Assembly: GCF_000315055.1 (NCBI RefSeq)
Contig: NZ_BAER01000014.1
Location: 62,001-126,000, forward strand
Length of the DNA: 64,000 nt
DNA from: Paraglaciecola polaris LMG 21857
GTDB taxonomy: Bacteria; Pseudomonadota; Gammaproteobacteria; Enterobacterales; Alteromonadaceae
Direction: 5' to 3'
Part shown: positions 1 to 64,000 of the stretch, piece after piece
Layout of the letters: every line of letters starts with the position of its first letter
Numbering within the stretch: position 1 is the first letter of the stretch
The notes under the pieces: model-generated
The model's input: the letters and a program-made list of their open reading frames with translations, nothing else
Databases searched by the model: none
What the model was told of the DNA's origin: nothing
Position numbers and translations under genes: made by a program

Positions 1-69
1 CTTACAGATAAAAATCACCTGAATGAGAATTTAGTAAATAATATACAACATTATGATTTTGATGAATAA
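1..69 (+). CDS. C-terminal tail of a gene entering from the left (partial)
   Basis: The first 69 bases are open in frame 1 and end in TAA at 67-69, encoding 22 residues that finish in HYDFDE. The gene body lies outside the window, so no family can be named. It converges on the minus-strand DUF1285 gene with about 20 bp between the two stops. The reading could also be chance, because only 23 codons are visible. Confidence 0.35.
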   Translation, partial: LTDKNHLNENLVNNIQHYDFDE

Positions 70-88
70 AAGTGAAGTTCTGGTGATG

Positions 89-613
89 CTAGAGATGGCC
101 CAAGCAAAATTGATAATCACCGCTGCTGATATACAAGGCGTTACCTTGTTGTTCTGCTTGCTCAATTAATTGGTAATATACGTTTTGATGCAAACGAGCC
201 CATAAATTACGCCTGACATTGATATAGGGCAATGCTAATTGGTTCTGCGGATTGTCCTTTAGTTCCACTGGGTGGCTTGCACTGACCACTACTTGTTCAT
301 CTGTTTGAGTGGTAAATATCAGCAAATCGTCTTGCACTTCCCACTGGGTAATAACATAAGGCACATCTTCAACTTTTATCCCCAGTTTCTCCACTGGGGT
401 GACTAAATAGTACTTTTCGTCTTCTTTTTTCAATACGCTGGCAAACAATTTCACTAAGGGTTTACGCCCTATGGGTGTGCCCATATAAAACCAACTACCA
501 TCGTGTTTGATCACTAAATCCATGTCACCGCAAAAATCAGGGTTCCATTTGTCAACGGGAGGCAGCTTACCTTGTTGGTCAGCAAGCTGCTTTTGAAGTG
601 TCGCTAAATCCAT
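89..613 (-). CDS. DUF1285 domain-containing protein
   Basis: 174 residues, the normal length for the DUF1285 family of small cytoplasmic beta-rich proteins of proteobacteria. Recognisable family stretches are the N-terminal PPVDKWNPDFCGDMDLVI, the GSWFYMGTPIGRKPLVKLF segment and YYLVTPVEKLGI. There is no signal peptide or membrane segment. Structures are known for the family but no biochemical role is established. It lies 9 bp downstream of the DUF3014 gene on the same strand, so the two probably form a two-gene operon. Family assignment is from recognition; function is unknown. Confidence 0.85.
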   Translation of the reverse strand: MDLATLQKQLADQQGKLPPVDKWNPDFCGDMDLVIKHDGSWFYMGTPIGRKPLVKLFASVLKKEDEKYYLVTPVEKLGIKVEDVPYVITQWEVQDDLLIFTTQTDEQVVVSASHPVELKDNPQNQLALPYINVRRNLWARLHQNVYYQLIEQAEQQGNALYISSGDYQFCLGHL

Positions 614-622
614 GAGTTCAAC

Positions 623-1462
623 TTATTCCTGCGCAGCTGATATCGCGCTTTTTAATTCACGCAGCTTAGCTTTGATTCGACGCATATTCTCAGGGCCGGT
701 GCGCAACAATTGCTTTTGCGGGGCAGTCAGTTCTTCTAGGCGCTGATCTTTGAATTTAAACATGACGCTATCAGTATAGACTTCTACGGGAACGGGCACT
801 TCGGGTGTATCCAAAAGTAAGTCCATCGCCTCTATTAAGGTGTCATCGAAGTTTTGGCCAGGGCTGCTAATCTCAGCAAATATTTTATTGATAGCTGGTT
901 TGTACTCTTCATAAAGCTGCTCTAGAGATTGAGGATCTAACGATTCAAGTACGTCAACATAAGGGGTGTAGCGCTTATAACTCGCAGGATCTATCCATTC
1001 TTTATCGGCTTGTTGGAAAGTACGGAATGATTGCTCTGGTGCGGTTAGCACCTGGTGATTAGCGGGTAACGTGTCGTCGGCTAAGTTATTGGTCATAATG
1101 ACAAAGCGTTGCAACAAGTCGTCATTAACCAATAAACGAGCAAGCGCGTCATAATCAGATAATTTGAGCAGCTCGGTTTTTACTGCAGCATCACTAGTAT
1201 CTAACGGAATAGGCTCTGGAGCGGCTTCAGGCTCGGCCTCAACCTCAGGCATGACTTCGGGCTCCTGTTCCATCGGTTCTTCCTCAGGCTCAGGTAGAGG
1301 GGTGACGTCAGGTATAGTCGTCACGGGTACATCAACTGGAGGAACGGGCTCAATGGTTTTTTCAGCAGGCCAGAAAAGTACCGCACCGATAACAACGATC
1401 AACACGACAGCAATTGCTATGTAAGGCACTAATGACCTATTTCTTGTGTCTTCTTCACTCAT
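623..1462 (-). CDS. DUF3014 domain-containing membrane-anchored protein
   Basis: 279 residues. A short cytoplasmic N-terminus is followed by one membrane segment at about residues 13-31 (a run of I, A and V ending FWPAEK). Next come about 60 residues very rich in Pro and Glu (35-90), a likely periplasmic spacer, and then the DUF3014 globular region (about 95-275), which includes TNNLADDTLPANHQVL. The topology suggests a periplasmic domain tethered to the inner membrane. It is the first gene of a likely operon with the DUF1285 gene (9 bp gap). No function is known. The opposite-strand reading through the Pro/Glu repeat gives only a Ser/Gly-rich shadow. Confidence 0.85.
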   Translation of the reverse strand: MSEEDTRNRSLVPYIAIAVVLIVVIGAVLFWPAEKTIEPVPPVDVPVTTIPDVTPLPEPEEEPMEQEPEVMPEVEAEPEAAPEPIPLDTSDAAVKTELLKLSDYDALARLLVNDDLLQRFVIMTNNLADDTLPANHQVLTAPEQSFRTFQQADKEWIDPASYKRYTPYVDVLESLDPQSLEQLYEEYKPAINKIFAEISSPGQNFDDTLIEAMDLLLDTPEVPVPVEVYTDSVMFKFKDQRLEELTAPQKQLLRTGPENMRRIKAKLRELKSAISAAQE

Positions 1463-1763
1463 AAAAACTCCTTAATGGGCGCTCACTTGGCCTAAAACTT
1501 TGGATCTCTGCGTACGATAGTTAGAATATCGAAGAATAGTTACGCGTCTACCTAGTTAACTTATAGTGTTGTGATAAAAGGTCAATCTATCAAGGGCAAT
1601 TTAGCTTAACTCTGTGCAATTAATTGAGACAGACTGATCTGGGTAAAATTCAATTAAGCCCGCAAAAAACGAATAAATGTTAATATAATGTTGCTAACAA
1701 GTGGCGAACATCTTAATTTACCACGGGATATAGCTGTTTACGTTTGATTAAGGTTTTAGTTCA
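1463..1763. other. Divergent intergenic region
   Basis: About 300 bp between the DUF3014 gene (minus) and the desaturase gene (plus). It must hold both promoters. It is AT-rich and has no open frame of note. The plus-strand gene has an AAGG-like ribosome site (ATTAAGG) about 13 bp before its ATG. No operator or RNA structure was convincing. Confidence 0.4.
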
Positions 1764-3003
1764 ATGAGTTACATTATTTATGCGATCCCATTCTTTTTTC
1801 TGCTGATTGCGTTCGAGTTAGTGGCCGAGCGGATCAAAAAAAACGACTTATTATCGGACCAACGATGCGATTAATAGTCTCACTGCAGGTGTACTGAGTC
1901 AGATGTTTGGTATTTTAAAGGCGCTTGTGCCTTTTACCTTGTACGTTTTTTTATATGAAAATTTTGCCCTTTTTTCGCTAGCAGACAATGCTTGGTTAAT
2001 ATTGCTGGCCTTTGTGCTATACGATTTTTGCTATTACTGGAATCATCGACTGGGTCACGAAATGAGTATCTTATGGGCCGCTCATGTGGTGCATCATTCC
2101 AGTGAGGAATACAACCTGACTACTGCATTACGGCAAACTAGCGGCAGTTTTTTAAGTTGGATTTTCTATTTGCCGTTAGCCTTTATTGGAGTCGATCCTT
2201 TGCTGCTTTTAAGCGTGGGCTCTCTTAATCTAATCTATCAGTTTTGGGTTCACACTCAACATATCAAAAAATTAGGTTGGCTTGAGTGGGTTTTTGTGAC
2301 CCCATCAAATCACCGAGCGCACCATGCACAAAACCAAGTTTATATAGATCGGAATTACGGTGGGGTTTTCATCATTTGGGATCGCCTATTTGGCTCGTTT
2401 CAAGAGGAATTGGACCAAGAGCCCGTTATTTTTGGTATCCGTAAAGCGTTGCACAGTTGGAACCCTATTTATGCCAATATACATGTTTATCAACAGCTGA
2501 TTAAAGACAGTTGGCGTACAAAGCGTTGGTCCGACAAATTGAGGGTGTGGTTTGGTAAGACTGGTTGGCGTCCGGCGGATATGGAGCGCGATTACCCCCT
2601 TGGTCGAGTGGATTTAACACGCTTCAAAAAATTTGATATCCCGTTAAGCACATTACGTAAAGTGTATGGATTGCTCCAGCATGGACTTACGACCCTGATT
2701 GGCTTGATGTTTCTATTAAATATCACCAATCTGGCCATAGCCCAGCAATTGGCCATTATCGGTTGGGTCGTTTACGCCAGTGTATCTGTGGGGGAAATTC
2801 TCGCTTATAAAGTCGCTGGCTGGTGGTTAGAAATCGGCAAATATCTGTCGTTAGGTTTAGTGATATTGACCCAACCATTAGTTGGTTGGTTTGCATTAAC
2901 TTTGGGGCTGTTTGCCCTCATTAGCTTAGTTATGTGGCCTAGATTAAAAAAAGAGCATAAGCACATAGATGAAGAAAAAGTGGATTTAGCCACTACGGGT
3001 TAA
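1764..3003 (+). CDS. Sterol desaturase/fatty acid hydroxylase family protein, frameshifted near the N-terminus
   Basis: Di-iron membrane hydroxylase family. The long frame (1903-3003, 366 residues) carries the expected histidine clusters HRLGHE, HVVHH and HRAHH between several membrane helices, so the catalytic core is intact. The natural start is probably ATG 1764 (MSYIIYAIPFFF), whose frame hits a stop at 1872. Between them is a run of eight A (1836-1843); deleting one A joins the frames and gives a continuous start (ERIKK-TTYYRTNDAINSLTAG). This may be a sequencing slip, a recent mutation, or slippage at the A run. Translation from ATG 1903 alone would lose the first membrane helix. Substrate unknown: related proteins hydroxylate or desaturate lipids. 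Confidence 0.8.
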
Positions 3004-3049
3004 ATCACTCTTTACTTTTGTTAATTTAATACCTGTGAAAGTAGGATTA

Positions 3050-3172
3050 TTAACGGTTTTCAATCGTATTATGTACGAATAGATAAGCGTAGTAGCAGCA
3101 TAAGGCAATGATAATTCCTATGCCAAGAATAGATCCCCAAGCGACGGGATCTGTCAGTATTAATGCCATCAT
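3050..3172 (-). CDS. Small membrane protein, DUF3149-like (40 aa)
   Basis: A 40-codon frame starting MMALILTDPVAWGSIL and consisting of a short N-terminus, one membrane helix (about 12-32) and a short polar tail. A strong ribosome site (GGGGAAA) sits 6-8 bp before the start. The TDPVAWGS opening and single-helix layout resemble the DUF3149 family of tiny gammaproteobacterial membrane proteins, whose role is unknown. It lies between two unrelated genes: convergent with the desaturase, and about 90 bp downstream of the AI-2E permease on the same strand. Confidence 0.6.
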   Translation of the reverse strand: MMALILTDPVAWGSILGIGIIIALCCYYAYLFVHNTIENR

Positions 3173-3263
3173 GTGTAGTTTCCCCTAAGTGATTTGATAT
3201 CACTATGCTAGCGAAAACCTCAGTGTATAATTTGATCAGGATCAATTTTTATAGATGTGACAA

Positions 3264-4388
3264 TTAGTGGCTTTTTGCTTCTATTATTTTTAGCCAGTGA
3301 GGCCAAATATTTAGCTGGGCTAAGATTAATTTTATACATACCAGTAACGGCACCGCTAAAAGAACGCCTACAGCACCCCACAACCAGCCCCAAACCAATA
3401 GCCATAAAACAACGATAAGCGGATTAAGTTGCATGTTGCGTCCTAGTATCGTAGGGGTAACAAACTGCGACTCAATAAGGTTCAATCCAAAATAAACGGC
3501 GGGGGGAACAAGCGCGGTGACTTGCACACCAAACTGGACTAAGCCTGCTAAGGTTAATATAGTCGCGCCAATTAACGACCCTACATAGGGAATAAAGTTT
3601 AATAGCCCCGCTAATACCCCCCAAAGCAACGCATCTTCAATACCAATTAAATACAAAACTAACGCGGTGCTTAAGCCAAGCCCCGCATTGATAATACTCA
3701 CGGTGACTATGTAACGAGATAACTCTGTCTGGATTGTGGCAACTAAGCATCTCGCCTGGTCTTTGTCAGTGATTTTTGGAAAGTGCTGAATAAACGCTTC
3801 AAAGAGCTTGGGACCAAAAATCAGTAAAAAGAGGGTTAGTATTACTCCTGTCATCAGCTGAGCCAATATCAAGGGTGTGCTTGAGAGCACAGACAGCATT
3901 ATCTCTAGACCACCCTGTTTTAAGCGTTGCGACATGGCATTTTCATCACTTTTAGTCGGTGTTTTTTCTGCTTTCTTAGCGAACATCCCAAAAAAACTGA
4001 ATCCCTCATCATCCTTTTTTGCGGACGCGTTATTTTTGTTTTCTCCTTCTATAGCATCACTGAACGAATCAAGTTGCTCGGTTACGTGTTGGGTGAGTTC
4101 AGGAACCAGTTTTACCCACTTTTGCGCAGGCTCCGCTAACTCAGCACCAAGAAATGTGAATGGCGCGATTAATGTAGAAACCAATAAGAACGCAGAAATA
4201 GTACGGGGAATATGCAAACGCTGAAGCCCAGCGACGAGCGGGCTTAAAAGAAGTGCTATCAATGAGGTAACAATGAGTGGCATCAATAAGCTTTGGGCGA
4301 AATAAAGCGTGTATAAAACGCCTAAAAAAAGTAACCAAACAGCAGGTTCGGTTTTTTTAGACCCGTGCTGACTAGAAATTATTGTCAT
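3264..4388 (-). CDS. AI-2E family transporter (PerM-like permease)
   Basis: 374 residues with about eight hydrophobic segments in the family arrangement: a pair of N-terminal helices (LLFLGVLYTLYFAQSLLMPL), a hydrophilic region and a C-terminal bundle containing GLLNFIPYVGSLIGA, the family's most conserved stretch. The central loop (about residues 115-150) is unusually rich in Lys, Asp, Asn and Ser. Members of this family are called AI-2 exporters, but several are sodium/proton antiporters or of unknown substrate, so the substrate is not assigned. It is transcribed alone. Confidence 0.85.
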   Translation of the reverse strand: MTIISSQHGSKKTEPAVWLLFLGVLYTLYFAQSLLMPLIVTSLIALLLSPLVAGLQRLHIPRTISAFLLVSTLIAPFTFLGAELAEPAQKWVKLVPELTQHVTEQLDSFSDAIEGENKNNASAKKDDEGFSFFGMFAKKAEKTPTKSDENAMSQRLKQGGLEIMLSVLSSTPLILAQLMTGVILTLFLLIFGPKLFEAFIQHFPKITDKDQARCLVATIQTELSRYIVTVSIINAGLGLSTALVLYLIGIEDALLWGVLAGLLNFIPYVGSLIGATILTLAGLVQFGVQVTALVPPAVYFGLNLIESQFVTPTILGRNMQLNPLIVVLWLLVWGWLWGAVGVLLAVPLLVCIKLILAQLNIWPHWLKIIEAKSH

Positions 4389-4450
4389 TGATGTCTCATG
4401 TAATGTGGTTAACTCCCATTAGAATACACGGGAATCGGATTAGGCGAGAT

Positions 4451-4481
4451 ATAAAAATGTCCGGTAGATATTTCGGACATT
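4451..4481 (-). terminator. Rho-independent terminator of the M1/DUF6702 operon
   Basis: Perfect 8-bp arms AATGTCCG (4456-4463) and CGGACATT (4474-4481) with a 10-base loop. Read on the minus strand the hairpin is followed by TTTTTAT. It lies about 33 bp after the stop of the DUF6702 gene. Confidence 0.7.
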
Positions 4482-4513
4482 CTGGGTGTTCTAGCGTGAG
4501 GCGAAAGTCTCAA

Positions 4514-5023
4514 TTAATGATGATCAAATTCTACTTTGAGAAGCTCAATCGAGTCTTCAAATGTCAGGGTTTGTAAATCACCCTTACCTTCAACATTGAT
4601 TGTATTTATTTGGCTTGGCCATAGATCACGCAGTGCGTCATGGCTGATCACCAGATTATTGAGCTTTTCGGGTTGATGGGTTTCTTGATAGACCCAAAAA
4701 AATTTGCCATCTATTTCGAAGCCCGCTGATTTTAACAGGATTAGCTGACCATCCTCCCGTGCCATCGTAAAACGTTGACTGACATATTGGCTAAATTGTT
4801 GTTGGGTTTTTAAAGAATCAATGATATCTGCATTTTTGCCAAAAATGTGCCGAACCGCATGTTCGGCATCATGCAAGTTAAATCGATGCATGACTTCTAT
4901 GTTATCGGTACGAGGATTAAATAACACGGTACTGATGGCGGTTTTCTGCTGATGAGAAAACGCCGAACTTGCTACTAATAACAGTAGCAAGCCAGCACAA
5001 GTGCGAGACAAAAACTTAATCAT
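4514..5023 (-). CDS. DUF6702 family periplasmic protein
   Basis: 169 residues with a clear signal peptide (MIKFLSRTCAGLLLLLVASSAFS, cleaved before HQQK). The mature part is a small beta-rich domain typical of DUF6702, with RFNLHDAEHAVRHIF and a conserved FWVYQE segment. The start follows the stop of the M1 aminopeptidase by 2 bp, so translation is probably coupled and the two may act together in the periplasm. DUF6702 genes are often found beside M1 peptidases in marine proteobacteria and Bacteroidetes (my recollection). No catalytic residues are evident. Confidence 0.75.
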   Translation of the reverse strand: MIKFLSRTCAGLLLLLVASSAFSHQQKTAISTVLFNPRTDNIEVMHRFNLHDAEHAVRHIFGKNADIIDSLKTQQQFSQYVSQRFTMAREDGQLILLKSAGFEIDGKFFWVYQETHQPEKLNNLVISHDALRDLWPSQINTINVEGKGDLQTLTFEDSIELLKVEFDHH

Positions 5024-5025
5024 GA

Positions 5026-7482
5026 TTAATCGTTGTTCTCATCTTCATCATCATTATCGCTTTTCAGCTCCGTTTTGATGTCTTGCATGATATCGCGAGA
5101 TACTTTTTTGGTGCTTTTCTTGGCTTTATAAGCCTCAATGCGCGAAGGTATGATTTTACGAGGATAATCATTGTTACTTACGTCAACATCAGCTGTTTCC
5201 CAGCGAGGGTCAATTGATACACTGACCAATTCCTGGTCTTTATCAGTCACGATTAACTTGCTCACTGCTTTGGGGGTACGACGCCAAATTTCAGCAGGAA
5301 TATATTGATTCTGCGTAGTGCCGTCAGCAAAGGTAAGCTCTAAAATAATTGGCATAACTAGCCCGCCTTTATTAGAGAAATCAAGAACATAGTAGTTCTT
5401 ATCTTCTTTCACTGCGCGTTCAAAAGCGGTGCGCTCCCAAGGCTCTAGGTCTTTCAGAAATTTATTGTATTTATTACGCTCTTTATTGGTCACAGTGAAG
5501 CGATCATTTTCGTCGTAGAAATCACTGATATCAGGAAAGCGTTCAACCCATAACTGCTTGCCTTCAGCTTTATTGCGCTCGTCTGTTATCGACAGTGGTT
5601 TATCGAGCTCTTCTTGACGTTGACGATCGAAGTCTATGTCAGGGTTTTTAGTATCTAGGCGCAGTTTAGATATTTTGTCTAACGAGATATCAACGTGATC
5701 TGTGGTGTAAAACCAACCACGCCAGAACCAATCAAGATCAACACCACTGGCTTCTTCCATGGTACGGAAAAAATCAGACGGTGTAGGACGTTTGAACATC
5801 CAGCGCTGAGCGTATTCTTTGAATGCAAAATCAAATAACTCCCGGCCTAAAATCGTTTCGCGCAGAATATTAAGCGCGACAGCGGGCTTAGTGTAGGCAT
5901 TGGGACCAAGGTGTAAAACACTGTCAGATTGAGTCATGACAGGCACCTGTGAAGATGATTTCATGTAACCCACAACGTCACGTGGCTCAACACCCCAAGG
6001 AACCGTTGGATCCCACTCACGACCAGCAACGCCATCTAAGAAACTGTTTAAGCCTTCATCCATCCAAGACCACTGACGTTCATCTGAGTTAACTATCATT
6101 GGGAAATAGTTGTGCCCTACTTCGTGGATCACAACACCTATCAAAAAGCGCTTTTCTGCTTGAGAATAGGTACGACTGCCGTCATCCTGCAATTCAGTGC
6201 GTGGACCGTTAAAGGAGATCATTGGATATTCCATACCGCCTACAGGGCCATTGACGGACTGAGCAGTTGGATATGGATAATCAAATGAGAAGCGAGAATA
6301 CACGTCTAATGTATGTACAACAGACTCGGTAGAATATTTCTTCCACAAGTCTCCCCCTTCTTTGGGATAAAACGACATTGCCATGACTAAGTCTTGCTCG
6401 GCGCCCTGTTGTTTATGGCCTTTAGCGTCCCACATAAATTTACGAGATGACGCCCAAGCAAAATCACGCACATTCTTAGCGCTGAACTTCCAAGTTTTTT
6501 CTTTGCTGCTCGCTTCTTTTTCGTTTTCTAACGCTTCCTCTGCTGTTACAACAAACACAGGGCGTGAAGCCGTTTCTGCTTCTTTTAGGCGTTTGCGCTG
6601 AGCAGAAGTGAGTACTTGCTTAGGGTTTTGCAACACACCGGTTGAACTCACGATGTGATCGCTAGGTACTGTCATTTCAACGTCGTAGTTACCGAATTCA
6701 AGGGTAAACTCACCACGACCAATAAACTCTTTGTTGGTCCATGCTTCGTAGTCGGTATAAGCATGTAAACGCGGGAACCACTGGGCCAATAAGAATATAT
6801 CGTTGCCGCCTTCGCGCTCATCGTCTGGAAAATGTTCATAACCAGAACGAGCTGACACCGCATCTTCTTCGACTATGTTGTATGCGTAATCGATCGCGAA
6901 CGCCACTGACTCACCTGACGGCAAAGGCTTAGCTAGGTCGATTCGCATGTTTGTGCCGACAATAACGTGGTGCAACGTATTACCTGTAGCATCAACGACT
7001 TTTTGAATGTCATAACCCAGTTCGTGATCCGCTACAAACTGATCTCGACGTAACGCTGCTAAGCTTAGTTGGGCTGGCTTGTCACCATTAGCACCTTGGG
7101 TTGCGGGTCCTCTTGCGCCAATACCACCAAACGTTGTTGTCATGGCTGACATTGAGTCATTTCTGAATTTATTTTGATCTAGTTGCAACCATAAATACTT
7201 GAGCGTATCGGGTGAATTGTTGTTATAGGTAATGTTTTCGTTGGCTTCTAAACGACGTTTTTCTTCGTTTAAGTGCACCTTAATTTTGTAATCAACTGCT
7301 TGTTGCCAATATTGGTGGCCGGGTTGGCCTGCCGCATTTCGGTATACATTTGGAGTAGGAAGTGATTCATCGAGTTGGCGAAACTTGTCTGAAAAGTCGC
7401 CTTTGGTTTGTTCTATTGCGGCATTCGCTGCGCTTATCGATAGCAGCGACAGTAATGCTGTAGTGATTATTTTATTAAACAT
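5026..7482 (-). CDS. M1 family zinc metallopeptidase, secreted
   Basis: 818 residues from ATG 7482, chosen because it has an AGGG ribosome site and begins a signal peptide (MFNKIITTALLSLLSISAANA); an upstream in-frame start would put 11 residues before it. The gluzincin zinc site HEVGH is at about 453-457, with the third ligand Glu in WMDEGLN about 19 residues later. GGMEY at about 415-419 corresponds to the aminopeptidase GAMEN motif. The protein is probably periplasmic and trims peptides. It is first in an operon with the DUF6702 gene. The C-terminal 150 residues are charged (many Lys, Asp and Glu). Confidence 0.88.
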   Translation of the reverse strand: MFNKIITTALLSLLSISAANAAIEQTKGDFSDKFRQLDESLPTPNVYRNAAGQPGHQYWQQAVDYKIKVHLNEEKRRLEANENITYNNNSPDTLKYLWLQLDQNKFRNDSMSAMTTTFGGIGARGPATQGANGDKPAQLSLAALRRDQFVADHELGYDIQKVVDATGNTLHHVIVGTNMRIDLAKPLPSGESVAFAIDYAYNIVEEDAVSARSGYEHFPDDEREGGNDIFLLAQWFPRLHAYTDYEAWTNKEFIGRGEFTLEFGNYDVEMTVPSDHIVSSTGVLQNPKQVLTSAQRKRLKEAETASRPVFVVTAEEALENEKEASSKEKTWKFSAKNVRDFAWASSRKFMWDAKGHKQQGAEQDLVMAMSFYPKEGGDLWKKYSTESVVHTLDVYSRFSFDYPYPTAQSVNGPVGGMEYPMISFNGPRTELQDDGSRTYSQAEKRFLIGVVIHEVGHNYFPMIVNSDERQWSWMDEGLNSFLDGVAGREWDPTVPWGVEPRDVVGYMKSSSQVPVMTQSDSVLHLGPNAYTKPAVALNILRETILGRELFDFAFKEYAQRWMFKRPTPSDFFRTMEEASGVDLDWFWRGWFYTTDHVDISLDKISKLRLDTKNPDIDFDRQRQEELDKPLSITDERNKAEGKQLWVERFPDISDFYDENDRFTVTNKERNKYNKFLKDLEPWERTAFERAVKEDKNYYVLDFSNKGGLVMPIILELTFADGTTQNQYIPAEIWRRTPKAVSKLIVTDKDQELVSVSIDPRWETADVDVSNNDYPRKIIPSRIEAYKAKKSTKKVSRDIMQDIKTELKSDNDDEDENND

Positions 7483-7787
7483 GTTATTCCCTGACGTTTT
7501 TAGTACGAACTGCATTGAATTAGTTATTATTTTTCAGCGCAGCCAGTCATATTATTACAAATGTCGAATAAGATCTCGGTGTGAGCAGTAATTACGCCTT
7601 ACTGGTTTGTAAGAAAATTGTACAGTTTTCTTAAATACACATTTAGTCATCTGTTATGCGTACTTTCGATGGATTCATTGGGCTAGACATATTTTGTGCC
7701 GAAAAGGCCATAGCTTATAACGACAAAAGCTTGTTTCTAAACTGGTTTGTCGTACTCTAACGGAATACTTATTAGGTAGGATTTCAC

Positions 7788-8885
7788 ATGTCACAGTTCG
7801 CGTGGCAACGGGCCGTTATCAAAGTCGGTAGCGCCCTCATAGCGCCAGACGGTAATGCATGCAGTAGTCAGTTTTTGCTGCCCATCGCGCAGTTCATTTG
7901 CGCCAGTCGAGCACAGGGAAAAGAGGTGATTTTGGTTTCTTCAGGCAGTGTTGCGGCTGGGCGCAGTAAAATAGCCTATAAACACTTTCCTTCTATTGCT
8001 GAAAAACAGGCTATGGCAGCTGTTGGGCAAACCCAAATGATGGCCAATTGGGCACAATTATTTGACTTTGATTGTGCGCAAATATTACTTACCTCAGACG
8101 ATCTACATAATCGCACGCGCTACGTTAATATCAAGAATACCTTGCGTGAATTGCTGCGTAACCATGCCTTACCAATAGTGAATGAAAACGACACTGTGGT
8201 GATTAATGAATTGAAAGTCGGTGATAACGACAACTTGGCTGCATACACCGCGCTGGTGGCACAAGCGGATACGTTGATTATATGCTCCGACATTGATGGC
8301 TTATATGATGCCGATCCGAGAAAAAACCCACACGCACGGTTTATTCCTAAGGTGCACGAAATCAATCAGCAGATCCATGATTTGGCCGGCGGTGCAGGTA
8401 CCAGTGTCGGTACAGGTGGTATGCGCACCAAAATTCAAGCTGCAGAAAAGTGTGCTAAAAGCGGCATTCAAACTTTAATCGTGAATGGCCGTAATGCTGA
8501 TGTGTTTGCACAACTTAGCCAGGGTAAACAACCGGGGACGCTGTTCGTTCCGAGTAAAAACCGCGACGGTGCCCGAACCCAATGGCTACGCCATACTTTG
8601 CGTTCTAAAGGAACGTTGGTGATTGACGTGGGAGCTCGTCAGGCGTTAATGCACAAAGGTGCATCTCTTTTACCTTCAGGTATTACCAGTGTGCTTGGTT
8701 CGTTTAAACCGGGTGAAGCAGTTGATATTCGCTGTAAAGACCAGATAATAGCTAAAGGTTTATCTTTGTATAGCAATAGTGAATTAGTGAAAATTAAAGG
8801 CCAGCAAAGTGACAAAATTGACACCTTGTTAGGCTATTCCTCTGGCGAAGTAGTCATTCATCGCGACGATATGGTTTTACTCTAA
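7788..8885 (+). CDS. proB: Glutamate 5-kinase
   Basis: Phosphorylates L-glutamate to glutamyl-5-phosphate, the first step of proline synthesis, in the cytoplasm. 365 residues: an amino-acid-kinase domain (about 1-255) with VIKVGSALI, SSGSVAAG, NENDTV and GTGGMRTKIQAAE, then a PUA domain (about 275-360). The length matches the two-domain enterobacterial enzyme, which is feedback-inhibited by proline. The start has a TAGGTAGGA ribosome site. proA follows by 51 bp, so this is a proBA operon. Confidence 0.97.
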   Translation: MSQFAWQRAVIKVGSALIAPDGNACSSQFLLPIAQFICASRAQGKEVILVSSGSVAAGRSKIAYKHFPSIAEKQAMAAVGQTQMMANWAQLFDFDCAQILLTSDDLHNRTRYVNIKNTLRELLRNHALPIVNENDTVVINELKVGDNDNLAAYTALVAQADTLIICSDIDGLYDADPRKNPHARFIPKVHEINQQIHDLAGGAGTSVGTGGMRTKIQAAEKCAKSGIQTLIVNGRNADVFAQLSQGKQPGTLFVPSKNRDGARTQWLRHTLRSKGTLVIDVGARQALMHKGASLLPSGITSVLGSFKPGEAVDIRCKDQIIAKGLSLYSNSELVKIKGQQSDKIDTLLGYSSGEVVIHRDDMVLL

Positions 8886-8936
8886 GTTGCTTTGGTTTTT
8901 AGTGCCAACTACCACCAATTTATAAGGTTTATTAGA

Positions 8937-10187
8937 ATGGAATTTTCAATTGCTCAAGCGGCAAAAGCGGCGCGTATTGCTTCACGTCAGATTGCTAAGC
9001 TCTCTGCTGTACAAAAAGAGACATTGTTAAAAGATATTGCCCAGCGCATGCTGGCACAAACTGACGGTATCATTGCAGCCAATAAACAAGATTTAAGCGC
9101 CGGGCGCGAAAACAATCTTGATGACGCCATGCTCGACAGATTATTGCTCACCCCCGAACGCATTCAAAAAATTGCCCATGCGGTCAACGACATTGCAGCC
9201 CAAGCGGATCCAGTGGGCAGTATTGAGCATATGCAACAAATGCCCAGTGGCATTCAAGTGGGTAAGATGCGGATCCCTTTAGGGGTTATCGCAATGATTT
9301 ATGAATCCCGGCCGAATGTGACCATAGATGCTGCTGCTCTTTGTCTAAAAGCCGGTAATGCAGTGATATTGCGGGGTGGAAAAGAAGCCCTTCATTCAAA
9401 CTTAGCCTTGGCTGAGTGTATTAGTTTTGCTCTGGATAAAAATGGTTTAGATCCCGCGGCAGTCGTGGTTGTACCAAACCCAGATCGTGCTGTGATGAAT
9501 GAATTGATGACTCTGAATCAAGATATCGATTTGATTATTCCCCGTGGTGGTGAGGGCTTGATCCGCTTTGTTAGTGAAAATAGTCGTATCCCGGTTATTC
9601 AACATTATAAAGGTGTGTGTCACCTATATGTGGATGACGCCGCTGATGAGAGCAAAGCCCTTAACCTATTAAAAAACGGTAAAACCCAGCGTACTGGCGT
9701 CTGCAACTCTTTAGAAACGCTATTGGTACATCAAGATATTGCACCTACTTTTATGTTAAAAGTTAGGGCGCTGTTTGATGAATTTAAGGTCAAAGTCCAC
9801 GCCTGTGAACGCAGTCTGGGGTATTTTGAAAATGCTGCTCTTGCGAGCGAAGATGATTGGCATGCAGAGTATCTGGCGATGGAGATAGCAGTGCGGATTG
9901 TGGATGACTTTGATGCCGCCATAGAACATATTGAAACCTATAGCTCCGGTCATACTGAAGTGATTGCAACGCAAGACTTTAGCCGTGCTCAAGCGTTTAT
10001 CCGCACGTTAAACTCAGCTGTGGTCATGGCCAATGCATCATCTCGTTTCTCAGACGGTGGTGAGCTAGGTTTAGGGGCGGAAATAGGCATTTCTACCAGT
10101 AAGCTTCACGCATATGGTCCAATGGGGGCTGAGTCGTTAACCACCCAGAAATTTATCGTATTAGGTGATGGTGAAGTGCGGGCCTAA
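8937..10187 (+). CDS. proA: Glutamate-5-semialdehyde dehydrogenase (gamma-glutamyl phosphate reductase)
   Basis: Reduces glutamyl-5-phosphate with NADPH to glutamate semialdehyde, the second proline step. The start is taken at ATG 8937 (MEFSIAQAAKAARIAS, preceded by ATAAGG), giving 416 residues, the family size; an upstream in-frame GTG would add 15 atypical residues. Aldehyde-dehydrogenase-fold motifs are present: PLGVIAMIYESRPNVT, the cysteine in KTQRTGVCNSLET (catalytic Cys) and SSRFSDGGELGLGAEIGIST near the C-terminus. Cotranscribed with proB. Confidence 0.97.
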   Translation: MEFSIAQAAKAARIASRQIAKLSAVQKETLLKDIAQRMLAQTDGIIAANKQDLSAGRENNLDDAMLDRLLLTPERIQKIAHAVNDIAAQADPVGSIEHMQQMPSGIQVGKMRIPLGVIAMIYESRPNVTIDAAALCLKAGNAVILRGGKEALHSNLALAECISFALDKNGLDPAAVVVVPNPDRAVMNELMTLNQDIDLIIPRGGEGLIRFVSENSRIPVIQHYKGVCHLYVDDAADESKALNLLKNGKTQRTGVCNSLETLLVHQDIAPTFMLKVRALFDEFKVKVHACERSLGYFENAALASEDDWHAEYLAMEIAVRIVDDFDAAIEHIETYSSGHTEVIATQDFSRAQAFIRTLNSAVVMANASSRFSDGGELGLGAEIGISTSKLHAYGPMGAESLTTQKFIVLGDGEVRA

Positions 10188-10634
10188 AACCTTACGTCGT
10201 CACAGCAAATAAGTATCGGGCGCGGTCGTGCGCCCATGCTCTCTGGGAGTTCATGTTGAACATCTTATCGGTGTTGATACCGTTTCACATTGTTAGCGCA
10301 TTAGCGCCCTTGCATGCTGGGTGTAAAACCCTCACGGCTAAGCTACAGTGCAGCGTTTCTGGCTGGCTTCTCAGCTTGGTACCTCGTGCGCCGCTAATTA
10401 TATGTAAATATATCATTTTAAGTCGCCCTCGCGATATTGGTAAGCGGTTACTTACTCAAGGCAAATCTATAAAGCGCCTGACAAACTCCCTCGAGCTAAA
10501 CCCCTTATTCGTCTTAAGCTGTTATTCAGCTGTATCTTTTTGCCGATTATTCGCTGCTTTTCCCGCTCAACTTGAGCGTTTAGCCATAGGCATAAATAAA
10601 CCCAATTCTATCGCAACTTTAAAAGGTAATTATT
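10188..10634. other. Intergenic region with a GC-rich hairpin after proA
   Basis: About 450 bp. A perfect 6-bp hairpin GGGCGC/GCGCCC (10218-10235) lies 30 bp after proA and may terminate the operon, although no T tract follows. The rest has an open frame of 141 codons overlapping the next gene, but its composition and lack of a ribosome site argue against it. The promoter of the NADH dehydrogenase gene must be here. Nothing else was recognised. Confidence 0.4.
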
Positions 10635-11927
10635 ATGAAACGTATAGTCGTAGTAGGCGGCGGGGCGGGTGGTCTTGAGTTAGTTGCTCAATTAAGTCGC
10701 TATTGTCGCAAGCATGCTGCTGTTGAATTGGTCTTGGTTGACAAGGTGAGAACCCACGTCTGGAAACCGCTGTTACACGAAGTAGCCGCAGGTATTATAG
10801 ATAAAAACTCTGATGGGGTGGACTACCGTATTCATGCTTCGCGCCTTAAATATCAATTTCAACAAGGTACGTTAAAAGGAATTGATCAACTTAATAAATC
10901 AATCGCGCTTGATGCGTTGTACGATGAAGAAGGCGAATTGATCCTGCCTGAGCGCAACATTGAGTACGATATATTAGTATTAGCAATTGGCAGTGTGAGC
11001 AACGATTTTGGCACTCCTGGGGTGAAGGAACACAGTTATTTTTTAGACTCCCTAGAGCAGGCTGAACGATTTCACCGCGCGTTGTTAAATCAAATGCTTA
11101 AGGTGAATCAGCCTAATACACAACAATCTATGCTGCGTGTATCGATTGTGGGTGCTGGTGCCACAGGTACCGAGTTAGCTGCGCAGTTGCATCATGTGGC
11201 AAATCTGTCTCGCGCTTATGGTATGCCAGAGATGTCTGCTCAGCGCTTAGAGATTTCCATCATTGAAGCGGGCCCACGCATATTACCCGCATTGCCTGAG
11301 CGTATTGCTAACGCGGCTAAGAATGCGCTGCAAAAAATTGGTGTGAAAATTTACGAGAACACCAAAGTGATTCGAGCGGAAAAAAAGGGCTTTGTCACCG
11401 CTGACGAGCAATTAATTGAAGCTGATTTGATGGTCTGGGCTGCAGGCGTTAAAGCACCAAACTTAATTAAAGCATTGGATATGTTTGAGACCAATCGCGC
11501 CCAACAGGTATTGGTGGACAAGCAACTTCGCGCGCAAAACTACCAAGACATTTACGTGTTGGGTGATTGCTGTGCGTTTCAGCAAGATGATGGTACTTGG
11601 GTGCCGCCCCGGGCACAATCGGCCCATCAAATGGCTTCCAAAGTATATAAAAATATTGTCAGCCAACTTCAGGGTAACGAACTTGAAGACTATAAATACA
11701 GTGACTATGGTTCGCTGGTGCATTTAAGCAAATACAGTACCGTCGGTAGCTTAATGGGGAATTTATCCAGTAGTAGTATGTTTGTGGAAGGGAAATTAGC
11801 CCGCTTGGTGTATACCTCTCTGTATAGTATGCATCAGTTTTCCGTACATGGCTGGTTAAAGGCTGTGCTAACCATGCTTAGCCGACGCGTGAGCAAATTT
11901 GTTGGACCCAAGCTTAAATTACATTAA
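10635..11927 (+). CDS. ndh: Type II NADH dehydrogenase (NDH-2), FAD-dependent
   Basis: 430 residues. Oxidises NADH and reduces quinone at the inner face of the cytoplasmic membrane without pumping protons. The FAD-binding Rossmann motif is at the N-terminus (VVVGGGAGGLELVAQL), the NADH-binding Rossmann motif at about residue 170 (VSIVGAGATGTELAAQL), and the second FAD contact in IYVLGDCCAF. The C-terminal hydrophobic/amphipathic region (SLYSMHQFSVHGWLKAVL) fits peripheral membrane attachment. Good AAAAGG ribosome site. Single gene closed by a terminator. Confidence 0.92.
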   Translation: MKRIVVVGGGAGGLELVAQLSRYCRKHAAVELVLVDKVRTHVWKPLLHEVAAGIIDKNSDGVDYRIHASRLKYQFQQGTLKGIDQLNKSIALDALYDEEGELILPERNIEYDILVLAIGSVSNDFGTPGVKEHSYFLDSLEQAERFHRALLNQMLKVNQPNTQQSMLRVSIVGAGATGTELAAQLHHVANLSRAYGMPEMSAQRLEISIIEAGPRILPALPERIANAAKNALQKIGVKIYENTKVIRAEKKGFVTADEQLIEADLMVWAAGVKAPNLIKALDMFETNRAQQVLVDKQLRAQNYQDIYVLGDCCAFQQDDGTWVPPRAQSAHQMASKVYKNIVSQLQGNELEDYKYSDYGSLVHLSKYSTVGSLMGNLSSSSMFVEGKLARLVYTSLYSMHQFSVHGWLKAVLTMLSRRVSKFVGPKLKLH

Positions 11928-11943
11928 TTATCATTTACTTACC

Positions 11944-11980
11944 AAAGCCAAGCATTCGTCTTGGCTTTTTGTTGTTTTTT
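11944..11980 (+). terminator. Rho-independent terminator after ndh
   Basis: Perfect 9-bp stem AAAGCCAAG/CTTGGCTTT with a 7-base loop, followed by a T-rich tail (TTGTTGTTTTTT). It starts 17 bp after the stop codon. Confidence 0.92.
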
Positions 11981-12158
11981 CGAGAATTTAATTCACCTTA
12001 CTCAAATATTCAAAGTGTCAGGAAAAATTACACCTTGCTAAGTTAATACACGTAAAACAAAGTAACCTTTTGATTATTAACGAATTTAATTACTGGTCTG
12101 ACAATTGCTTAATGGCTGTCTGATTCGATTTATATACAATAATTAAAGGATGTATTAA

Positions 12159-13568
12159 ATGTACGATTTGAAAAAATTGGTCAAAGCAGTTGCACTATGT
12201 GGCGCATTTGCGGCGAGTGTTACTTCGCTCTCGGCTAACGCTAGTGTGTTGTTGGAAGGCTGGGATGGCGCGGGTGATTCTGGTTTCGGAACTATTGCGC
12301 TACCTAAAAATGACGATGGATCGAGTGACGAAATCGTTTTCAGTGAGTACGATGATCTCGGTTTTGACTCAGGGGTGAACTTCTTTGGTCGCACGCATAA
12401 CTCATTCTATGTGAACAACAACGGCAATATCAGCTTTAATGGCTCTGTTGGTGAATTCACGCCTAACCCATTTCCAAATACTATCATTGCCGATGATGAT
12501 TTCGAAGGCGGTGGAGAATGCGGTGAAGAATGTGAAGGTCCTGCGATCCCTGAAGGAGATCAAAATGATTTTGCGCGTTCTACCCTAAATGTTGAGAGTG
12601 AACCTGCTTTAAATACCATCGCTATGATCGCCCCTTTTTGGGCTGATGTTGATACCGGTTGTGAGGATTGCGGTGATGTTTTTATCGGCTCACCAAACGC
12701 TGAAACGCTAGTTATTACTTGGGATGCAGTGGGTTTTTTCCCTTCAGATAGCTCACTTACTAACACCTTTCAATTAGTTTTGATTGACCGGACTGATACC
12801 GGTGCAGGCAACTTCGACGTGGAATTCCGCTATGAAGACATCAATTGGACAACCGGTGATGCCTCTGAAGGTGAAAGTGGTCTGGGTGGCATACCAGCAC
12901 AAGCGGGTTATGATGCAGGTGATGGTGTTAACTTCTTTACTGTCCCTGGTTCACGTACCAGCGAAGTGGTGAATTTGGATACCGCGGACAGTAATACTGG
13001 TACTGTAGGTATCTGGAAATTCGCTATTCGTGACGGGCAGTTACCCGGCGATAACGCTGAAAACCCTATACTACCGGTTATCAATCCTGAAACGCCAACT
13101 GACTATAACTTTGAATTTGTGATTATAGAGCCTGAAACGCCGATTTTTATCGACCCTGATGTAGCGGTAGGTTATGACTATATCGTCAATAGTGGTCCTA
13201 GCATTACGTCTGTAATGTTACCTACCGGTTTTGGCGATGACGTTTATGACCTTTGGTTATGGAATGACTTACTCATGGCATGGTACGACACAGGTGAAGA
13301 TCTTTTGGGTGGTGATACCTATGACTTTATTACCGCTGTAGATCGTTTTCGAATTCTAGGTATTGAGACATCAGAAATGGTTGATCCTAATGACCCAACC
13401 GCATTTGTAACTGCGTTAACATTCGACTCTGCTGGCACAATCAATATAAATCAAAATGCCATTACTGAGTTTGTTGATGGCCCTCAAGCGGTTTCTGCGC
13501 CTGCTGGCTTAGGTATCTTCGCTTTATCTTTGTTGGTATTCTTACGCGCTAGAAAGCGTCGCGCTTAA
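12159..13568 (+). CDS. Secreted nidogen-domain protein with PEP-CTERM-like sorting tail
   Basis: 469 residues. Signal peptide at 1-29 (ending SLSANA), then a nidogen-like (NIDO) domain at about 65-295 with FYVNNNGNISFNG, IAMIAPFWADVDT and FQLVLIDRTD. Two short cysteine pairs (GECGEEC and GCEDCGD) are probably disulfides or a metal site. A linker and a second small domain (about 310-440) follow. The C-terminus is VSAPAGLGIFALSLLVFL then an Arg/Lys cluster, a marine variant of the PEP-CTERM signal recognised by exosortase. It is likely exported and processed to the surface or matrix. Strongly acidic, as usual for secreted marine proteins. Ligand unknown. Confidence 0.82.
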   Translation: MYDLKKLVKAVALCGAFAASVTSLSANASVLLEGWDGAGDSGFGTIALPKNDDGSSDEIVFSEYDDLGFDSGVNFFGRTHNSFYVNNNGNISFNGSVGEFTPNPFPNTIIADDDFEGGGECGEECEGPAIPEGDQNDFARSTLNVESEPALNTIAMIAPFWADVDTGCEDCGDVFIGSPNAETLVITWDAVGFFPSDSSLTNTFQLVLIDRTDTGAGNFDVEFRYEDINWTTGDASEGESGLGGIPAQAGYDAGDGVNFFTVPGSRTSEVVNLDTADSNTGTVGIWKFAIRDGQLPGDNAENPILPVINPETPTDYNFEFVIIEPETPIFIDPDVAVGYDYIVNSGPSITSVMLPTGFGDDVYDLWLWNDLLMAWYDTGEDLLGGDTYDFITAVDRFRILGIETSEMVDPNDPTAFVTALTFDSAGTININQNAITEFVDGPQAVSAPAGLGIFALSLLVFLRARKRRA

Positions 13569-13584
13569 GTTTAATTGAACAGTG

Positions 13585-13613
13585 AAAAGAGGAGCGATGG
13601 CTCCTCTTTTTTT
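13585..13613 (+). terminator. Rho-independent terminator after the nidogen gene
   Basis: Perfect 11-bp stem AAAAGAGGAGC/GCTCCTCTTTT with loop GATG and a run of T. It sits 16 bp after the stop codon and overlaps the non-coding start of a longer reading of the next gene, which supports the later start at 13633 for that gene. Confidence 0.93.
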
Positions 13614-13632
13614 GTCACAATGGAGTGTTTTT

Positions 13633-14121
13633 ATGCGGTTAATTTTTGCTGTTTTTACCATGTTGTTCGTTGTATCTGGTGGCGCATATGCCCAGAGTAA
13701 ACAAACGTTTGGCTCTTGGAGCCTATTGTGCGGTGACCAAGGAAATTGTTCCGTTAGTCAGCTAGTGGCAATGGATCCAGAAGGTAAAAAAGTTTTATTA
13801 GGCGCAAATATTAATTTTTCTATGTCTAATAGCTTTCCGGTACTAATGTTACGCATGCCTCCTAATTTAAACAAAACCAGCGGCGTGGGGATCAAGATTG
13901 ACGATAATAAAGCCATTCAAGTTGCGCTCTCGCAATGTACGTCAGTGGCTTGTCAAAGTGTAATAAAGATAGATCAAACGTTATTTGCGGAATTGCGCGA
14001 TGGTAAATTGGCCAAAGTGGCTTTTGCATTAGAGAAAAATAAACAGCTTACCCTGCCCTTATCTCTTGAAGGGTTTGCTGATGCTTACGAGGCATTACTC
14101 GCCACGCGGAAAACGTCTTAA
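13633..14121 (+). CDS. Invasion-associated locus B (IalB) family protein
   Basis: 162 residues from ATG 13633 (GGAG ribosome site; begins the signal peptide MRLIFAVFTMLFVVSGGAYA). The mature protein opens with TFGSWSLLCG, the characteristic IalB start, and keeps paired cysteines (CGDQGNC, CTSVAC). IalB-family proteins are periplasmic and small; a role in erythrocyte invasion is known only for Bartonella, and the role in free-living bacteria is unclear. The chosen start avoids reading through the preceding terminator. Confidence 0.8.
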   Translation: MRLIFAVFTMLFVVSGGAYAQSKQTFGSWSLLCGDQGNCSVSQLVAMDPEGKKVLLGANINFSMSNSFPVLMLRMPPNLNKTSGVGIKIDDNKAIQVALSQCTSVACQSVIKIDQTLFAELRDGKLAKVAFALEKNKQLTLPLSLEGFADAYEALLATRKTS

Positions 14122-14133
14122 TAAATCACTTCT

Positions 14134-14175
14134 CTCCCTATTTAGGGAGGAAATACCCTATTACCTCCCTTTTTT
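14134..14175 (+). terminator. Terminator after the IalB-family gene, with a competing hairpin
   Basis: GGGAGG (14145-14150) pairs with CCTCCC (14164-14169) and is followed by seven T. The upstream CTCCCT (14134-14139) can instead pair with AGGGAG (14144-14149), using the same left arm, so two mutually exclusive hairpins are possible. Confidence 0.7.
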
Positions 14176-14322
14176 ATAAACATTATTTTTCATTTTATAC
14201 TTCTTGTTCTGCTTTATTTCCTCTGTTCACTTAGGTAACTGAAGGCATTACTCTACGGAACTAGAAATTAGCTGTTTTGATCCACATGACTTATGTTATA
14301 CAGTGTAAGCTTATGAAAAATA

Positions 14323-14343
14323 GACTGAAAATATTTTTCAGTC
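14323..14343 (+). promoter_or_regulatory. Perfect 9-bp inverted repeat just before the ribosome site of the 631-aa membrane protein
   Basis: GACTGAAAA, TAT, TTTTCAGTC: a 21-bp palindrome ending 7 bp before the AAAAGGA ribosome site of the gene at 14363. It could be a repressor site or a 5' UTR hairpin that limits ribosome access. Symmetry is seen directly; function is inferred. Confidence 0.5.
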
Positions 14344-14362
14344 AATAAAAGGACGTACGTAA

Positions 14363-16258
14363 ATGGCCTATGATTTTGGTACCAATACGCTGGGGATCAG
14401 CAACCCGTTTAAACCGGAAGGCGCAGCGAAAGCGGTTAGTGGCCTAGGGATAGTGGTGCTTGGCGTGATTGCGCTATTAGGCGTAGCTGATGATTTGAAA
14501 AGCGACATGGTGCTTGCGTGGGTTAATGCATTACTTGGCTTAACCTTGCTCACCTTAGGTTTACGTCATGCTGGTATCGGTTTATTTCAATTGTTTAAGT
14601 ATTTTGTTGGCCGTTCTGTGCCAACGTCCCTTGCCTACAACCACAATTCAAGCGAAAAACAGAACGCTGAACGTGAACGACTGCAAACGGCTTATGATGC
14701 CCAAGAACTAGAATCTATGCTAATGGGACGTAAAAATGCGACGTTTACAGAACCTGAAGGATGGATCGCGCGCTTGATACATACCTTGGTGCCGCGATTG
14801 ATATTTAACCCCTACCCGATCCGTAATTTTGTGCAAGAGCTTGGTGGATTAGTCTGTGCCACAGTTGTTGGGTTAATCGCCTTTGGGGCATCCTATTTTG
14901 TCTCGGTATCTGGTTTAGTTGGCAACTCTGGTGTGATAATTACTCCCATACTTTCCGTTTTATTACTGGTGTATTTGATTGTTCAGTGGCGAAATACATC
15001 CCACTCGTTAGCGGCACCTAATATGCGCAAGCTACAAGCCAAAACAGCTGCTAGTTTGGCCAAACTTTTGGTCTTCGCTATTGTGGTACCAATCGCAATC
15101 GGCTTTGCTTACAGCCAACTGGATAGTCGCTCGGCAGATCAAGTACAAGGGCTATTAGCAGATGTTGTGGCATTTGATGCTTGGTGGAATTTATTATTAT
15201 TAATTGTAATGGTATTCACTGTGATCGGGTTATCTTGGGTCATGGTACGAGAGCGTTTGGCATTGGCAAACCCAAGTACAGAGGTCAGCGAGTTCCGTGA
15301 AAACCTGCAGGAATCTGTGCATCCTAACGAGATTTTTATCAATATTGAAAACATAGTATTGGCTAATCGACGTTACAAAGAAATTCCCAACCGCATGTAT
15401 CAGGAATTTGATCCTAAGTTGCAAGAACAAAGTCAGGGGAAAGGCAGTTTTAAAGGCAAGTTACTGATTGAAACACAACCTGAATTTAGTCAACTAAACT
15501 ACAGCGCCAAATTTAATGCATTTCGTTTACTCGCTACCATTGCCGCACAAATATTGATTTTTGCTGGGGCGTTACTGTTGTTTTTCACGGTGCAAGAAGG
15601 CTACCAGTTGTATCAGTTTATAGCGCAACAATTATTCAGCCTTGACGGGGTAAGCCAAGTCCGTGTTGATGCGATTTTGCATGACTTTGGTTTACAGTTA
15701 AGTGGCTTTTTAGTGATGTTATTTAGCTGGTTAACGATTTCCGCTGGAGCGACTATTTTAGCTAGAGGCACTAATTTATTCTGGGCTGAGATGCAATTCA
15801 GTAGTTTATTAATGTGGATGAAAACAGAAGGCACATTTACTGAGAGCAAGGTGTCTACCGGAATGTCGATTCACGACTCCACTCGTTCTGAAAATGTGGT
15901 GGTGCGCAGCTCTATTACCCCTTGGATAATCACGACTCGCGTGATGACATCTACGTTCGCCACTTCAGGCAGCAAAAATCTAGAGATGCCTCGCTACGTC
16001 ATGCAAATGGATAAAAATACTCAAGAACTGCAAGGCATTGTTGGTGAAATCACGCAATTTTTACGCAAAAGAGAAGCGATTGCGTCGATCACTAACGAGC
16101 AAGACTTATCTAGCGCCGAAAATATCTATCGGGTGAATGAAGCAAGTCGTGCGAAACCTGATTTACTCGAAAGGCAAAACGTCACTGCAGAAAAACAGAA
16201 ACTGGAGGAGCAAGCAGCAGGAAAGCTACGCCAAGATGAGGCGAATGAATCGTCTTGA
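14363..16258 (+). CDS. Uncharacterised multi-pass membrane protein (631 aa)
   Basis: I do not recognise a named family. Visible features: two N-terminal membrane helices (about 25-42 and 50-68), a charged segment with many Glu/Gln (95-115), helices at about 165-215, 230-250 and 273-295, a large soluble loop (300-390, with NPYP earlier and NRRYKEIPNRMYQEFDP here), further helices at about 395-420 and 445-470, then a C-terminal cytoplasmic region of about 160 residues ending in a likely coiled coil (ERQNVTAEKQKLEEQAAGKL). AAAAGGA ribosome site. It is monocistronic and preceded by a 21-bp palindrome. Possibly an envelope or type IV-like assembly protein, but nothing specific supports that. Confidence 0.7.
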   Translation: MAYDFGTNTLGISNPFKPEGAAKAVSGLGIVVLGVIALLGVADDLKSDMVLAWVNALLGLTLLTLGLRHAGIGLFQLFKYFVGRSVPTSLAYNHNSSEKQNAERERLQTAYDAQELESMLMGRKNATFTEPEGWIARLIHTLVPRLIFNPYPIRNFVQELGGLVCATVVGLIAFGASYFVSVSGLVGNSGVIITPILSVLLLVYLIVQWRNTSHSLAAPNMRKLQAKTAASLAKLLVFAIVVPIAIGFAYSQLDSRSADQVQGLLADVVAFDAWWNLLLLIVMVFTVIGLSWVMVRERLALANPSTEVSEFRENLQESVHPNEIFINIENIVLANRRYKEIPNRMYQEFDPKLQEQSQGKGSFKGKLLIETQPEFSQLNYSAKFNAFRLLATIAAQILIFAGALLLFFTVQEGYQLYQFIAQQLFSLDGVSQVRVDAILHDFGLQLSGFLVMLFSWLTISAGATILARGTNLFWAEMQFSSLLMWMKTEGTFTESKVSTGMSIHDSTRSENVVVRSSITPWIITTRVMTSTFATSGSKNLEMPRYVMQMDKNTQELQGIVGEITQFLRKREAIASITNEQDLSSAENIYRVNEASRAKPDLLERQNVTAEKQKLEEQAAGKLRQDEANESS

Positions 16259-16299
16259 CGTAGTGGTTTGGCTTAGGTTAACCGCAAAGTAAAAGCGGG

Positions 16300-17763
16300 T
16301 TAGCCTTCGCCGGCCTGCTTGACCATAGCGTAGTAAAATTGAATGGCTTGCATATAGTCTTCAACCGCTATTTGCTCATTCACACCATGAAAACGTTTCA
16401 TCGTTTGGGGATTTAGTCGCACCATCATAAAACGATAAACGTTGTCAGATAGCCCATAAAAATTTGATGCATCTGTGCCCCCCTGAACTAAATACGGCGC
16501 GACGAGTAAGTTTTGATCCAAACGTCGTATTGTCTGCTCAATAAGTTGGTATCCGTAAGTTTCGGTGGAAGACACGGGAGATGCTTCATTCGTCATGAAG
16601 GCCTCTATTTTTACATTTGGATTGCCTATCGCTTTGGTTATATGCTGGGTTACGCTCTGAATCGTATCTCCAGGTAATATTCTGAAGTTCACTACGGCTT
16701 CGGCTTGAGTGGGTAAAATATTCGATTTAGAACTGCCTTTAAGCATGGTTACAGCAGTGGATGTTCGAATGCTGGCGGCTGAACTTGGGCTTTTTAGCAT
16801 CATGCTTTCAACCGCAGGTGAAAATAGCCACAAGTTAGACATGGGCAAACGTGTAGCCAAATCAGTGGCGAAGCCAATATGTTTAAATGTATTTTGAATA
16901 AAACGCATATCAGTCGTAAACGGGTTAGCTTCTACTTTTACGATTGCCTGAGCGAGAATACCTGCCGCTGTATGTGCTGGGGGTTGTGAGGAGTGTCCTC
17001 CAGGTGCGTTAACGGTTAAACGTAAATTAACAAAGCCCTTTTCAGCAATGCCGATTACCGCTACAGGCTCGGCTACGCCGGGCAGCATATCTTGAGTGAC
17101 TACGCCGCCTTCATCGAGTACAAACTCAAATGTTATGTTTTTTTTGGCCAAAAATGCCGCGATTTGCTTGGCGCCATCTTTACCACCTGCTTCTTCATCG
17201 TGTCCAAAAGCGAAATAGATACTGCGCTTAGGTTGAATATTTTGCGCAAGTAGCATTTCCATAGACTCCATAAGTGCGACGACGCTGATTTTGTCATCTA
17301 TCGTGCCGCGTCCCCAAATTACTCCGTCGATTACCTTGCCACTAAAAGGTGGTTGTTGCCATTGCTCTGCCGTCGCTTCATCGACCGGAACGACATCCAT
17401 ATGGCCCATAAAGAGCGCTGGCTTGAGCGTTGAGTCACTGCCTTTTAAGTGATAGAGCAAGCTATAGCCGTTAATTACGTCTAGGCTGGTTTTTTGATGT
17501 ACAAGAGGGAAAGACGTTTTCATGTATTGTTGAAAAGCCAAGAAGGCTTTTTGGTCGAATTGGCTGCGGTCATCGTAAGATATGGTGGGTATTTGAATCG
17601 CTTGCGAAAAACGTTCTAATGCTGCTTGAGTATCTATATTTACCGTTGTGATTGGGCTTTCAACCACATATTGCTGGTCGCTATAAAAGCTATTCGCACG
17701 GTAAAATAACAGGCCGATTAACACTAGTATCACAACGGCAAAAGCTATTATTATTTTTTTCAT
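16300..17763 (-). CDS. M20 family metallopeptidase, membrane-anchored (PM20D1-like carboxypeptidase)
   Basis: 487 residues. An N-terminal hydrophobic segment (about 3-20) gives a signal anchor. The M20 metal sites are present: GHMDVVP (His and Asp ligands), GRGTIDDK, HDEEAGGKDG (catalytic Glu plus ligand), and a C-terminal His in KRFHGVNE. A dimerisation domain lies between about 225 and 350 (APGGHSSQPP). It probably cleaves peptides or N-acyl amino acids in the periplasm. It converges on the 631-aa gene and is divergent from the EamA exporter (73 bp). Confidence 0.9.
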   Translation of the reverse strand: MKKIIIAFAVVILVLIGLLFYRANSFYSDQQYVVESPITTVNIDTQAALERFSQAIQIPTISYDDRSQFDQKAFLAFQQYMKTSFPLVHQKTSLDVINGYSLLYHLKGSDSTLKPALFMGHMDVVPVDEATAEQWQQPPFSGKVIDGVIWGRGTIDDKISVVALMESMEMLLAQNIQPKRSIYFAFGHDEEAGGKDGAKQIAAFLAKKNITFEFVLDEGGVVTQDMLPGVAEPVAVIGIAEKGFVNLRLTVNAPGGHSSQPPAHTAAGILAQAIVKVEANPFTTDMRFIQNTFKHIGFATDLATRLPMSNLWLFSPAVESMMLKSPSSAASIRTSTAVTMLKGSSKSNILPTQAEAVVNFRILPGDTIQSVTQHITKAIGNPNVKIEAFMTNEASPVSSTETYGYQLIEQTIRRLDQNLLVAPYLVQGGTDASNFYGLSDNVYRFMMVRLNPQTMKRFHGVNEQIAVEDYMQAIQFYYAMVKQAGEG

Positions 17764-17836
17764 ATTTCGCTACTTATCATTCATTTAGAGATAGAATCGC
17801 CAGCCAGTATAACGCTATCTGATTCGGGTGATCTAG

Positions 17837-18733
17837 TTGTCTAATCCAGCCTTGTTTTCAATTGTTGCCCTTATTTGGGGAACGACATGGATTGCCATTA
17901 CCTATCAGCTAGGCGAGACAAATCCAATTTTATCGGTGGCGGTGCGTTTTGCTCTGGCAGCGGTTATTTTAGGAGGGTTTTGTGTTTTACGCGGTTTGTC
18001 TTTGCGTTTGCCCAAGCACTTGCATATTAAGATGGCGGCGGCGGGTTTATGTTTATATGGTTTTGAATACAGTTTGTTGTATTTAAGTCAGCAATATATT
18101 GTCAGTGCCTTGGTTGCTTTAATGAGCTCTGGCATGATTTACGTCAATGTCGTGTTGCGACGTGTCATCCTTAAAAAGCCCATCCGCATGGAAGTGGTTA
18201 TTGGAGCGGCATTTGGTATGCTCGGAATTGGATTGATTTTTTACCCGGAATTTGCCCACATTAAGGCCGATACCTTGCTTGTGTTCGGTATTGCCTTGGC
18301 ACTTGCATCATTTTTATTTGCCGGTTTAGGAAATGTTTTGTCTGAGCGAATTCTTGACTATGGCACGCCTGTCATTCAGATGAATTTTTGGGCAATGAGT
18401 TATGGGACGCTAGGTATATTTTGCTTCGCGCTAGTGAGTGATGTTCAGTGGGTGTTACCCACACGCTGGGAATATTACCTCGCACTGACATATTTAACCG
18501 TTTTTGGCTCAGTTATTGCCTTTGGTGCGTATATGAAGTTAATTCGACAAATGGGCTCTGATAAAACCGCTTACGTGGTATTGGTTTATCCCATCGTTGC
18601 CTTATCAGTCTCGACCGTGTTTGAAGGTTACCAATGGTATTTGATTTCTTTACTGGGCGTGGTGTTTGTTTTATTAGGTAACGCGATCGCGATGGGGAAG
18701 TTGCCGATTACACGCATTTCAAGGATCATTTAG
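17837..18733 (+). CDS. DMT superfamily transporter, EamA family
   Basis: 298 residues with about ten hydrophobic segments forming two EamA repeats (about 3-135 and 145-285). The GTTWIAITYQLG motif near the N-terminus is typical. The start is TTG at 17837, the only candidate before the first helix; the ribosome site is weak. Members export metabolites or amino acids; the substrate is unknown. Divergent from the M20 peptidase with 73 bp between, so the two promoters overlap. Confidence 0.87.
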   Translation: MSNPALFSIVALIWGTTWIAITYQLGETNPILSVAVRFALAAVILGGFCVLRGLSLRLPKHLHIKMAAAGLCLYGFEYSLLYLSQQYIVSALVALMSSGMIYVNVVLRRVILKKPIRMEVVIGAAFGMLGIGLIFYPEFAHIKADTLLVFGIALALASFLFAGLGNVLSERILDYGTPVIQMNFWAMSYGTLGIFCFALVSDVQWVLPTRWEYYLALTYLTVFGSVIAFGAYMKLIRQMGSDKTAYVVLVYPIVALSVSTVFEGYQWYLISLLGVVFVLLGNAIAMGKLPITRISRII

Positions 18734-18816
18734 TTTATTCACATACAGCTGGGCAATGGTAAGAGCTGTTAGCCACTTCTGTTTCACTATACTGCGCATA
18801 TTATAAGTGAGGGTTT

Positions 18817-19413
18817 ATGAGCGATATATTACAACTTTTAGAAAACAATCGAGTTTGGTCAGAAGGCATGAAAGAGGCTGAGCCTGACTTTTTTGATAAA
18901 TTATCTAAGCGACAGAAACCTGAATATCTTTGGATTGGTTGTTCGGATAGCCGTGTGCCGGCGAATCAGCTCTTGGGATTGTTGCCTGGTGATATTTTTG
19001 TTCACCGCAATGTGGCGAATTTAGTTGTGCACACCGACTTCAATTGCTTGTCTGTTTTGCAGTATGCGGTTGATGTACTAAAAGTTAAACACGTAATTGT
19101 GTGCGGCCATTATGGTTGTGGTGGTATAGATGCAGCGCTGCAAGATCAGCAGCTAGGATTAATCGATAATTGGCTGGAACATATAAAAGATATCGCTAAG
19201 TTTCACCAGGACGAATTGGCTAAGCTAAGTGGTGAGCAAAGATCAGCGCGTTTATGTGAGCTCAATGTTATCGAACAAGCGAATAATATTAGCCGCAGTA
19301 ATATTATTAAAGCTGCCGCCGCCCGGGGACAAAATATTCGTATTCACAGTTGGATTTATAGCCTGCGAAATGGGCGAATTAAAGATCTAGCGCTAGCAAA
19401 GAGTGAAGGATAA
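18817..19413 (+). CDS. can: Beta-class carbonic anhydrase
   Basis: Interconverts CO2 and bicarbonate in the cytoplasm, supplying bicarbonate for carboxylases. 198 residues with the zinc ligands Cys42, His98 and Cys101 and the Asp44-Arg46 dyad (GCSDSR, HYGCGG), the same numbering as E. coli Can. The C-terminal LRNGRIKDL is also typical. A histidine phosphatase gene starts 3 bp after the stop, so the two are probably cotranscribed. Confidence 0.95.
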   Translation: MSDILQLLENNRVWSEGMKEAEPDFFDKLSKRQKPEYLWIGCSDSRVPANQLLGLLPGDIFVHRNVANLVVHTDFNCLSVLQYAVDVLKVKHVIVCGHYGCGGIDAALQDQQLGLIDNWLEHIKDIAKFHQDELAKLSGEQRSARLCELNVIEQANNISRSNIIKAAAARGQNIRIHSWIYSLRNGRIKDLALAKSEG

Positions 19414-19416
19414 AAA

Positions 19417-19908
19417 ATGGCGTTAGCGAAGTACGCTTGTTCTGCGCTGGCAGTAATCACACTGCTTATTTTGGGCATGTCTAACAGCTACGCAGAGCAG
19501 AAATGGTATTTGCTCAGGCATTTTGAGAAAGAGTTAGGAGACAACCCAAAGTTAACTGAGCAAGGACATAGCCGTGCTCGCGCCTTAGCAACGTATTTTC
19601 GCTATATTCCCTTGTCCGGTGTTTACTCGACTGACTATCGACGTACGCAGCAAACGGCTGCCGATACCGCAACGTTGCATAAGCAAGCTGTCGTGACTTA
19701 TGCACCTTCTGAACCCGAACAGTTTATTGACGAAATATCAGTTTTGAGCCATGTGCTCGTGGTCGGGCATAGTAATACCATACCTGACTTGGTTCGTGCA
19801 CTTGGCGGAGAGGCTAAGGATTTAACTGAGCGAGATTATGGGCGGTTATTTATAGTCACACGTGATGGGGATAGTGTGATGACGCAGAGTGTAATCATTC
19901 CGTTCTAG
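19417..19908 (+). CDS. Histidine phosphatase family protein, exported
   Basis: 163 residues. A signal peptide (about 1-26, ending SNSYA) precedes a phosphoglycerate-mutase-type fold: catalytic RHFEK (the RHG position reads RHF), DYRRTQQTA (second Arg) and VVGHSNTIPD (second catalytic His). A short member, similar in size to SixA, but exported, so its substrate should be periplasmic. Starts 3 bp after can. Confidence 0.85.
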   Translation: MALAKYACSALAVITLLILGMSNSYAEQKWYLLRHFEKELGDNPKLTEQGHSRARALATYFRYIPLSGVYSTDYRRTQQTAADTATLHKQAVVTYAPSEPEQFIDEISVLSHVLVVGHSNTIPDLVRALGGEAKDLTERDYGRLFIVTRDGDSVMTQSVIIPF

Positions 19909-20145
19909 CGGCAAACTTACTTAGTCGCTGATTTTTCATGGGAACGAGTTGTAATGTTTTTGTAGAGCTAATGTGATGTTTTACAATCGTTTTTTACGAA
20001 ATCTTACAGTTTCCCATGAGCATTTCACCCATAACGAAATTCGATAAAGTTTTCTTACGTTAATTTGCCCAAGACACTGATAAAACGCTCAAGTCATACT
20101 TCAGTCGATGATAGAATCGGCGTTTATTCGAATAGAGGAATGATC

Positions 20146-21378
20146 ATGCACAACGCCCGCCTGTCAAATGATGCCAAGATTAAGCCTGCTTTAGGGTTAG
20201 TCGAGTTTGTGGCCTTGATGGCGTTGATGACCTCTTTGGTCGCCTTGAGTATTGACGCCATGTTACCGGCGCTGAATCAAATTGCGCTGGATTTGGCGAT
20301 CACTGACCCCCAAGACACACACTTGATTGTTTCTCTTTTTTTTATTGGTATGGCGTTTGGTCAACTGTATTTTGGTCCGGTTTCCGATGCCAAAGGCCGA
20401 CGTTATACCATCATCACTGGGTTGATTGTTTTTGCGATTGGCACAGTCGTATGTATGTTTGCCGAATCATTAACTGTGCTTTTAGTTGGCCGTGTTATTC
20501 AAGCTTTTGGGGTCTCAGGTCCGAGAATTGCTGCGTTAGCCGTGATACGTGACCAGTACAAAGGCGAAGCCATGGCACGGGTCATGTCATTTATCATGAT
20601 GGTGTTTATTCTGGTGCCTATGCTGGCACCTAGTTTCGGCCAAGCCATTTTGTTCTGGTTTTCTTGGCAACATATATTCTCCTCTTTCTTGGTTATCGGT
20701 TTACTTACCGGTATTTGGTATTTTCTGCGCCAGCCTGAGACCTTACCTAAAGATAAGCGAGTGCCTTTTAGTTGGGGGCAGCTTTATCATTCCAGTCGCT
20801 ATATTCTGAGTAACAAGCTGGTCATGTTTTACACCTTTTCGATGGGATTAGTGTTTGGTGGCTTCCTTGCATATATCAGTGCCTCGCAGACTGTCTTTCA
20901 GGTTATCTATGACACAGGAGAGTTATTTCCTTTGTACTTTGCTTTGTTAGCCTTTTCTATCGGATTTGCCTCATTTATTAACGGCACCTTAGTCATGCGT
21001 TTAGGGATGCGTAAACTGTGTACTTGGGCTGTGTTTGGTTGGTTGGGATTCACTATCATATTACTGGTGATGTGTCTGATGTATGAGGGGATCCCTCCAC
21101 TTAATTATTTAGTTAGTATTTTATTTGCGGCATTTTTCTGTATTGGCATCTTGTTTGGTAATCTTAATTCCATGGCTATGCAGCCCCTAGGCGATACAGC
21201 GGGACTTGGGGCGGCGATCATAGGCTCATTGAGTAGTATCATATCCGTCCCCTCAGCAGTGCTTGTCGGCAGTTTTATTGAAACAACAATGACGCCTATC
21301 GCGATTGGCTTTGTGGGGTTTGGGTTCGCTTCGTTTTTATTCTTCTGGTTTGCTGAACGACCCAAAGCGCAGCATTGA
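20146..21378 (+). CDS. Bcr/CflA-type multidrug efflux MFS transporter
   Basis: 410 residues with twelve predicted membrane segments. The start is ATG 20146, six bases after AGAGGA; an ATG at 20140 and a longer frame from 20065 lack a usable ribosome site. Hallmarks: SIDAMLPALNQIA in helix 1, the MFS loop motif GPVSDAKGRRYTI and GRVIQAFGVSGPRIAALAVIRD (family motif after helix 4). It likely exports drugs or small sulfur compounds with proton exchange. Followed by a strong terminator. Confidence 0.9.
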   Translation: MHNARLSNDAKIKPALGLVEFVALMALMTSLVALSIDAMLPALNQIALDLAITDPQDTHLIVSLFFIGMAFGQLYFGPVSDAKGRRYTIITGLIVFAIGTVVCMFAESLTVLLVGRVIQAFGVSGPRIAALAVIRDQYKGEAMARVMSFIMMVFILVPMLAPSFGQAILFWFSWQHIFSSFLVIGLLTGIWYFLRQPETLPKDKRVPFSWGQLYHSSRYILSNKLVMFYTFSMGLVFGGFLAYISASQTVFQVIYDTGELFPLYFALLAFSIGFASFINGTLVMRLGMRKLCTWAVFGWLGFTIILLVMCLMYEGIPPLNYLVSILFAAFFCIGILFGNLNSMAMQPLGDTAGLGAAIIGSLSSIISVPSAVLVGSFIETTMTPIAIGFVGFGFASFLFFWFAERPKAQH

Positions 21379-21399
21379 TTTAATTTGGTCATATCATAC

Positions 21400-21434
21400 C
21401 TCCAGAGCGTGGCTCTGGAGCCTTTCTTTTTTTA
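21400..21434 (+). terminator. Rho-independent terminator after the MFS gene
   Basis: Perfect 9-bp stem CTCCAGAGC/GCTCTGGAG with loop GTG, followed by CCTTTC and seven T. Confidence 0.93.
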
Positions 21435-21568
21435 CTCTGGAACAGTTCCTGCTTTAGTTGTGCGTTCATATGTAGTTCAGCTATTGGTTGGATAATTCAA
21501 TTTATAAATTTTGCCTCACACAACGTAGTCGCAAAGTTAGGTCAAAGTCGTTTTATAAGGAGTCTCAG

Positions 21569-22216
21569 ATGTACAAGAAACTGATTATTGGGGTAGCGTT
21601 ATCAGGCTTAGTGTTAAGTGGGTGTGCGTCTAATTCCATGGGCAATGCCTCGAATACACAAAAGGGTGCAGGTATCGGTGCCATCGTGGGTGCGTTGATT
21701 GGTAAAGGCACAGGTGACAACGATAAGAGCCGCTACGTTTGGGGTGCCGCGGTAGGTGCTTTGGCAGGATCGGCCATTGGCAACTATATGGATAAGCAAG
21801 AACAGGAGTTTCGTGACGAGTTAGCGGACAGTGGTGTAGAGGTTTATCGTGAAGGTGATATTTTACGTTTGTATATGCCGGGTAGCATTACCTTTAGTTC
21901 AGGCAACGCCACAGTCGATGGCAGCTTTTACCCTGTGCTAAAAGATGTGGCTTTGGTCATTAATAAGTATGAAAAAACTACATTAATGGTGGAAGGTCAT
22001 ACCGACAACACTGGTGCAGATGATATGAATCAACGTCTATCAGAGGCTCGAGCTAATAGTGTGAAAAATTATTTAGTACAAAGTGGCGTCGATAGCAGAC
22101 GCATTTCGACCTTGGGTATGGGCGAATACACACCGATTGCGGATAACGCAACGCAGGCGGGTCGTCAGAAGAACCGTCGTGTGGAACTTAAAATTATCCC
22201 TATGGGCAAGAACTAA
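21569..22216 (+). CDS. OmpA family lipoprotein with glycine-zipper segment
   Basis: 215 residues from ATG 21569, chosen for its AAGGAG ribosome site and because it begins a lipoprotein signal (lipobox LSGC, Cys20). A Gly/Ala-rich glycine-zipper region (about 32-75) follows, then an OmpA C-terminal domain (about 110-212) with VEGHTDNTG, RLSEARANSVKNYL and RRVELK, which binds peptidoglycan. It resembles YiaD-type lipoproteins. It probably tethers the outer membrane to the cell wall. Confidence 0.92.
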   Translation: MYKKLIIGVALSGLVLSGCASNSMGNASNTQKGAGIGAIVGALIGKGTGDNDKSRYVWGAAVGALAGSAIGNYMDKQEQEFRDELADSGVEVYREGDILRLYMPGSITFSSGNATVDGSFYPVLKDVALVINKYEKTTLMVEGHTDNTGADDMNQRLSEARANSVKNYLVQSGVDSRRISTLGMGEYTPIADNATQAGRQKNRRVELKIIPMGKN

Positions 22217-22245
22217 CCTGAAAAGACATTTGTGTTGATTGATTT

Positions 22246-22289
22246 ACAATGAGGGCAATGCAACGTGCCTCATTGTTATCCTTAACAAT
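22246..22289 (+). terminator. Hairpin pair after the OmpA-like gene
   Basis: ACAATGAGG (22246-22254) pairs with CCTCATTGT (22268-22276). The overlapping CATTGTTA (22271-22278) can instead pair with TAACAATG further on (to 22290). No T tract follows, so it is either a weak terminator or a structured 3' UTR. Confidence 0.4.
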
Positions 22290-22348
22290 GAAAGCATGAC
22301 GTCGTTATTACGTAACTAATGAGGTATATCGGAGATTTGTGAGTGAGG

Positions 22349-22681
22349 TTATTTAACTAAACGAATAGCAGGACGCTGAACTTTCGTTGGTTCTATTTCA
22401 AGTACTTTTGAGCTACGAACACCATTTTTCATACGGTCATAACATACATACTTCATATCCAGTGACTCGCAAAATTTATAAATAGTTAAGAAGTCGCTTT
22501 TTGATAGTTCTTCGTTGTCTTTGGTTAGCTGTGTATCGATATACATTTGCTCGCCATTTGCAGTGAGCATGGCAACGGCAGAATACGGATCGCCATGTTT
22601 AGCGACTTTTAAAGCTCTAACCATTTTCACTTCAAAGACCCAATCGCCCATCTTCGTCATTCTGGTGATTCTTTCGCTCAT
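22349..22681 (-). CDS. Uncharacterised small cytoplasmic protein (110 aa)
   Basis: 110 residues with no signal or membrane segment; not recognised. It has a mixed alpha/beta pattern with VFEVKMVRALKVAKHGD, a run KDNEELSKSDFLTIYKF and a basic, Pro-containing tail. Normal codon use and a plausible ribosome site (CAGGAAA) upstream of the start support it as real. No partner gene is evident: neighbours are the OmpA-like gene and ilvC. Confidence 0.6.
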   Translation of the reverse strand: MSERITRMTKMGDWVFEVKMVRALKVAKHGDPYSAVAMLTANGEQMYIDTQLTKDNEELSKSDFLTIYKFCESLDMKYVCYDRMKNGVRSSKVLEIEPTKVQRPAIRLVK

Positions 22682-22996
22682 TGGATTTCCTGTTGTCTTG
22701 GTCGGTGTATATTTGGGGGTTCGGGAACTAGTCTATAGCAATAGGCAGGCCATCTTTTTGCCCGCTAAATACAAGGGCTTGAGGCGAGCACTAAATATCA
22801 TCTGTTGCTCTTTGGATACAGGTTGTGGATAGGATGGGGTAATTGTTAAAAAATTGTGCTGTCGGTTGTTGGTCTTCAAATTTGCAACTGATTTATATAC
22901 AAAAAATTACACTTCAAGGTGTATGATTTTAGAAACACCGTAGTCCTGAACTTGAATGTTTCGACATAAGTTGCGACAAAATAATGTTACAGGCAT
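22682..22996. other. Intergenic region between the 110-aa gene and the ilvC terminator
   Basis: About 315 bp, AT-rich in its right half. It should contain the promoter of the minus-strand 110-aa gene. A short open frame on the plus strand overlaps that gene and is not convincing. Nothing else was recognised. Confidence 0.35.
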
Positions 22997-23023
22997 AAAA
23001 AAGCCCAGCCAAATTGGCTGGGC
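22997..23023 (-). terminator. Rho-independent terminator of ilvC
   Basis: GCCCAGCC/GGCTGGGC stem with a 5-base loop; on the minus strand it is followed by TTTTTT. It lies 65 bp after the ilvC stop. Confidence 0.9.
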
Positions 23024-23087
23024 AAAGAGGGCTTTTTACAGCACCTAACGACAGAAATCGTTTAATTAATAGGCGTTTTGAGAAGGG

Positions 23088-24572
23088 TTATACCGCTTCA
23101 ACAATAGCTTTCATATCGGTCATGTAACCGCGTAACTTGTCGCCAACGCTTTCAACACCGTGCGCACGAATTGCTTTGTTTACAGAAACCAGTGTTTTGT
23201 TGTCAACACTATTGCTAGCGGCTGCGAAAGGCTTACCGATTAGCTCAGTACCTATGATTGGCATCAATTTTTCAGCAAGTAATGGAATCGCTGCGTTTGC
23301 GAACAGGTAATTACCGTATTCAGCTGTATCAGAAATAACCACGTTCATTTCATATAAACGCTTACGAGCGATGGTATTTGAAATCAATGGTGTTTCATGC
23401 AAAGACTCGTAGTATGCTGATTCAGGAAGAATGCCCGCTTCAACCATTACGTCAAATGCTAGCTCAACACCTGCTTTGATCATTGCTACGATAAATACAC
23501 CGTTATCGAAAAATTCTTGCTCATCGATTTTACCCGTGTACTCAGGCGCGTTTTCAAAACCAGATTTCCCTGTTTCTTCACGCCATTTCAAAAGGTTAGC
23601 ATCGCCGTTTGCCCAATCTTCCATCATAGTGCGTGAGAACTCACCGCTGATGATGTCGTCTTGATGTTTACCAAACAACGGGCTCAACATTTCCTTAAGC
23701 TGTTCAGATAATTCAAACGCTTTGACTTTCGCAGGGTTAGACAATCGGTCCATCATGTTAGTCACGCCACCGATCTTAAGTGCTTCGGTGATGGCTTCTA
23801 AACCAAACTGGATCAAGGCGCCTGCATAAGCAGGGTCAATACCGTCAGCAAGCATTTTCTCATAACCGAGAACTGCAGCAGCTTGTTGCATACCACATAG
23901 AATGGTTTGTTCGCCCATTAAGTCAGATTTAACTTCGGCAACAAATGATGATTCAAGTACGCCGGCTCGATCGCCACCTGTGGCACTTGCTAGTGCTTTG
24001 GCTATGTCCCAACCTTGTTGTTGAGGATCGTTTTCAGGGTGAACAGCGATAAGAGTTGGTACACCAAAACCGCGCTTGTATTCTTCACGAACTTCGGTAC
24101 CTGGACATTTCGGCGCACACATTACAACGGTAATGTCTGAACGAATTTGCTGACCTTCTTCAACGATATTAAAACCGTGGGAGTAACCCAGTGCAGCGCC
24201 TTCTTTCATTAGAGGCATGATGGCTTCAACTACGCTTGAATGCTGTTTATCCGGCGTCAAGTTGTAAACCAAATCAGCACTTGGAATAAGTTCTTTATAA
24301 GTGCCTACGGTAAAACCATTACCGCTTGCACGCTGGAATGAATCACGTTTTTCATCGATAGCAGCTTGGCGTAATGCATAAGATACATCTAAGCCTGAAT
24401 CGCGCATGTTAAGACCCTGGTTTAAGCCTTGGGCGCCGCAACCAACGATGACAATTTTTTTGCCTTTAAGAAAATTACAGCCTTCAGAAAATTCGCTGCG
24501 CTGCATGAATCGGCAACGACCAATTTGGTCTAGCTGCTGACGTAAAGATAATGTATTAAAATAATTTGCCAT
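23088..24572 (-). CDS. ilvC: Ketol-acid reductoisomerase, class II (NADP+)
   Basis: Converts acetolactate and acetohydroxybutyrate to the dihydroxy acids in valine, leucine and isoleucine synthesis. 494 residues from ATG 24572 ([14 protein letters not shown], matching the E. coli start); an in-frame TTG would add three residues. This is the long class II form with a duplicated C-terminal domain. NADPH Rossmann motif [13 protein letters not shown]; metal and substrate regions [15 protein letters not shown] and [13 protein letters not shown]. Divergent from its regulator gene ilvY and closed by its own terminator. Confidence 0.98.
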
Positions 24573-24639
24573 TGTATTCAATCCTATAAGTGCAACAAGT
24601 CAGTGACGATCTCGTGTGATGCTTACAATAGGGTATTTC

Positions 24640-24700
24640 TTCTGTTGTTTAAAATGATATATTTGCAACTTAACGTTTCATATTATGCAATTACGAGGTC
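24640..24700. promoter_or_regulatory. Probable IlvY operator and ilvC/ilvY promoter region
   Basis: The 140-bp divergent gap holds the half-sites TTGCA (24663-24667) and TGCAA (24686-24690), an interrupted palindrome of LysR type. In E. coli, IlvY binds tandem operators in this gap and activates ilvC when acetolactate or acetohydroxybutyrate is present. The half-sites are seen; the protein binding is inferred from gene order. Confidence 0.5.
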
Positions 24701-24712
24701 GGGAGTAGAAAA

Positions 24713-25567
24713 TTGGATATTCGTAGCCTTGAGCTTTTCCAACATCTTGCAAGCAGTTTAAGTTTCAATAAGACCGCAGAGGCACTGTTCGTTAGCCCTT
24801 CAACCTTAAGTCGCGCCATACAAAGACTCGAAGAGGATTGTGGTACCACATTGTTTGTGCGAAATAATCGTTCGGTGAAACTGACGGCGGCAGGAGCTAA
24901 ATTACTCAGGTTTACTCAGCAAACCTTATCTGAATGGAAGAAAGTGAAGTGGGAGCTTCAAGAGGATCACGCGCAAATTCAAGGCGAGTTAAGTCTATAT
25001 TGTTCAGTAACAGCGAGCCAAAGTCACATGCCGAGATTACTCGATAGTTTTCGTCATCAGTATCCTCAAGTCGAGATAAAACTGAGTACCGGGGATCCTG
25101 CGTTATCTGTGAGTAAAGTCATGCAACAAGAGGTTGATGCTGCTATCGCTATCCATACTCCTGACTTTCCGCTCGAGCTTAATTTTTTGCCATTAGGTGA
25201 AATTCCGCTATTGCTGATTGCTTCAAAGGACACGCAACTGACGCGTTTAAATCAAGTTGACTGGCGTGAACATTCAGTCGTTTTACCTGAGTCAGGTCCG
25301 TCAAAACGTATTGTTCATCATTGGTTTGCTGAGCAAGGTATACGGCCTAGAGTGTATGCCACCGTTGCCGGTAATGAAGCGATTGTCAGCATGGTCGCTC
25401 TCGGGTGTGGTTTAGGCATAGTGCCGGAAGTGGTGCTGGATAACTCAACAATTAGTCAGAGAGTAAATCGTATTCGACTCGATGATATCGAGCCTTATGA
25501 AATAGGACTTTGCTGTATTGCAAAACGCCAGAGTGAAGCTGCTATTCATGCGCTATTTAATTGCTAG
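24713..25567 (+). CDS. ilvY: LysR family transcriptional regulator IlvY
   Basis: 284 residues: an N-terminal winged helix (MDIRSLELFQHLA, VSPSTLSRAIQRLEED) and a C-terminal inducer-binding domain (about 90-280) with LYCSVTASQSHMPRLLD and VSMVALGCGLGIVPEVVL, close to E. coli IlvY. The start is TTG at 24713, preceded by GGGAG at good spacing. Transcribed away from ilvC as in enterobacteria, so it should activate ilvC in response to its substrates and repress itself. Confidence 0.93.
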   Translation: MDIRSLELFQHLASSLSFNKTAEALFVSPSTLSRAIQRLEEDCGTTLFVRNNRSVKLTAAGAKLLRFTQQTLSEWKKVKWELQEDHAQIQGELSLYCSVTASQSHMPRLLDSFRHQYPQVEIKLSTGDPALSVSKVMQQEVDAAIAIHTPDFPLELNFLPLGEIPLLLIASKDTQLTRLNQVDWREHSVVLPESGPSKRIVHHWFAEQGIRPRVYATVAGNEAIVSMVALGCGLGIVPEVVLDNSTISQRVNRIRLDDIEPYEIGLCCIAKRQSEAAIHALFNC

Positions 25568-25577
25568 TCGCCGATAA

Positions 25578-27098
25578 TTAATTAAAGGCAAGTTGGGCAA
25601 GCATGCGATCAAATGCGCGATAATTGAGGGCCTCGGCCAGATGTCGACGTGTTATCAGGGGCTCACCCGCTAAATCGGCTATGGTCCGTGATACCTTTAA
25701 AACGCGATGATAGGTGCGCAATGACAAGCCTAATTTTTCTACTGCACCTTGCAAAAATTGCTGATCATCCGTCGATAACAAACAATATTCCTGTACTTCT
25801 TTACTGCCTAATCGCGTGTTTGGTTTGCCGCTGCGAGCAAGGGCAACATCCCGGGCTCGGATGACCCGTTGACGTATCGCTTTGCTGCTCTGCCCACGTT
25901 CTTTTACTTGCTCAGAGAATTCATTACTGTTGATCTTAGGCACATCGACCTGTAAATCTATGCGGTCCAAAAAGGGGCCTGAAATACGGTTTAAATAACG
26001 TAAAATTTGATCCGCAGTGCAGCGGCCATCGTTCAGACTCCCTGTTGGGCTTGGATTCATTGCTGCTACTAATTGAAATTGAGCCGGAAATTGTGCTTGG
26101 CGCGCCGCCCTGGAAATCGACACCGAACCTGACTCTAGGGGCTCTCTAAGAACATCGAGTACCTTACGGTCAAATTCGGGAAGCTCATCTAAAAACAATA
26201 CGCCGTGATGAGCGAGTGATATTTCCCCAGGTCGAGGAACGCTGCCGCCGCCGACTAGCGCTACGGCTGAGCTAGTATGATGGGGGTGACGAAATGCACG
26301 TTGCTTCCATGTTTGCGGGTTAACGGGCTTGCCAACTATAGAGTGAATAGCCGCACTGGCCAGCGCTTCCTCATCTGTCATTGGGGGTAAAATAGTGATT
26401 AGACGACTGGCGAGCATGGTTTTTCCTGTGCCAGGAGGACCAGTAAAAAGTATATTGTGCCCCCCTGCTGCGGCGATTTCTAAGGCGCGCTTAGCTGATA
26501 TTTGACCCACAACATCTTGTAAATCTACGTCATATTCTGCTTCTAGTGCGATGTTGTCAGCGCTAAATAGCGCCAGGCTTTTTTGTTTTCCTAGATGGTG
26601 AAAAACATCAAGTAGTTGGCAAGCAGGAATAACATGAGCACCACTGATTAGGGCCGCTTCTTGTGCATTATCCAAAGGTAAAATGGCGGTGCGCCCTGCT
26701 TTAAAGCATGCATAAGTAAAAGGCAGTGCGCCTTTTACGGAACGTATTTCGCCAGAAAGCGCGAGTTCACCTACGAGCTCAATGCCCTCTAAGCTTGTGG
26801 CTGGAAGTTGATTGCTTGCGGCGATAATGCCTATGGCAATGGCTAAATCAAAGCGGCCCCCCTCTTTAGGCAAATCAGCGGGAGCGAGATTGACTGTAAT
26901 GCGTCTAGCGGGGAATTCAAAACCTGAGTTAATTAAGGCGCTGCGCACTCGATCCTTGGCTTCGCGAACAGAGGCTTCGGGTAAACCGACTAAATTAAAG
27001 CATGGCAGTCCATTGGCTAGGTGCACTTCCACCGTAATGAGCGGAGCATCTATACCAACACTCGCCCTAGAAAACACCACTGCCAATGACATAAGCAA
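25578..27098 (-). CDS. comM: YifB/ComM family Mg-chelatase-like AAA+ ATPase
   Basis: 506 residues. An N-terminal Lon-like ChlI domain (about 1-160; VGLPEASVREAKDRVRSAL) is followed by an AAA+ module with Walker A GPPGTGKTML (about 220) and Walker B LFLDELPEF, and a C-terminal Mg-chelatase domain (about 400-500). ComM is a hexameric helicase that promotes branch migration during integration of transformed DNA in naturally competent gammaproteobacteria; that role is inferred here. It converges with ilvY (10 bp between stops). Confidence 0.92.
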   Translation of the reverse strand: MLMSLAVVFSRASVGIDAPLITVEVHLANGLPCFNLVGLPEASVREAKDRVRSALINSGFEFPARRITVNLAPADLPKEGGRFDLAIAIGIIAASNQLPATSLEGIELVGELALSGEIRSVKGALPFTYACFKAGRTAILPLDNAQEAALISGAHVIPACQLLDVFHHLGKQKSLALFSADNIALEAEYDVDLQDVVGQISAKRALEIAAAGGHNILFTGPPGTGKTMLASRLITILPPMTDEEALASAAIHSIVGKPVNPQTWKQRAFRHPHHTSSAVALVGGGSVPRPGEISLAHHGVLFLDELPEFDRKVLDVLREPLESGSVSISRAARQAQFPAQFQLVAAMNPSPTGSLNDGRCTADQILRYLNRISGPFLDRIDLQVDVPKINSNEFSEQVKERGQSSKAIRQRVIRARDVALARSGKPNTRLGSKEVQEYCLLSTDDQQFLQGAVEKLGLSLRTYHRVLKVSRTIADLAGEPLITRRHLAEALNYRAFDRMLAQLAFN

Positions 27099-27211
27099 AG
27101 TCCTTTGCGAGTCAAACTAGAATGTCATAAGGCTAGTCAAGTCATGGAATTAAAGCCACTGTGTTCAATATTTTCAGTCGTAAAGGAATTGGTTAGTGCC
27201 TGGTTTGGTTA

Positions 27212-27832
27212 TTATTCCATGTGGTTAGGATTAAAAACGGGTAGATGCCAATGCCATTTCATTGCCAATAAGCGAATACTCAAGGTCACGACAAAGCCAA
27301 GTACCATGCAACCGTATGTTGATAAGCCGAAGTAAAGAGCGGTGACATAACTTGCTCCGCCAACGATACATCCAGTAGCGTAGAGTTCCCCCTTAAGCAC
27401 CAAAGGGATCTCTCGACATATAACATCACGTATTAATCCACCAAATACACCTGTCATAGTGCCAAGTGCGATAGCAATAAACGGTGACGTCCCATACGTA
27501 AGGGCTTTTTGTAAGCCCATGACGTTGAAAAATGCTAAACCTATAGCATCGGCAAATTGCAGATAACGCAGGGGAAATCGGTGGCTTATTCGCAACCAAA
27601 TAATGGTACAAAAAGCCGCGGCTAAGATAGCGAAGAAAAAGCTGTGATCCTGAACCCAAAATACCGGTAGATCCAGAATGATGTCGCGCAACGTCCCACC
27701 GCCGATTGCGGTAACCGACGCAAGTACGACGACACCAAAGCCGTCCATTTGCTTTTTATAGGCCATTAATGTGCCGGAAACGGCAAAAACGGCGACGCCC
27801 ATTAAGTCAATCCAGTGTAACCAGGTACTCAT
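27212..27832 (-). CDS. Trimeric intracellular cation channel (TRIC, formerly UPF0126) family protein
   Basis: 206 residues, seven predicted membrane helices in two repeats of three plus one. Each repeat carries the diagnostic glycine-arginine-aspartate motif, GGGTLRDIILD (about 41-51) and GGLIRDVICRE (about 130-140). Bacterial TRIC proteins form cation-permeable trimers. YicG/YadS are E. coli relatives. Alone on the minus strand. Confidence 0.92.
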   Translation of the reverse strand: MSTWLHWIDLMGVAVFAVSGTLMAYKKQMDGFGVVVLASVTAIGGGTLRDIILDLPVFWVQDHSFFFAILAAAFCTIIWLRISHRFPLRYLQFADAIGLAFFNVMGLQKALTYGTSPFIAIALGTMTGVFGGLIRDVICREIPLVLKGELYATGCIVGGASYVTALYFGLSTYGCMVLGFVVTLSIRLLAMKWHWHLPVFNPNHME

Positions 27833-28018
27833 ATTTTTCTCGCATTAATTTGAGGCTGAATGATACCGATAAATGACAAATTCTAAATAGCCAAAGTACA
27901 GTGTTTGTATATAAAGGACACAAAAAAAGCATATAGCATTGCTTGATCCCTAGCGGGGGTTTGTGTTACCTATATAAGCAGTGACGATATATCCAAATTA
28001 AACTAGAAATTAAACCAA

Positions 28019-28093
28019 GTGTTCTATTCCTACTCGTGCAGCAAAGTAATTATTTTGGTGACAGTGGTGGAGAGGTGTTCTCCGCGGGGATAG
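28019..28093 (+). CDS. ilvL: Candidate ilv leader peptide (24 aa)
   Basis: A GTG-started frame whose middle reads V-I-I-L-V-T-V-V (codons 10-17), then ends with CCG CGG GGA TAG. Clustered Val, Ile and Leu codons (with one Thr) immediately before an attenuator-type hairpin and ilvD are what multivalent ilv attenuation needs. The bases GCGGGG (28084-28089) near its end can pair with CCCCGC (28124-28129) in the left arm of the terminator, which is an antiterminator. The ribosome site is poor and there is no ATG, so the start is the weak point. Confidence 0.6.
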   Translation: MFYSYSCSKVIILVTVVERCSPRG

Positions 28094-28121
28094 ATCTGGA
28101 TAAACGTCAGACTTATTTACA

Positions 28122-28151
28122 CCCCCCGCACGAAAGTACGGGGGGTTTTTG
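28122..28151 (+). terminator. ilvDA attenuator (rho-independent terminator in the leader)
   Basis: CCCCCCG/CGGGGGG stem extended by AC/GT around a GAAA tetraloop, followed by TTTTTG. It lies about 110 bp upstream of ilvD and only 28 bp after the leader peptide stop. It is strikingly like my recollection of the E. coli ilvGMEDA attenuator. Its left arm can be captured by the end of the leader peptide sequence, giving antitermination when a ribosome stalls at the Val/Ile/Leu codons. Confidence 0.85.
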
Positions 28152-28263
28152 CGTTCTAGGACGCAATTTTCTAACGATTCGACGATGAGTCGAGGTTTTT
28201 CACGCATCAATAATGCGACCTCGGCGCGCAATTTAAAATTATTTAAGCTAGAGAGAAGAGACA

Positions 28264-30111
28264 ATGCCCAAGTTACGTTCTGCAACCACAACCCAAGGTA
28301 GAAATATGGCCGGCGCTCGCGCCCTTTGGCGCGCCACTGGTATGAAAGACGGTGATTTTGGCAAACCCATTATTGCAGTTTCCAATTCATTCACTCAATT
28401 TGTGCCAGGCCATGTGCATTTGAAAGATATGGGGCAACTTGTGGCGCGCAGTATTGAAGCTGCTGGCGGCGTGGCAAAAGAATTTAATACTATAGCGGTG
28501 GATGATGGTATTGCGATGGGCCACAGTGGAATGCTCTACAGTTTGCCATCTCGTGAAATCATCGCTGATTCGGTTGAATATATGGTCAATGCACATTGTG
28601 CTGATGCCATTGTATGTATTTCCAACTGTGACAAGATCACTCCTGGAATGTTGATGGCGTCAATGCGCTTAAATATTCCGGTTATTTTTGTCTCAGGCGG
28701 GCCAATGGAAGCCGGAAAAACCAAACTTTCTGACCAAATTATTAAGCTAGATTTGGTGGATGCTATGGTTGCTGGTGTTGACGATAACGTTAACGACGAA
28801 CAAAGCGATGAAATTGAGCGCTCAGCCTGTCCTACATGTGGTTCATGTTCAGGCATGTTCACTGCTAACTCAATGAACTGCTTAACCGAAGCGCTTGGTT
28901 TATCGCTACCGGGTAATGGCTCGATGCTCGCCACTCACGCGGATCGAGAAGGTTTGTTCAAGCAAGCCGGTAGTCAAATTGTTGAGTTGTGCCGTCGTTA
29001 TTATCAGCAAGATGATGAATCTGTATTGCCACGTAATATTGCTAATTTTAAAGCATTTGAAAACGCCATGAGTCTAGACATTGCGATGGGTGGTTCAACC
29101 AATACCATTTTACATTTAATCGCTGCAGCCATTGAAGGCGAGGTGCCGTTCACCTTAGATGATATTGACCGCTTATCACGTAAGGTGCCGCATCTTTGTA
29201 AAGTCGCACCCTCCACACCGCTTTATCATATGGAGGATGTGCATCGCGCTGGTGGGGTATTAGGTATCTTAAACGAATTGAATAAAGCGGGTTTGTTACA
29301 TGGCGACAATATGCATGTATTAGGTAAAACCATGGGTGAAGTGATTGCTCAGTGGGATGTAACCAATCCTGCCAACGAACATGCTTTAACTTTCTATAAA
29401 GCGGGCCCAGCGGGTATACGTACCACAAAAGCGTTTAGTCAAAATTGTCGTTACCCAACGGCAGATACTGATCGTGAAAATGGGTGTATACGTAGTCGCG
29501 AAAATGCATTTAGTGAAGAAGGCGGTTTAGCGGTATTGTTCGGCAATATTGCCGAGAAAGGCTGTATTGTGAAAACAGCGGGTGTGGATGAGTCAATTCA
29601 TGTCTTTACCGGCCGAGCGCGCATCTACGAAAGTCAAGATGAAGCCGTAAAAGCCATCTTAGCCGATGAAGTCGTTGCCGGTGACATAGTTGTTATCCGT
29701 TATGAGGGGCCTAAAGGAGGTCCGGGTATGCAGGAGATGCTTTACCCGACCACTTACTTGAAAGCTAAAGGTCTAGGCAAAGAGTGTGCGCTGATCACCG
29801 ATGGACGTTTCTCCGGTGGTACATCTGGTTTATCTATTGGCCATTGTTCACCTGAAGCTGCAAGTGGCGGTGGTATAGGTTTAGTGGAAGAAGGCGATAG
29901 CATGACGATTGATATTCCTAATCGCAAGATAGGGGTGGATATTACGGATGCTGAATTGCAACTTAGACGCGAAAAAATGGAACAAAAAGCGAACCCATGG
30001 AAGCCGGTAAACCGTGAGCGAAAAGTGTCCTTAGCGCTAAAAGCTTATGCACTCTTGGCTACCAGCGCCGACAAAGGCGCCGTTCGCGACGCAAGCAAAT
30101 TGGAAGACTAA
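28264..30111 (+). CDS. ilvD: Dihydroxy-acid dehydratase
   Basis: Dehydrates dihydroxyisovalerate and dihydroxymethylvalerate to the 2-keto acids of valine and isoleucine. 615 residues, the standard length, with iron-sulfur cysteines in [10 protein letters not shown] and [11 protein letters not shown] and the C-terminal [28 protein letters not shown] ribosome site. First structural gene after the attenuated leader; ilvA overlaps its stop by one base. ilvG and ilvM, which normally sit upstream in this operon, are absent here. Confidence 0.98.
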
Positions 30112-31661
30112 TGACGACCAGTGCCCAAGAGTATTTAAAGAAGGTTTTAATGTCGCCGGTTTACGACGTGGCGGTAAACAGTGAATTTGTGCCTTTGCAT
30201 AAGTTCTCAGCAGTGGTGGGTAACGAAGTTTGGCTTAAACGTGAAGATCAGCAGCCAGTTAAGTCGTTCAAGTTACGTGGTGCTTATAATAAAATAAGTC
30301 ATCTGGACGAGGCCACCCTAAATGCTGGCATTATTACGGCCTCTGCGGGTAATCATGCACAAGGTATTGCCTATTGCGCGGCGCGCAAAAATATTCAAGC
30401 GACGATCGTCATGCCTGAAACCACACCGGATATTAAAGTCGATGCGGTGCGAAATTTTGGTGGTGATAACGTCAAGGTGGTTTTGCACGGCACTAGCTTC
30501 GATCAGGCGAACGAAGAGTCAAAACGTTTAGCTGCATTGCATGGTTATACCATGATCCCGCCTTTTGATGATCCTGACGTGATTGCGGGTCAAGGCACTA
30601 TTGCCAAAGAGATGTTAGAGCAGAATCCCAACCTAGACGTGGTATTTATCGCAGTTGGCGGTGGCGGTTTAGCGGCTGGCATGAGCGTATATTTGAAGCA
30701 ATTAAAGCCCAGTATACGAATTGTCGCGGTAGAGTCATCGGAATCTGCCTGCTTGCAAGCAGCCCTGACCGCTGGTGAGCCGACACCCTTGCCTTTTGTG
30801 GGGATATTCGCCGATGGTGTGGCGGTGAAAACCATAGGCACAGAAACGTTTCGTTTGTGCCAGCAATATGTAGATGAAGTGATCACGGTGAATAACGATG
30901 AGTTATGTACAGCGATCAAAGATATTTTTGACGATACTCGGGTCATTGCAGAGCCAGCCGGTGCGCTTTCGGTTGCTGCAATGCGTAAGTATGCTAAGCA
31001 AAACGATGTTACCGGAAAGGTTTTTGGTGGGGTGTTGTGTGGCGCTAACATTAACTTTCACACCTTGCGCTACGTGTCAGAGCGTTGCGAATTAGGGGAA
31101 CAGAAAGAAGCGGTGTTTGCAGTCAAAATCCCTGAGCGAAAAGGTGCGTTTAAGCATTTCTGCGAACTACTGGGTGGCAAAATAATAACGGAGTTTAACT
31201 ACCGGTTTGCCAGTGAGAAAGAGGCACATATTTTTGTGGGTGTGAAGCTGCGCCGGGGTCGAGAAGAGTTTGCTGAACTTATGCGCACGCTCAGCGCCAG
31301 TGATTATCCATGTTTAGATATGTCGGATAACGAAATGGCGAAATTGCATGTGCGTTATATGGTGGGTGGGCGCCCACCAGCGCTACTGCATGAACATTTG
31401 TTCTCATTTGAGTTTCCAGAGCAACCTGGTGCACTGATGACGTTCTTGAAAACGCTGGGTGAGCGCTGGAACATAACCTTGTTTCATTACCGCAACCATG
31501 GGGCGGCAGAAGGCTTAGTATTAGCTGGTTTTGATTTCCCTGATGCAGATCGTGCTGACTTCGAACAGCATTTGGCGCAGTTGGGCTATCAATACACAGA
31601 AGAAACGGAAAACCCTGCTTATAAGTTTTTTTTATCGGACGTGAACGGCGTTTTTAGTTAA
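30111..31661 (+). CDS. ilvA: Threonine ammonia-lyase, biosynthetic
   Basis: Deaminates threonine to 2-oxobutyrate, the committed step of isoleucine synthesis. 516 residues: a PLP fold-type II catalytic domain (1-330; Schiff-base lysine in QPVKSFKLRGAYNK, phosphate loop in VGGGGLAAG) and two ACT-like regulatory domains (about 335-510; VKIPERKGAFKHFCEL and FSFEFPEQPGALMTFL) that bind isoleucine and valine. Its ATG shares the A of the ilvD TAA, so the genes are translationally coupled. Confidence 0.98.
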   Translation: MTTSAQEYLKKVLMSPVYDVAVNSEFVPLHKFSAVVGNEVWLKREDQQPVKSFKLRGAYNKISHLDEATLNAGIITASAGNHAQGIAYCAARKNIQATIVMPETTPDIKVDAVRNFGGDNVKVVLHGTSFDQANEESKRLAALHGYTMIPPFDDPDVIAGQGTIAKEMLEQNPNLDVVFIAVGGGGLAAGMSVYLKQLKPSIRIVAVESSESACLQAALTAGEPTPLPFVGIFADGVAVKTIGTETFRLCQQYVDEVITVNNDELCTAIKDIFDDTRVIAEPAGALSVAAMRKYAKQNDVTGKVFGGVLCGANINFHTLRYVSERCELGEQKEAVFAVKIPERKGAFKHFCELLGGKIITEFNYRFASEKEAHIFVGVKLRRGREEFAELMRTLSASDYPCLDMSDNEMAKLHVRYMVGGRPPALLHEHLFSFEFPEQPGALMTFLKTLGERWNITLFHYRNHGAAEGLVLAGFDFPDADRADFEQHLAQLGYQYTEETENPAYKFFLSDVNGVFS

Positions 31662-31684
31662 TCGGCAGCAAAGCGTAAAAAGAC

Positions 31685-31708
31685 GTGTTGGGTCAATAGG
31701 CCCAACAC
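31685..31708. terminator. Hairpin between ilvA and plsB
   Basis: GTGTTGGG/CCCAACAC, 8-bp stem and 8-base loop, in the 88-bp gap between two convergent genes. There is no clear T tract on either side, but the position fits a shared transcription end. Confidence 0.55.
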
Positions 31709-31749
31709 ACTCACCTTACTTTCAGCAAATCATCACCATAACCTGAGCG

Positions 31750-34215
31750 TTAAATCTGTTGAAGACGCTGGGTGATCTCAGGCGAAATCAGGTTCTCCAC
31801 GGTTGCTAGTAATGCTTCACTCGCTTCGGAATGTTCTAACTGCCCTTCGCTGGATGCATTAATTAATTCATTATCTTTCAATGCATGAATAAAAGTTGAT
31901 AAGACGTTTTTATCAAAAAACTCAGGTGAATTGATGCCATGTAACGCAGCTAAGCGTTCAGCAAACTCTCGACTTTGTTTTTCTAAGCGTCCACGGCTAA
32001 TGGTTTGTTCCTTTTTGAGGATCGTCAGTACGGCAGCGTAACGCTGTAGGGTTTCCTGAATACTACGATTGAGTAGCCAGGACGAATAAAATGCTTTGCT
32101 GGTGGCTGCGGGAGGCAAGATAGCATCTTGCTCTGACCTTAATAGACCCATATCAAGCATGGTACTCAATAGGCGGTCAGTGTAGTCCATCGCTTGTGCA
32201 TGGCTCATATACATAAACAGTTCACGTTGCAGTAAGGGGTATAATTGCCCAACCAACACGATAATTTTATCTTTAGCTAAGCCCTTATAGGCGAATACGA
32301 TGGCACTGACTAAACCGGGTAGTGCAAAAAGATGGAGAATGTTATTCCGATAATAGGTTAGCGCCACTGCATCGTGACGTTTCAATGAGATTATCTTACC
32401 AAAGCTGTCTTGAGACACGCTGAGTTTGTTGAGTTTGAGGGTACTCTCCAGCAATGCTTTGCCATCTGTTGGCGGGATGGTTGATAAATCGCTATAGGGT
32501 GCCGCTTTTAGGAGGGCTAGGTAATCATCTATCGCTCTTTCAAGCTCATCTTGTGCCATGGCATGCTTTTTAGCGGATAATAAACACATGGCGCACAGAG
32601 ACATACCACTGACCGCGGCTGCCTGATTAATACGGCCCATAACATCATTGGCTAGGGTATTTACGGTTGGGGTTAACCATCGAGGTTTTTTATCGGCCGC
32701 TAAGCTTTGTGCATCACGCCAATCTGGCACTTGCGTGTCTAAGAAATTATTTAGATTAATCGGTTCGCCGAAGTTTAAGAAGCCGCTGCCGTAGTTTTTA
32801 AGCTTACGAACCGCAGAAAAAACCTGGAAAAAAGACTCCTTCTTTTTATCCGTGCCTTTAAGTTCCTTTAAATAACTCGATACTTCCATCACATGCTCAT
32901 AGCCAATATAAACAGGTACTATGCTAACGGGGCGATTAATCCCTTTGACGAGCGCCTGGAGTGTCATGGCAAGCATGCCAGTTTTGGGCGGTAACAAGCG
33001 ACCTGTTCTGCTACGTCCACCTTCGGGATAATATTTCACCGAATATCCCTTGTTGAATAATAGCTCTAAATATTCTCTGAATACGGCGGTATAGAGTTTA
33101 TTTCCGGCAAAACTTCGACGTAAAAAAAATGCGCCACCTTTACGTAATATGCCGCCGACAGGCCAAAAATTTAGATTTATACCCGCTGCAATATGCGGGG
33201 TAACTAAACCTTCGTGGTAGATCACATACGTGAGAAGTAGGTAGTCCATATGACTGCGATGGCAGGGTACGTATATTATTTCGTGACCATTTTGGGCAAG
33301 CGCGCGCACTTTATCGGCATGCTTTACCTCAATACCGTTATATACCTTGTTCCAAATCTTGGTTAACAAGCGAGCACCAATCCGTACCAGGCCTTCTCGA
33401 TAATCGGCGGCTATTTCGTCGACGTATTTTTTTGCTTTGGCTTGAACTTGGTGATTCGAGCGTTTTTTTCCGCGCGCTTCATCACTCACCGCTTGGCGTA
33501 CTGAATCTGCGCCTAAAACTGAATTATACAGCGCTTGACGTTCCAGTAGCATAGGACCGATCAAATTCTGACGTCTGCGTTGAAAATGCGTACCTGCCAA
33601 TCGAATAAGCTTATGGCCTATTTCTTCGTCACTGCCCTGCAAATCCGCCATGGTGCGTGACGAAACCGCTTTGCTATAACAAACAAAATTATCACGACCT
33701 AAAAATAAAACGATAAAGAATTTACGTAGCCAGCTGGGTGACACTTGGTTGGCGATAATATCTGACCAGCCTGATGATTTACGCCCAGGTGCTCTGCCCC
33801 AAAATATTGAAACGGGCACAATTTGCAGATCCAACTCCGGGTGTTCACGATGAATTTGAAATAACCGGGTGACATCATCTGCGATGTTAGTAATTTTAAC
33901 TTTTCTAGTCAGTACCGAACGCGGCTGTTGTAAGAACAAACATGCGGGTAACTCTTGGCCACCAATGTGTACGGTGACACTTGGTTTGGGTAGGCCGAGC
34001 GCTTTAGTTGACATTTTTAAGGCAAATTGATCTGTAACTGAATGCGTACGCAATAAATAAATAATAGGTTTAGTGGTATCGATTCGAAGTTCAGTTTCTA
34101 TATCTGCGGGGATGCTGTTGACCTTAACCAGCCATTTAAGCGGAACAGATATAATTGTTAGCAGCAAATTATGCAGCCATGCCATAAGTGCGGTACCTAG
34201 ATAGTGAAAGACCAT
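31750..34215 (-). CDS. plsB: Glycerol-3-phosphate 1-O-acyltransferase
   Basis: Acylates the 1-position of glycerol-3-phosphate from acyl-CoA or acyl-ACP, the first step of phospholipid synthesis at the inner membrane. 821 residues, like E. coli PlsB. Acyltransferase block I HRSHMD (about residue 313), block III GGRSRTGRL and block IV IVPVYIGYE are intact. Divergent from lexA with 162 bp between, the enterobacterial arrangement (although dgkA is absent here). Confidence 0.96.
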   Translation of the reverse strand: MVFHYLGTALMAWLHNLLLTIISVPLKWLVKVNSIPADIETELRIDTTKPIIYLLRTHSVTDQFALKMSTKALGLPKPSVTVHIGGQELPACLFLQQPRSVLTRKVKITNIADDVTRLFQIHREHPELDLQIVPVSIFWGRAPGRKSSGWSDIIANQVSPSWLRKFFIVLFLGRDNFVCYSKAVSSRTMADLQGSDEEIGHKLIRLAGTHFQRRRQNLIGPMLLERQALYNSVLGADSVRQAVSDEARGKKRSNHQVQAKAKKYVDEIAADYREGLVRIGARLLTKIWNKVYNGIEVKHADKVRALAQNGHEIIYVPCHRSHMDYLLLTYVIYHEGLVTPHIAAGINLNFWPVGGILRKGGAFFLRRSFAGNKLYTAVFREYLELLFNKGYSVKYYPEGGRSRTGRLLPPKTGMLAMTLQALVKGINRPVSIVPVYIGYEHVMEVSSYLKELKGTDKKKESFFQVFSAVRKLKNYGSGFLNFGEPINLNNFLDTQVPDWRDAQSLAADKKPRWLTPTVNTLANDVMGRINQAAAVSGMSLCAMCLLSAKKHAMAQDELERAIDDYLALLKAAPYSDLSTIPPTDGKALLESTLKLNKLSVSQDSFGKIISLKRHDAVALTYYRNNILHLFALPGLVSAIVFAYKGLAKDKIIVLVGQLYPLLQRELFMYMSHAQAMDYTDRLLSTMLDMGLLRSEQDAILPPAATSKAFYSSWLLNRSIQETLQRYAAVLTILKKEQTISRGRLEKQSREFAERLAALHGINSPEFFDKNVLSTFIHALKDNELINASSEGQLEHSEASEALLATVENLISPEITQRLQQI

Positions 34216-34333
34216 ACAAGGATACCACGTTATTCAGTTTTTCCACCCCGAGTAATCAGGTTACAGGTCTGATGTCTTATAGAAAGCTCTCTTGATTAGA
34301 TCTTGGTAATAAAGATTTGAGATTTGACAACGA

Positions 34334-34370
34334 CTGTATATACTCACAGTTAAACTGTATGAAACAACAG
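34334..34370 (+). promoter_or_regulatory. Tandem SOS boxes (LexA operators) of lexA
   Basis: CTGTATATACTCACAG (34334-34349) and CTGTATGAAACAACAG (34355-34370), both CTGT-N8-ACAG, separated by 5 bp. The first is, as I recall it, identical to the distal E. coli lexA box. A TTGACA (34324-34329) upstream is a plausible -35 element. LexA therefore represses its own gene. Confidence 0.95.
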
Positions 34371-34377
34371 GCTGTGT

Positions 34378-35001
34378 ATGCGTCCACTAACTCCCAGGCA
34401 AGAAGAAGTCTTGCAATTGATTAAAACCACTATGATCGATACCGGTATGCCGCCTACACGTGCGGAAATAGCTAGGCATCTAGGTTTTAAGTCTGCAAAC
34501 GCTGCTGAAGAGCATTTGAAAGCGTTAGCGCGTAAAGGAGCCATTGAAATTCTTCCTGGCACTTCCAGAGGTATACGGCTTACCGAGCCATTGGAAGATC
34601 AATTGGAAGATCAAGGTCTACCTCTTATCGGTCGCGTGGCCGCTGGCGAGCCCATCTTGGCCCAAGAACATGTTGAAATGCACTACAAGGTTGACCCAAA
34701 TTTATTTAAACCTTGCGCTGACTTTTTATTGCGAGTCAGTGGTATGAGCATGAAAGATATAGGTATTTTGGATGGAGATTTATTGGCTGTGCATAAAACG
34801 ACCGAGGTGCACAATGGGCAAGTTGTGGTGGCACGTGTTGACGAAGATGTCACAGTTAAGCGTATTGAGCGTAAAGGTCGACAGGTTGTTTTACATGCTG
34901 AAAATGAAGAGTTTCAACCAATCAAGGTGGATCTAGCGACCCAGCCATTCAGTATTGAAGGTATTGCGGTAGGAGTTATCCGAAACGCCGATTGGATGTA
35001 G
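34378..35001 (+). CDS. lexA: LexA repressor
   Basis: 207 residues. Represses the SOS regulon and is inactivated by RecA-stimulated self-cleavage. N-terminal winged helix (1-70; [13 protein letters not shown] recognition region), autocleavage bond Ala89-Gly90, catalytic Ser124 (GMSMKD) and Lys161 (VTVKRI), each five positions later than in E. coli. The start lies 8 bp after the second SOS box. Unlike E. coli, no dinF follows. Confidence 0.98.
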
Positions 35002-35047
35002 TCGGGTAACTCACTAGATCCCACTTCATGCTGTCAATAGAACATCA

Positions 35048-35074
35048 TTTCAGGCTTCGCAACGAAGCCTGAAA
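35048..35074 (+). terminator. Hairpin after lexA
   Basis: A perfect 12-bp stem TTTCAGGCTTCG/CGAAGCCTGAAA around a CAA loop, 47 bp after the lexA stop. It lacks a following T run but is long and fully paired. Probable terminator or RNA 3' end. Confidence 0.65.
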
Positions 35075-35154
35075 CTCAATTTCAAAAGTCACTTTTCCTC
35101 TTATATTTGTGTCTTTAATCGAAGGTTTTAAGGCCATATCTACAACCTACCTTG

Positions 35155-35288
35155 TTACAATATTGTAAACGTAACACACTGATAGACTGATTAAATTTTG
35201 TTCATCTGAATATAAAATAAACAAAATAACTGGACTCCTCCCCCTGTTTTGAGTAATGCTTGTTACATGATTAACAAGTTGGTAACAA
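35155..35288. promoter_or_regulatory. Cluster of GTTAC/GTAAC inverted repeats upstream of the cytochrome oxidase operon
   Basis: The 380-bp gap before coxB holds a perfect 14-bp palindrome TTACAATATTGTAA (35155-35168), an inverted repeat CTTGTTA-N6-TAACAAG (35259-35278) and an overlapping TTGTTAC-N15-GTAACAA (35260-35288). These could be regulator sites for the oxidase operon. The symmetry is seen directly; the regulator is unknown. Confidence 0.45.
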
Positions 35289-35383
35289 TTTTTGTCTTGT
35301 GCTGAACCTTACAATAATAAATTAAGACGTAACGTTTGCTGGCAGTTGCCACTATTTTAAGCGTTTGACAAGCAGGGGGTCGA

Positions 35384-36538
35384 GTGAAGAAAATTTCGTT
35401 GAGTGTGATGGCTGTGCTAAGCGCATTTCAAAGCGGTTCTGCATTTGCAGAGTCGGTATCTGACTTAGATCAATATCAATTAAACATGCGTAAAGGTGTC
35501 ACGGATATTAGCGCCGAAGTGTATGACCTACACATGTTGATGTTTATCATTTGTGTTGTCATCGCTGTTGGTGTGTTTGGGGCGATGTTTTATTCAATTC
35601 TATTTCACCGTAAATCTCGAGGCGCAAAGCCAGCTAATTTCCATGAGAGCGTGAAAGTTGAGATTGCTTGGACCGTAATTCCTTTTGTTATCCTCATTGT
35701 TATGGCTATTCCTGCTGCGAAGACCTTGATTGCCATGGAAGATGCCAGTGAACCTGATGTCACAGTGTTAGTGACCGGTTCTCAGTGGAAATGGCACTAC
35801 AAGTATATGGATAACGACGTTGAATTCTATTCTCGCTTAGCGACCCAAGCCGATGAAATATCCGGCAAGCTTGATAAGGGAGTGAACTACCTATTAGAGG
35901 TTGATCAGCCACTTGTGATCCCTACCGATAAGCGCGTACGCTTTTTGATTACCTCGGACGACGTAATTCATTCTTGGTGGGTACCTGATTTCGCGATTAA
36001 GCAAGATGCTAATCCTGGTTTTATTAACGACGCTTGGACGAAAGTAAACGAGCCTGGTATATATCGCGGTCAGTGCGCCGAGCTATGCGGTAAAGATCAC
36101 GGCTTTATGCCTGTAGTCGTTATTGCCAAGGAGCCAGCTGAATATGACAAATGGATTAGCGAACGACAAGCAGTACAAGAAAAAGCTGCGGCTGAAGAGC
36201 AGCGATTATTAGCAATGAATATGAGCAAAGACGAGCTAATGAGCAATGGGCAAAAAATATACACAGCCAATTGTGCTGCTTGTCATATGCCTAATGGCGA
36301 AGGATTACCAGGTGTCTTCCCAGCTCTGAAAGGCAGTGATATTGCGTTGAATGATATGGCAGCTCACATCGAAATAGTAGCGAACGGTAAATCCGGAACT
36401 GCCATGGCAGCCTTTGCTAAGCAGCTAAGTATGTCGGAACTGGCGGCGGTCATTACATTTGAGCGAAACGCTTGGGGCAATGATACTGGGGACCTAGTAC
36501 AGGCTAAAGATATTAATGCTGCGTTAAACGGACAATAG
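35384..36538 (+). CDS. coxB: Cytochrome c oxidase subunit II with C-terminal cytochrome c domain
   Basis: 384 residues from GTG 35384 (GGGGG ribosome site). Signal peptide to about residue 22, two membrane helices (about 50-72 and 90-110), a cupredoxin domain with the CuA ligands in [12 protein letters not shown] (about 227-238), and a fused c-type haem domain with CAACH (about 303-307) and a later Met. The fusion makes this a caa3-like subunit: electrons from cytochrome c enter the haem, then CuA. First gene of the oxidase operon; ctaD starts 10 bp later. Confidence 0.96.
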
Positions 36539-36548
36539 GAGGACGATC

Positions 36549-38147
36549 ATGAGCACAGTAACTGAAACGCTTCATCACGATGACGATCATCACGAACATC
36601 ATGCGCCTCCTGCAGGTATAAAGCGCTGGTTATATACGACCAATCATAAAGATATAGGTACCTTGTACCTGTGGTTTGCTTTCATCATGTTTTTGACTGG
36701 CGGGGCCATGGCTATGGTTATCCGCGCTGAATTATTCCAACCTGGTTTACAAATTGTAGAGCCGCACTTTTTTAACCAAATGACCACAGTTCACGGACTG
36801 ATAATGGTTTTTGGTGCAGTGATGCCGGCATTTACGGGGTTAGCTAATTGGCTAGTGCCCATGATGATCGGTGCGCCGGATATGGCTTTACCAAGGATGA
36901 ATAACTGGAGTTTCTGGATCCTGCCTTTTGCCTTCTTAATCCTTTTGTCTTCCTTATTTATGGAAGGTGGCGGACCAGCATTTGGTTGGACTTTCTATGC
37001 GCCTTTATCCACTACATATAGTGGCGACAGCACAGCGCTATTTGTGTTCTCAGTGCATATTATGGGTATTTCGTCAATTATGGGAGCGATTAACGTCATC
37101 GTTACTATATTCAACATGCGAGCGCCGGGTATGACCTGGATGAAAATGCCGCTCTTTGTGTGGACGTGGCTAATCACAGCTTTTCTGTTGATTGCGGTCA
37201 TGCCGGTATTAGCTGGCGCGGTGACTATGGTGTTAACCGATAAGTTCTTTGGTACCAGTTTCTTTGATGCGGCCGGTGGTGGTGATCCTGTTATGTTCCA
37301 GCATATTTTCTGGTTCTTTGGTCACCCAGAGGTTTACATCATGATTCTGCCAGCGTTTGGGATTATCTCGCAGATTGTCCCCACGTTCGCCCGAAAGCGA
37401 CTGTTCGGTTATGCCTCTATGGTTTATGCCACTGCGTCAATTGCGCTCCTATCATTTATCGTTTGGGCTCACCATATGTTTACCACAGGTATGCCAGTGT
37501 TTGCTGAAATGTTCTTTATGCTGGCAACCATGTTGATATCAGTGCCCACCGGCGTAAAAGTATTCAACTGGGTGGCAACCATGTGGCGTGGTTCGTTGAG
37601 CTTTGAGGTGCCTATGCTGTTTGCACTGGCATTTATTGTACTGTTTACCATAGGAGGTTTATCCGGCCTGATGTTGGCGATTACTCCGGTGGATTTCCAA
37701 TATCACGATACCTATTTTGTCGTTGCCCATTTCCACTATGTGCTGGTGACAGGGGCTATTTTCTCCATTATGGCAGCCGTTTATTATTGGTTACCTAAAT
37801 GGACTGGGAAAATGTTTGATATCACCCTGGCAAAATGGCACTTCTGGTGTTCGTTAGTTTCGGTCAATGTGCTGTTCTTTCCTATGCATTTCGTTGGCTT
37901 GGCGGGTATGCCAAGACGGATCCCTGATTACGCATTGCAGTTTGCAGATTTTAATAAATGGATAAGTCTTGGTGGATTCGCCTTTGGCTTATCGCAATTA
38001 ATTTTCTTGGCTCTTCTCATTAAAGCGTGCCGCAAAAAAGGTGAACCTGTGAGTGACCAAGTTTGGGAAGGAGCTGAAGGCCTTGAATGGGAAATACCTT
38101 CACCTGCTCCATATCATACGTTCGAAACGCCCCCTGTGATTAAGTAG
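36549..38147 (+). CDS. ctaD: Cytochrome c oxidase subunit I (aa3 type)
   Basis: 532 residues, twelve membrane helices. Reduces O2 at the haem a3-CuB centre and pumps protons. Low-spin haem His in TTVHGLIM, CuB ligands in [10 protein letters not shown] (with the cross-linked Tyr) and WAHHMFTTG, and haem a3/a ligands in VVAHFHYVL. The Glu in GHPEV marks an A1-type D channel. The N-terminus is unusually rich in His and Asp ([10 protein letters not shown]). Ribosome site AGGAGG. Confidence 0.97.
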
Positions 38148-38165
38148 GTGGCAAAGGAGCATTTT

Positions 38166-38393
38166 ATGTTGCTAAGTGAATTGAGGTTTTCTAAAAAACG
38201 GCTGCTTAAGCGTATTATCGCATTAAGCCTAGGTTTCATGGCATTCGGTTTCTGCAATAGTCTACAAAATGATGCTTATGCGCCGCTTAATGGCATTGAT
38301 TATGTTGCTCTTCAAGGCGAAATGTTTAATGTCGAAATGGCCCAGCGAGGCTTAGTTCAGTCCTATTCAGGAATGTTCTGGCAGTCGCTATGA
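38166..38393 (+). CDS. Small membrane protein in the cytochrome oxidase operon (75 aa)
   Basis: 75 residues from ATG 38166 (AAGGAG six bases upstream). It has a basic N-terminus (RFSKKRLLKR), one membrane helix (about 17-33) and a polar tail facing the periplasm. Its stop overlaps the ctaG start (ATGA), so it is translationally coupled to the CuB chaperone gene. I recognise no named family, but small open frames sit at this place in other gammaproteobacterial cox operons (my recollection). A role in oxidase or CuB-site assembly is an inference from position. Confidence 0.7.
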   Translation: MLLSELRFSKKRLLKRIIALSLGFMAFGFCNSLQNDAYAPLNGIDYVALQGEMFNVEMAQRGLVQSYSGMFWQSL

Positions 38394-38992
38394 CCGATAA
38401 TAAAAAAGAACCCGATGAGCTTGATGTCACAAGTACCAATAAAGTAATTAATCACTCCAAAATGGTGGGTAAGTTGCTAGTAGTGGTGCTTGGAATGTTC
38501 GGTTTCGGGTTTGCATTGGTGCCACTTTATGATGTGTTCTGTGATTTGACTGGGTTAAACGGTAAAACAGCAAATTCAGCGGCGACTTATGAAGTGATGG
38601 ACATTGATGAGTCACGCACCATAACGATAGATTTTATCACTCGCACTAACTCAGGTATGGCGTGGCAATTTGAAGCACAAACACGTCAGTTAAAAGTCCA
38701 TCCAGGTCAAATGAACGAAGTTAACTTCACGGTAAAAAACCCAACAAGACATTCGGTCGTTGGGCAAGCAGTGCCCTCGGTATCACCAGGGACAGCGGCG
38801 TTATTTCTAAATAAAACAGAATGTTTCTGTTTTGAGCAGCAGGTTTTGCAAGCAGGTGAGTCGGTGGTTATGCCTATGCGGTTTTATGTGGACCCCCAAT
38901 TACCTGACGACATTACCTATTTTACGTTGCAGTACACCCTCTACGACGTCACAGCGACGTCAGGTGATCTGACAATGAATAGTGGTGAATAG
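38390..38992 (+). CDS. ctaG: Cytochrome c oxidase assembly protein, CtaG/Cox11 family
   Basis: Delivers copper to the CuB site of subunit I. 200 residues: one N-terminal membrane helix (about 24-45), then an immunoglobulin-like periplasmic domain with the copper-binding ECFCFEQQ motif (Cys-x-Cys-Phe). Starts inside the stop of the 75-aa gene and is followed by subunit III after 11 bp. Confidence 0.95.
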   Translation: MTDNKKEPDELDVTSTNKVINHSKMVGKLLVVVLGMFGFGFALVPLYDVFCDLTGLNGKTANSAATYEVMDIDESRTITIDFITRTNSGMAWQFEAQTRQLKVHPGQMNEVNFTVKNPTRHSVVGQAVPSVSPGTAALFLNKTECFCFEQQVLQAGESVVMPMRFYVDPQLPDDITYFTLQYTLYDVTATSGDLTMNSGE

Positions 38993-39003
38993 GAGAACGA
39001 ATA

Positions 39004-39885
39004 ATGGCTCAGCAAGAGTATGAAAAGTACTATGTTCCTGATAGTAGCCCTTGGCCTATAGTCGGCGCAGTGGCACTATTTTTGATTGCCGTTGGTGCTG
39101 GGAATTTTGTTATTGAGCAAACTAAGGGCACGTCAGGATATGGTGGATATATTTTGATCGCTGGTTTTGCAACCTTAATTTTTATGTTATTTGGTTGGTT
39201 CAGAAACCAAATTCACGAATCAATGACGGGCTTATATAGCGCCCAATTAGGCCGTTCTTATCGACAAGGTATGGCTTGGTTTATTTTTTCAGAAGTGATG
39301 TTTTTCGGAGCCTTCTTCGGGGCTTTGTTTTACGCCCGTATGATCGCAATCCCTTGGTTGGGCGGCTCTGGTAATAATGGGGCGACTAATGAAGTCTTGT
39401 GGCCAACGTTTCAGGCGATGTGGCCTTTAATTGAAACCCCTGGTGGCACAAAAACGGAAGCAATGGGTTGGTATGGGTTACCGTTAATCAATACTGTTAT
39501 CCTACTAATATCCTCAGTGACCTGCCACTTTGCACACGTGGCTCTTGAAGAGAACAAGCGTGGACGCTTAAAACTAATGCTCGGGATCACCGTGTTATTA
39601 GGAGCCATTTTCATGTCATTGCAGGTCGAAGAATACATCCATGCCTACCAAGAAATGGGACTTACGCTGCAATCTGGCGTGTATGGCAACACCTTCTTTT
39701 TGCTGACGGGATTTCATGGCTTGCATGTGACGTTAGGGGCAATTATCTTGTTCATCATGTTGCTCAGAATATTTAAAGGACATTTTACCCCTGACGACCA
39801 TTTTGCCTTTCAAGCTGGTAGTTGGTATTGGCATTTTGTCGATGTGGTTTGGGTCATGCTGTTCTTCTTTGTATATATTTTGTAA
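39004..39885 (+). CDS. coxC: Cytochrome c oxidase subunit III
   Basis: 293 residues, seven predicted membrane helices. It stabilises subunit I and its proton uptake. Family stretches: FIFSEVMFFGAFFGALFYAR, VALEENKRG, the QVEEYIHA glutamate helix, TGFHGLHVTLG and WYWHFVDVVWVMLF. An insertion of about 40 residues after helix 3 (LGGSGNNGATNEVLWPTF onward) is typical of the gammaproteobacterial form. Last gene of the first oxidase transcription unit before a hairpin. Confidence 0.96.
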   Translation: MAQQEYEKYYVPDSSPWPIVGAVALFLIAVGAGNFVIEQTKGTSGYGGYILIAGFATLIFMLFGWFRNQIHESMTGLYSAQLGRSYRQGMAWFIFSEVMFFGAFFGALFYARMIAIPWLGGSGNNGATNEVLWPTFQAMWPLIETPGGTKTEAMGWYGLPLINTVILLISSVTCHFAHVALEENKRGRLKLMLGITVLLGAIFMSLQVEEYIHAYQEMGLTLQSGVYGNTFFLLTGFHGLHVTLGAIILFIMLLRIFKGHFTPDDHFAFQAGSWYWHFVDVVWVMLFFFVYIL

Positions 39886-39897
39886 TCAGTCTTAATG

Positions 39898-39928
39898 GCC
39901 CATTGGCTGGATATTTAAGCCAATGGGC
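39898..39928. terminator. Hairpin between coxC and the DUF2909 gene
   Basis: A perfect 11-bp stem GCCCATTGGCT/AGCCAATGGGC with a 9-base loop, 12 bp after coxC and 25 bp after the stop of the opposing gene. No T run, so it may act for either strand. Confidence 0.6.
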
Positions 39929-39952
39929 GCACAAGTAAGTTACTAAAATGTG

Positions 39953-40162
39953 TCAATAAGGGGTTGGGTTCGGTTCAATTAGTCCTGTGGCTAAGGCGAC
40001 GAGGATCACTATTACAATCGCCACGGACGTCAATACGCGCCGTCCAATATACTTGCTCATATTCGCTTGTTTAGGCTCATCTTTAAGCATTGCCACCATG
40101 GCTTTAAACAAATTAAAGATCATAACGATAAGTAGTATTCCGATGATTATCTTAATTAGCAC
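39953..40162 (-). CDS. DUF2909 family small membrane protein
   Basis: 69 residues with two membrane helices (about 3-23 and 45-62) joined by a short charged loop (KDEPKQANMSKYIGRR). Members of DUF2909 (twin-helix proteins) are found beside cytochrome oxidase subunit III and SURF1 genes in gammaproteobacteria; their function is unknown. It lies antisense in the cluster, with its start 42 bp from the start of SURF1, so the two share a promoter region. Confidence 0.85.
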   Translation of the reverse strand: MLIKIIIGILLIVMIFNLFKAMVAMLKDEPKQANMSKYIGRRVLTSVAIVIVILVALATGLIEPNPTPY

Positions 40163-40204
40163 TTTTATTCTCCCGCTCGCTGTTATTTTTATTGTTGATT
40201 AAGC

Positions 40205-40936
40205 ATGCTTAGGCTCATTAAGCGATTGCCCGTGGTTTCTACCCTAGTGACTTTATGTGCTGTTGTCATTATGTTTGCTCTTGCCAATTGGCAACTGCAA
40301 AGAGGGCTAAATAAAGCGCAACGTGTTGCAAGCATTGCCGCTGCGTCTTCCCGTGAAACATTCACCCTTGAACAAATTAAATTCTATCAGGGTGACATTC
40401 AAGATTTACCTATCGTTATTTCAGGTACGTTAAATCGCGCACACATATTGCTACTCGATAATCAGATCCATCAAGGTCGACCGGGTTTTGGTGTTCTAGG
40501 TATAGCTAACAGTGATGGACAAAATGTATTAGTTAATTTTGGGTGGGTAGCTGGGAAGCGGGTGCGCACAGAGCTGCCGACTGTGGCCTTGCCTAATACG
40601 GTGAGCGGGGCTTTAGGGCGTATTGTTTTGCCAAGTAATAATCCCCTTATCACCGAAACAGCGACCTTAGACGCTGAGTGGCCCAAGGTCATACAACAAA
40701 TTGATATGCGGTTTATAGAGCAGGTGTTGCAGGTCAAGCTAGAGCCATTTTTGCTGACTCTGACCGAAAACAACAACCCGCAGTTTGTGCGTAAATGGCA
40801 GCCTGTCGTTATGCCACCAGAGAAACACTATGCCTATGCCGTTCAATGGCTTGGCTTAGGTATCGCCGCATTTTTTGTTTATTTTTTCGCATTACGCAAT
40901 CGACTTAAGAAGGTATCTAATGAAGAACACCAGTAA
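40205..40936 (+). CDS. SURF1 family protein (oxidase assembly)
   Basis: 243 residues with the SURF1 layout: an N-terminal membrane helix (about 12-30; FALANWQLQRG is the family signature), a periplasmic domain (about 35-210; DNQIHQGRPGFGVL, LVNFGWV) and a C-terminal helix (about 215-233; YAVQWLGLGIAAFFVYF). SURF1 assists haem a insertion into subunit I. The next gene starts 17 bp before its stop. Confidence 0.92.
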   Translation: MLRLIKRLPVVSTLVTLCAVVIMFALANWQLQRGLNKAQRVASIAAASSRETFTLEQIKFYQGDIQDLPIVISGTLNRAHILLLDNQIHQGRPGFGVLGIANSDGQNVLVNFGWVAGKRVRTELPTVALPNTVSGALGRIVLPSNNPLITETATLDAEWPKVIQQIDMRFIEQVLQVKLEPFLLTLTENNNPQFVRKWQPVVMPPEKHYAYAVQWLGLGIAAFFVYFFALRNRLKKVSNEEHQ

Positions 40937-41480
40937 TAAACGCATGATGATCACCCTTGCCGTGGTTTTTATTTTGCCGGTGGCATTGGCAAAATTAGCT
41001 TTAGATAACGACTGGTTTAACAAGGCATCGACCAATAAAGGACAACTGCTTTCACCAACTTTGGACATGACCGCAATTCAAGATGCGGCCGCTGAGCCTA
41101 AATGGCAATTGTTATACATACTGCCTACCGAATGCAATATTGAATGCGAAAATGCCTTATACAGTGTTGAGCAAGTTTGGACTGCGCTGGGCAAAGAGCA
41201 CGATAGAGTGAGTGCAACTGTGATCAGTACGCCACAGAGTGACGCCAGTGTAACCCAACGATTGATACAGCAAAAAGCAGTTAAGTTGTTAAAAACTAAC
41301 GTGGAAAATGTTAATAATGTGTTTCAAGGTGAGCCAACAAATGCTATTTTCATTGCAGATACTTTGAATAACGTCATCTTACGTTATCCGCTTCAAGTTG
41401 AGCAACAGCAAGCTATTTTACATAGCCGAGACATTTTGTCTGATTTGCGCAAGCTGCTGAAATTATCGCGTATAGGCTAG
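40920..41480 (+). CDS. Thioredoxin/SCO-like membrane-anchored protein of the oxidase cluster
   Basis: 186 residues from ATG 40920 (AAGAAGG ribosome site), overlapping SURF1 by 17 bp. One membrane helix (about 9-27), then a periplasmic domain with WQLLYILPTECNIECENALY. CNIEC is a Cys-x3-Cys pair as in SCO copper chaperones, placed after a hydrophobic strand as in thioredoxin folds. The rest does not match SCO closely. It lies between SURF1 and haem A synthase, so a copper or redox role in oxidase assembly is a reasonable inference. No characterised name is known to me. Confidence 0.75.
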   Translation: MKNTSNKRMMITLAVVFILPVALAKLALDNDWFNKASTNKGQLLSPTLDMTAIQDAAAEPKWQLLYILPTECNIECENALYSVEQVWTALGKEHDRVSATVISTPQSDASVTQRLIQQKAVKLLKTNVENVNNVFQGEPTNAIFIADTLNNVILRYPLQVEQQQAILHSRDILSDLRKLLKLSRIG

Positions 41481-41490
41481 AGGATAATAC

Positions 41491-42468
41491 ATGAGGAAGT
41501 TGGTGCTGGCGGGACTTATTCTTGCCGTAACTGTGATTGTACTTGGTGCATATACACGGTTAACCGATGCAGGGCTGGGATGCCCAGATTGGCCTGGTTG
41601 TTATGGTCACTTTAAGGTCCCAGCTGCACAAGATCAGATTAATGCCGCCGAGTTAGCTTTCCCTGAGAGGCCATTGGAGTCGCAAAAAGCCTGGAATGAG
41701 ATGATCCATCGCTATTTTGCCAGTGCGCTTGGCTTACTTATTTTGATTATTTTTGTCATCAGTATAGTTAAACGGGCTTATCATCGGCCCATTAAACTGC
41801 CGTTTTTTCTGCTCTGTTTGGTGATCTTTCAGGGCATGTTAGGCATGTGGACTGTTACCTTAAATTTACTGCCTATAGTGGTGATGGGTCACCTGCTTGG
41901 GGGTTTTGCCGTATTGTCATCGCTATTTCTATTGTATTTACGCTTAGTGCCGTATCGAATACCAGGTGGCGACCAGCAGACTCGTCGTTTGGGTAAGTTT
42001 GCCCTGTTAGGAATAGCAATATTACTTGGACAGATCGCGTTAGGTGGCTGGACATCAGCTAACTATGCGGCCCTTGCGTGCACCGAGCTGCCGATTTGTG
42101 AAAGCAACTGGTATGAGAGACTCGATTTTATCGGGGCTTTCAGTTTGCCTGAGGCCGTTAATTACGAATACGGCGTACACACTTATGCCCAACGCATGAC
42201 GATGCATATTGTACATCGAGCCGGTGCGTTATTGACGTCTATCTATTTGTGTTGGCTAGCGATACGCATTTATGCTGTGGCGAGTTCTGGTTTACTACGA
42301 AAAATTGCAGCCACTTTAGTGACGATACTTGGCATGCAAGTAATCTTAGGTGTTAGTAATGTCGTATTTAGTCTGCCGGTTGGAATTGCGGTATTGCACA
42401 ACGCCGTCGCAGCAGTGTTATTACAAGTTTTGGTGTTACTTAGCTACACCCTTTATCGAAAAACATAG
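41491..42468 (+). CDS. ctaA: Haem A synthase (COX15/CtaA family)
   Basis: Oxidises the C8 methyl of haem O to make haem A. 325 residues, eight membrane helices. The two-fold repeat with histidine pairs is visible: EMIHRYFASALGLL (first half) with VVMGHLLGG, and MHIVHRAGALLTSIYL with AVLHNAVAAVL (second half). The N-terminal GAYTRLTDAGLGCPDWPGCYG is diagnostic. Followed 9 bp later by the haem O synthase gene. Confidence 0.95.
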   Translation: MRKLVLAGLILAVTVIVLGAYTRLTDAGLGCPDWPGCYGHFKVPAAQDQINAAELAFPERPLESQKAWNEMIHRYFASALGLLILIIFVISIVKRAYHRPIKLPFFLLCLVIFQGMLGMWTVTLNLLPIVVMGHLLGGFAVLSSLFLLYLRLVPYRIPGGDQQTRRLGKFALLGIAILLGQIALGGWTSANYAALACTELPICESNWYERLDFIGAFSLPEAVNYEYGVHTYAQRMTMHIVHRAGALLTSIYLCWLAIRIYAVASSGLLRKIAATLVTILGMQVILGVSNVVFSLPVGIAVLHNAVAAVLLQVLVLLSYTLYRKT

Positions 42469-42477
42469 GAGAGAGCA

Positions 42478-43395
42478 ATGAGTAAATCAGTTGGTATTGC
42501 ACCGCATAACGCCATTGCAAAATCTACCGTACATTGGCGTGATTATTATGAAATGACCAAGCCAAAAGTCGTGATGTTATTACTGCTTACCGCGTTAGTG
42601 GGTATGTGCCTAGCCAGTGAAAACTGGATAAGTTGGAAAATCCTTTTAGCTGGGTTGACCGGAATCGGTTTTCTTTCCTCTGCTGCGGCTGTCATTAACC
42701 ATGTGGTGGATCGTAAAATCGATGCCCAGATGGCTCGTACATCAAACCGGCCGTTACCCAAAGGCAAAATATCCCCCCAACGTGCCTTAGTGTTTGCTGG
42801 GGTGCTGACGGTGGTAGGTTATATTATCCTAGAGTTATGGGTTAATCGTCTTACAGCACTGCTGACCCTAGCAAGTTTGGTGGGTTACGCTTTTGTTTAT
42901 ACTATGTATTTGAAGCGCGCTACACCGCAAAATATCGTGATTGGCGGATTAGCAGGAGCCGCGCCACCTTTACTAGGCTGGACGGCAGTAACAAATGATA
43001 TTCATGCTCACGCGCTACTATTAGTGCTGATTATTTTTATTTGGACGCCTCCACACTTTTGGGCTTTGGCTATTCATAGAGAGAAAGACTACGCACGGGC
43101 AAAAGTACCCATGTTACCTTGCACCCATGGTATTGAGTTCACTAAGACCTCTATCTTGCTGTATACCGTATTATTAGGACTGATCTGTTTACTGCCGTAT
43201 TTGATTGGTATGACGGGGGCCATATATTTAGTTGGTTCTAGCGCATTAAATGTTGGCTTCTTGTATTATGCATGGAAACTGAAATTCGCCAGCGATGAGA
43301 ATACAGCCATGCAAACGTTTAAATTTTCGATTGTTCATTTAATGGCATTATTTGTAATTTTGTTGGTCGATCATTATATGAGATTTACTTTTTGA
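42478..43395 (+). CDS. cyoE: Protohaem IX farnesyltransferase (haem O synthase)
   Basis: Adds a farnesyl chain to protohaem to form haem O, the precursor used by CtaA. 305 residues, about nine membrane helices. UbiA-family motifs [20 protein letters not shown] (first Asp-rich site, cut short here) and the second site near [14 protein letters not shown] are present. The name ctaB would be equally correct. The SCO gene overlaps its stop by 4 bp. Confidence 0.96.
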
Positions 43396-44027
43396 GCAGA
43401 TTAAGTGTAGCGTTAATCGCCTTAGTGGCGTTGGTTATTGGTATTGTCATTGCTATAAATATTGCACCGCCGAAGGGCTCTGAAGTGCAATACATTAAGC
43501 TGTACCCTCAAGCTCGCGCGTTACCTGAATTCACGTTAACCGATAGCGACGGTCAAGTACTAACCAATAAAAATTTGCAGCAGCAATGGACCTTGGTTTT
43601 TGTGGGATATACATTTTGTCCCGATATTTGCCCCACAACGCTCGCTGATTTAAGCAGTATCTATCCGCAACTTCAGAGCATTGACAGCCAATACCCGATT
43701 AAGGTGGCGTTTATTTCCGTTGATCCGGCTCGTGATACTACCGAAAGGCTGGCGGAATATATCGACTTTTTTGAACCTGATTTCATCGCTGCGACAGGCC
43801 AGCATGCAGATCTTTTCCCCTTGGTACGAGCCATGGGTATGATGTACTCCAATTCGCAAAGCACAGATGATCCAAATTATTTGGTCGATCATAGTTCCTC
43901 GGTGGTGCTTATTAACCCCCAAGGCAATGTTATTGGGCGTTTCAAGCCTGACTTTACATCAGGAAAGGTCCCCGTTAGCGACAGTAAACGTATTCTGCAT
44001 GATATGTCTATATTGGCCACAGAATAA
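43392..44027 (+). CDS. SCO1/SenC family protein
   Basis: 211 residues. N-terminal membrane anchor (about 5-24) and a thioredoxin-like domain with the copper site [10 protein letters not shown] (Cys-x3-Cys) and the distal His in [13 protein letters not shown] proteins deliver copper to the CuA centre of subunit II, which fits the cluster. It probably starts at the 4-bp overlap with cyoE (start codon TTG inside the overlap). The GNAT gene follows 5 bp later. Confidence 0.93.
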
Positions 44028-44032
44028 AATTA

Positions 44033-44650
44033 ATGCCTGGGGTTCGTCGAGCGAATGCGGATGATATAAGCGATGCGGTAGCACTTGTCCTTTCATCTGC
44101 CCCTGTTGCGTTAGAGCGCTTGTTTAGTCAGCAAACAGAGCATAATAATTACCACGCCAAAAGCTTTTTAATACGTGCTTTTGCGCAAAAAGCTGGACAG
44201 TTTGGTTACGGAAATCATTGGGTTATAGAGATAGACAATAAGATTGCTGCTATAGGATGTGGATGGCAATTCGAGATGGGCGAAGCTTATGTAAAAGCTA
44301 CGCTTGAAAGTATGACGAGTTACTACCAAGGAGTCGATGTACTTGAGGTATTGCATCGCTGTCAGGCTTTGCAACCGGTCTTTGCTCGTCCCGCAGCTGA
44401 TGAACTTTGTGTAGGTCATATCGGGGTTGCTGAGGCTTTTCAACGTCAAGGATTGTGCAGTCAATTATTAGCGCACCTCGAATCTACAGCGTACACCTTA
44501 GGTAAGCGAAAGCTTACCTTGGATGTTAAACAAGATAATGCCGGCGCCATCGATTGTTACCAGCAATTTGGGTTTGAGCTGGTACGCATCACCCAAGACA
44601 CAAGCATTATGTCGCTGGGTACTTATGTGCATATGTGCAAGCTACTGTAG
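44033..44650 (+). CDS. GNAT family N-acetyltransferase
   Basis: 205 residues. The acetyl-CoA binding segment is HIGVAEAFQRQGLCSQLLAH (about 127-146; the Q/R-x-x-G-x-G/A loop reads RQGLCS), followed by KLTLDVKQDNAGAIDCYQQFGFEL, the usual end of the fold. The N-terminal half is longer than average. Its substrate is unknown. It lies 5 bp after SCO at the end of the oxidase cluster; cotranscription may be incidental. Confidence 0.87.
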   Translation: MPGVRRANADDISDAVALVLSSAPVALERLFSQQTEHNNYHAKSFLIRAFAQKAGQFGYGNHWVIEIDNKIAAIGCGWQFEMGEAYVKATLESMTSYYQGVDVLEVLHRCQALQPVFARPAADELCVGHIGVAEAFQRQGLCSQLLAHLESTAYTLGKRKLTLDVKQDNAGAIDCYQQFGFELVRITQDTSIMSLGTYVHMCKLL

Positions 44651-44696
44651 CTAGCTACCACGATATTGTTTTTTAGGCCCATTACCTTGCGTAATT

Positions 44697-45761
44697 TTAG
44701 TCTAGCCACTTGCCTTCTGAAGTAGGAATAAACCAAGGTTTCGAATACCAATAATAACGTGACGGCTGACTTATGCTTGGCGCAGTACAATTGATTCTGG
44801 AGCGACCAACAGGCAACTTTTTAGCAAAAGAAACGCTGACATACTCACTTTTTCGTGTTATTGGCTGTGAGCTACCTTGAAAATAACAGCTTAATTGGCG
44901 GTTATTTATATCATCGCTTTGCACCTTAAATTGAAACGTAAATGCATTACCATCGACCAAGGGGCTTACGGGTGTAACCTCTGACACGGGTAAGGCTAAG
45001 CTGGCAATTTTGACCTTCAAGCGATCTAAGTTGGCATAAATACCAGCGGCAGGAAAGCGCGGTAAAGCTGAGAAGTCACTAAAGCTCGCGATGGCGCCAG
45101 AGTATTGGGCAAAACCAACATAACCTAGCTCTGTAATACGTGCTTGTAGCGCGGGTGAAAACTCACCATAAGGGTAGGCAAGGAATTTATCTTTTACGTC
45201 TAAGTTATCTTCGAGTAGCGTTTCAGCCTGTTGAATATCGGTTATGCGCCGAACTAACCAAGCTTCATCATTCTCATCAGGTAAGCGAGTGAGTAAGTGT
45301 TCGTGGCGTAAATTATGGTTGGCAAAACTTGCACCTTGCTTCGCCATATTTTTCATATCATCCCAGCTCAAATGATAATTCACTTTATTGACTAAATCTG
45401 GATTGATAAATACGGTATACGGCAGATGCAACTTGGCTAGTATGGGGTGGCCATTTTGATAAATATTTTTAAAGCCATCATCAAAGGTAATAGCAACTGC
45501 GTTGTCTGGCAGCGACTGTTTATTCTTTAGAGCAACGACGACGTCTTTTAATGGCAATACATTGTAATGCTCAGCTAAGTAGCTCATGTGTTGTTGAAAA
45601 GTCTCAGGCGAAACGCTAGTTGAAGCTGGTGTGGCGTCGCTGACGTGGTGATAGAGTAAGATAACCGCATTGTCTGCAGCTTGTGTCTTATTGCTCACAA
45701 TCAGTAGCCATGTGCAAATTAATACAACTAAAAATGATACGATCCATAGAGTTACCTTCAA
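44697..45761 (-). CDS. Polysaccharide deacetylase (NodB) family protein
   Basis: 354 residues. An N-terminal signal/anchor (about 5-22), then a NodB domain: ILLYHHV, the metal/catalytic AITFDDGF (about 95), and the His pair in FANHNLRHEHL. A C-terminal beta domain (about 260-350) with a cysteine pair (SCYFQG, NCTAPS) follows. It likely deacetylates N-acetylated polysaccharide in the envelope or biofilm (PgaB-like chemistry). Single gene, divergent from the MATE exporter. Confidence 0.88.
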   Translation of the reverse strand: MKVTLWIVSFLVVLICTWLLIVSNKTQAADNAVILLYHHVSDATPASTSVSPETFQQHMSYLAEHYNVLPLKDVVVALKNKQSLPDNAVAITFDDGFKNIYQNGHPILAKLHLPYTVFINPDLVNKVNYHLSWDDMKNMAKQGASFANHNLRHEHLLTRLPDENDEAWLVRRITDIQQAETLLEDNLDVKDKFLAYPYGEFSPALQARITELGYVGFAQYSGAIASFSDFSALPRFPAAGIYANLDRLKVKIASLALPVSEVTPVSPLVDGNAFTFQFKVQSDDINNRQLSCYFQGSSQPITRKSEYVSVSFAKKLPVGRSRINCTAPSISQPSRYYWYSKPWFIPTSEGKWLD

Positions 45762-45913
45762 ATATGGTTAAGTTCAATTGGCACTGCGCAACTTGGTAAG
45801 CAGTGCTGCATAGCTAATCGCGCAAGCAATTGTAACATTGAATTCCTCCAGCATAATGTGTGCTGAATTGGCTTTGATACATTTTTATTATTCTTTATTG
45901 GACGGACAGTGAC

Positions 45914-47257
45914 TTGGCTCAATCCCACGTTTTAACACATCAACGATTCTGGCATCGCGCATCTCATCAACAGTTATTATTTTTAGCGCTCCCCATGATC
46001 CTGAGTAATATCACTACCCCACTAATCGGTATGGTTGACACCGCAGTGTTGGGCCATATGGGCAGCAGTCACTATTTGGCCGGTGCAGCAATTGCTTCAC
46101 TCATTCTGACGCAAACCTATTGGCTTTGTGGCTTTATTCGCATGTCGAGCACTGGACTGAGTGCTCAAGCAAAAGGTCAACAAGACGGTCACAGCAAAAG
46201 CCGAGTATTTTGGCAAAGTTGCAGTGTTGCGCTTGTTTTAGGCTTAGCAATTTGGGCGGCGCACAAACCGCTATTGGCCATGGGGATCCACTTTGCTCAG
46301 CCTGAAACTCAACTATTAGAGGTGATCCAGCAGTATTTCAGTGTGCGAATCGCTGGCGCACCTGCGGCATTAGTAAATCTTGCCATAATAGGCTGGCTAA
46401 TTGGTCAACAGAAGACCACGCAAGTGCTCTATATTCAAGTATTTGCCAACCTGCTTAATGCGGGGTTAAGTGTATTGCTTGTCTTCGTGTTCGATGCCGG
46501 TGTGAAAGGGGTGGCAGTGGCGAGTGTCGTAGCTGAATATAGCATCTTGTTACTGGGAGTATGGGTTGCGTTCAACGGTATGGGATTACAAAAACCCCAC
46601 TGGGCGTTGTGGCGTTGGTCATCGCTTGCGCAGTTAATGAGTCTGAATGGCTACAGCTTTGTGCGTAATTTGGCACTACAACTGTGTTTAGCGTTCGTCA
46701 TTTTCCAAGGGGCGAGATTTGGCCCGCTCACAGCGGCCAGTAATGCGATTATCATGCAGTTTTTCGCTTTAATCGCATTAGGGCTCGATGGAATAGCATA
46801 TGCAGTTGAGGCATTGACCGGGGAGGCTAAAGGTAAAAGAGACGCTGAAGAAATTAAACGGGTTGTGGTCAGAGGCTTGTTTTGGTCCGGTGTGATTGCG
46901 TCGCTTTACAGTTTATGTTTTGTGTTATTTGGTCAGCAAATTATTGCAGTATTAACAGATTTACCTGAATTAAGAGCGTTTAGCGCGGAATATTTATTGA
47001 TCATTTGGCTACTGCCCATTGTGAGTCATTGGTGCTTTTTGTTAGATGGTGTTTTTGTCGGGTTAACGCGGGCAAAAGCGATGCAAAACAGTATGCTGCT
47101 GAGTGCGCTGTGTTTCTTTTTTCCCAGTTGGTGGTTGTTACAAGGTTATCAAAACTATGCATTGTGGATTGCTTTATTGCTGCTAATGTTGGGGCGAGGG
47201 CTTAGTCTTGGTGGGTATTTTGCTTATCTTTATCGCGGTCGGCGTTTGTTAGGGTAA
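45914..47257 (+). CDS. dinF: MATE family efflux transporter, DinF subfamily
   Basis: 447 residues with twelve membrane helices and the DinF-type start LFLALPMILSNITTPLIGMVD and TAVLGHMG. The start is TTG at 45914 (GGACGGACAG upstream). DinF proteins export toxic compounds or bile-salt-like stressors. In E. coli dinF is in the LexA operon; here it stands alone about 11 kb away and I find no SOS box upstream, only CAGCA-N7-TGCTG. The last 56 bp overlap the convergent gene at 47202. Confidence 0.87.
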   Translation: MAQSHVLTHQRFWHRASHQQLLFLALPMILSNITTPLIGMVDTAVLGHMGSSHYLAGAAIASLILTQTYWLCGFIRMSSTGLSAQAKGQQDGHSKSRVFWQSCSVALVLGLAIWAAHKPLLAMGIHFAQPETQLLEVIQQYFSVRIAGAPAALVNLAIIGWLIGQQKTTQVLYIQVFANLLNAGLSVLLVFVFDAGVKGVAVASVVAEYSILLLGVWVAFNGMGLQKPHWALWRWSSLAQLMSLNGYSFVRNLALQLCLAFVIFQGARFGPLTAASNAIIMQFFALIALGLDGIAYAVEALTGEAKGKRDAEEIKRVVVRGLFWSGVIASLYSLCFVLFGQQIIAVLTDLPELRAFSAEYLLIIWLLPIVSHWCFLLDGVFVGLTRAKAMQNSMLLSALCFFFPSWWLLQGYQNYALWIALLLLMLGRGLSLGGYFAYLYRGRRLLG

Positions 47258-47480
47258 AAGCACTTTTCATGCGATAAGCAAGAATACCGATATAACCATA
47301 GAGTGCAAATATACAACCAATGGCAAGGGCTATTAGCCCAGGAACTTGTAGCCACACAAGGCTTTTACTGCCCAGCAGTACCAAGGCGGCTCCAATAACA
47401 AAAAAACCGAGGCCGTATTTGAAACGTCCCCAGCTTTTTTGTGGATCTGCCGCCAATTTAGCTAACGGCTTTTTAAACAT
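47202..47480 (-). CDS. Uncharacterised two-helix membrane protein (92 aa)
   Basis: 92 residues: a basic N-terminus (MFKKPLAKLAADPQKSWGRFKYG), two membrane helices (about 25-42 and 46-70) and a polar tail rich in Asp, Lys and Gln. I do not recognise the family. It lies 16 bp after nfuA on the same strand, so it is probably cotranscribed with it. Its tail overlaps the MATE gene by 56 bp in antiparallel orientation. Confidence 0.65.
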   Translation of the reverse strand: MFKKPLAKLAADPQKSWGRFKYGLGFFVIGAALVLLGSKSLVWLQVPGLIALAIGCIFALYGYIGILAYRMKSAFTLTNADRDKDKQNTHQD

Positions 47481-47496
47481 TGTGGGCGTCGACTAA

Positions 47497-48075
47497 TTAA
47501 TAGTACGAATGCTCACCGGCTTCGTGCTCGGTGGCATCTTTCACTGCTGTTAATTCGCCAGGGAATTGTGCAAGCATTTGCTTTTCAATGCCATCCTTAA
47601 GCGTTACGTCTACCATAGAGCAGCCGTTACAGCCGCCGCCAAACTGCAATATCGCTTCGCCTTTATCGGTGATTTCCGCCAGCATCACTTTTCCACCATG
47701 ACTGGCAAGCTGTGGATTGATTTCGGATTCGATCATGTAGTTAATACGCTCCTCAAGAGGGGCGTTATCATCGACTTTTCGCGCTTTGGCATTTGGTGCT
47801 TTTAACGTGAGTTGAGAGCCCATTTGGTCGGTCACAAAATCAATTTCTGCTTCGCTTAAGAAAGGTACGCTCTCGGCGTCAACCACGGCATCAAAACCGT
47901 TGAATTCAAGGGTAGTATCCGTTGATTCAACCGCGTCTGGTGGGCAGTAAGAGACACCACATTCTGCGCTGGGTGTACCTGGGTTAACAACAAAAACCCG
48001 AATATTAGTGTCAGGCTCTTGTTTTTCAAGCAGTTTACAAAAATGCGCTTGGGCTGTATCTGAAATAGAAATCAT
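47497..48075 (-). CDS. nfuA: Iron-sulfur cluster carrier protein NfuA
   Basis: 192 residues: a degenerate A-type domain (1-95) and a C-terminal Nfu domain whose GGGCNGCSM motif gives Cys149 and Cys152, as in E. coli. Two subunits hold a 4Fe-4S cluster and pass it to targets such as aconitase, chiefly under oxidative or iron stress. The nearby comF and bioH match the E. coli bioH-gntX-nfuA order, interrupted here by an M14 peptidase gene. Confidence 0.96.
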
Positions 48076-48222
48076 ATAAAAGGTCCTGTTGTAGAAACAT
48101 ATGAAGATTGTATCAAAATTACTTGACTAAAACACTCAAGTAATCGAGTTTACTTATGTTAATTTCAGCTAAAATATGCGAACCTTTTAGGCTATTTTGA
48201 GTGTAATAAAAGGTTTATCTGT

Positions 48223-50784
48223 ATGAAATTCGGTTGGTTTTGGGGCTCCGTATGCCTTGTTTTATTTTCTTTTTCGGCCCAAGCACTCTCCGACCACGAT
48301 TATTTGCCTGCCAATACCCAATTTCGCGATGATATTCCCAGTCCTTCTCAAGTTATTGGTGCGCCCGTAGGCGAGTGGCATGTACGTCATGACCAACTAG
48401 TGGAATATATGCGTATTCTAGCGGCAAAGTCTGACCGAGTTAGCATACTAGAAACGGGTCGTACCCATGAAAATCGTCCGCTACTATTGCTGACGTTTAC
48501 TGCCGCAAAGAACCAGCAAAATATCGAATCTCTCCGTGAGCAACACTTGTCGTCATTCGGGCAAAAGCGCGTAGCCGATGCACCTCTGATTTTGTGGATG
48601 GGTTACAGTGTGCACGGTGATGAATCATCAGGGGCTAACGCCGCTTTGTTGGTCGCATATTACCTCGCTGCTGCCCAAGGTGAAGTTGTGCAAGCTTTGC
48701 TTGAGAGTAATGTGGTGCTTATGGAGCCCAGTATCAACCCCGACGGATTAGCACGATTTGCACAGTGGGCCAACGGTAATCGCGGCCAACAACTAGTGGC
48801 GGATCCAAATCACAGAGAGCATCAACAACCTTGGCCGAGTGGCCGCACAAATCACTATTTATTTGATTTAAATCGCGATTGGCTGTTACTCACTCACCCT
48901 GAGTCTCAAGCGCGTATTGCGCAATACCATCGCTGGCGACCTCATGTTGTGACTGATTTCCATGAAATGGGCACTAACAGTAGCTATTTTTTTCAACCGG
49001 GCATCGCTTCGCGTAATAATCCTTGGACACCTGCACGCAATACTGAACTCACCGCAGAGCTGGCAAAATTTCACGCCGCCGCGTTAGATAAAACTAAACA
49101 GTTGTACTTCACCCAAGAAGCATATGATGATTTTTATTATGGGAAGGGCTCAACTTACCCAGATGCCCAAGGCAGTATTGGCATACTCTTTGAGCAAGCA
49201 AGCAGCCGTGGACACCAGCAAGAATCCATCAATGGGGTGCTGAACTTTAGTGATACTATCCAAAATCAGGTAACTACGTCCCTCTCAACTTTTGCCGGTG
49301 CGCAAGCTAATAAAGCTGCCTTGCTGGCTTATCCCGAGCAATTTACCGAGCAAACGAATAAACTCATTAAAGACGATAAAATTGCTGGGTATCTTCTCAG
49401 TGAATCTAAAGATGCGACTCGGTTTACTCAGCTAAAGTGGATACTGCAGCAGCATAACGTTAAATTTAATTTTTTGAATAAAGAGGTGCGGGTAGATGAT
49501 GTTATTTATCAGCCTTTGTCGAGTATTTTTGTACCATTGGCTCAACGTCAGTATCGCTTAGTAAAATCATTTTTTTCCGAGCGTCAAAGCTTCAATGACA
49601 ACAGTTTTTACGACGTATCAAGTTGGAATTTACCACTGGCATTCAATATTCAATACTCACCTGTTGAGCGTAAGTTATGGGGTCGAATCCCCGTTAACGA
49701 GAATAGCAATTCGCCCATTAACCAGATCACTGCCCTAAGTGCTAAAGATGATGTTTACGCTTATGGGTTTTCATGGCAGGACTCAATGGCTCCCAAGTTG
49801 CTTTATCGTTTACTGGCGGCGGGTGTACAAGTCAAAATTGCCGGCTCAGATTTTGCCGCTACAACAGATCAAGGCAATATTAGCTTTAGTGCTGGCTCAG
49901 TGCTGATCCCATTAGCGCTTAAACAGCCCGACAATTTAGTCTCGTTATTGAGTGATGGTGCAGCCCAAAGCAAGATAAAAGTATGGCCTATATTATCCGG
50001 TTTAACGGCGCAGGGCTTAGACCTAGGTAGCCGTGATATGCACGCACTTAAGACTCCTCAGGTGTTGCTGGTGGGCGGTGAAGGCACGTCTCAGTATGAA
50101 GTAGGAGAAGCTTGGCATTATCTTGACACTGTAGTGGCGATGCCTGTGACGATTACCGATTTAGCCCGCTTGTCTCAGATCGATTTAACACGCTATAGCC
50201 ATATTATATGGGCAAGCGGTAATTACACGGATGTACCAGAAAAGACGGTTCGTACATTAGATAAATGGTTGTCTGCGGGCGGCGTGATGATTGGCCAGCG
50301 TACGGCAGCGAAATGGTTTGCTGATAAAGATTGGTTAAAAGCATCTTTCATCAGTCAGGAAGAAATTAAACGTGCATTTTCCAGTGCAGACCTAGCCTAT
50401 GGCGACCGTGATACGCTTGCCGCAAAACAAAGAATTGCGGGGGCGGTTTTTGACACTCAAATTGACATGAGTCACCCCCTTACTTTTGGATTCCCCAGAG
50501 AGCATTTACCCTCATTTAAAAACAGTACTGTGATTATGCGCGTGCCCAAAACGCCCTTTATTACAGTAGGGCGTTACACCTCTAAACCCTTAATGTCGGG
50601 GTACGCAGCAGATGAATTGCAAGAGCTTATTAGCAATAGCGCATCGGTTGTAGCGCACAGTGTTGGCAAGGGCAAAGTTATAGCCTTTGTTGACGACCCA
50701 AACTTTCGTGGTTATTGGCGAGGAACACGACGTTTATTAAGCAACGCGATATTTATGTCTAATCTTATTAATGCTCCAGGGTAA
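48223..50784 (+). CDS. M14 family zinc carboxypeptidase, secreted
   Basis: 853 residues. Signal peptide (ends SAQA, about residue 22). M14 catalytic domain at about 45-330: zinc ligands in SVHGDESS (His and Glu) and VTDFHEMG (His), and the catalytic Glu in GILFEQASS. The remaining 500 residues contain a glutamine-amidotransferase-like fold (about 615-850; LLVGGEGTSQYEVGEAWHYL). It is probably periplasmic or secreted, digesting peptides. The last 17 bp overlap comF on the other strand. Confidence 0.88.
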   Translation: MKFGWFWGSVCLVLFSFSAQALSDHDYLPANTQFRDDIPSPSQVIGAPVGEWHVRHDQLVEYMRILAAKSDRVSILETGRTHENRPLLLLTFTAAKNQQNIESLREQHLSSFGQKRVADAPLILWMGYSVHGDESSGANAALLVAYYLAAAQGEVVQALLESNVVLMEPSINPDGLARFAQWANGNRGQQLVADPNHREHQQPWPSGRTNHYLFDLNRDWLLLTHPESQARIAQYHRWRPHVVTDFHEMGTNSSYFFQPGIASRNNPWTPARNTELTAELAKFHAAALDKTKQLYFTQEAYDDFYYGKGSTYPDAQGSIGILFEQASSRGHQQESINGVLNFSDTIQNQVTTSLSTFAGAQANKAALLAYPEQFTEQTNKLIKDDKIAGYLLSESKDATRFTQLKWILQQHNVKFNFLNKEVRVDDVIYQPLSSIFVPLAQRQYRLVKSFFSERQSFNDNSFYDVSSWNLPLAFNIQYSPVERKLWGRIPVNENSNSPINQITALSAKDDVYAYGFSWQDSMAPKLLYRLLAAGVQVKIAGSDFAATTDQGNISFSAGSVLIPLALKQPDNLVSLLSDGAAQSKIKVWPILSGLTAQGLDLGSRDMHALKTPQVLLVGGEGTSQYEVGEAWHYLDTVVAMPVTITDLARLSQIDLTRYSHIIWASGNYTDVPEKTVRTLDKWLSAGGVMIGQRTAAKWFADKDWLKASFISQEEIKRAFSSADLAYGDRDTLAAKQRIAGAVFDTQIDMSHPLTFGFPREHLPSFKNSTVIMRVPKTPFITVGRYTSKPLMSGYAADELQELISNSASVVAHSVGKGKVIAFVDDPNFRGYWRGTRRLLSNAIFMSNLINAPG

Positions 50785-51448
50785 GGCATATACTCCAAAT
50801 ATCGATTCGTATCTCTGGATACTGGCGGCGAATGAGCTGATAAATCGCCTCAACCGTGGCACCTGTGGTTATCACGTCGTCTAAAATGGCAATGTGCTGA
50901 TATTTGATCGCACTATGCAGTGAAAAGGCATTTTTTACATTAGCTTTACGTTGGTTGCTGGAGAGTGATGTTTGGGTTTGGGTTGCTTTATGACGGGTAA
51001 GCATGCCGGAAATCAATTCGATGCCAGTTAAAGCGGATATACACTTACCGAGTTCAACACTCTGATTGTATTTTCTTGTTTGATAGCGTTTTGGATGCAA
51101 TGGCACGGGGATAATAGCTTGAGGGCGAGGGTGCAAGTCGCCAAGTGCATGGGTTACAAAAAGTTTGGCTAAAGCATTCGCATGCATGATTTTTTTTGAA
51201 AACTTTAAGCCAGTCAGTAAGCGCGATAAGGGCCATTGATAATCCGCTAATGCCAGCACATTTTCTGCATTTAACTGCTTAAGACCGCGTCGCACCTTAG
51301 GCCAATTCAGCAAGTTGTAGTCGTAACTTTTGCAGTCAAATAACAGCAAATCACGAGTGCAAAAATCACATATTAATACCTCGCTACTTTGGCGACATAA
51401 CAAACAAAGCTGTGTTTTTACTAGGCTTAGCCGACTAAAGTCCCACAT
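50768..51448 (-). CDS. comF: ComF family phosphoribosyltransferase-like protein (GntX)
   Basis: 226 residues: an N-terminal zinc-finger-like cysteine set (CLLCRQ, CDFC), a linker, and a type I phosphoribosyltransferase fold with VPLHPKR and the PRPP loop IAILDDVITTGAT. Members take part in DNA uptake and intracellular processing during natural transformation. Together with the comM homologue in this window it suggests competence. Divergent from bioH by 66 bp, as in E. coli. Confidence 0.93.
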   Translation of the reverse strand: MWDFSRLSLVKTQLCLLCRQSSEVLICDFCTRDLLLFDCKSYDYNLLNWPKVRRGLKQLNAENVLALADYQWPLSRLLTGLKFSKKIMHANALAKLFVTHALGDLHPRPQAIIPVPLHPKRYQTRKYNQSVELGKCISALTGIELISGMLTRHKATQTQTSLSSNQRKANVKNAFSLHSAIKYQHIAILDDVITTGATVEAIYQLIRRQYPEIRIDIWSICLTLEH

Positions 51449-51514
51449 GTTCCCTGCTTCTGCTTGATTTCAAGTTTTGCATCTCTAAACTGACACGCCA
51501 TGTAATAAGCGTAG

Positions 51515-52300
51515 ATGAATAAAATGAACTCTAAACTGAATACTCGAACAGAAGGTAAAGGAGCTGACTTGGTTTTGTTGCATGGTTGGGGCGTTAACAG
51601 CGGTGTATGGCAGCCGATTGCAGAGCAATTAGAGCAGCTATTTAGGGTGACTTACATTGATTTACCTGGATTCGGCCAGAATAATGATGTGCTCCCAAAA
51701 ACTTATAATATGGAATCGGTAGCCGCGTGTGTCGCTAAGGTAATACCACCTCAGAGTATTGTTGTCGGGTGGTCGTTAGGCGGGCTTATCGCTCAGCACA
51801 TTGCCGTATGTGAGTCAGATAAAATAAAACAGTTAGTGCTGGTGGCAACGTCACCTAAATTTCAAAAGCAGAATGAATGGCCGGGCATCGATCCTGCCAT
51901 TTTGCAGACGTTTTCCGCTCAGCTAGTGAACAATTTAAGTAAAACCATTGAGCGTTTTTTAGCGATCCAAGCGATGGGAAGTGAATCGGCAAAAACCGAT
52001 ATCAAAAAAATAAAAAGCAGTATCGAATTATATCCCCAAGCCAATATTCTCGCATTAACAGCGGGGTTGACGCTATTAGAGCAGATTGATTTACGCACTA
52101 AACTGGTTGAGTTTGCTATGCCAGTGCATTGGATGTTAGGCCGATTAGATAGCTTAGTACCCATAAAACTGGGTGAGTATATTAAGCAAACATTGCCTGA
52201 TAATCATAGTGTGACTGTGTTCCCGCATGCTTCACATGCACCTTTCATCTCCCATACCGAGGAATTTCTGGCAGATTTGTTGGCAAAGATATCAGTGTAA
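51515..52300 (+). CDS. bioH: Pimeloyl-ACP methyl ester carboxylesterase
   Basis: Removes the methyl group from pimeloyl-ACP methyl ester to complete the pimelate moiety of biotin. 261 residues, alpha/beta hydrolase: oxyanion region LLHGWGVNSGVWQP, nucleophile Ser87 in GWSLGG, Asp in LGRLDSLVP and His in FPHASHAPF. Located divergent from comF as in E. coli. The start could also be the ATG three codons later. Confidence 0.92.
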   Translation: MNKMNSKLNTRTEGKGADLVLLHGWGVNSGVWQPIAEQLEQLFRVTYIDLPGFGQNNDVLPKTYNMESVAACVAKVIPPQSIVVGWSLGGLIAQHIAVCESDKIKQLVLVATSPKFQKQNEWPGIDPAILQTFSAQLVNNLSKTIERFLAIQAMGSESAKTDIKKIKSSIELYPQANILALTAGLTLLEQIDLRTKLVEFAMPVHWMLGRLDSLVPIKLGEYIKQTLPDNHSVTVFPHASHAPFISHTEEFLADLLAKISV

Positions 52301-52367
52301 AAAGTCACTGTTCAATTTCACGTTTTTGGTTAATAATTAAGCATGAGAGATTGGTAGAGGTACTCAA

Positions 52368-52634
52368 ATGGATATATCAAATAACGGCAACATTAATGCA
52401 GCATTTGCCAGTGGGGTTCAAGGTGTTCAGCAGTCGAGTAAGCAGGTCACGCAGGCCGCACATGAAATTGCCAATTTAAACGGTGACTTTGAACAGCCAA
52501 GTAGTGCAACCGGTGCGAGTTTGACCGATAGCCTAGTCGATTTGAAAACGGCTGCTTTAGGGGTAGAGGCTTCGGCCAAGGTGGTAGATGTAGCCAACGA
52601 CACGGTAGGCACTTTATTAGATACCTTTGCTTAA
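52368..52634 (+). CDS. Small flagellar-rod-like protein (88 aa)
   Basis: 88 residues with no signal. The N-terminal helix (SGVQGVQQSSKQVTQAAHEIANLN) and the C-terminal helix (LVDLKTAALGVEASAKVVD onward) resemble the two terminal helices of flagellar rod and hook proteins (FlgB/FlgC/FlgE), joined by a short Ser/Gly linker with no central domain. A ribosome site (GAGG) precedes the ATG. No other flagellar gene is near. It lies 34 bp before the SprA-like gene, probably in one operon. Function unknown. Confidence 0.65.
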   Translation: MDISNNGNINAAFASGVQGVQQSSKQVTQAAHEIANLNGDFEQPSSATGASLTDSLVDLKTAALGVEASAKVVDVANDTVGTLLDTFA

Positions 52635-52668
52635 AAACAAATATTTAACGGACAATAACTGACAAAAA

Positions 52669-53625
52669 ATGAACATTGTTACGCCGATTCCGACAGCGAT
52701 TGTTTTTACAACAGCAAACATAAACACTGAAGCTGCGCGCAGAGATAATACTTTGCGTGAAACAGTTCCAGCGTTAACTGGGTCTGAAAACTCAGCCGCA
52801 GAATCGGGTTTAGCAGGTGATCATGACAAAGTAAAAACGCCCGCCCAACCCCTCACTTATGAGCGCCCTCAGGTTCAAACTCAAGGTGAGCCCGCATCGG
52901 ATATTCAGAAAAACGCTGATCAAGACAACGCCCAGCAAGAAAGTGCAGGCAAAGAAGGCGCTGAACAAGAACAACAAACTCAGCAAGAGCAACAAGAAAA
53001 AGCAGAAATAGATGAGCTTAAAAAACGCGATACTGAAGTGCGTACTCACGAGCAGGCTCACGCTAATACCGGAGGACAGCACGCAGGAGCACCGAATTAC
53101 GAATATACGACCGGTCCTGATGGTAAGCGTTACGCAACAGGTGGCGAAGTATCTATTGATGTAGCTGAAGGTGACACACCAGAAGAAACCATCCGTAAGA
53201 TGCAACAGGTTAAAGCCGCCGCTACGGCTCCGGCAGAACCTTCCGCACAAGATCTGCGGGTGGCCGCAGAAGCTAGCCAAAAAATGTTTGAAGCTCGTAA
53301 AGAGCTTGCTGAACAAAAGAGTGATAACACCCAGGGACTTTCTGGGACTGAAGGGGTAGAACAGGCTAAAAGCCAAACAACCCCTCAAGCCGCATTTGGA
53401 CCTGAGTTAGACGAAATTGTGCGTGGGACTGATGAAGGCACACCCATTCGTGATTTAGATGTAGCAACAGGGTCGCTAAAAAGCAGCGTACAATTATTGG
53501 CAAATGGTGATGAACTCCCTAGTACACAACGTAACGGCAATACCTTGATTGCTGAACAGGTTGTGCGGCGCTTTTATCAAAGCGTGAGCGAGCCTAAAAG
53601 TTACGGATTGAATTACTCCGCCTAA
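52669..53625 (+). CDS. SprA-related putative metalloprotease (CJM1_0395 family)
   Basis: 318 residues. A long low-complexity N-terminus rich in Gln, Glu, Asp and Ala (about 40-118) precedes the family core: LKKRDTEVRTHEQAHANTGG, holding a HExxH-type HEQAH (about 131-135), then YEYTTGPDGKRYATGGEVSID and PEETIRKMQQVKAAATAP. There is no signal peptide. The family is called putative metalloprotease or SprA-related, but activity is unproven. It lies downstream of the small rod-like gene. Confidence 0.85.
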   Translation: MNIVTPIPTAIVFTTANINTEAARRDNTLRETVPALTGSENSAAESGLAGDHDKVKTPAQPLTYERPQVQTQGEPASDIQKNADQDNAQQESAGKEGAEQEQQTQQEQQEKAEIDELKKRDTEVRTHEQAHANTGGQHAGAPNYEYTTGPDGKRYATGGEVSIDVAEGDTPEETIRKMQQVKAAATAPAEPSAQDLRVAAEASQKMFEARKELAEQKSDNTQGLSGTEGVEQAKSQTTPQAAFGPELDEIVRGTDEGTPIRDLDVATGSLKSSVQLLANGDELPSTQRNGNTLIAEQVVRRFYQSVSEPKSYGLNYSA

Positions 53626-53692
53626 CCCTTCATGTGTATTAGCATTTATGATTTTGGGTTTAACTGGGTTAGTTCATAAGAGGTTTACGACC

Positions 53693-56023
53693 CTAACTTT
53701 TTTTAGCTTTAGCAAATGCGTCGGCAAACGCGTTACCCATAGCTAGATTTGCCGAGGCTGGCTTAGGCGTTTTATTCTGGGGTTTATTTGTTGGCTTATT
53801 CCCGTGACGAGGCTTGTTCTCATCATGATTACGGCCCTGATTAGTTTGCGCCTTGATATCGTCATTTAAACGCATGGTGAAAGACACTCGCTTACGGGAG
53901 ACGTCAACTTCCATGACCTTAACTTTGACGATATCGCCGGTTTTAACGATTTCACGAGGATCAGAGATGTACTTATCGGTCATAGCTGAGATGTGTACTA
54001 AACCGTCTTGGTGCACGCCAACATCAACAAAAGCACCAAAGTTCGCCACATTACTTACCACGCCCTCTAGAATCATGCCTTCTTTTAAATCACTTAACGA
54101 TGAAACGCCTTCTTTAAAGGTCGCCGTTTTAAACTCTGGGCGCGGATCGCGTCCAGGTTTGTGTAGCTCATTAATAATGTCGGTTACTGTGGGTAATCCA
54201 AAGGTGTCGTCAACAAACTGCTGAGGCTCAAGCTTCTTGAGCAACTCTGTGTTACCGATTAGGTCGTTGACCGCACTACCGGAATTTTTCACTATAGCCT
54301 GCACCACAGGGTAAGCCTCTGGGTGGACCGATGAAGCATCAAGCGGATTACTGCCATTTACAATGCGCAAGAAGCCTGCTGCCTGCTCATAGGCCTTAGG
54401 GCCTAAGCGTTCCACTTTGAGTAAGTCTTTACGACTACCAAATGCGCCATTGGTATCTCTGAAGTTAACAATGTTGGTAGCTAATGTGCGGTTTAAACCT
54501 GAAACATGGCTCAGTAGCGCAGCTGAGGCCATATTTAAGTCTACGCCAACGGCATTAACACAATCCTCAATGACTCGGTCCAGTGAGCGACCCAAGTTAC
54601 TTTGGCTAACATCATGTTGATATTGACCTACGCCTATGGCTTTTGGCTCTATTTTCACTAGCTCTGCGAGTGGATCTTGTAAACGTCTGGCAATTGAAAC
54701 TGCGCCTCTTAACGAAACGTCCATATCAGGCAGTTCATTCGATGCCAGCTCTGAAGCAGAATATACAGAAGCGCCAGCTTCACTAACCATAATTTTGCTT
54801 AGGCCAAGTTCAGGGTTGGCTTTGATCACTTCAGCTGCTAGCTTGTCCGTTTCTCGTGAGCCCGTTCCGTTACCGATACTGATTAGTTTGACTTTATGTT
54901 GCTTACACAGCATACCTAGGGTACGTAGGCTTTTGTCCCACAAATTTTGCGGCACATGAGGAAATATAGTGCTGGTAGCAACCACCTTGCCTGTAGCATC
55001 CACTATCGCGACCTTTACCCCAGTACGAAGGCCAGGATCAAGGCCCATGGTATTTTTCGCGCCAGCAGGGGCAGCCATAAGTAAATCGTTTAAATTCTTA
55101 GCGAATACCTGAATTGCTTCTTGTTCGGCTTGCTCTTTGACCACACCAAATAACTCAGTTTCCATATGTAATGCTATTTTTACCCGCCATGACCATTGAA
55201 CAACCGTCATTAACCACGCATCACCAGCACGGTTAGCGAAATTTAAAGCGAAGTGCTGGGCAATAATATGCTCACAATGAGAGCCTTTGTCGCTGTCTTC
55301 TTTTTGTGGATCGGCATCCATGGAAACTTGTAAAAAATTTTCGTTCCGACCACGAAATAAAGCCAAGCAGCGGTGGGATGGTATTTTGCTTAAACGCTCA
55401 CTGTGTTCAAAATAATCAGTATATTTAGCGGCTTCTTTTTCTTTGCCGGTGATGACCTGACTTTTAATGTGGGCGTTTGCCATCAAGTACTGACGGACTT
55501 TTTGCAGTAATACAGCGTCTTCTGCAAAGCGCTCCATTAATATGTATTTAGCGCCCTCTAGCACCGCCTTTTCATCTGCCACGCCTTTGTCAGCGTCAAC
55601 AAACTTAGTGGCTTCTGTCTCAGGTGTTAAATTCGGGTCATTGAAAAGGCTATCTGCTAACGGTTGCAAACCCGCTTCAATGGCGATCTGGCCTTTGGTG
55701 CGACGTTTGGGTTTGTAGGGTAGGTATAAATCTTCTAATTCGGTTTTATTATCACAGCCTAATATGCTGCGTTTAAGCTGATCCGTTAGCTTGCCTTGTT
55801 CGTCAATCGTTTTGAGGATCACATTGCGTCTGTCATTGATATCACGCAGATAAACCAAGCGCTGTTCTAGCAGGCGAAGCTGAATGTCGTCTAATCCATT
55901 GGTCGCTTCTTTACGATAACGAGCGATAAAGGGCACACTTGAACCTTCATCTAGCAACTTAACGGCAGCTTGTACTTGAGTGGCTTTGACTTGAAGTTCA
56001 CTCGCGATTTTTTCAATGATCAT
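53693..56023 (-). CDS. tex: Tex family S1 RNA-binding transcription accessory protein
   Basis: 776 residues: N-terminal Tex helical domain, RuvC/YqgF-like domain (about 325-455; [18 protein letters not shown]), helix-hairpin-helix pair (about 495-560; [19 protein letters not shown]) and a C-terminal S1 domain (about 650-720; [21 protein letters not shown]). A Lys/Asn/Pro-rich tail follows. It binds RNA and associates with transcription complexes. In E. coli it (yhgF) neighbours greB; here about 5.5 kb of accessory DNA separates them. Confidence 0.95.
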
Positions 56024-56159
56024 GTAACGGCCCTATTTTGGCGAAGTTATGCAGATTTAACGTATTAAACAAATAGCTCAACAAGGCAATATATGGCCTT
56101 GAAGGCAAAATACCAGAGTAGACGAGCATTATTGCCGATTATTTTTTAAATTGTCGAAA

Positions 56160-56282
56160 TGGGTTGTAAGGTGACAAGATAAAGCGTGGGATTCTGCGTC
56201 TCTGAAAATCCTCAAGCCAGCCTCCGAGTTCATGCTCAGCTATGCTGAAAGGTGCTCAAACCATCAAAAGCGGGAGGCTGTT
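56160..56282 (+). ncRNA. Candidate bridge-RNA region at the left end of the IS110-family element
   Basis: The non-coding stretch directly before the transposase ATG can fold: CAGCCTCC (56218-56225) pairs with GGAGGCTG (56273-56280) and encloses TCAGC/GCTGA (56236-56248). In IS110-family elements the left non-coding end encodes a bridge RNA that guides recombination. Pairing is seen; the RNA identity and limits are inferred. Since the transposase is broken, it may be inactive. Confidence 0.4.
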
Positions 56283-57294
56283 ATGCCATTTTACTGCGGC
56301 ATTGACTTACATTCAAACAATCACGTCGTGGTCGTCATCGATGAAAAGGATAAATAAGGTTGTGGATAAGCGTATCGACAACAATTTGAACATCACGCTC
56401 GAGCTGCTTGCACCTTACAAAGAGCAGTTAAAAGCCGTGGCTGTCGAATCCACTTTTAACTGGTATTGGTTAGTAGGTGGCCTGATGGAACAAGGTTATC
56501 AAATACAACTGGTCAATACTGCTGCCGTCAAACAATACGACGGCTTAAAATACAGTGGTGACCATCAAGATGCGTTTCACCTTGCGCATTTAATGCGCTT
56601 GGGAATATTGCCTACTGGTCATATTTATCCGCCTGAATATCGACAAATACGTGACTTATTGCGCCGTAGGCGGCAATTGGTGAAACATGCATCCAGTCAT
56701 ATAATAAGTATTCAAAATTAAATCTGGCGCTCATTAGGGTATAGAGTCAACTGTGTCGATATTCGTAAAAAGCTCTTCACACTGCCTTTCGAGCCAGGGC
56801 GCTTTTTGTATCATTCAGCCCATAGCAATCTCACCATTCTTAAGACACTAGACAAACAGATTGCCATCATTGAACAACAAACACTGGAAGCGGTGGAGCT
56901 TAAAGATGAATTCAAACTGTTGACCAGCGTGACCGGTATTGGTCCAATTTTAGGTTTGACTATCATGTTAGAAACAGGCGACATCAATCGGTTTGAAGCC
57001 GTCGGTAATTACGCGTCTTATTGTCGTTGTGTCAACAGTGTGCGTGAAAGTAACGGCCAGAAGAAAGGCACGGGTAACCGTAAAGCAGGCAATAAATATT
57101 TGTCATGGGCCTTCTCAGAAGCCGCTCATTATCTTGTTCGATTCGATGCAAAAGCTAAACGTTTTTACGAGCGTAAAAAATAAAAGCGCAATGGTATTGT
57201 GGCTATTCGTGCCTTAGCGCATAAAATCGCCAGAGCGGTATTTCATATGTTAAAAAACAAACAGGCCTTTGATATCGCACGCGCCTTTAGTTAG
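56283..57294 (+). pseudogene. IS110-family transposase, broken by one frameshift and two stop codons
   Basis: Ancestral product about 336 residues. It begins MPFYCGIDLHSNN (first RuvC Asp), continues in the next frame with AVESTFNWYW and SGDHQDAFHLAHLMRLG (the remaining acidic residues), and ends with ITSV-like GIGPILGLTIMLETGD, YASYCR and GTGNRKAGNKYLSWAF. An extra A in GATAAATAAGG (about 56351-56355) shifts the frame. TAA stops at 56719-56721 (…SIQN*IWRS) and 57181-57183 (…YERKK*KRNG) each need one base change. The element cannot make a full transposase. Its ends are not defined by terminal inverted repeats, as usual for the family. Confidence 0.88.
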
Positions 57295-57521
57295 TTTCCC
57301 GGTGTCATTCAGCCAGTTTGCGGGGTTGGATAACAAACCAGTGTTCTCTGAATGGAGGGTGATACCGGACCTATTTTATTCGCCCGCATGTTAAGCCAAT
57401 TCGGGCCTGGAAGGCGAAAGCCTAGCCACTACCCCTGTGCGTTTATCGCATTGGATAACATGGGGAACTGACGTTTTTGTGGCGCACAATGTGCGTGGGA
57501 AATTGGCCTTAACAGACCAAG
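57295..57521. other. Right flank of the IS110 element and unassigned sequence
   Basis: It begins with a hairpin-like stretch (ATTCAG … CTGAAT, 57308-57350) that may be the right end of the element. It is followed by a plus-strand frame without start, ending at 57541 (…VAHNVRGKLALTDQGLEPDG), which looks like a gene fragment of unknown origin running into the direct repeat. No identifiable gene. Confidence 0.35.
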
Positions 57522-57685
57522 GACTAGAGCCCGATGGGTGACTGTTGCGGATAAATAATCTAGCACAACCAATAGAAAAACATATTAGCGAATGAAAACC
57601 GGGGCATGCTACAGAGTACACAAACGCTAATGTTTGCTGAAAAGCGATCCGGACTTTATCGCACTATTGACAACGGCTGACCCCG
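57522..57685. repeat. Direct repeat, copy 1 (about 164 bp)
   Basis: It matches 60444-60606 in the same orientation. An 86-bp core (57562-57647) is identical to 60483-60568, with about a dozen differences in the rest. Inside it, ATTAGCG and CGCTAAT form an inverted repeat with about 40 bases between. No coding frame is shared, so it looks like a non-coding mobile or recombination unit. Confidence 0.85.
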
Positions 57686-57711
57686 TTGATTCGCACGTTA
57701 TTTGACCCTGA

Positions 57712-57891
57712 CTTTGGAGTCACTATTCCCGTTGCTCTAAAACAATTATAATAAAAGCTTATGAGGAACACGGATACTCATTACAGCACGCGGAATACAT
57801 GGCTAACATATTCACCGAGGAATATACCGTATGGGATGCTGTAGAACACTTGATGACCAAAAAATACTACTTTGAAAAGTTGCCGTATTAG
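57712..57891 (+). pseudogene. C-terminal remnant of an unidentified gene
   Basis: Open from 57712 (after TGA at 57709) to TAG at 57891. The last 45 residues look protein-like (AYEEHGYSLQHAEYMANIF, TVWDAVEHLMTKKYYFEKLPY) but no start codon and ribosome site precede them. It is probably the tail of a gene cut by the repeat insertion. Family not recognised. Confidence 0.4.
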
Positions 57892-58031
57892 TAAAAATGG
57901 CCACCCTCCATAATTTTTCTATTACTTGGAATTTACATTCTAAAATTCAACCCTAAAATCATAATCTCTTACGATGGATGCCCATGTAATTCGTATTACC
58001 AACTAATAAAGTTAGGAATTCAGCTAACTAA

Positions 58032-58451
58032 CTATTGCTTCACTTCAACTAGTAGTGCTTCATATGTTTTTGGCTCAAATTTGCTGGTAAACCAATTACC
58101 ATCACTCAAAAAAACAATCACTTTTTCGTTTTCAGTCGCGGAACCAGAACCACAGTTTTCTATGGAAGGGTGAATATGATCACTCTGATCCTCTCCTTTA
58201 AGCACTTCGGTTACCGAGACATCTAACATATACGGTGTTACCGAGGGGGAAATTGATTGGTTAATGCCCATTGATTCAGCTTCTTTTTTGACATTATGCT
58301 TATGGGTTACAATACCAATATAAATAGTCTGAGCGGCCGCAGCCCGCTGCTCCAGTGAAACTTTAGCAGGCACGCAGGCGAATGTGCTTGAGCTTAAAAA
58401 CGTCCCTATTATCAGTAGAATTAAGACAGGTAAGTTTTTGCATATAAACAT
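58032..58451 (-). CDS. Small secreted protein resembling TIMP-like metalloprotease inhibitors
   Basis: 139 residues. Signal peptide to Ala25, so the mature chain would begin with Cys (SSTFA/CVPAKVSLEQRA). It continues as a short beta-rich domain with IYIGIVT, LDVSVTEVLKGED, a second Cys100 in ENCGSG and EKVIVFLSDGNW. An N-terminal Cys paired with a Cys about 75 residues later, plus the 'V-x-x-V-L-K-G' strand, is the pattern of the OB-fold TIMP/NTR group; in animal TIMPs the amino group of Cys1 binds the protease zinc. It lies 82 bp downstream of a metzincin-like gene on the same strand. It could instead be an unrelated small periplasmic protein. The lipobox is poor. Confidence 0.6.
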   Translation of the reverse strand: MFICKNLPVLILLIIGTFLSSSTFACVPAKVSLEQRAAAAQTIYIGIVTHKHNVKKEAESMGINQSISPSVTPYMLDVSVTEVLKGEDQSDHIHPSIENCGSGSATENEKVIVFLSDGNWFTSKFEPKTYEALLVEVKQ

Positions 58452-58533
58452 GAATAATTATCTCCAAGAAGTAAAAAGGGCATTAAGCATGTGCTTAAGC
58501 CCAATTTATTATTACAAAAAAGATTAATACAAA

Positions 58534-59670
58534 TTAATCTTTTTTATTCTTTTTGCCAGCAACTACTTCGTTACTGTCGCCAATCAAACGGATATGTGTG
58601 ATAGTTTTTGTGCCGTTGGCATTGTGCTTAACCCACATTTGACTTTTGTGATTACTTTTCACCATTTGCCCATACTCAGATGCATCAACAACAATTTCAT
58701 TAGAGCTGGCTGCGTTAAAACTTGCAGTCAAAGTTACGCCAGAAAATGTGCTGTAAGCTCTTAGCATCACGTGAAAATCACCGCTACCAGACATGTTACA
58801 GGTTTCATTATTTCCATTTAGGTAAGGGCGGCAATCCCAGTTATTTGTTTGTGCCACACTACCAAGTTTAACGTACATATCTGCGTCACCTGAACCTCCA
58901 CTGATAGAAAAGGTGACATTAGTTGAACCAGATGGGACGTGCATATGGAAGTCTTGTTCTGAACGACGTGTGCCAGAAAGGCCTGTTTTTACATCACCAT
59001 TACAAAGATCGCCAGCGTCCCCGTCACATGAAGTAACAGGAGGAGGTGGAGTGCCACCACCAACGTGAGCATAAATCTCGTTTAACAACTCAAAATCATG
59101 AGCATTAGGGTCAATACCATCATCTGGATTGCTAGAATAATCCATACAGGTATCCTGACTCGAACCATTTTCACTGGTATGACCTAAACCGAATAAGTGG
59201 CCAACTTCCTGGCACATTACTCCCCGTTTTTCGTTAACTGTCATAGAGTAACTCTCATTTAATTTGGCAGTACCCCACAAGATATGATTGCTACTATCTA
59301 TGTTCAAAGACGCTAAACCCAACCAGCCATTGGTGCCGTAAGAAGCGTTACATATTCGAATGTTACCTGTAGATATTGAGCAGTTATTTCGAGCTGTTGA
59401 ACCATCGTCGATAGCCGTCACGGTTAAGTATAAAGGTGAGGATATGCCGGTATCAGCACCTGTGTTCCACCAACTATTTGTTTCTTCCATGTAACCTTGC
59501 CACTCACCACTCACACTATCAATGACTGAAAGTTCGGTGGTGTCCCAGTGATAAGCTGAACTTGCAGAGGTCCCTGTTCCCCATACATGAGCGGCAGTGC
59601 TTGGCAGTGCTGTGACAACTGCAATAGCAGCAAGTGAAAGTTGTAATGCATTTCTTTTTATAATTTTCAT
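58534..59670 (-). CDS. Secreted metzincin-like protein with PPC domain
   Basis: 378 residues. Signal peptide to about Ala27 (LPSTAA), then a catalytic-type domain with CQEVGHLFGLGH (Gln154, Glu155, His158, His164) and a Met-turn-like DTCMDYSS (Met176). The first zinc ligand of the usual HExxHxxGxxH is Gln. The Pro/Gly linker at about 205-212 leads to a pre-peptidase C-terminal (PPC) domain (about 214-325; GGSGDADMYVKLG), usually removed after secretion, and a basic tail ending KKNKKD. With Gln at the first ligand it could be a variant protease, a pseudoenzyme or a binding protein. Likely cotranscribed with the TIMP-like gene. Confidence 0.8.
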   Translation of the reverse strand: MKIIKRNALQLSLAAIAVVTALPSTAAHVWGTGTSASSAYHWDTTELSVIDSVSGEWQGYMEETNSWWNTGADTGISSPLYLTVTAIDDGSTARNNCSISTGNIRICNASYGTNGWLGLASLNIDSSNHILWGTAKLNESYSMTVNEKRGVMCQEVGHLFGLGHTSENGSSQDTCMDYSSNPDDGIDPNAHDFELLNEIYAHVGGGTPPPPVTSCDGDAGDLCNGDVKTGLSGTRRSEQDFHMHVPSGSTNVTFSISGGSGDADMYVKLGSVAQTNNWDCRPYLNGNNETCNMSGSGDFHVMLRAYSTFSGVTLTASFNAASSNEIVVDASEYGQMVKSNHKSQMWVKHNANGTKTITHIRLIGDSNEVVAGKKNKKD

Positions 59671-60443
59671 TCTTTACCTATTATTTTTATTGGAATTAAG
59701 TTAATTAAATACCGTTATAAAGCAGCCAACGGAAAGCCTTTATCCATATTGTTAGGTAGCTAACGGCATGTGGATCCGTGTAAAAAACCACCCGATACTA
59801 TAGGTAAGCTAGAGCAGCCTCAAGCTTTTTGTTTACAACTTGTTACACAAGTTAACAGGTTGTAAGCGCGGTAATCTTAATTACCGCTACACGAAAGGCT
59901 TAAGCGACAAAACTTAGGTTATACAATTTTTTAAAGTTATAACCAGACACCAATAAATTTTGCTGAAATTTTGGGATGGCTCGTGGGAGAAACGAATGTG
60001 AACCATGAGGATATTTAAGAAAAAACGATTGGTAATACAGATGTCCATTTTGCTCAGATACTTAAATGAGCTTACATCGAATCCAATTTCCTTAGCAGAT
60101 TATGGGTATTTGAATCCGTATAAAATACAATGGATTTGAGCCTGTAATAATGTAAAGCAGGACGGGCATATTAGTTTTATATGCAAAACAACACCCTACC
60201 TTTAAACTAAAAGAGCTACCGTACAATGGGTGTCCCTGAAATTCGTTTATTTCATCGGCTCTGCCCCGCAGGTCCTAACTGCCGCTTCAGAGTGACACTG
60301 AGAACAGCAAATAAACGTTATTTACCCCTAAAACGTTCCTTTTGGGAGCTGAAACTTTAAATGCGGGAAAGCTGTGACGTTGCCCCCAAACAGGTTATCG
60401 ACAAAGCCGATTGTCTTGCTCTCTTACGATGTTTGTCCTTGTA
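59671..60443. other. Upstream region of the metzincin-like gene and unassigned accessory DNA
   Basis: About 770 bp without a credible gene. It holds AACTTGT-TAC-ACAAGTT (59837-59853) and GCGGTAAT-CTTA-ATTACCGC (59868-59887), both perfect inverted repeats, about 170-220 bp before the metzincin-like start. Further right is a CCCCGCAGGTCC string that recurs at the edge of the second direct repeat (about 60602-60613). Composition is mixed and probably made of small fragments. Confidence 0.4.
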
Positions 60444-60606
60444 GACTAGAGCCAGATGATGGCTGTTGCGGATAAATTATCAAGCACAACCAATAGAAAA
60501 ACATATTAGCGAATGAAAACCGGGGCATGCTACAGAGTACACAAACGCTAATGTTTGCTGAAAAGCGACCCAGACTTTATCGCTCTATTGACCACGGCTG
60601 ACCCCG
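60444..60606. repeat. Direct repeat, copy 2 (about 163 bp)
   Basis: The partner of 57522-57685 in the same orientation, with the identical core at 60483-60568. It ends at CTGACCCCG, immediately before the SDR fragment. Together the two copies enclose the metzincin-like and TIMP-like genes (about 2.9 kb unit). Confidence 0.85.
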
Positions 60607-60610
60607 CAGG

Positions 60611-60838
60611 TCCCTGATTAATAATGCTGGAATTTTTCAACGTTCACTGTGTATTGATACTGAACTAAGTGCCTATCGCACCCTGTTTGAGGTAGATGTG
60701 TTTGGTCAAATTGCCTTAACCAAAGCTGTTTTGCCGGTTATGCTTAAACAGGGTTCGGGACACATTGCGGTGACGTCAAGCGTAGCGGATAAAGTTGGTG
60801 TGAAGTTACGTAGCAGTTATTGCGCAGCGCGGCAATAA
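60611..60838 (+). pseudogene. Short-chain dehydrogenase/reductase (SDR) fragment
   Basis: About 75 codons with the middle of a classical SDR: LINNAGIFQRS (NNAG motif), FGQIALTKAVLPVM, SGHIAVTSSVA (catalytic Ser region) and SSYCAAR, where the catalytic Tyr-x3-Lys should follow (YxxxK reads YCAAR). The N-terminal cofactor domain is missing on the left and the C-terminal half on the right, where a RAYT transposase begins. It is a remnant caught between the repeat and the transposase. Confidence 0.8.
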
Positions 60839-61487
60839 TCGGCAAGTAACGTTTATGGCTGAGGGGGACTACGCTGTCTATTTAGATAAACTCAAAGAAT
60901 ATTCAGCTAAGTACCAAGTGCAGGCTCATGTCTTTGTGTTAATGACCAATCACGTACATTTATTGCTGACCCCTTCACCCGAAAAAGGTGACAGCCAGTT
61001 AATGCAGTCTTTGGTGCTATATTATGCTTTGTATATCAACAAAACCTACCGCAGAACCGGTACGCTGTGGGAGGGACGGTATAAATCAACCCTCGTTGAC
61101 AGTGTGCGTTATTTTCTCACGGTGAGTCGCTACATTGAGCTGAACCCTGTTCGCGCGAATATAGTGTTACACCCGGCACAATACTCATGGTCGAGTTACA
61201 GAGGTAATGCACTTGGCGGTGTTATTCGATTCCTCACTTGCCATACTTGTTACCTTTCTTTGGGACGTGATGCTCAAGCACGGCGAAGCGCCTATAGGGC
61301 GTTATTCGATGAAATAATCCCATCGCACACATTGGTGGAAATCCGCGATGTCACCAATAAAGCGTGGGTATTAGGGGATGACAGATTTAAGCAACAGGTG
61401 ACAATACAATCTGGCAGAAGGGCCGAGCCTTTACCTTCTGGCGGAGACCGAAGATCTAAAACGTTCAAGCGCAGTACATTGGATTAA
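60825..61487 (+). pseudogene. REP-associated tyrosine transposase (RAYT, Y1_Tnp family), 5'-truncated
   Basis: Homology starts at QRGNNRQ (codon 60825); about 15-20 N-terminal residues are missing. From ATG 60855 the frame runs 210 codons. It keeps the HUH-type pair MTNHVHLLL, the LWEGRYKSTLVDS stretch and the catalytic Tyr in SRYIELNPVRA, followed by the usual tail (PLPSGGDRRSK). RAYT proteins are single-strand nucleases that move REP palindromes. The 5' end is fused to the SDR fragment over a shared GCAGCGCGG. It could still be translated from ATG 60855 but lacks the first strand of the fold. Confidence 0.82.
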
Positions 61488-61560
61488 CTACTCACGCTTA
61501 GGTGACTTGATTTTTATAGAAATTCATCCGCTACGTTTGGGAGAAAACCTCTCACTTCAT

Positions 61561-62037
61561 TTACTTCTTATACTCAATCGAAGTGATATACCAGTCTTTA
61601 CAGCCTGCAGGGGTTTTGACACTTGCCACGTCATCCACTTCTTTTTTGATTAATGCACGAGCCATTGGGGAGTCTATCGATATGTAGCCTTTGGCGTCGC
61701 CGTAGATTTCTTCTGGGCCAACGATGCGAAACTGTTTTGTTTCCCCCTCGTCGTTTTCAATCTCAACCCATGCACCGAAGAATACCTTTCCAGCCTGCTG
61801 GGGAGAGTAATAAACTATCTGCAGTTCAGGCAAAAGCTTTCTTAAATAACGAACACGCCTATCAATTTCACGTAGTTTTCGTTTGTTGTACTGATAATCA
61901 GCATTTTCACTTCGATCACCCAAGCTCGCCGCCCATGTCACTATTTTTGTGATTTCAGGGCGTTGTTTCAGCCAAAGTTCGTCGTGCTCATCGTTCAGCT
62001 TTTTATAGCCTTCAGGGGTAATTAGTTTAGTTTTCAA
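61561..62037 (-). CDS. greB: Transcription elongation factor GreB
   Basis: Stimulates cleavage of backtracked RNA by RNA polymerase. 158 residues: N-terminal coiled coil (1-77) with the tip acidic pair in LGDRSENADYQYNKRKLREIDRR (cut here to its core), then the FKBP-like C-terminal domain (about 80-158; GAWVEIENDEGE). The length and long basic coil separate it from GreA. tex would be its conserved neighbour. Confidence 0.95.
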   Translation of the reverse strand: MKTKLITPEGYKKLNDEHDELWLKQRPEITKIVTWAASLGDRSENADYQYNKRKLREIDRRVRYLRKLLPELQIVYYSPQQAGKVFFGAWVEIENDEGETKQFRIVGPEEIYGDAKGYISIDSPMARALIKKEVDDVASVKTPAGCKDWYITSIEYKK

Positions 62038-62484
62038 ACGTATTCCTTTGCAAAATCGTATCTTGAATAGTCGTTATCAAGAAGCGTGCTCTTAGGATGT
62101 TAAATGTTAGTTGCTGATATTGCTTTATTATTTCATTCTCGAACGGCTCACGCAGCTGAATAGTGGGTGTTTTCTTACGTCTAACCGGAATAAAAAATAT
62201 TTTATTAGCACTAATTATTACATCAAATAGTGCACTTATAGGTTTCGCTTTTAATTTTGTGGGCTAAGCTTAGAACATCAAGTAGTTGATGGGCCGAGAC
62301 GCCTTACTTGACTATCTGATTAGACCAAATTCACCCTTATTTTTTGGTGCTAAGGTAGGGCATCTGCAGAGATACAGCATACCAAGTTCTAAAATTACCC
62401 GGATATTCTGGGCCAAATAACCCTTTCGAAGGGTCTAAAACCGAGGGAATAAGGTTCAGCAAGGATAGAAGCTGGTGAGTAACG
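62038..62484. other. Intergenic region between greB and the terminator of the PPIase gene
   Basis: About 450 bp. The left part should carry the greB promoter. The right part (about 62260-62480) has no open frame but has pairing potential, including ACCCTT-TCG-AAGGGT (62420-62434), and lies just upstream of a hairpin with a T tail on the plus strand. This leaves room for a small plus-strand RNA. No known RNA family was recognised. Confidence 0.4.
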
Positions 62485-62518
62485 AAAAAACCGAACATCG
62501 TAGATGCTCGGTTTTTTT
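62485..62518. terminator. Bidirectional rho-independent terminator
   Basis: CCGA(A)CATC/GATG(C)TCGG with one mismatch and a GTA loop, flanked by six A on the left and seven T on the right. It can terminate transcription in both directions: the minus-strand PPIase gene and any plus-strand transcript from 62.2-62.5 kb. Confidence 0.85.
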
Positions 62519-62547
62519 ATGTGCGACTTGATCTTACGAATAAAAAT

Positions 62548-63297
62548 TTATTCGCTTGCGCCTTCAGCTGGAGCCACATCCAATAACTCAACTTCAAATA
62601 CTAAGGTTGAGTTTGGTGTGATTTTACCCGTAGCGCGCTCACCGTAAGCAAGTTCAGACGGAATAAAGAACTTGAATTTAGAACCCACTTTCATCAATTG
62701 TACGCCTTCAGTCCAGCCAGGGATTACCCGTGATAGTGGAAAAGTAGCTGGTTCGCCGCGGCTGTAGGATGAGTCAAACTCAGTTCCGTCAAGTAAAGTG
62801 CCTTTGTAATGCACAGTTACCGTGTCTTCTGCCACAGGCGATACACCATCGCCAGCAGTTAATACTTCGTACTGTAGACCTGAATCGGTTACGGTTACGC
62901 CTTCACGCTCAGCATTTTCAGTTAAGAATTTTTCACCATCGGCAACATTAGTTTCAGCTTTTGCGTCAGAAATGGCTTTTTGCTTTTCGCGAGAAGCGGC
63001 TTCCATAGCGAGAGTAAGAGTTTGAATTTCTTTCATATCAAGCTGTGACTGACCTTGCAGAGCTGCAACAAAACCTTTAACCACTAAATCTTTATCAAGG
63101 TTAACGTCTATTGCTTGTTGCTCAGTCATTTTTTGCTCAATAAACTGACCCACACTCGCGCCCATTGCATAAGATTGTTGCTGTGCTTCGGTATCAAGCT
63201 TTTGCTCTTCAACTTTTAGTAAATCCGTGTCTTGTTGACCACAGGCGGTAAGGCCAATGGCTGAGGTAATTAGAATCGCGATAGCAGTTTTTTTCAT
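62548..63297 (-). CDS. FKBP-type peptidyl-prolyl cis-trans isomerase, lipoprotein (FkpA-like)
   Basis: 249 residues. Lipoprotein signal with lipobox LTAC (Cys19), an FKBP N-terminal helical dimerisation domain (about 35-130; QQSYAMGASVGQFIEQ) and an FKBP domain (about 140-245) with VTVHYKGTLLDGTEFDSSY, PLSRVIPGWTEGVQLM and IPSELAYG. Speeds proline isomerisation and chaperones outer-membrane proteins. FkpA of E. coli is periplasmic and soluble; here membrane anchoring is predicted. Confidence 0.92.
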   Translation of the reverse strand: MKKTAIAILITSAIGLTACGQQDTDLLKVEEQKLDTEAQQQSYAMGASVGQFIEQKMTEQQAIDVNLDKDLVVKGFVAALQGQSQLDMKEIQTLTLAMEAASREKQKAISDAKAETNVADGEKFLTENAEREGVTVTDSGLQYEVLTAGDGVSPVAEDTVTVHYKGTLLDGTEFDSSYSRGEPATFPLSRVIPGWTEGVQLMKVGSKFKFFIPSELAYGERATGKITPNSTLVFEVELLDVAPAEGASE

Positions 63298-63415
63298 TTA
63301 CTTCTCCCCTGAGATAATTTGTGTCGAATACATGACTTGTGAAGTGTTTCAACTTGATAAAGCGCTTATACTAAACGCCCTGAGTGAAAAGAGAAACCCA
63401 ATTAGGAACAATCCA

Positions 63416-64000
63416 TTGACCGTATTGTTAAGATTAAGTTTAATTTTTTTATTTCTAAGCGGTTGTTCTGGGCAATCGTCAACTCCAGTGCAGACTTGGC
63501 GGCATGCTGAAGAGGGCGCTTATGCGGCGAATATTTCCGCGGATGCTTCGTTGGCTGTGGTCTCGAGTGTGACGGGGGGGATATCGGTTTGGGATCTTGA
63601 GCAGAATATTAAGCGCTATACCTGGCAACACCAAGGCGAAGGCAATAATTTGGTCGCCAATGTACATATCGCCTTCGATAAGAGCTACGTGGTGACGTCT
63701 GATCGAGAGGCATTCGCCCTATGGAATGTTGCCAGCGGTGATCCAGAAGGATTTTGGCGGATTGATGAGTCGAGCATTCGTGATGTAGCGGTATCCAATC
63801 AAGGGCGTGGTATTTTAGTGGCTAGGGGGAACGGCAAGGTGATGTTTTTTGAGCCTAAAACGGGTCGCCGGTTGGAGTTTTTGGGTCACCAAGAGAAAGT
63901 GAATAGCGTCGATATATCCCCTAACGGTTTTTATGCTCTAACGGGTGGGAATGATTACACTGCCTATTTATGGGACACCCGAACAGGGCAAGTTATCCAT
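63416..64000 (+). CDS. WD40-repeat lipoprotein (partial, runs off the right edge)
   Basis: 195 codons are visible without a stop. The start chosen is TTG 63416 (AGGA eight bases upstream), which gives a lipoprotein signal ending LFLSGC (Cys17). An in-frame ATG at 63332 would put 28 polar residues before it. The mature part shows WD-type blades: ISVWDLEQNI, FALWNVASGD, VMFFEPKTGR and TAYLWDTRTGQ, each about 40 residues apart with VNSVDISPNG-type starts. It is probably a beta-propeller scaffold on the periplasmic face. Partners unknown. Confidence 0.85.
   Translation, partial: MTVLLRLSLIFLFLSGCSGQSSTPVQTWRHAEEGAYAANISADASLAVVSSVTGGISVWDLEQNIKRYTWQHQGEGNNLVANVHIAFDKSYVVTSDREAFALWNVASGDPEGFWRIDESSIRDVAVSNQGRGILVARGNGKVMFFEPKTGRRLEFLGHQEKVNSVDISPNGFYALTGGNDYTAYLWDTRTGQVIH

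Follow-up and report, generated by a model that had tools for sequence, protein, structure and literature searches.

A secreted QExxH metzincin-like protein and its TIMP/NTR-like neighbour in Paraglaciecola polaris: a candidate protease-inhibitor pair and a bacterial family linked to copper exporters

Pairs of a bacterial metzincin and a TIMP-like protein, as well as bacterial protease-inhibitor operons, are already known. In Listeria, the metzincin Mtz is paired with the TIMP-like lipoprotein Tim, which is cleaved by Mtz (PMC8235301), and in Tannerella, the genes of the secreted KLIKK proteases adjoin those of their own small inhibitors, the potempins (PMC7296668; PDB 8b2n). The QExxH variant of the metzincin site is likewise known from Volvox, in which VMP3 carries a QEXXHXXGXXH site and has a reported preference for copper (Heitzer and Hallmann 2002, as cited in PMC7717551). 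Thus, the expectation of the first-pass annotation that a bacterial protease/inhibitor module would be new or little described is not borne out by the Listeria pair or the Tannerella operons.

The locus considered here lies on the minus strand of a 64,000-nucleotide stretch of the P. polaris LMG 21857 genome, referred to as the window. Its larger ORF (58534..59670, 378 aa) encodes a secreted metzincin-like protein with a QExxHxxGxxH site, as assigned from the ORF, the AlphaFold2 topology and Foldseek, and its smaller ORF (58032..58451, 139 aa) encodes a secreted protein that is predicted, from its model and Foldseek matches, to be TIMP/NTR-like. In agreement with the original description, the ORF calls place the two genes 82 bp apart on one strand, and both products begin with hydrophobic segments ending in Ala, as expected of signal peptides. 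In the large protein, the signal peptide (residues 1-26, 59593..59670) has a Lys/Arg-rich start, a hydrophobic core and the ending ...PSTAA, with Ala26 found in 76/79 relatives; it is followed by the metzincin-like catalytic domain (residues 27-204, 59059..59592), delimited by the model, Foldseek and the alignment. By eye, the pair is flanked by transposase ORFs, namely broken ones of IS110-like type and one of the REP-associated type (56242-57183 and 60855-61487).

The large protein had been credited with a metzincin-type signature and with a metzincin zinc site. However, the canonical motif HExxHxxGxxH/D is absent; the actual motif is QEVGHLFGLGH (residues 154-164, 59179..59211), in which Gln154 occupies the position of the first His ligand, and the site is therefore of the QExxH type. 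The Met-turn, on the other hand, is present as CMDY (residues 175-178, 59137..59148), and so is the PPC domain (PF04151, E=1.3e-10 in Pfam; residues 241-301, 58768..58950), which is located between the catalytic domain and the C-terminal tail typical of the family. The closest solved relative of this domain is 2luw (E=3.5e-22), and alignments identify it as a lineage insertion present in the window and Algicola proteins. Against Pfam Matrixin (PF00413), the window protein scores 14.7 bits, under the cut-off of 24; thus, the metzincin assignment is based on the predicted fold and the family alignment. An AlphaFold2 model built from a 13-member alignment (mean pLDDT 65 overall, with most of the catalytic core at about 72-92) follows the metzincin order, with strand 46-52, helix 55-70, strands 81-87, 103-109, 116-124 and 129-138, the active-site helix 145-159 and the C-terminal helix 190-199. 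The top Foldseek matches in the PDB are MMP catalytic domains (3shi, E=9.9e-5, prob 1.00), with MMP-11, MMP-7, MMP-1/TIMP-1 and MMP-2 among the further matches, together with potempin A in complex with an MMP catalytic domain (8b2n). A metzincin fold is predicted on these grounds. In the model, strand 1 follows the signal peptide after only about 20 residues, which leaves no propeptide, so latency of the protein would need another source.

A scan of 84,980 species revealed 355 relatives of the large protein, the best 80 of which were taken on; they are found in Gammaproteobacteria, Acidobacteria, Actinobacteria, Chloroflexi, Nitrospirota and other groups. In the alignment of 79 relatives drawn from these best 80 of 355, Gln154, Glu155, His158, Gly161 and His164 are each conserved in 79/79, as are Met176, Asp177 and Tyr178 of the Met-turn and Cys97, Cys107, Cys153 and Cys175. 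Since the Gln, the Glu, both His residues and the Met-turn are invariant in 79 proteins of many phyla, the site is under selection rather than decaying. Search bias was considered as the source of the invariant Gln and set aside, because 27 members were recovered solely by a search pattern that lies outside the motif, and these have Gln without exception; Gln is also found in the checked members from whole-genome searches. The large protein belongs to a bacterial family that has no name as yet and in which the QExxHxxGxxH site is invariant; Peptidase_M11 was not among the Pfam families at E<=10 for 13 QExxH members. The large protein probably binds metal via Gln and two His, and it is probably an active protease.

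Further His residues are conserved among the 79 relatives, namely His41 (78/79), His28 (75/79), His191 (78/79) and His202 (76/79). The mature N-terminus (59545-59592 in the window) has the near-invariant form x-H-x-W...YHW, His is also conserved at 129 as well as at 191 and 202, and a His-rich tail ends many relatives. The extra His residues of the N-terminus, of positions 129, 191 and 202 and of the tail are possibly additional metal ligands. As regards the arrangement of the genes, two QExxH paralogues stand in tandem in genome G256 (L023:5155-7074), and two are adjacent on opposite strands in Acidobacteria Centralia_MAG_134 (L096:7727-10888). In Kangiella and relatives (L027, L028 and L029), inspection by eye and neighbour clustering place the QExxH gene beside genes for subtilisin-type-like secreted proteases, an arrangement kept in three genomes.

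The QExxH family is linked to copper exporters. In an all-against-all comparison of neighbouring genes, the heavy-metal P-type ATPase was the family that occurred most often close to the QExxH gene, at 8 loci, and it occurred at none farther out. All 10 of the 10 P-type ATPases in the flanks of the 80 loci (best of 355) have the Cu(I) motifs CPC, YN..P and M..SS, and 9 copper-type ATPases lie within 4.1 kb of a QExxH gene versus 0.42 expected; the corresponding Poisson P of about 7e-10 is indicative only, because the background (77 matches in 40 genomes, about 140 Mb) was sampled in a single order and the loci are spread over different phyla. The four ATPases tested (4/4) score above the cut-off of the copper subfamily TIGR01511, and they also pass that of the cadmium subfamily with lower scores; in one case, at L077, a MerR protein neighbouring the QExxH gene is above the NCBIfam CueR cut-off. 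The linkage is found in about 11% of QExxH loci (best 80 of 355). At the window locus, inspection by eye from 44 to 64 kb of the window revealed no copper-export gene, and the copper ATPases of this genome sit on other contigs. In 72,556 plasmids, the family is represented once, by WP_212728614.1 (L126:11929-12693, motif QEVGHTFGLDH, annotated as 'hypothetical protein') of Streptomyces mirabilis P16B-1 plasmid pI (NZ_CP074103.1). There, a MerR regulator lies beside the QExxH gene in a metal-resistance region whose products include a metal-sensitive regulator, a protein with an HMA domain and a heavy-metal P-type ATPase. By analogy with the behaviour reported for VMP3, the large protein plausibly works with copper.

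Other small secreted proteins are also encoded near QExxH genes. Cys-rich ones (ECECCEYCRCTGCCADC and DCECCDTCQCVSCTGC) are found beside them at L022:1754-2212 (genome G256) and L035:7632-8078, respectively; neither has an NCBIfam match, one of the two genes adjoins copper-type ATPase and MerR-type genes, and the gene at L035 has no counterpart in the genome of the window. A SnoaL/NTF2-like protein, recognized by eye, recurs at L022:998-1480, L054:11004-11576, L049, L060 and L081, and such neighbours are often accompanied by copper-type genes.

The small protein of the window had been described as TIMP-like. Its AlphaFold2 model (pLDDT 81, pTM 0.67) displays the OB-fold of the NTR/TIMP type that had been anticipated, and Foldseek matches it to agrin NtA, the NTR domain of PCOLCE1, TIMP-2 and TIMP-1 (E 9e-5 to 1e-3, prob 1.00), with moderate TM-scores of about 0.5. 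The protein is thus predicted by the model to be a secreted TIMP/NTR-type OB-fold. Cleavage of the signal peptide (residues 1-25, 58377..58451, SSSTFA/C) after Ala25, as proposed, would leave only two Cys residues in the mature protein, Cys1 (codon 58374..58376) and its presumed disulfide partner Cys75 (codon 58152..58154). Cys1 is present in 10/11 aligned relatives, and the core relatives (7/7) have exactly two mature Cys, Cys1 and one at 72-80. N-terminal TIMP domains are held by the disulfides Cys1-Cys70 and Cys3-Cys99 plus a third. This full set is not found in the window protein, with its Cys1 and Cys75 only; the wider relatives L116, L118 and L082 show the N-TIMP pattern of Cys1-x-Cys3 and two later Cys. 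No sequence match to TIMPs was obtained in Pfam, NCBIfam or the PDB sequences. The likeness to TIMPs is upheld by the predicted fold and the conserved Cys1 and Cys72-80, but not by sequence similarity.

The residues preceding Cys1 are informative about its processing. Across the small family, position -3 is A, S or T, with one V, position -2 is F, L, H, V, Q or N, and position -1 is Ala; three members have His, Gln or Asn at -2. A lipoprotein was considered and appears less likely, as positions -2 and -3 of the family members depart from a lipobox. Because these residues suit signal peptidase I better than a lipobox, a free Cys1 after cleavage by signal peptidase I is plausible.

Do the two genes belong together? 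Among 296 genomes of the order, the large gene was found in 12, the small gene in 5 and both in 2. Frequent occurrence of either gene alone, which the first-pass annotation had named as speaking against its reading, is largely what is seen: the small gene is missing from 10/12 genomes that have the large gene, and the large gene from 3/5 that have the small gene. Nonetheless, a gene of the small family lies within 1.5 kb of a QExxH gene at three further loci of the 80 fetched (best of 355), where about 0.0014 would be expected; the probability of two or more such loci is about 1e-6, and 1e-4 even at ten times the density. In Algicola (L035), the small gene is 120 bp from the QExxH gene in the same order as in the window; in Colwellia sp. 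12G3 (L046), it is 173 bp away in the opposite order, small gene first; and at L049 (genome G039), it also comes first, with one gene between. The Algicola locus shares no other gene with the window, and its flanks are not syntenic, so the pair has been retained while its surroundings changed. Between these two loci, the small proteins are 49% identical, the large proteins 84% and their catalytic domains 92%; the small protein has therefore diverged more than the large one. Linkage of the two families thus exceeds chance yet is sparse, and the pairing is optional in both. No relatives of the small protein were found on plasmids.

A terminator-like hairpin separates the two genes of the window (58473..58502, minus strand; GGGCTTAAGC-ACAT-GCTTAATGCCC, then TTTTT), with a fold z of -3.8 as assessed on 58440-58545. 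Algicola L035 has a hairpin of different sequence and the same architecture at the same intergenic place. With such a hairpin and T-tract between them, in the window and in Algicola, the genes do not form a simple operon. Another hairpin (58516-58545), which is AT-rich, perfectly paired over 13 bp and contains A runs and T runs, lies at the metzincin stop codon and may terminate in both directions.

A possible second pairing with a metzincin was examined in genome G644. There, a 962-aa secreted matrixin-like protein with Nidogen-like domains (HEFGHYSNLAHT; L121:2708-6216) has the classical motif HEFGHYSNLAH, and its gene is located 11 bp downstream of one for a small secreted protein that resembles the TIMP-like family weakly. 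Since the similarity is weak and Cys1 is missing, this case was not accepted and remains a lead; the L121 query returned no further relatives in a phylum sample.

The computed folds, conservation and linkage lead us to the following scheme; that the large protein is catalytic, which metal it carries, where the small protein is cleaved and that it binds and inhibits its neighbour are inferences. The large gene would give rise to a secreted, propeptide-less QExxH metzincin-like protease that is probably active and possibly copper-loaded. Cleavage by signal peptidase I would release a small protein with a free N-terminal Cys1 tied to Cys75, and this Cys1 would enter the cleft that holds the metal in the neighbouring protease, as Cys1 of TIMPs does. 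Such inhibition might protect the producer or set the amount of active enzyme, and the intergenic hairpin could set the protease:inhibitor ratio. That the QExxH protease is held in check by its TIMP-fold neighbour is a tentative reading, to which we give somewhat less than an even chance. It is also conceivable, if rather unlikely, that a copper-using QExxH metzincin family in several phyla forms part of copper-stress islands and that some lineages recruited the free-Cys1 TIMP-like inhibitor as a control.

The linkage could also have arisen if the small NTR/TIMP-fold protein had an unrelated job and came to lie beside the protease gene through shared mobility or clustering of secreted genes. 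Elsewhere, genes of the small family are found next to hslV, in a CoA-transferase cluster and near sulfatase-like genes; most metzincin-like genes lack the small gene, gene order varies, transposase-like ORFs flank the window pair, and a hairpin stands between its genes. However, linkage recurs in three separate genomic settings, about 1000-fold over expectation, and the pair persisted despite changed flanks, which makes this explanation doubtful, though it is a serious competitor. Alternatively, the loss of the canonical first His, the copper-gene linkage and the conserved extra His at residues 28, 41, 129, 191 and 202 would suit a pseudoprotease that binds metal, such as copper, or protein ligands, with the small protein binding for another reason or never. 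It is an improbable account, given that the catalytic Glu and the Met-turn are also invariant, which is unusual for a pseudoenzyme, and that the algal QExxH enzyme is reported as catalytically active (cited in PMC7717551). Finally, since in Listeria Tim is cut by Mtz and the phenotype depends on the two proteins together (PMC8235301), the TIMP-like protein might be a substrate or effector that is cleaved and released by the metzincin rather than its inhibitor. Tim, however, is a lipoprotein, whereas the pre-Cys residues here suit signal peptidase I in most members and thus provide no membrane anchor from which the small protein would be released; we regard this relationship as quite improbable.

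The predicted TIMP fold of the small protein bears on whether TIMP-style blocking of metzincins exists in bacteria and also on the origin of the TIMP/NTR fold. The QExxH/copper family is the more novel half of the finding compared with the pair itself. The literature searched, which was mostly without subscription papers, contained no description of a QExxH family in bacteria or of its link with copper. An invariant metal-site swap tied to copper exporters would make the copper-preferring QEXXH oddity of algae testable in easily expressed bacterial proteins.

Comparison with known systems places both halves of the locus. The window protein shares with matrixins (PF00413) the predicted topology, the Met-turn and the best Foldseek matches, but it differs in having Gln for the first zinc-ligand His, a score under the Pfam cut-off and no propeptide. 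With the Volvox VMP3/gametolysin group, it has in common a QExxHxxGxxH site in a secreted metzincin-like protein, whereas the window family is bacterial, has a core of about 260 aa and is linked to copper export genes. The small protein resembles animal TIMPs and NTR domains in its predicted OB/NTR fold and in a mature Cys1 with a partner about 70-80 residues on; unlike animal TIMPs, it has only two Cys, no C-terminal TIMP domain and no detectable sequence match to them. The Tannerella potempins are, by contrast, lipoproteins encoded upstream of their proteases, and PDB searches revealed no sequence relation between them and the window small protein. In Listeria, the genes of a secreted metzincin (Mtz) and of a secreted protein with a TIMP fold (Tim) likewise lie side by side. 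Compared by its published description, however, that pair is prophage-linked, and its Tim is a lipobox lipoprotein cleaved by Mtz, whereas the window pair combines a QExxH protease with a small protein whose lipobox is poorly matched and whose Cys1 is predicted to be free, in a pairing that is sparse.
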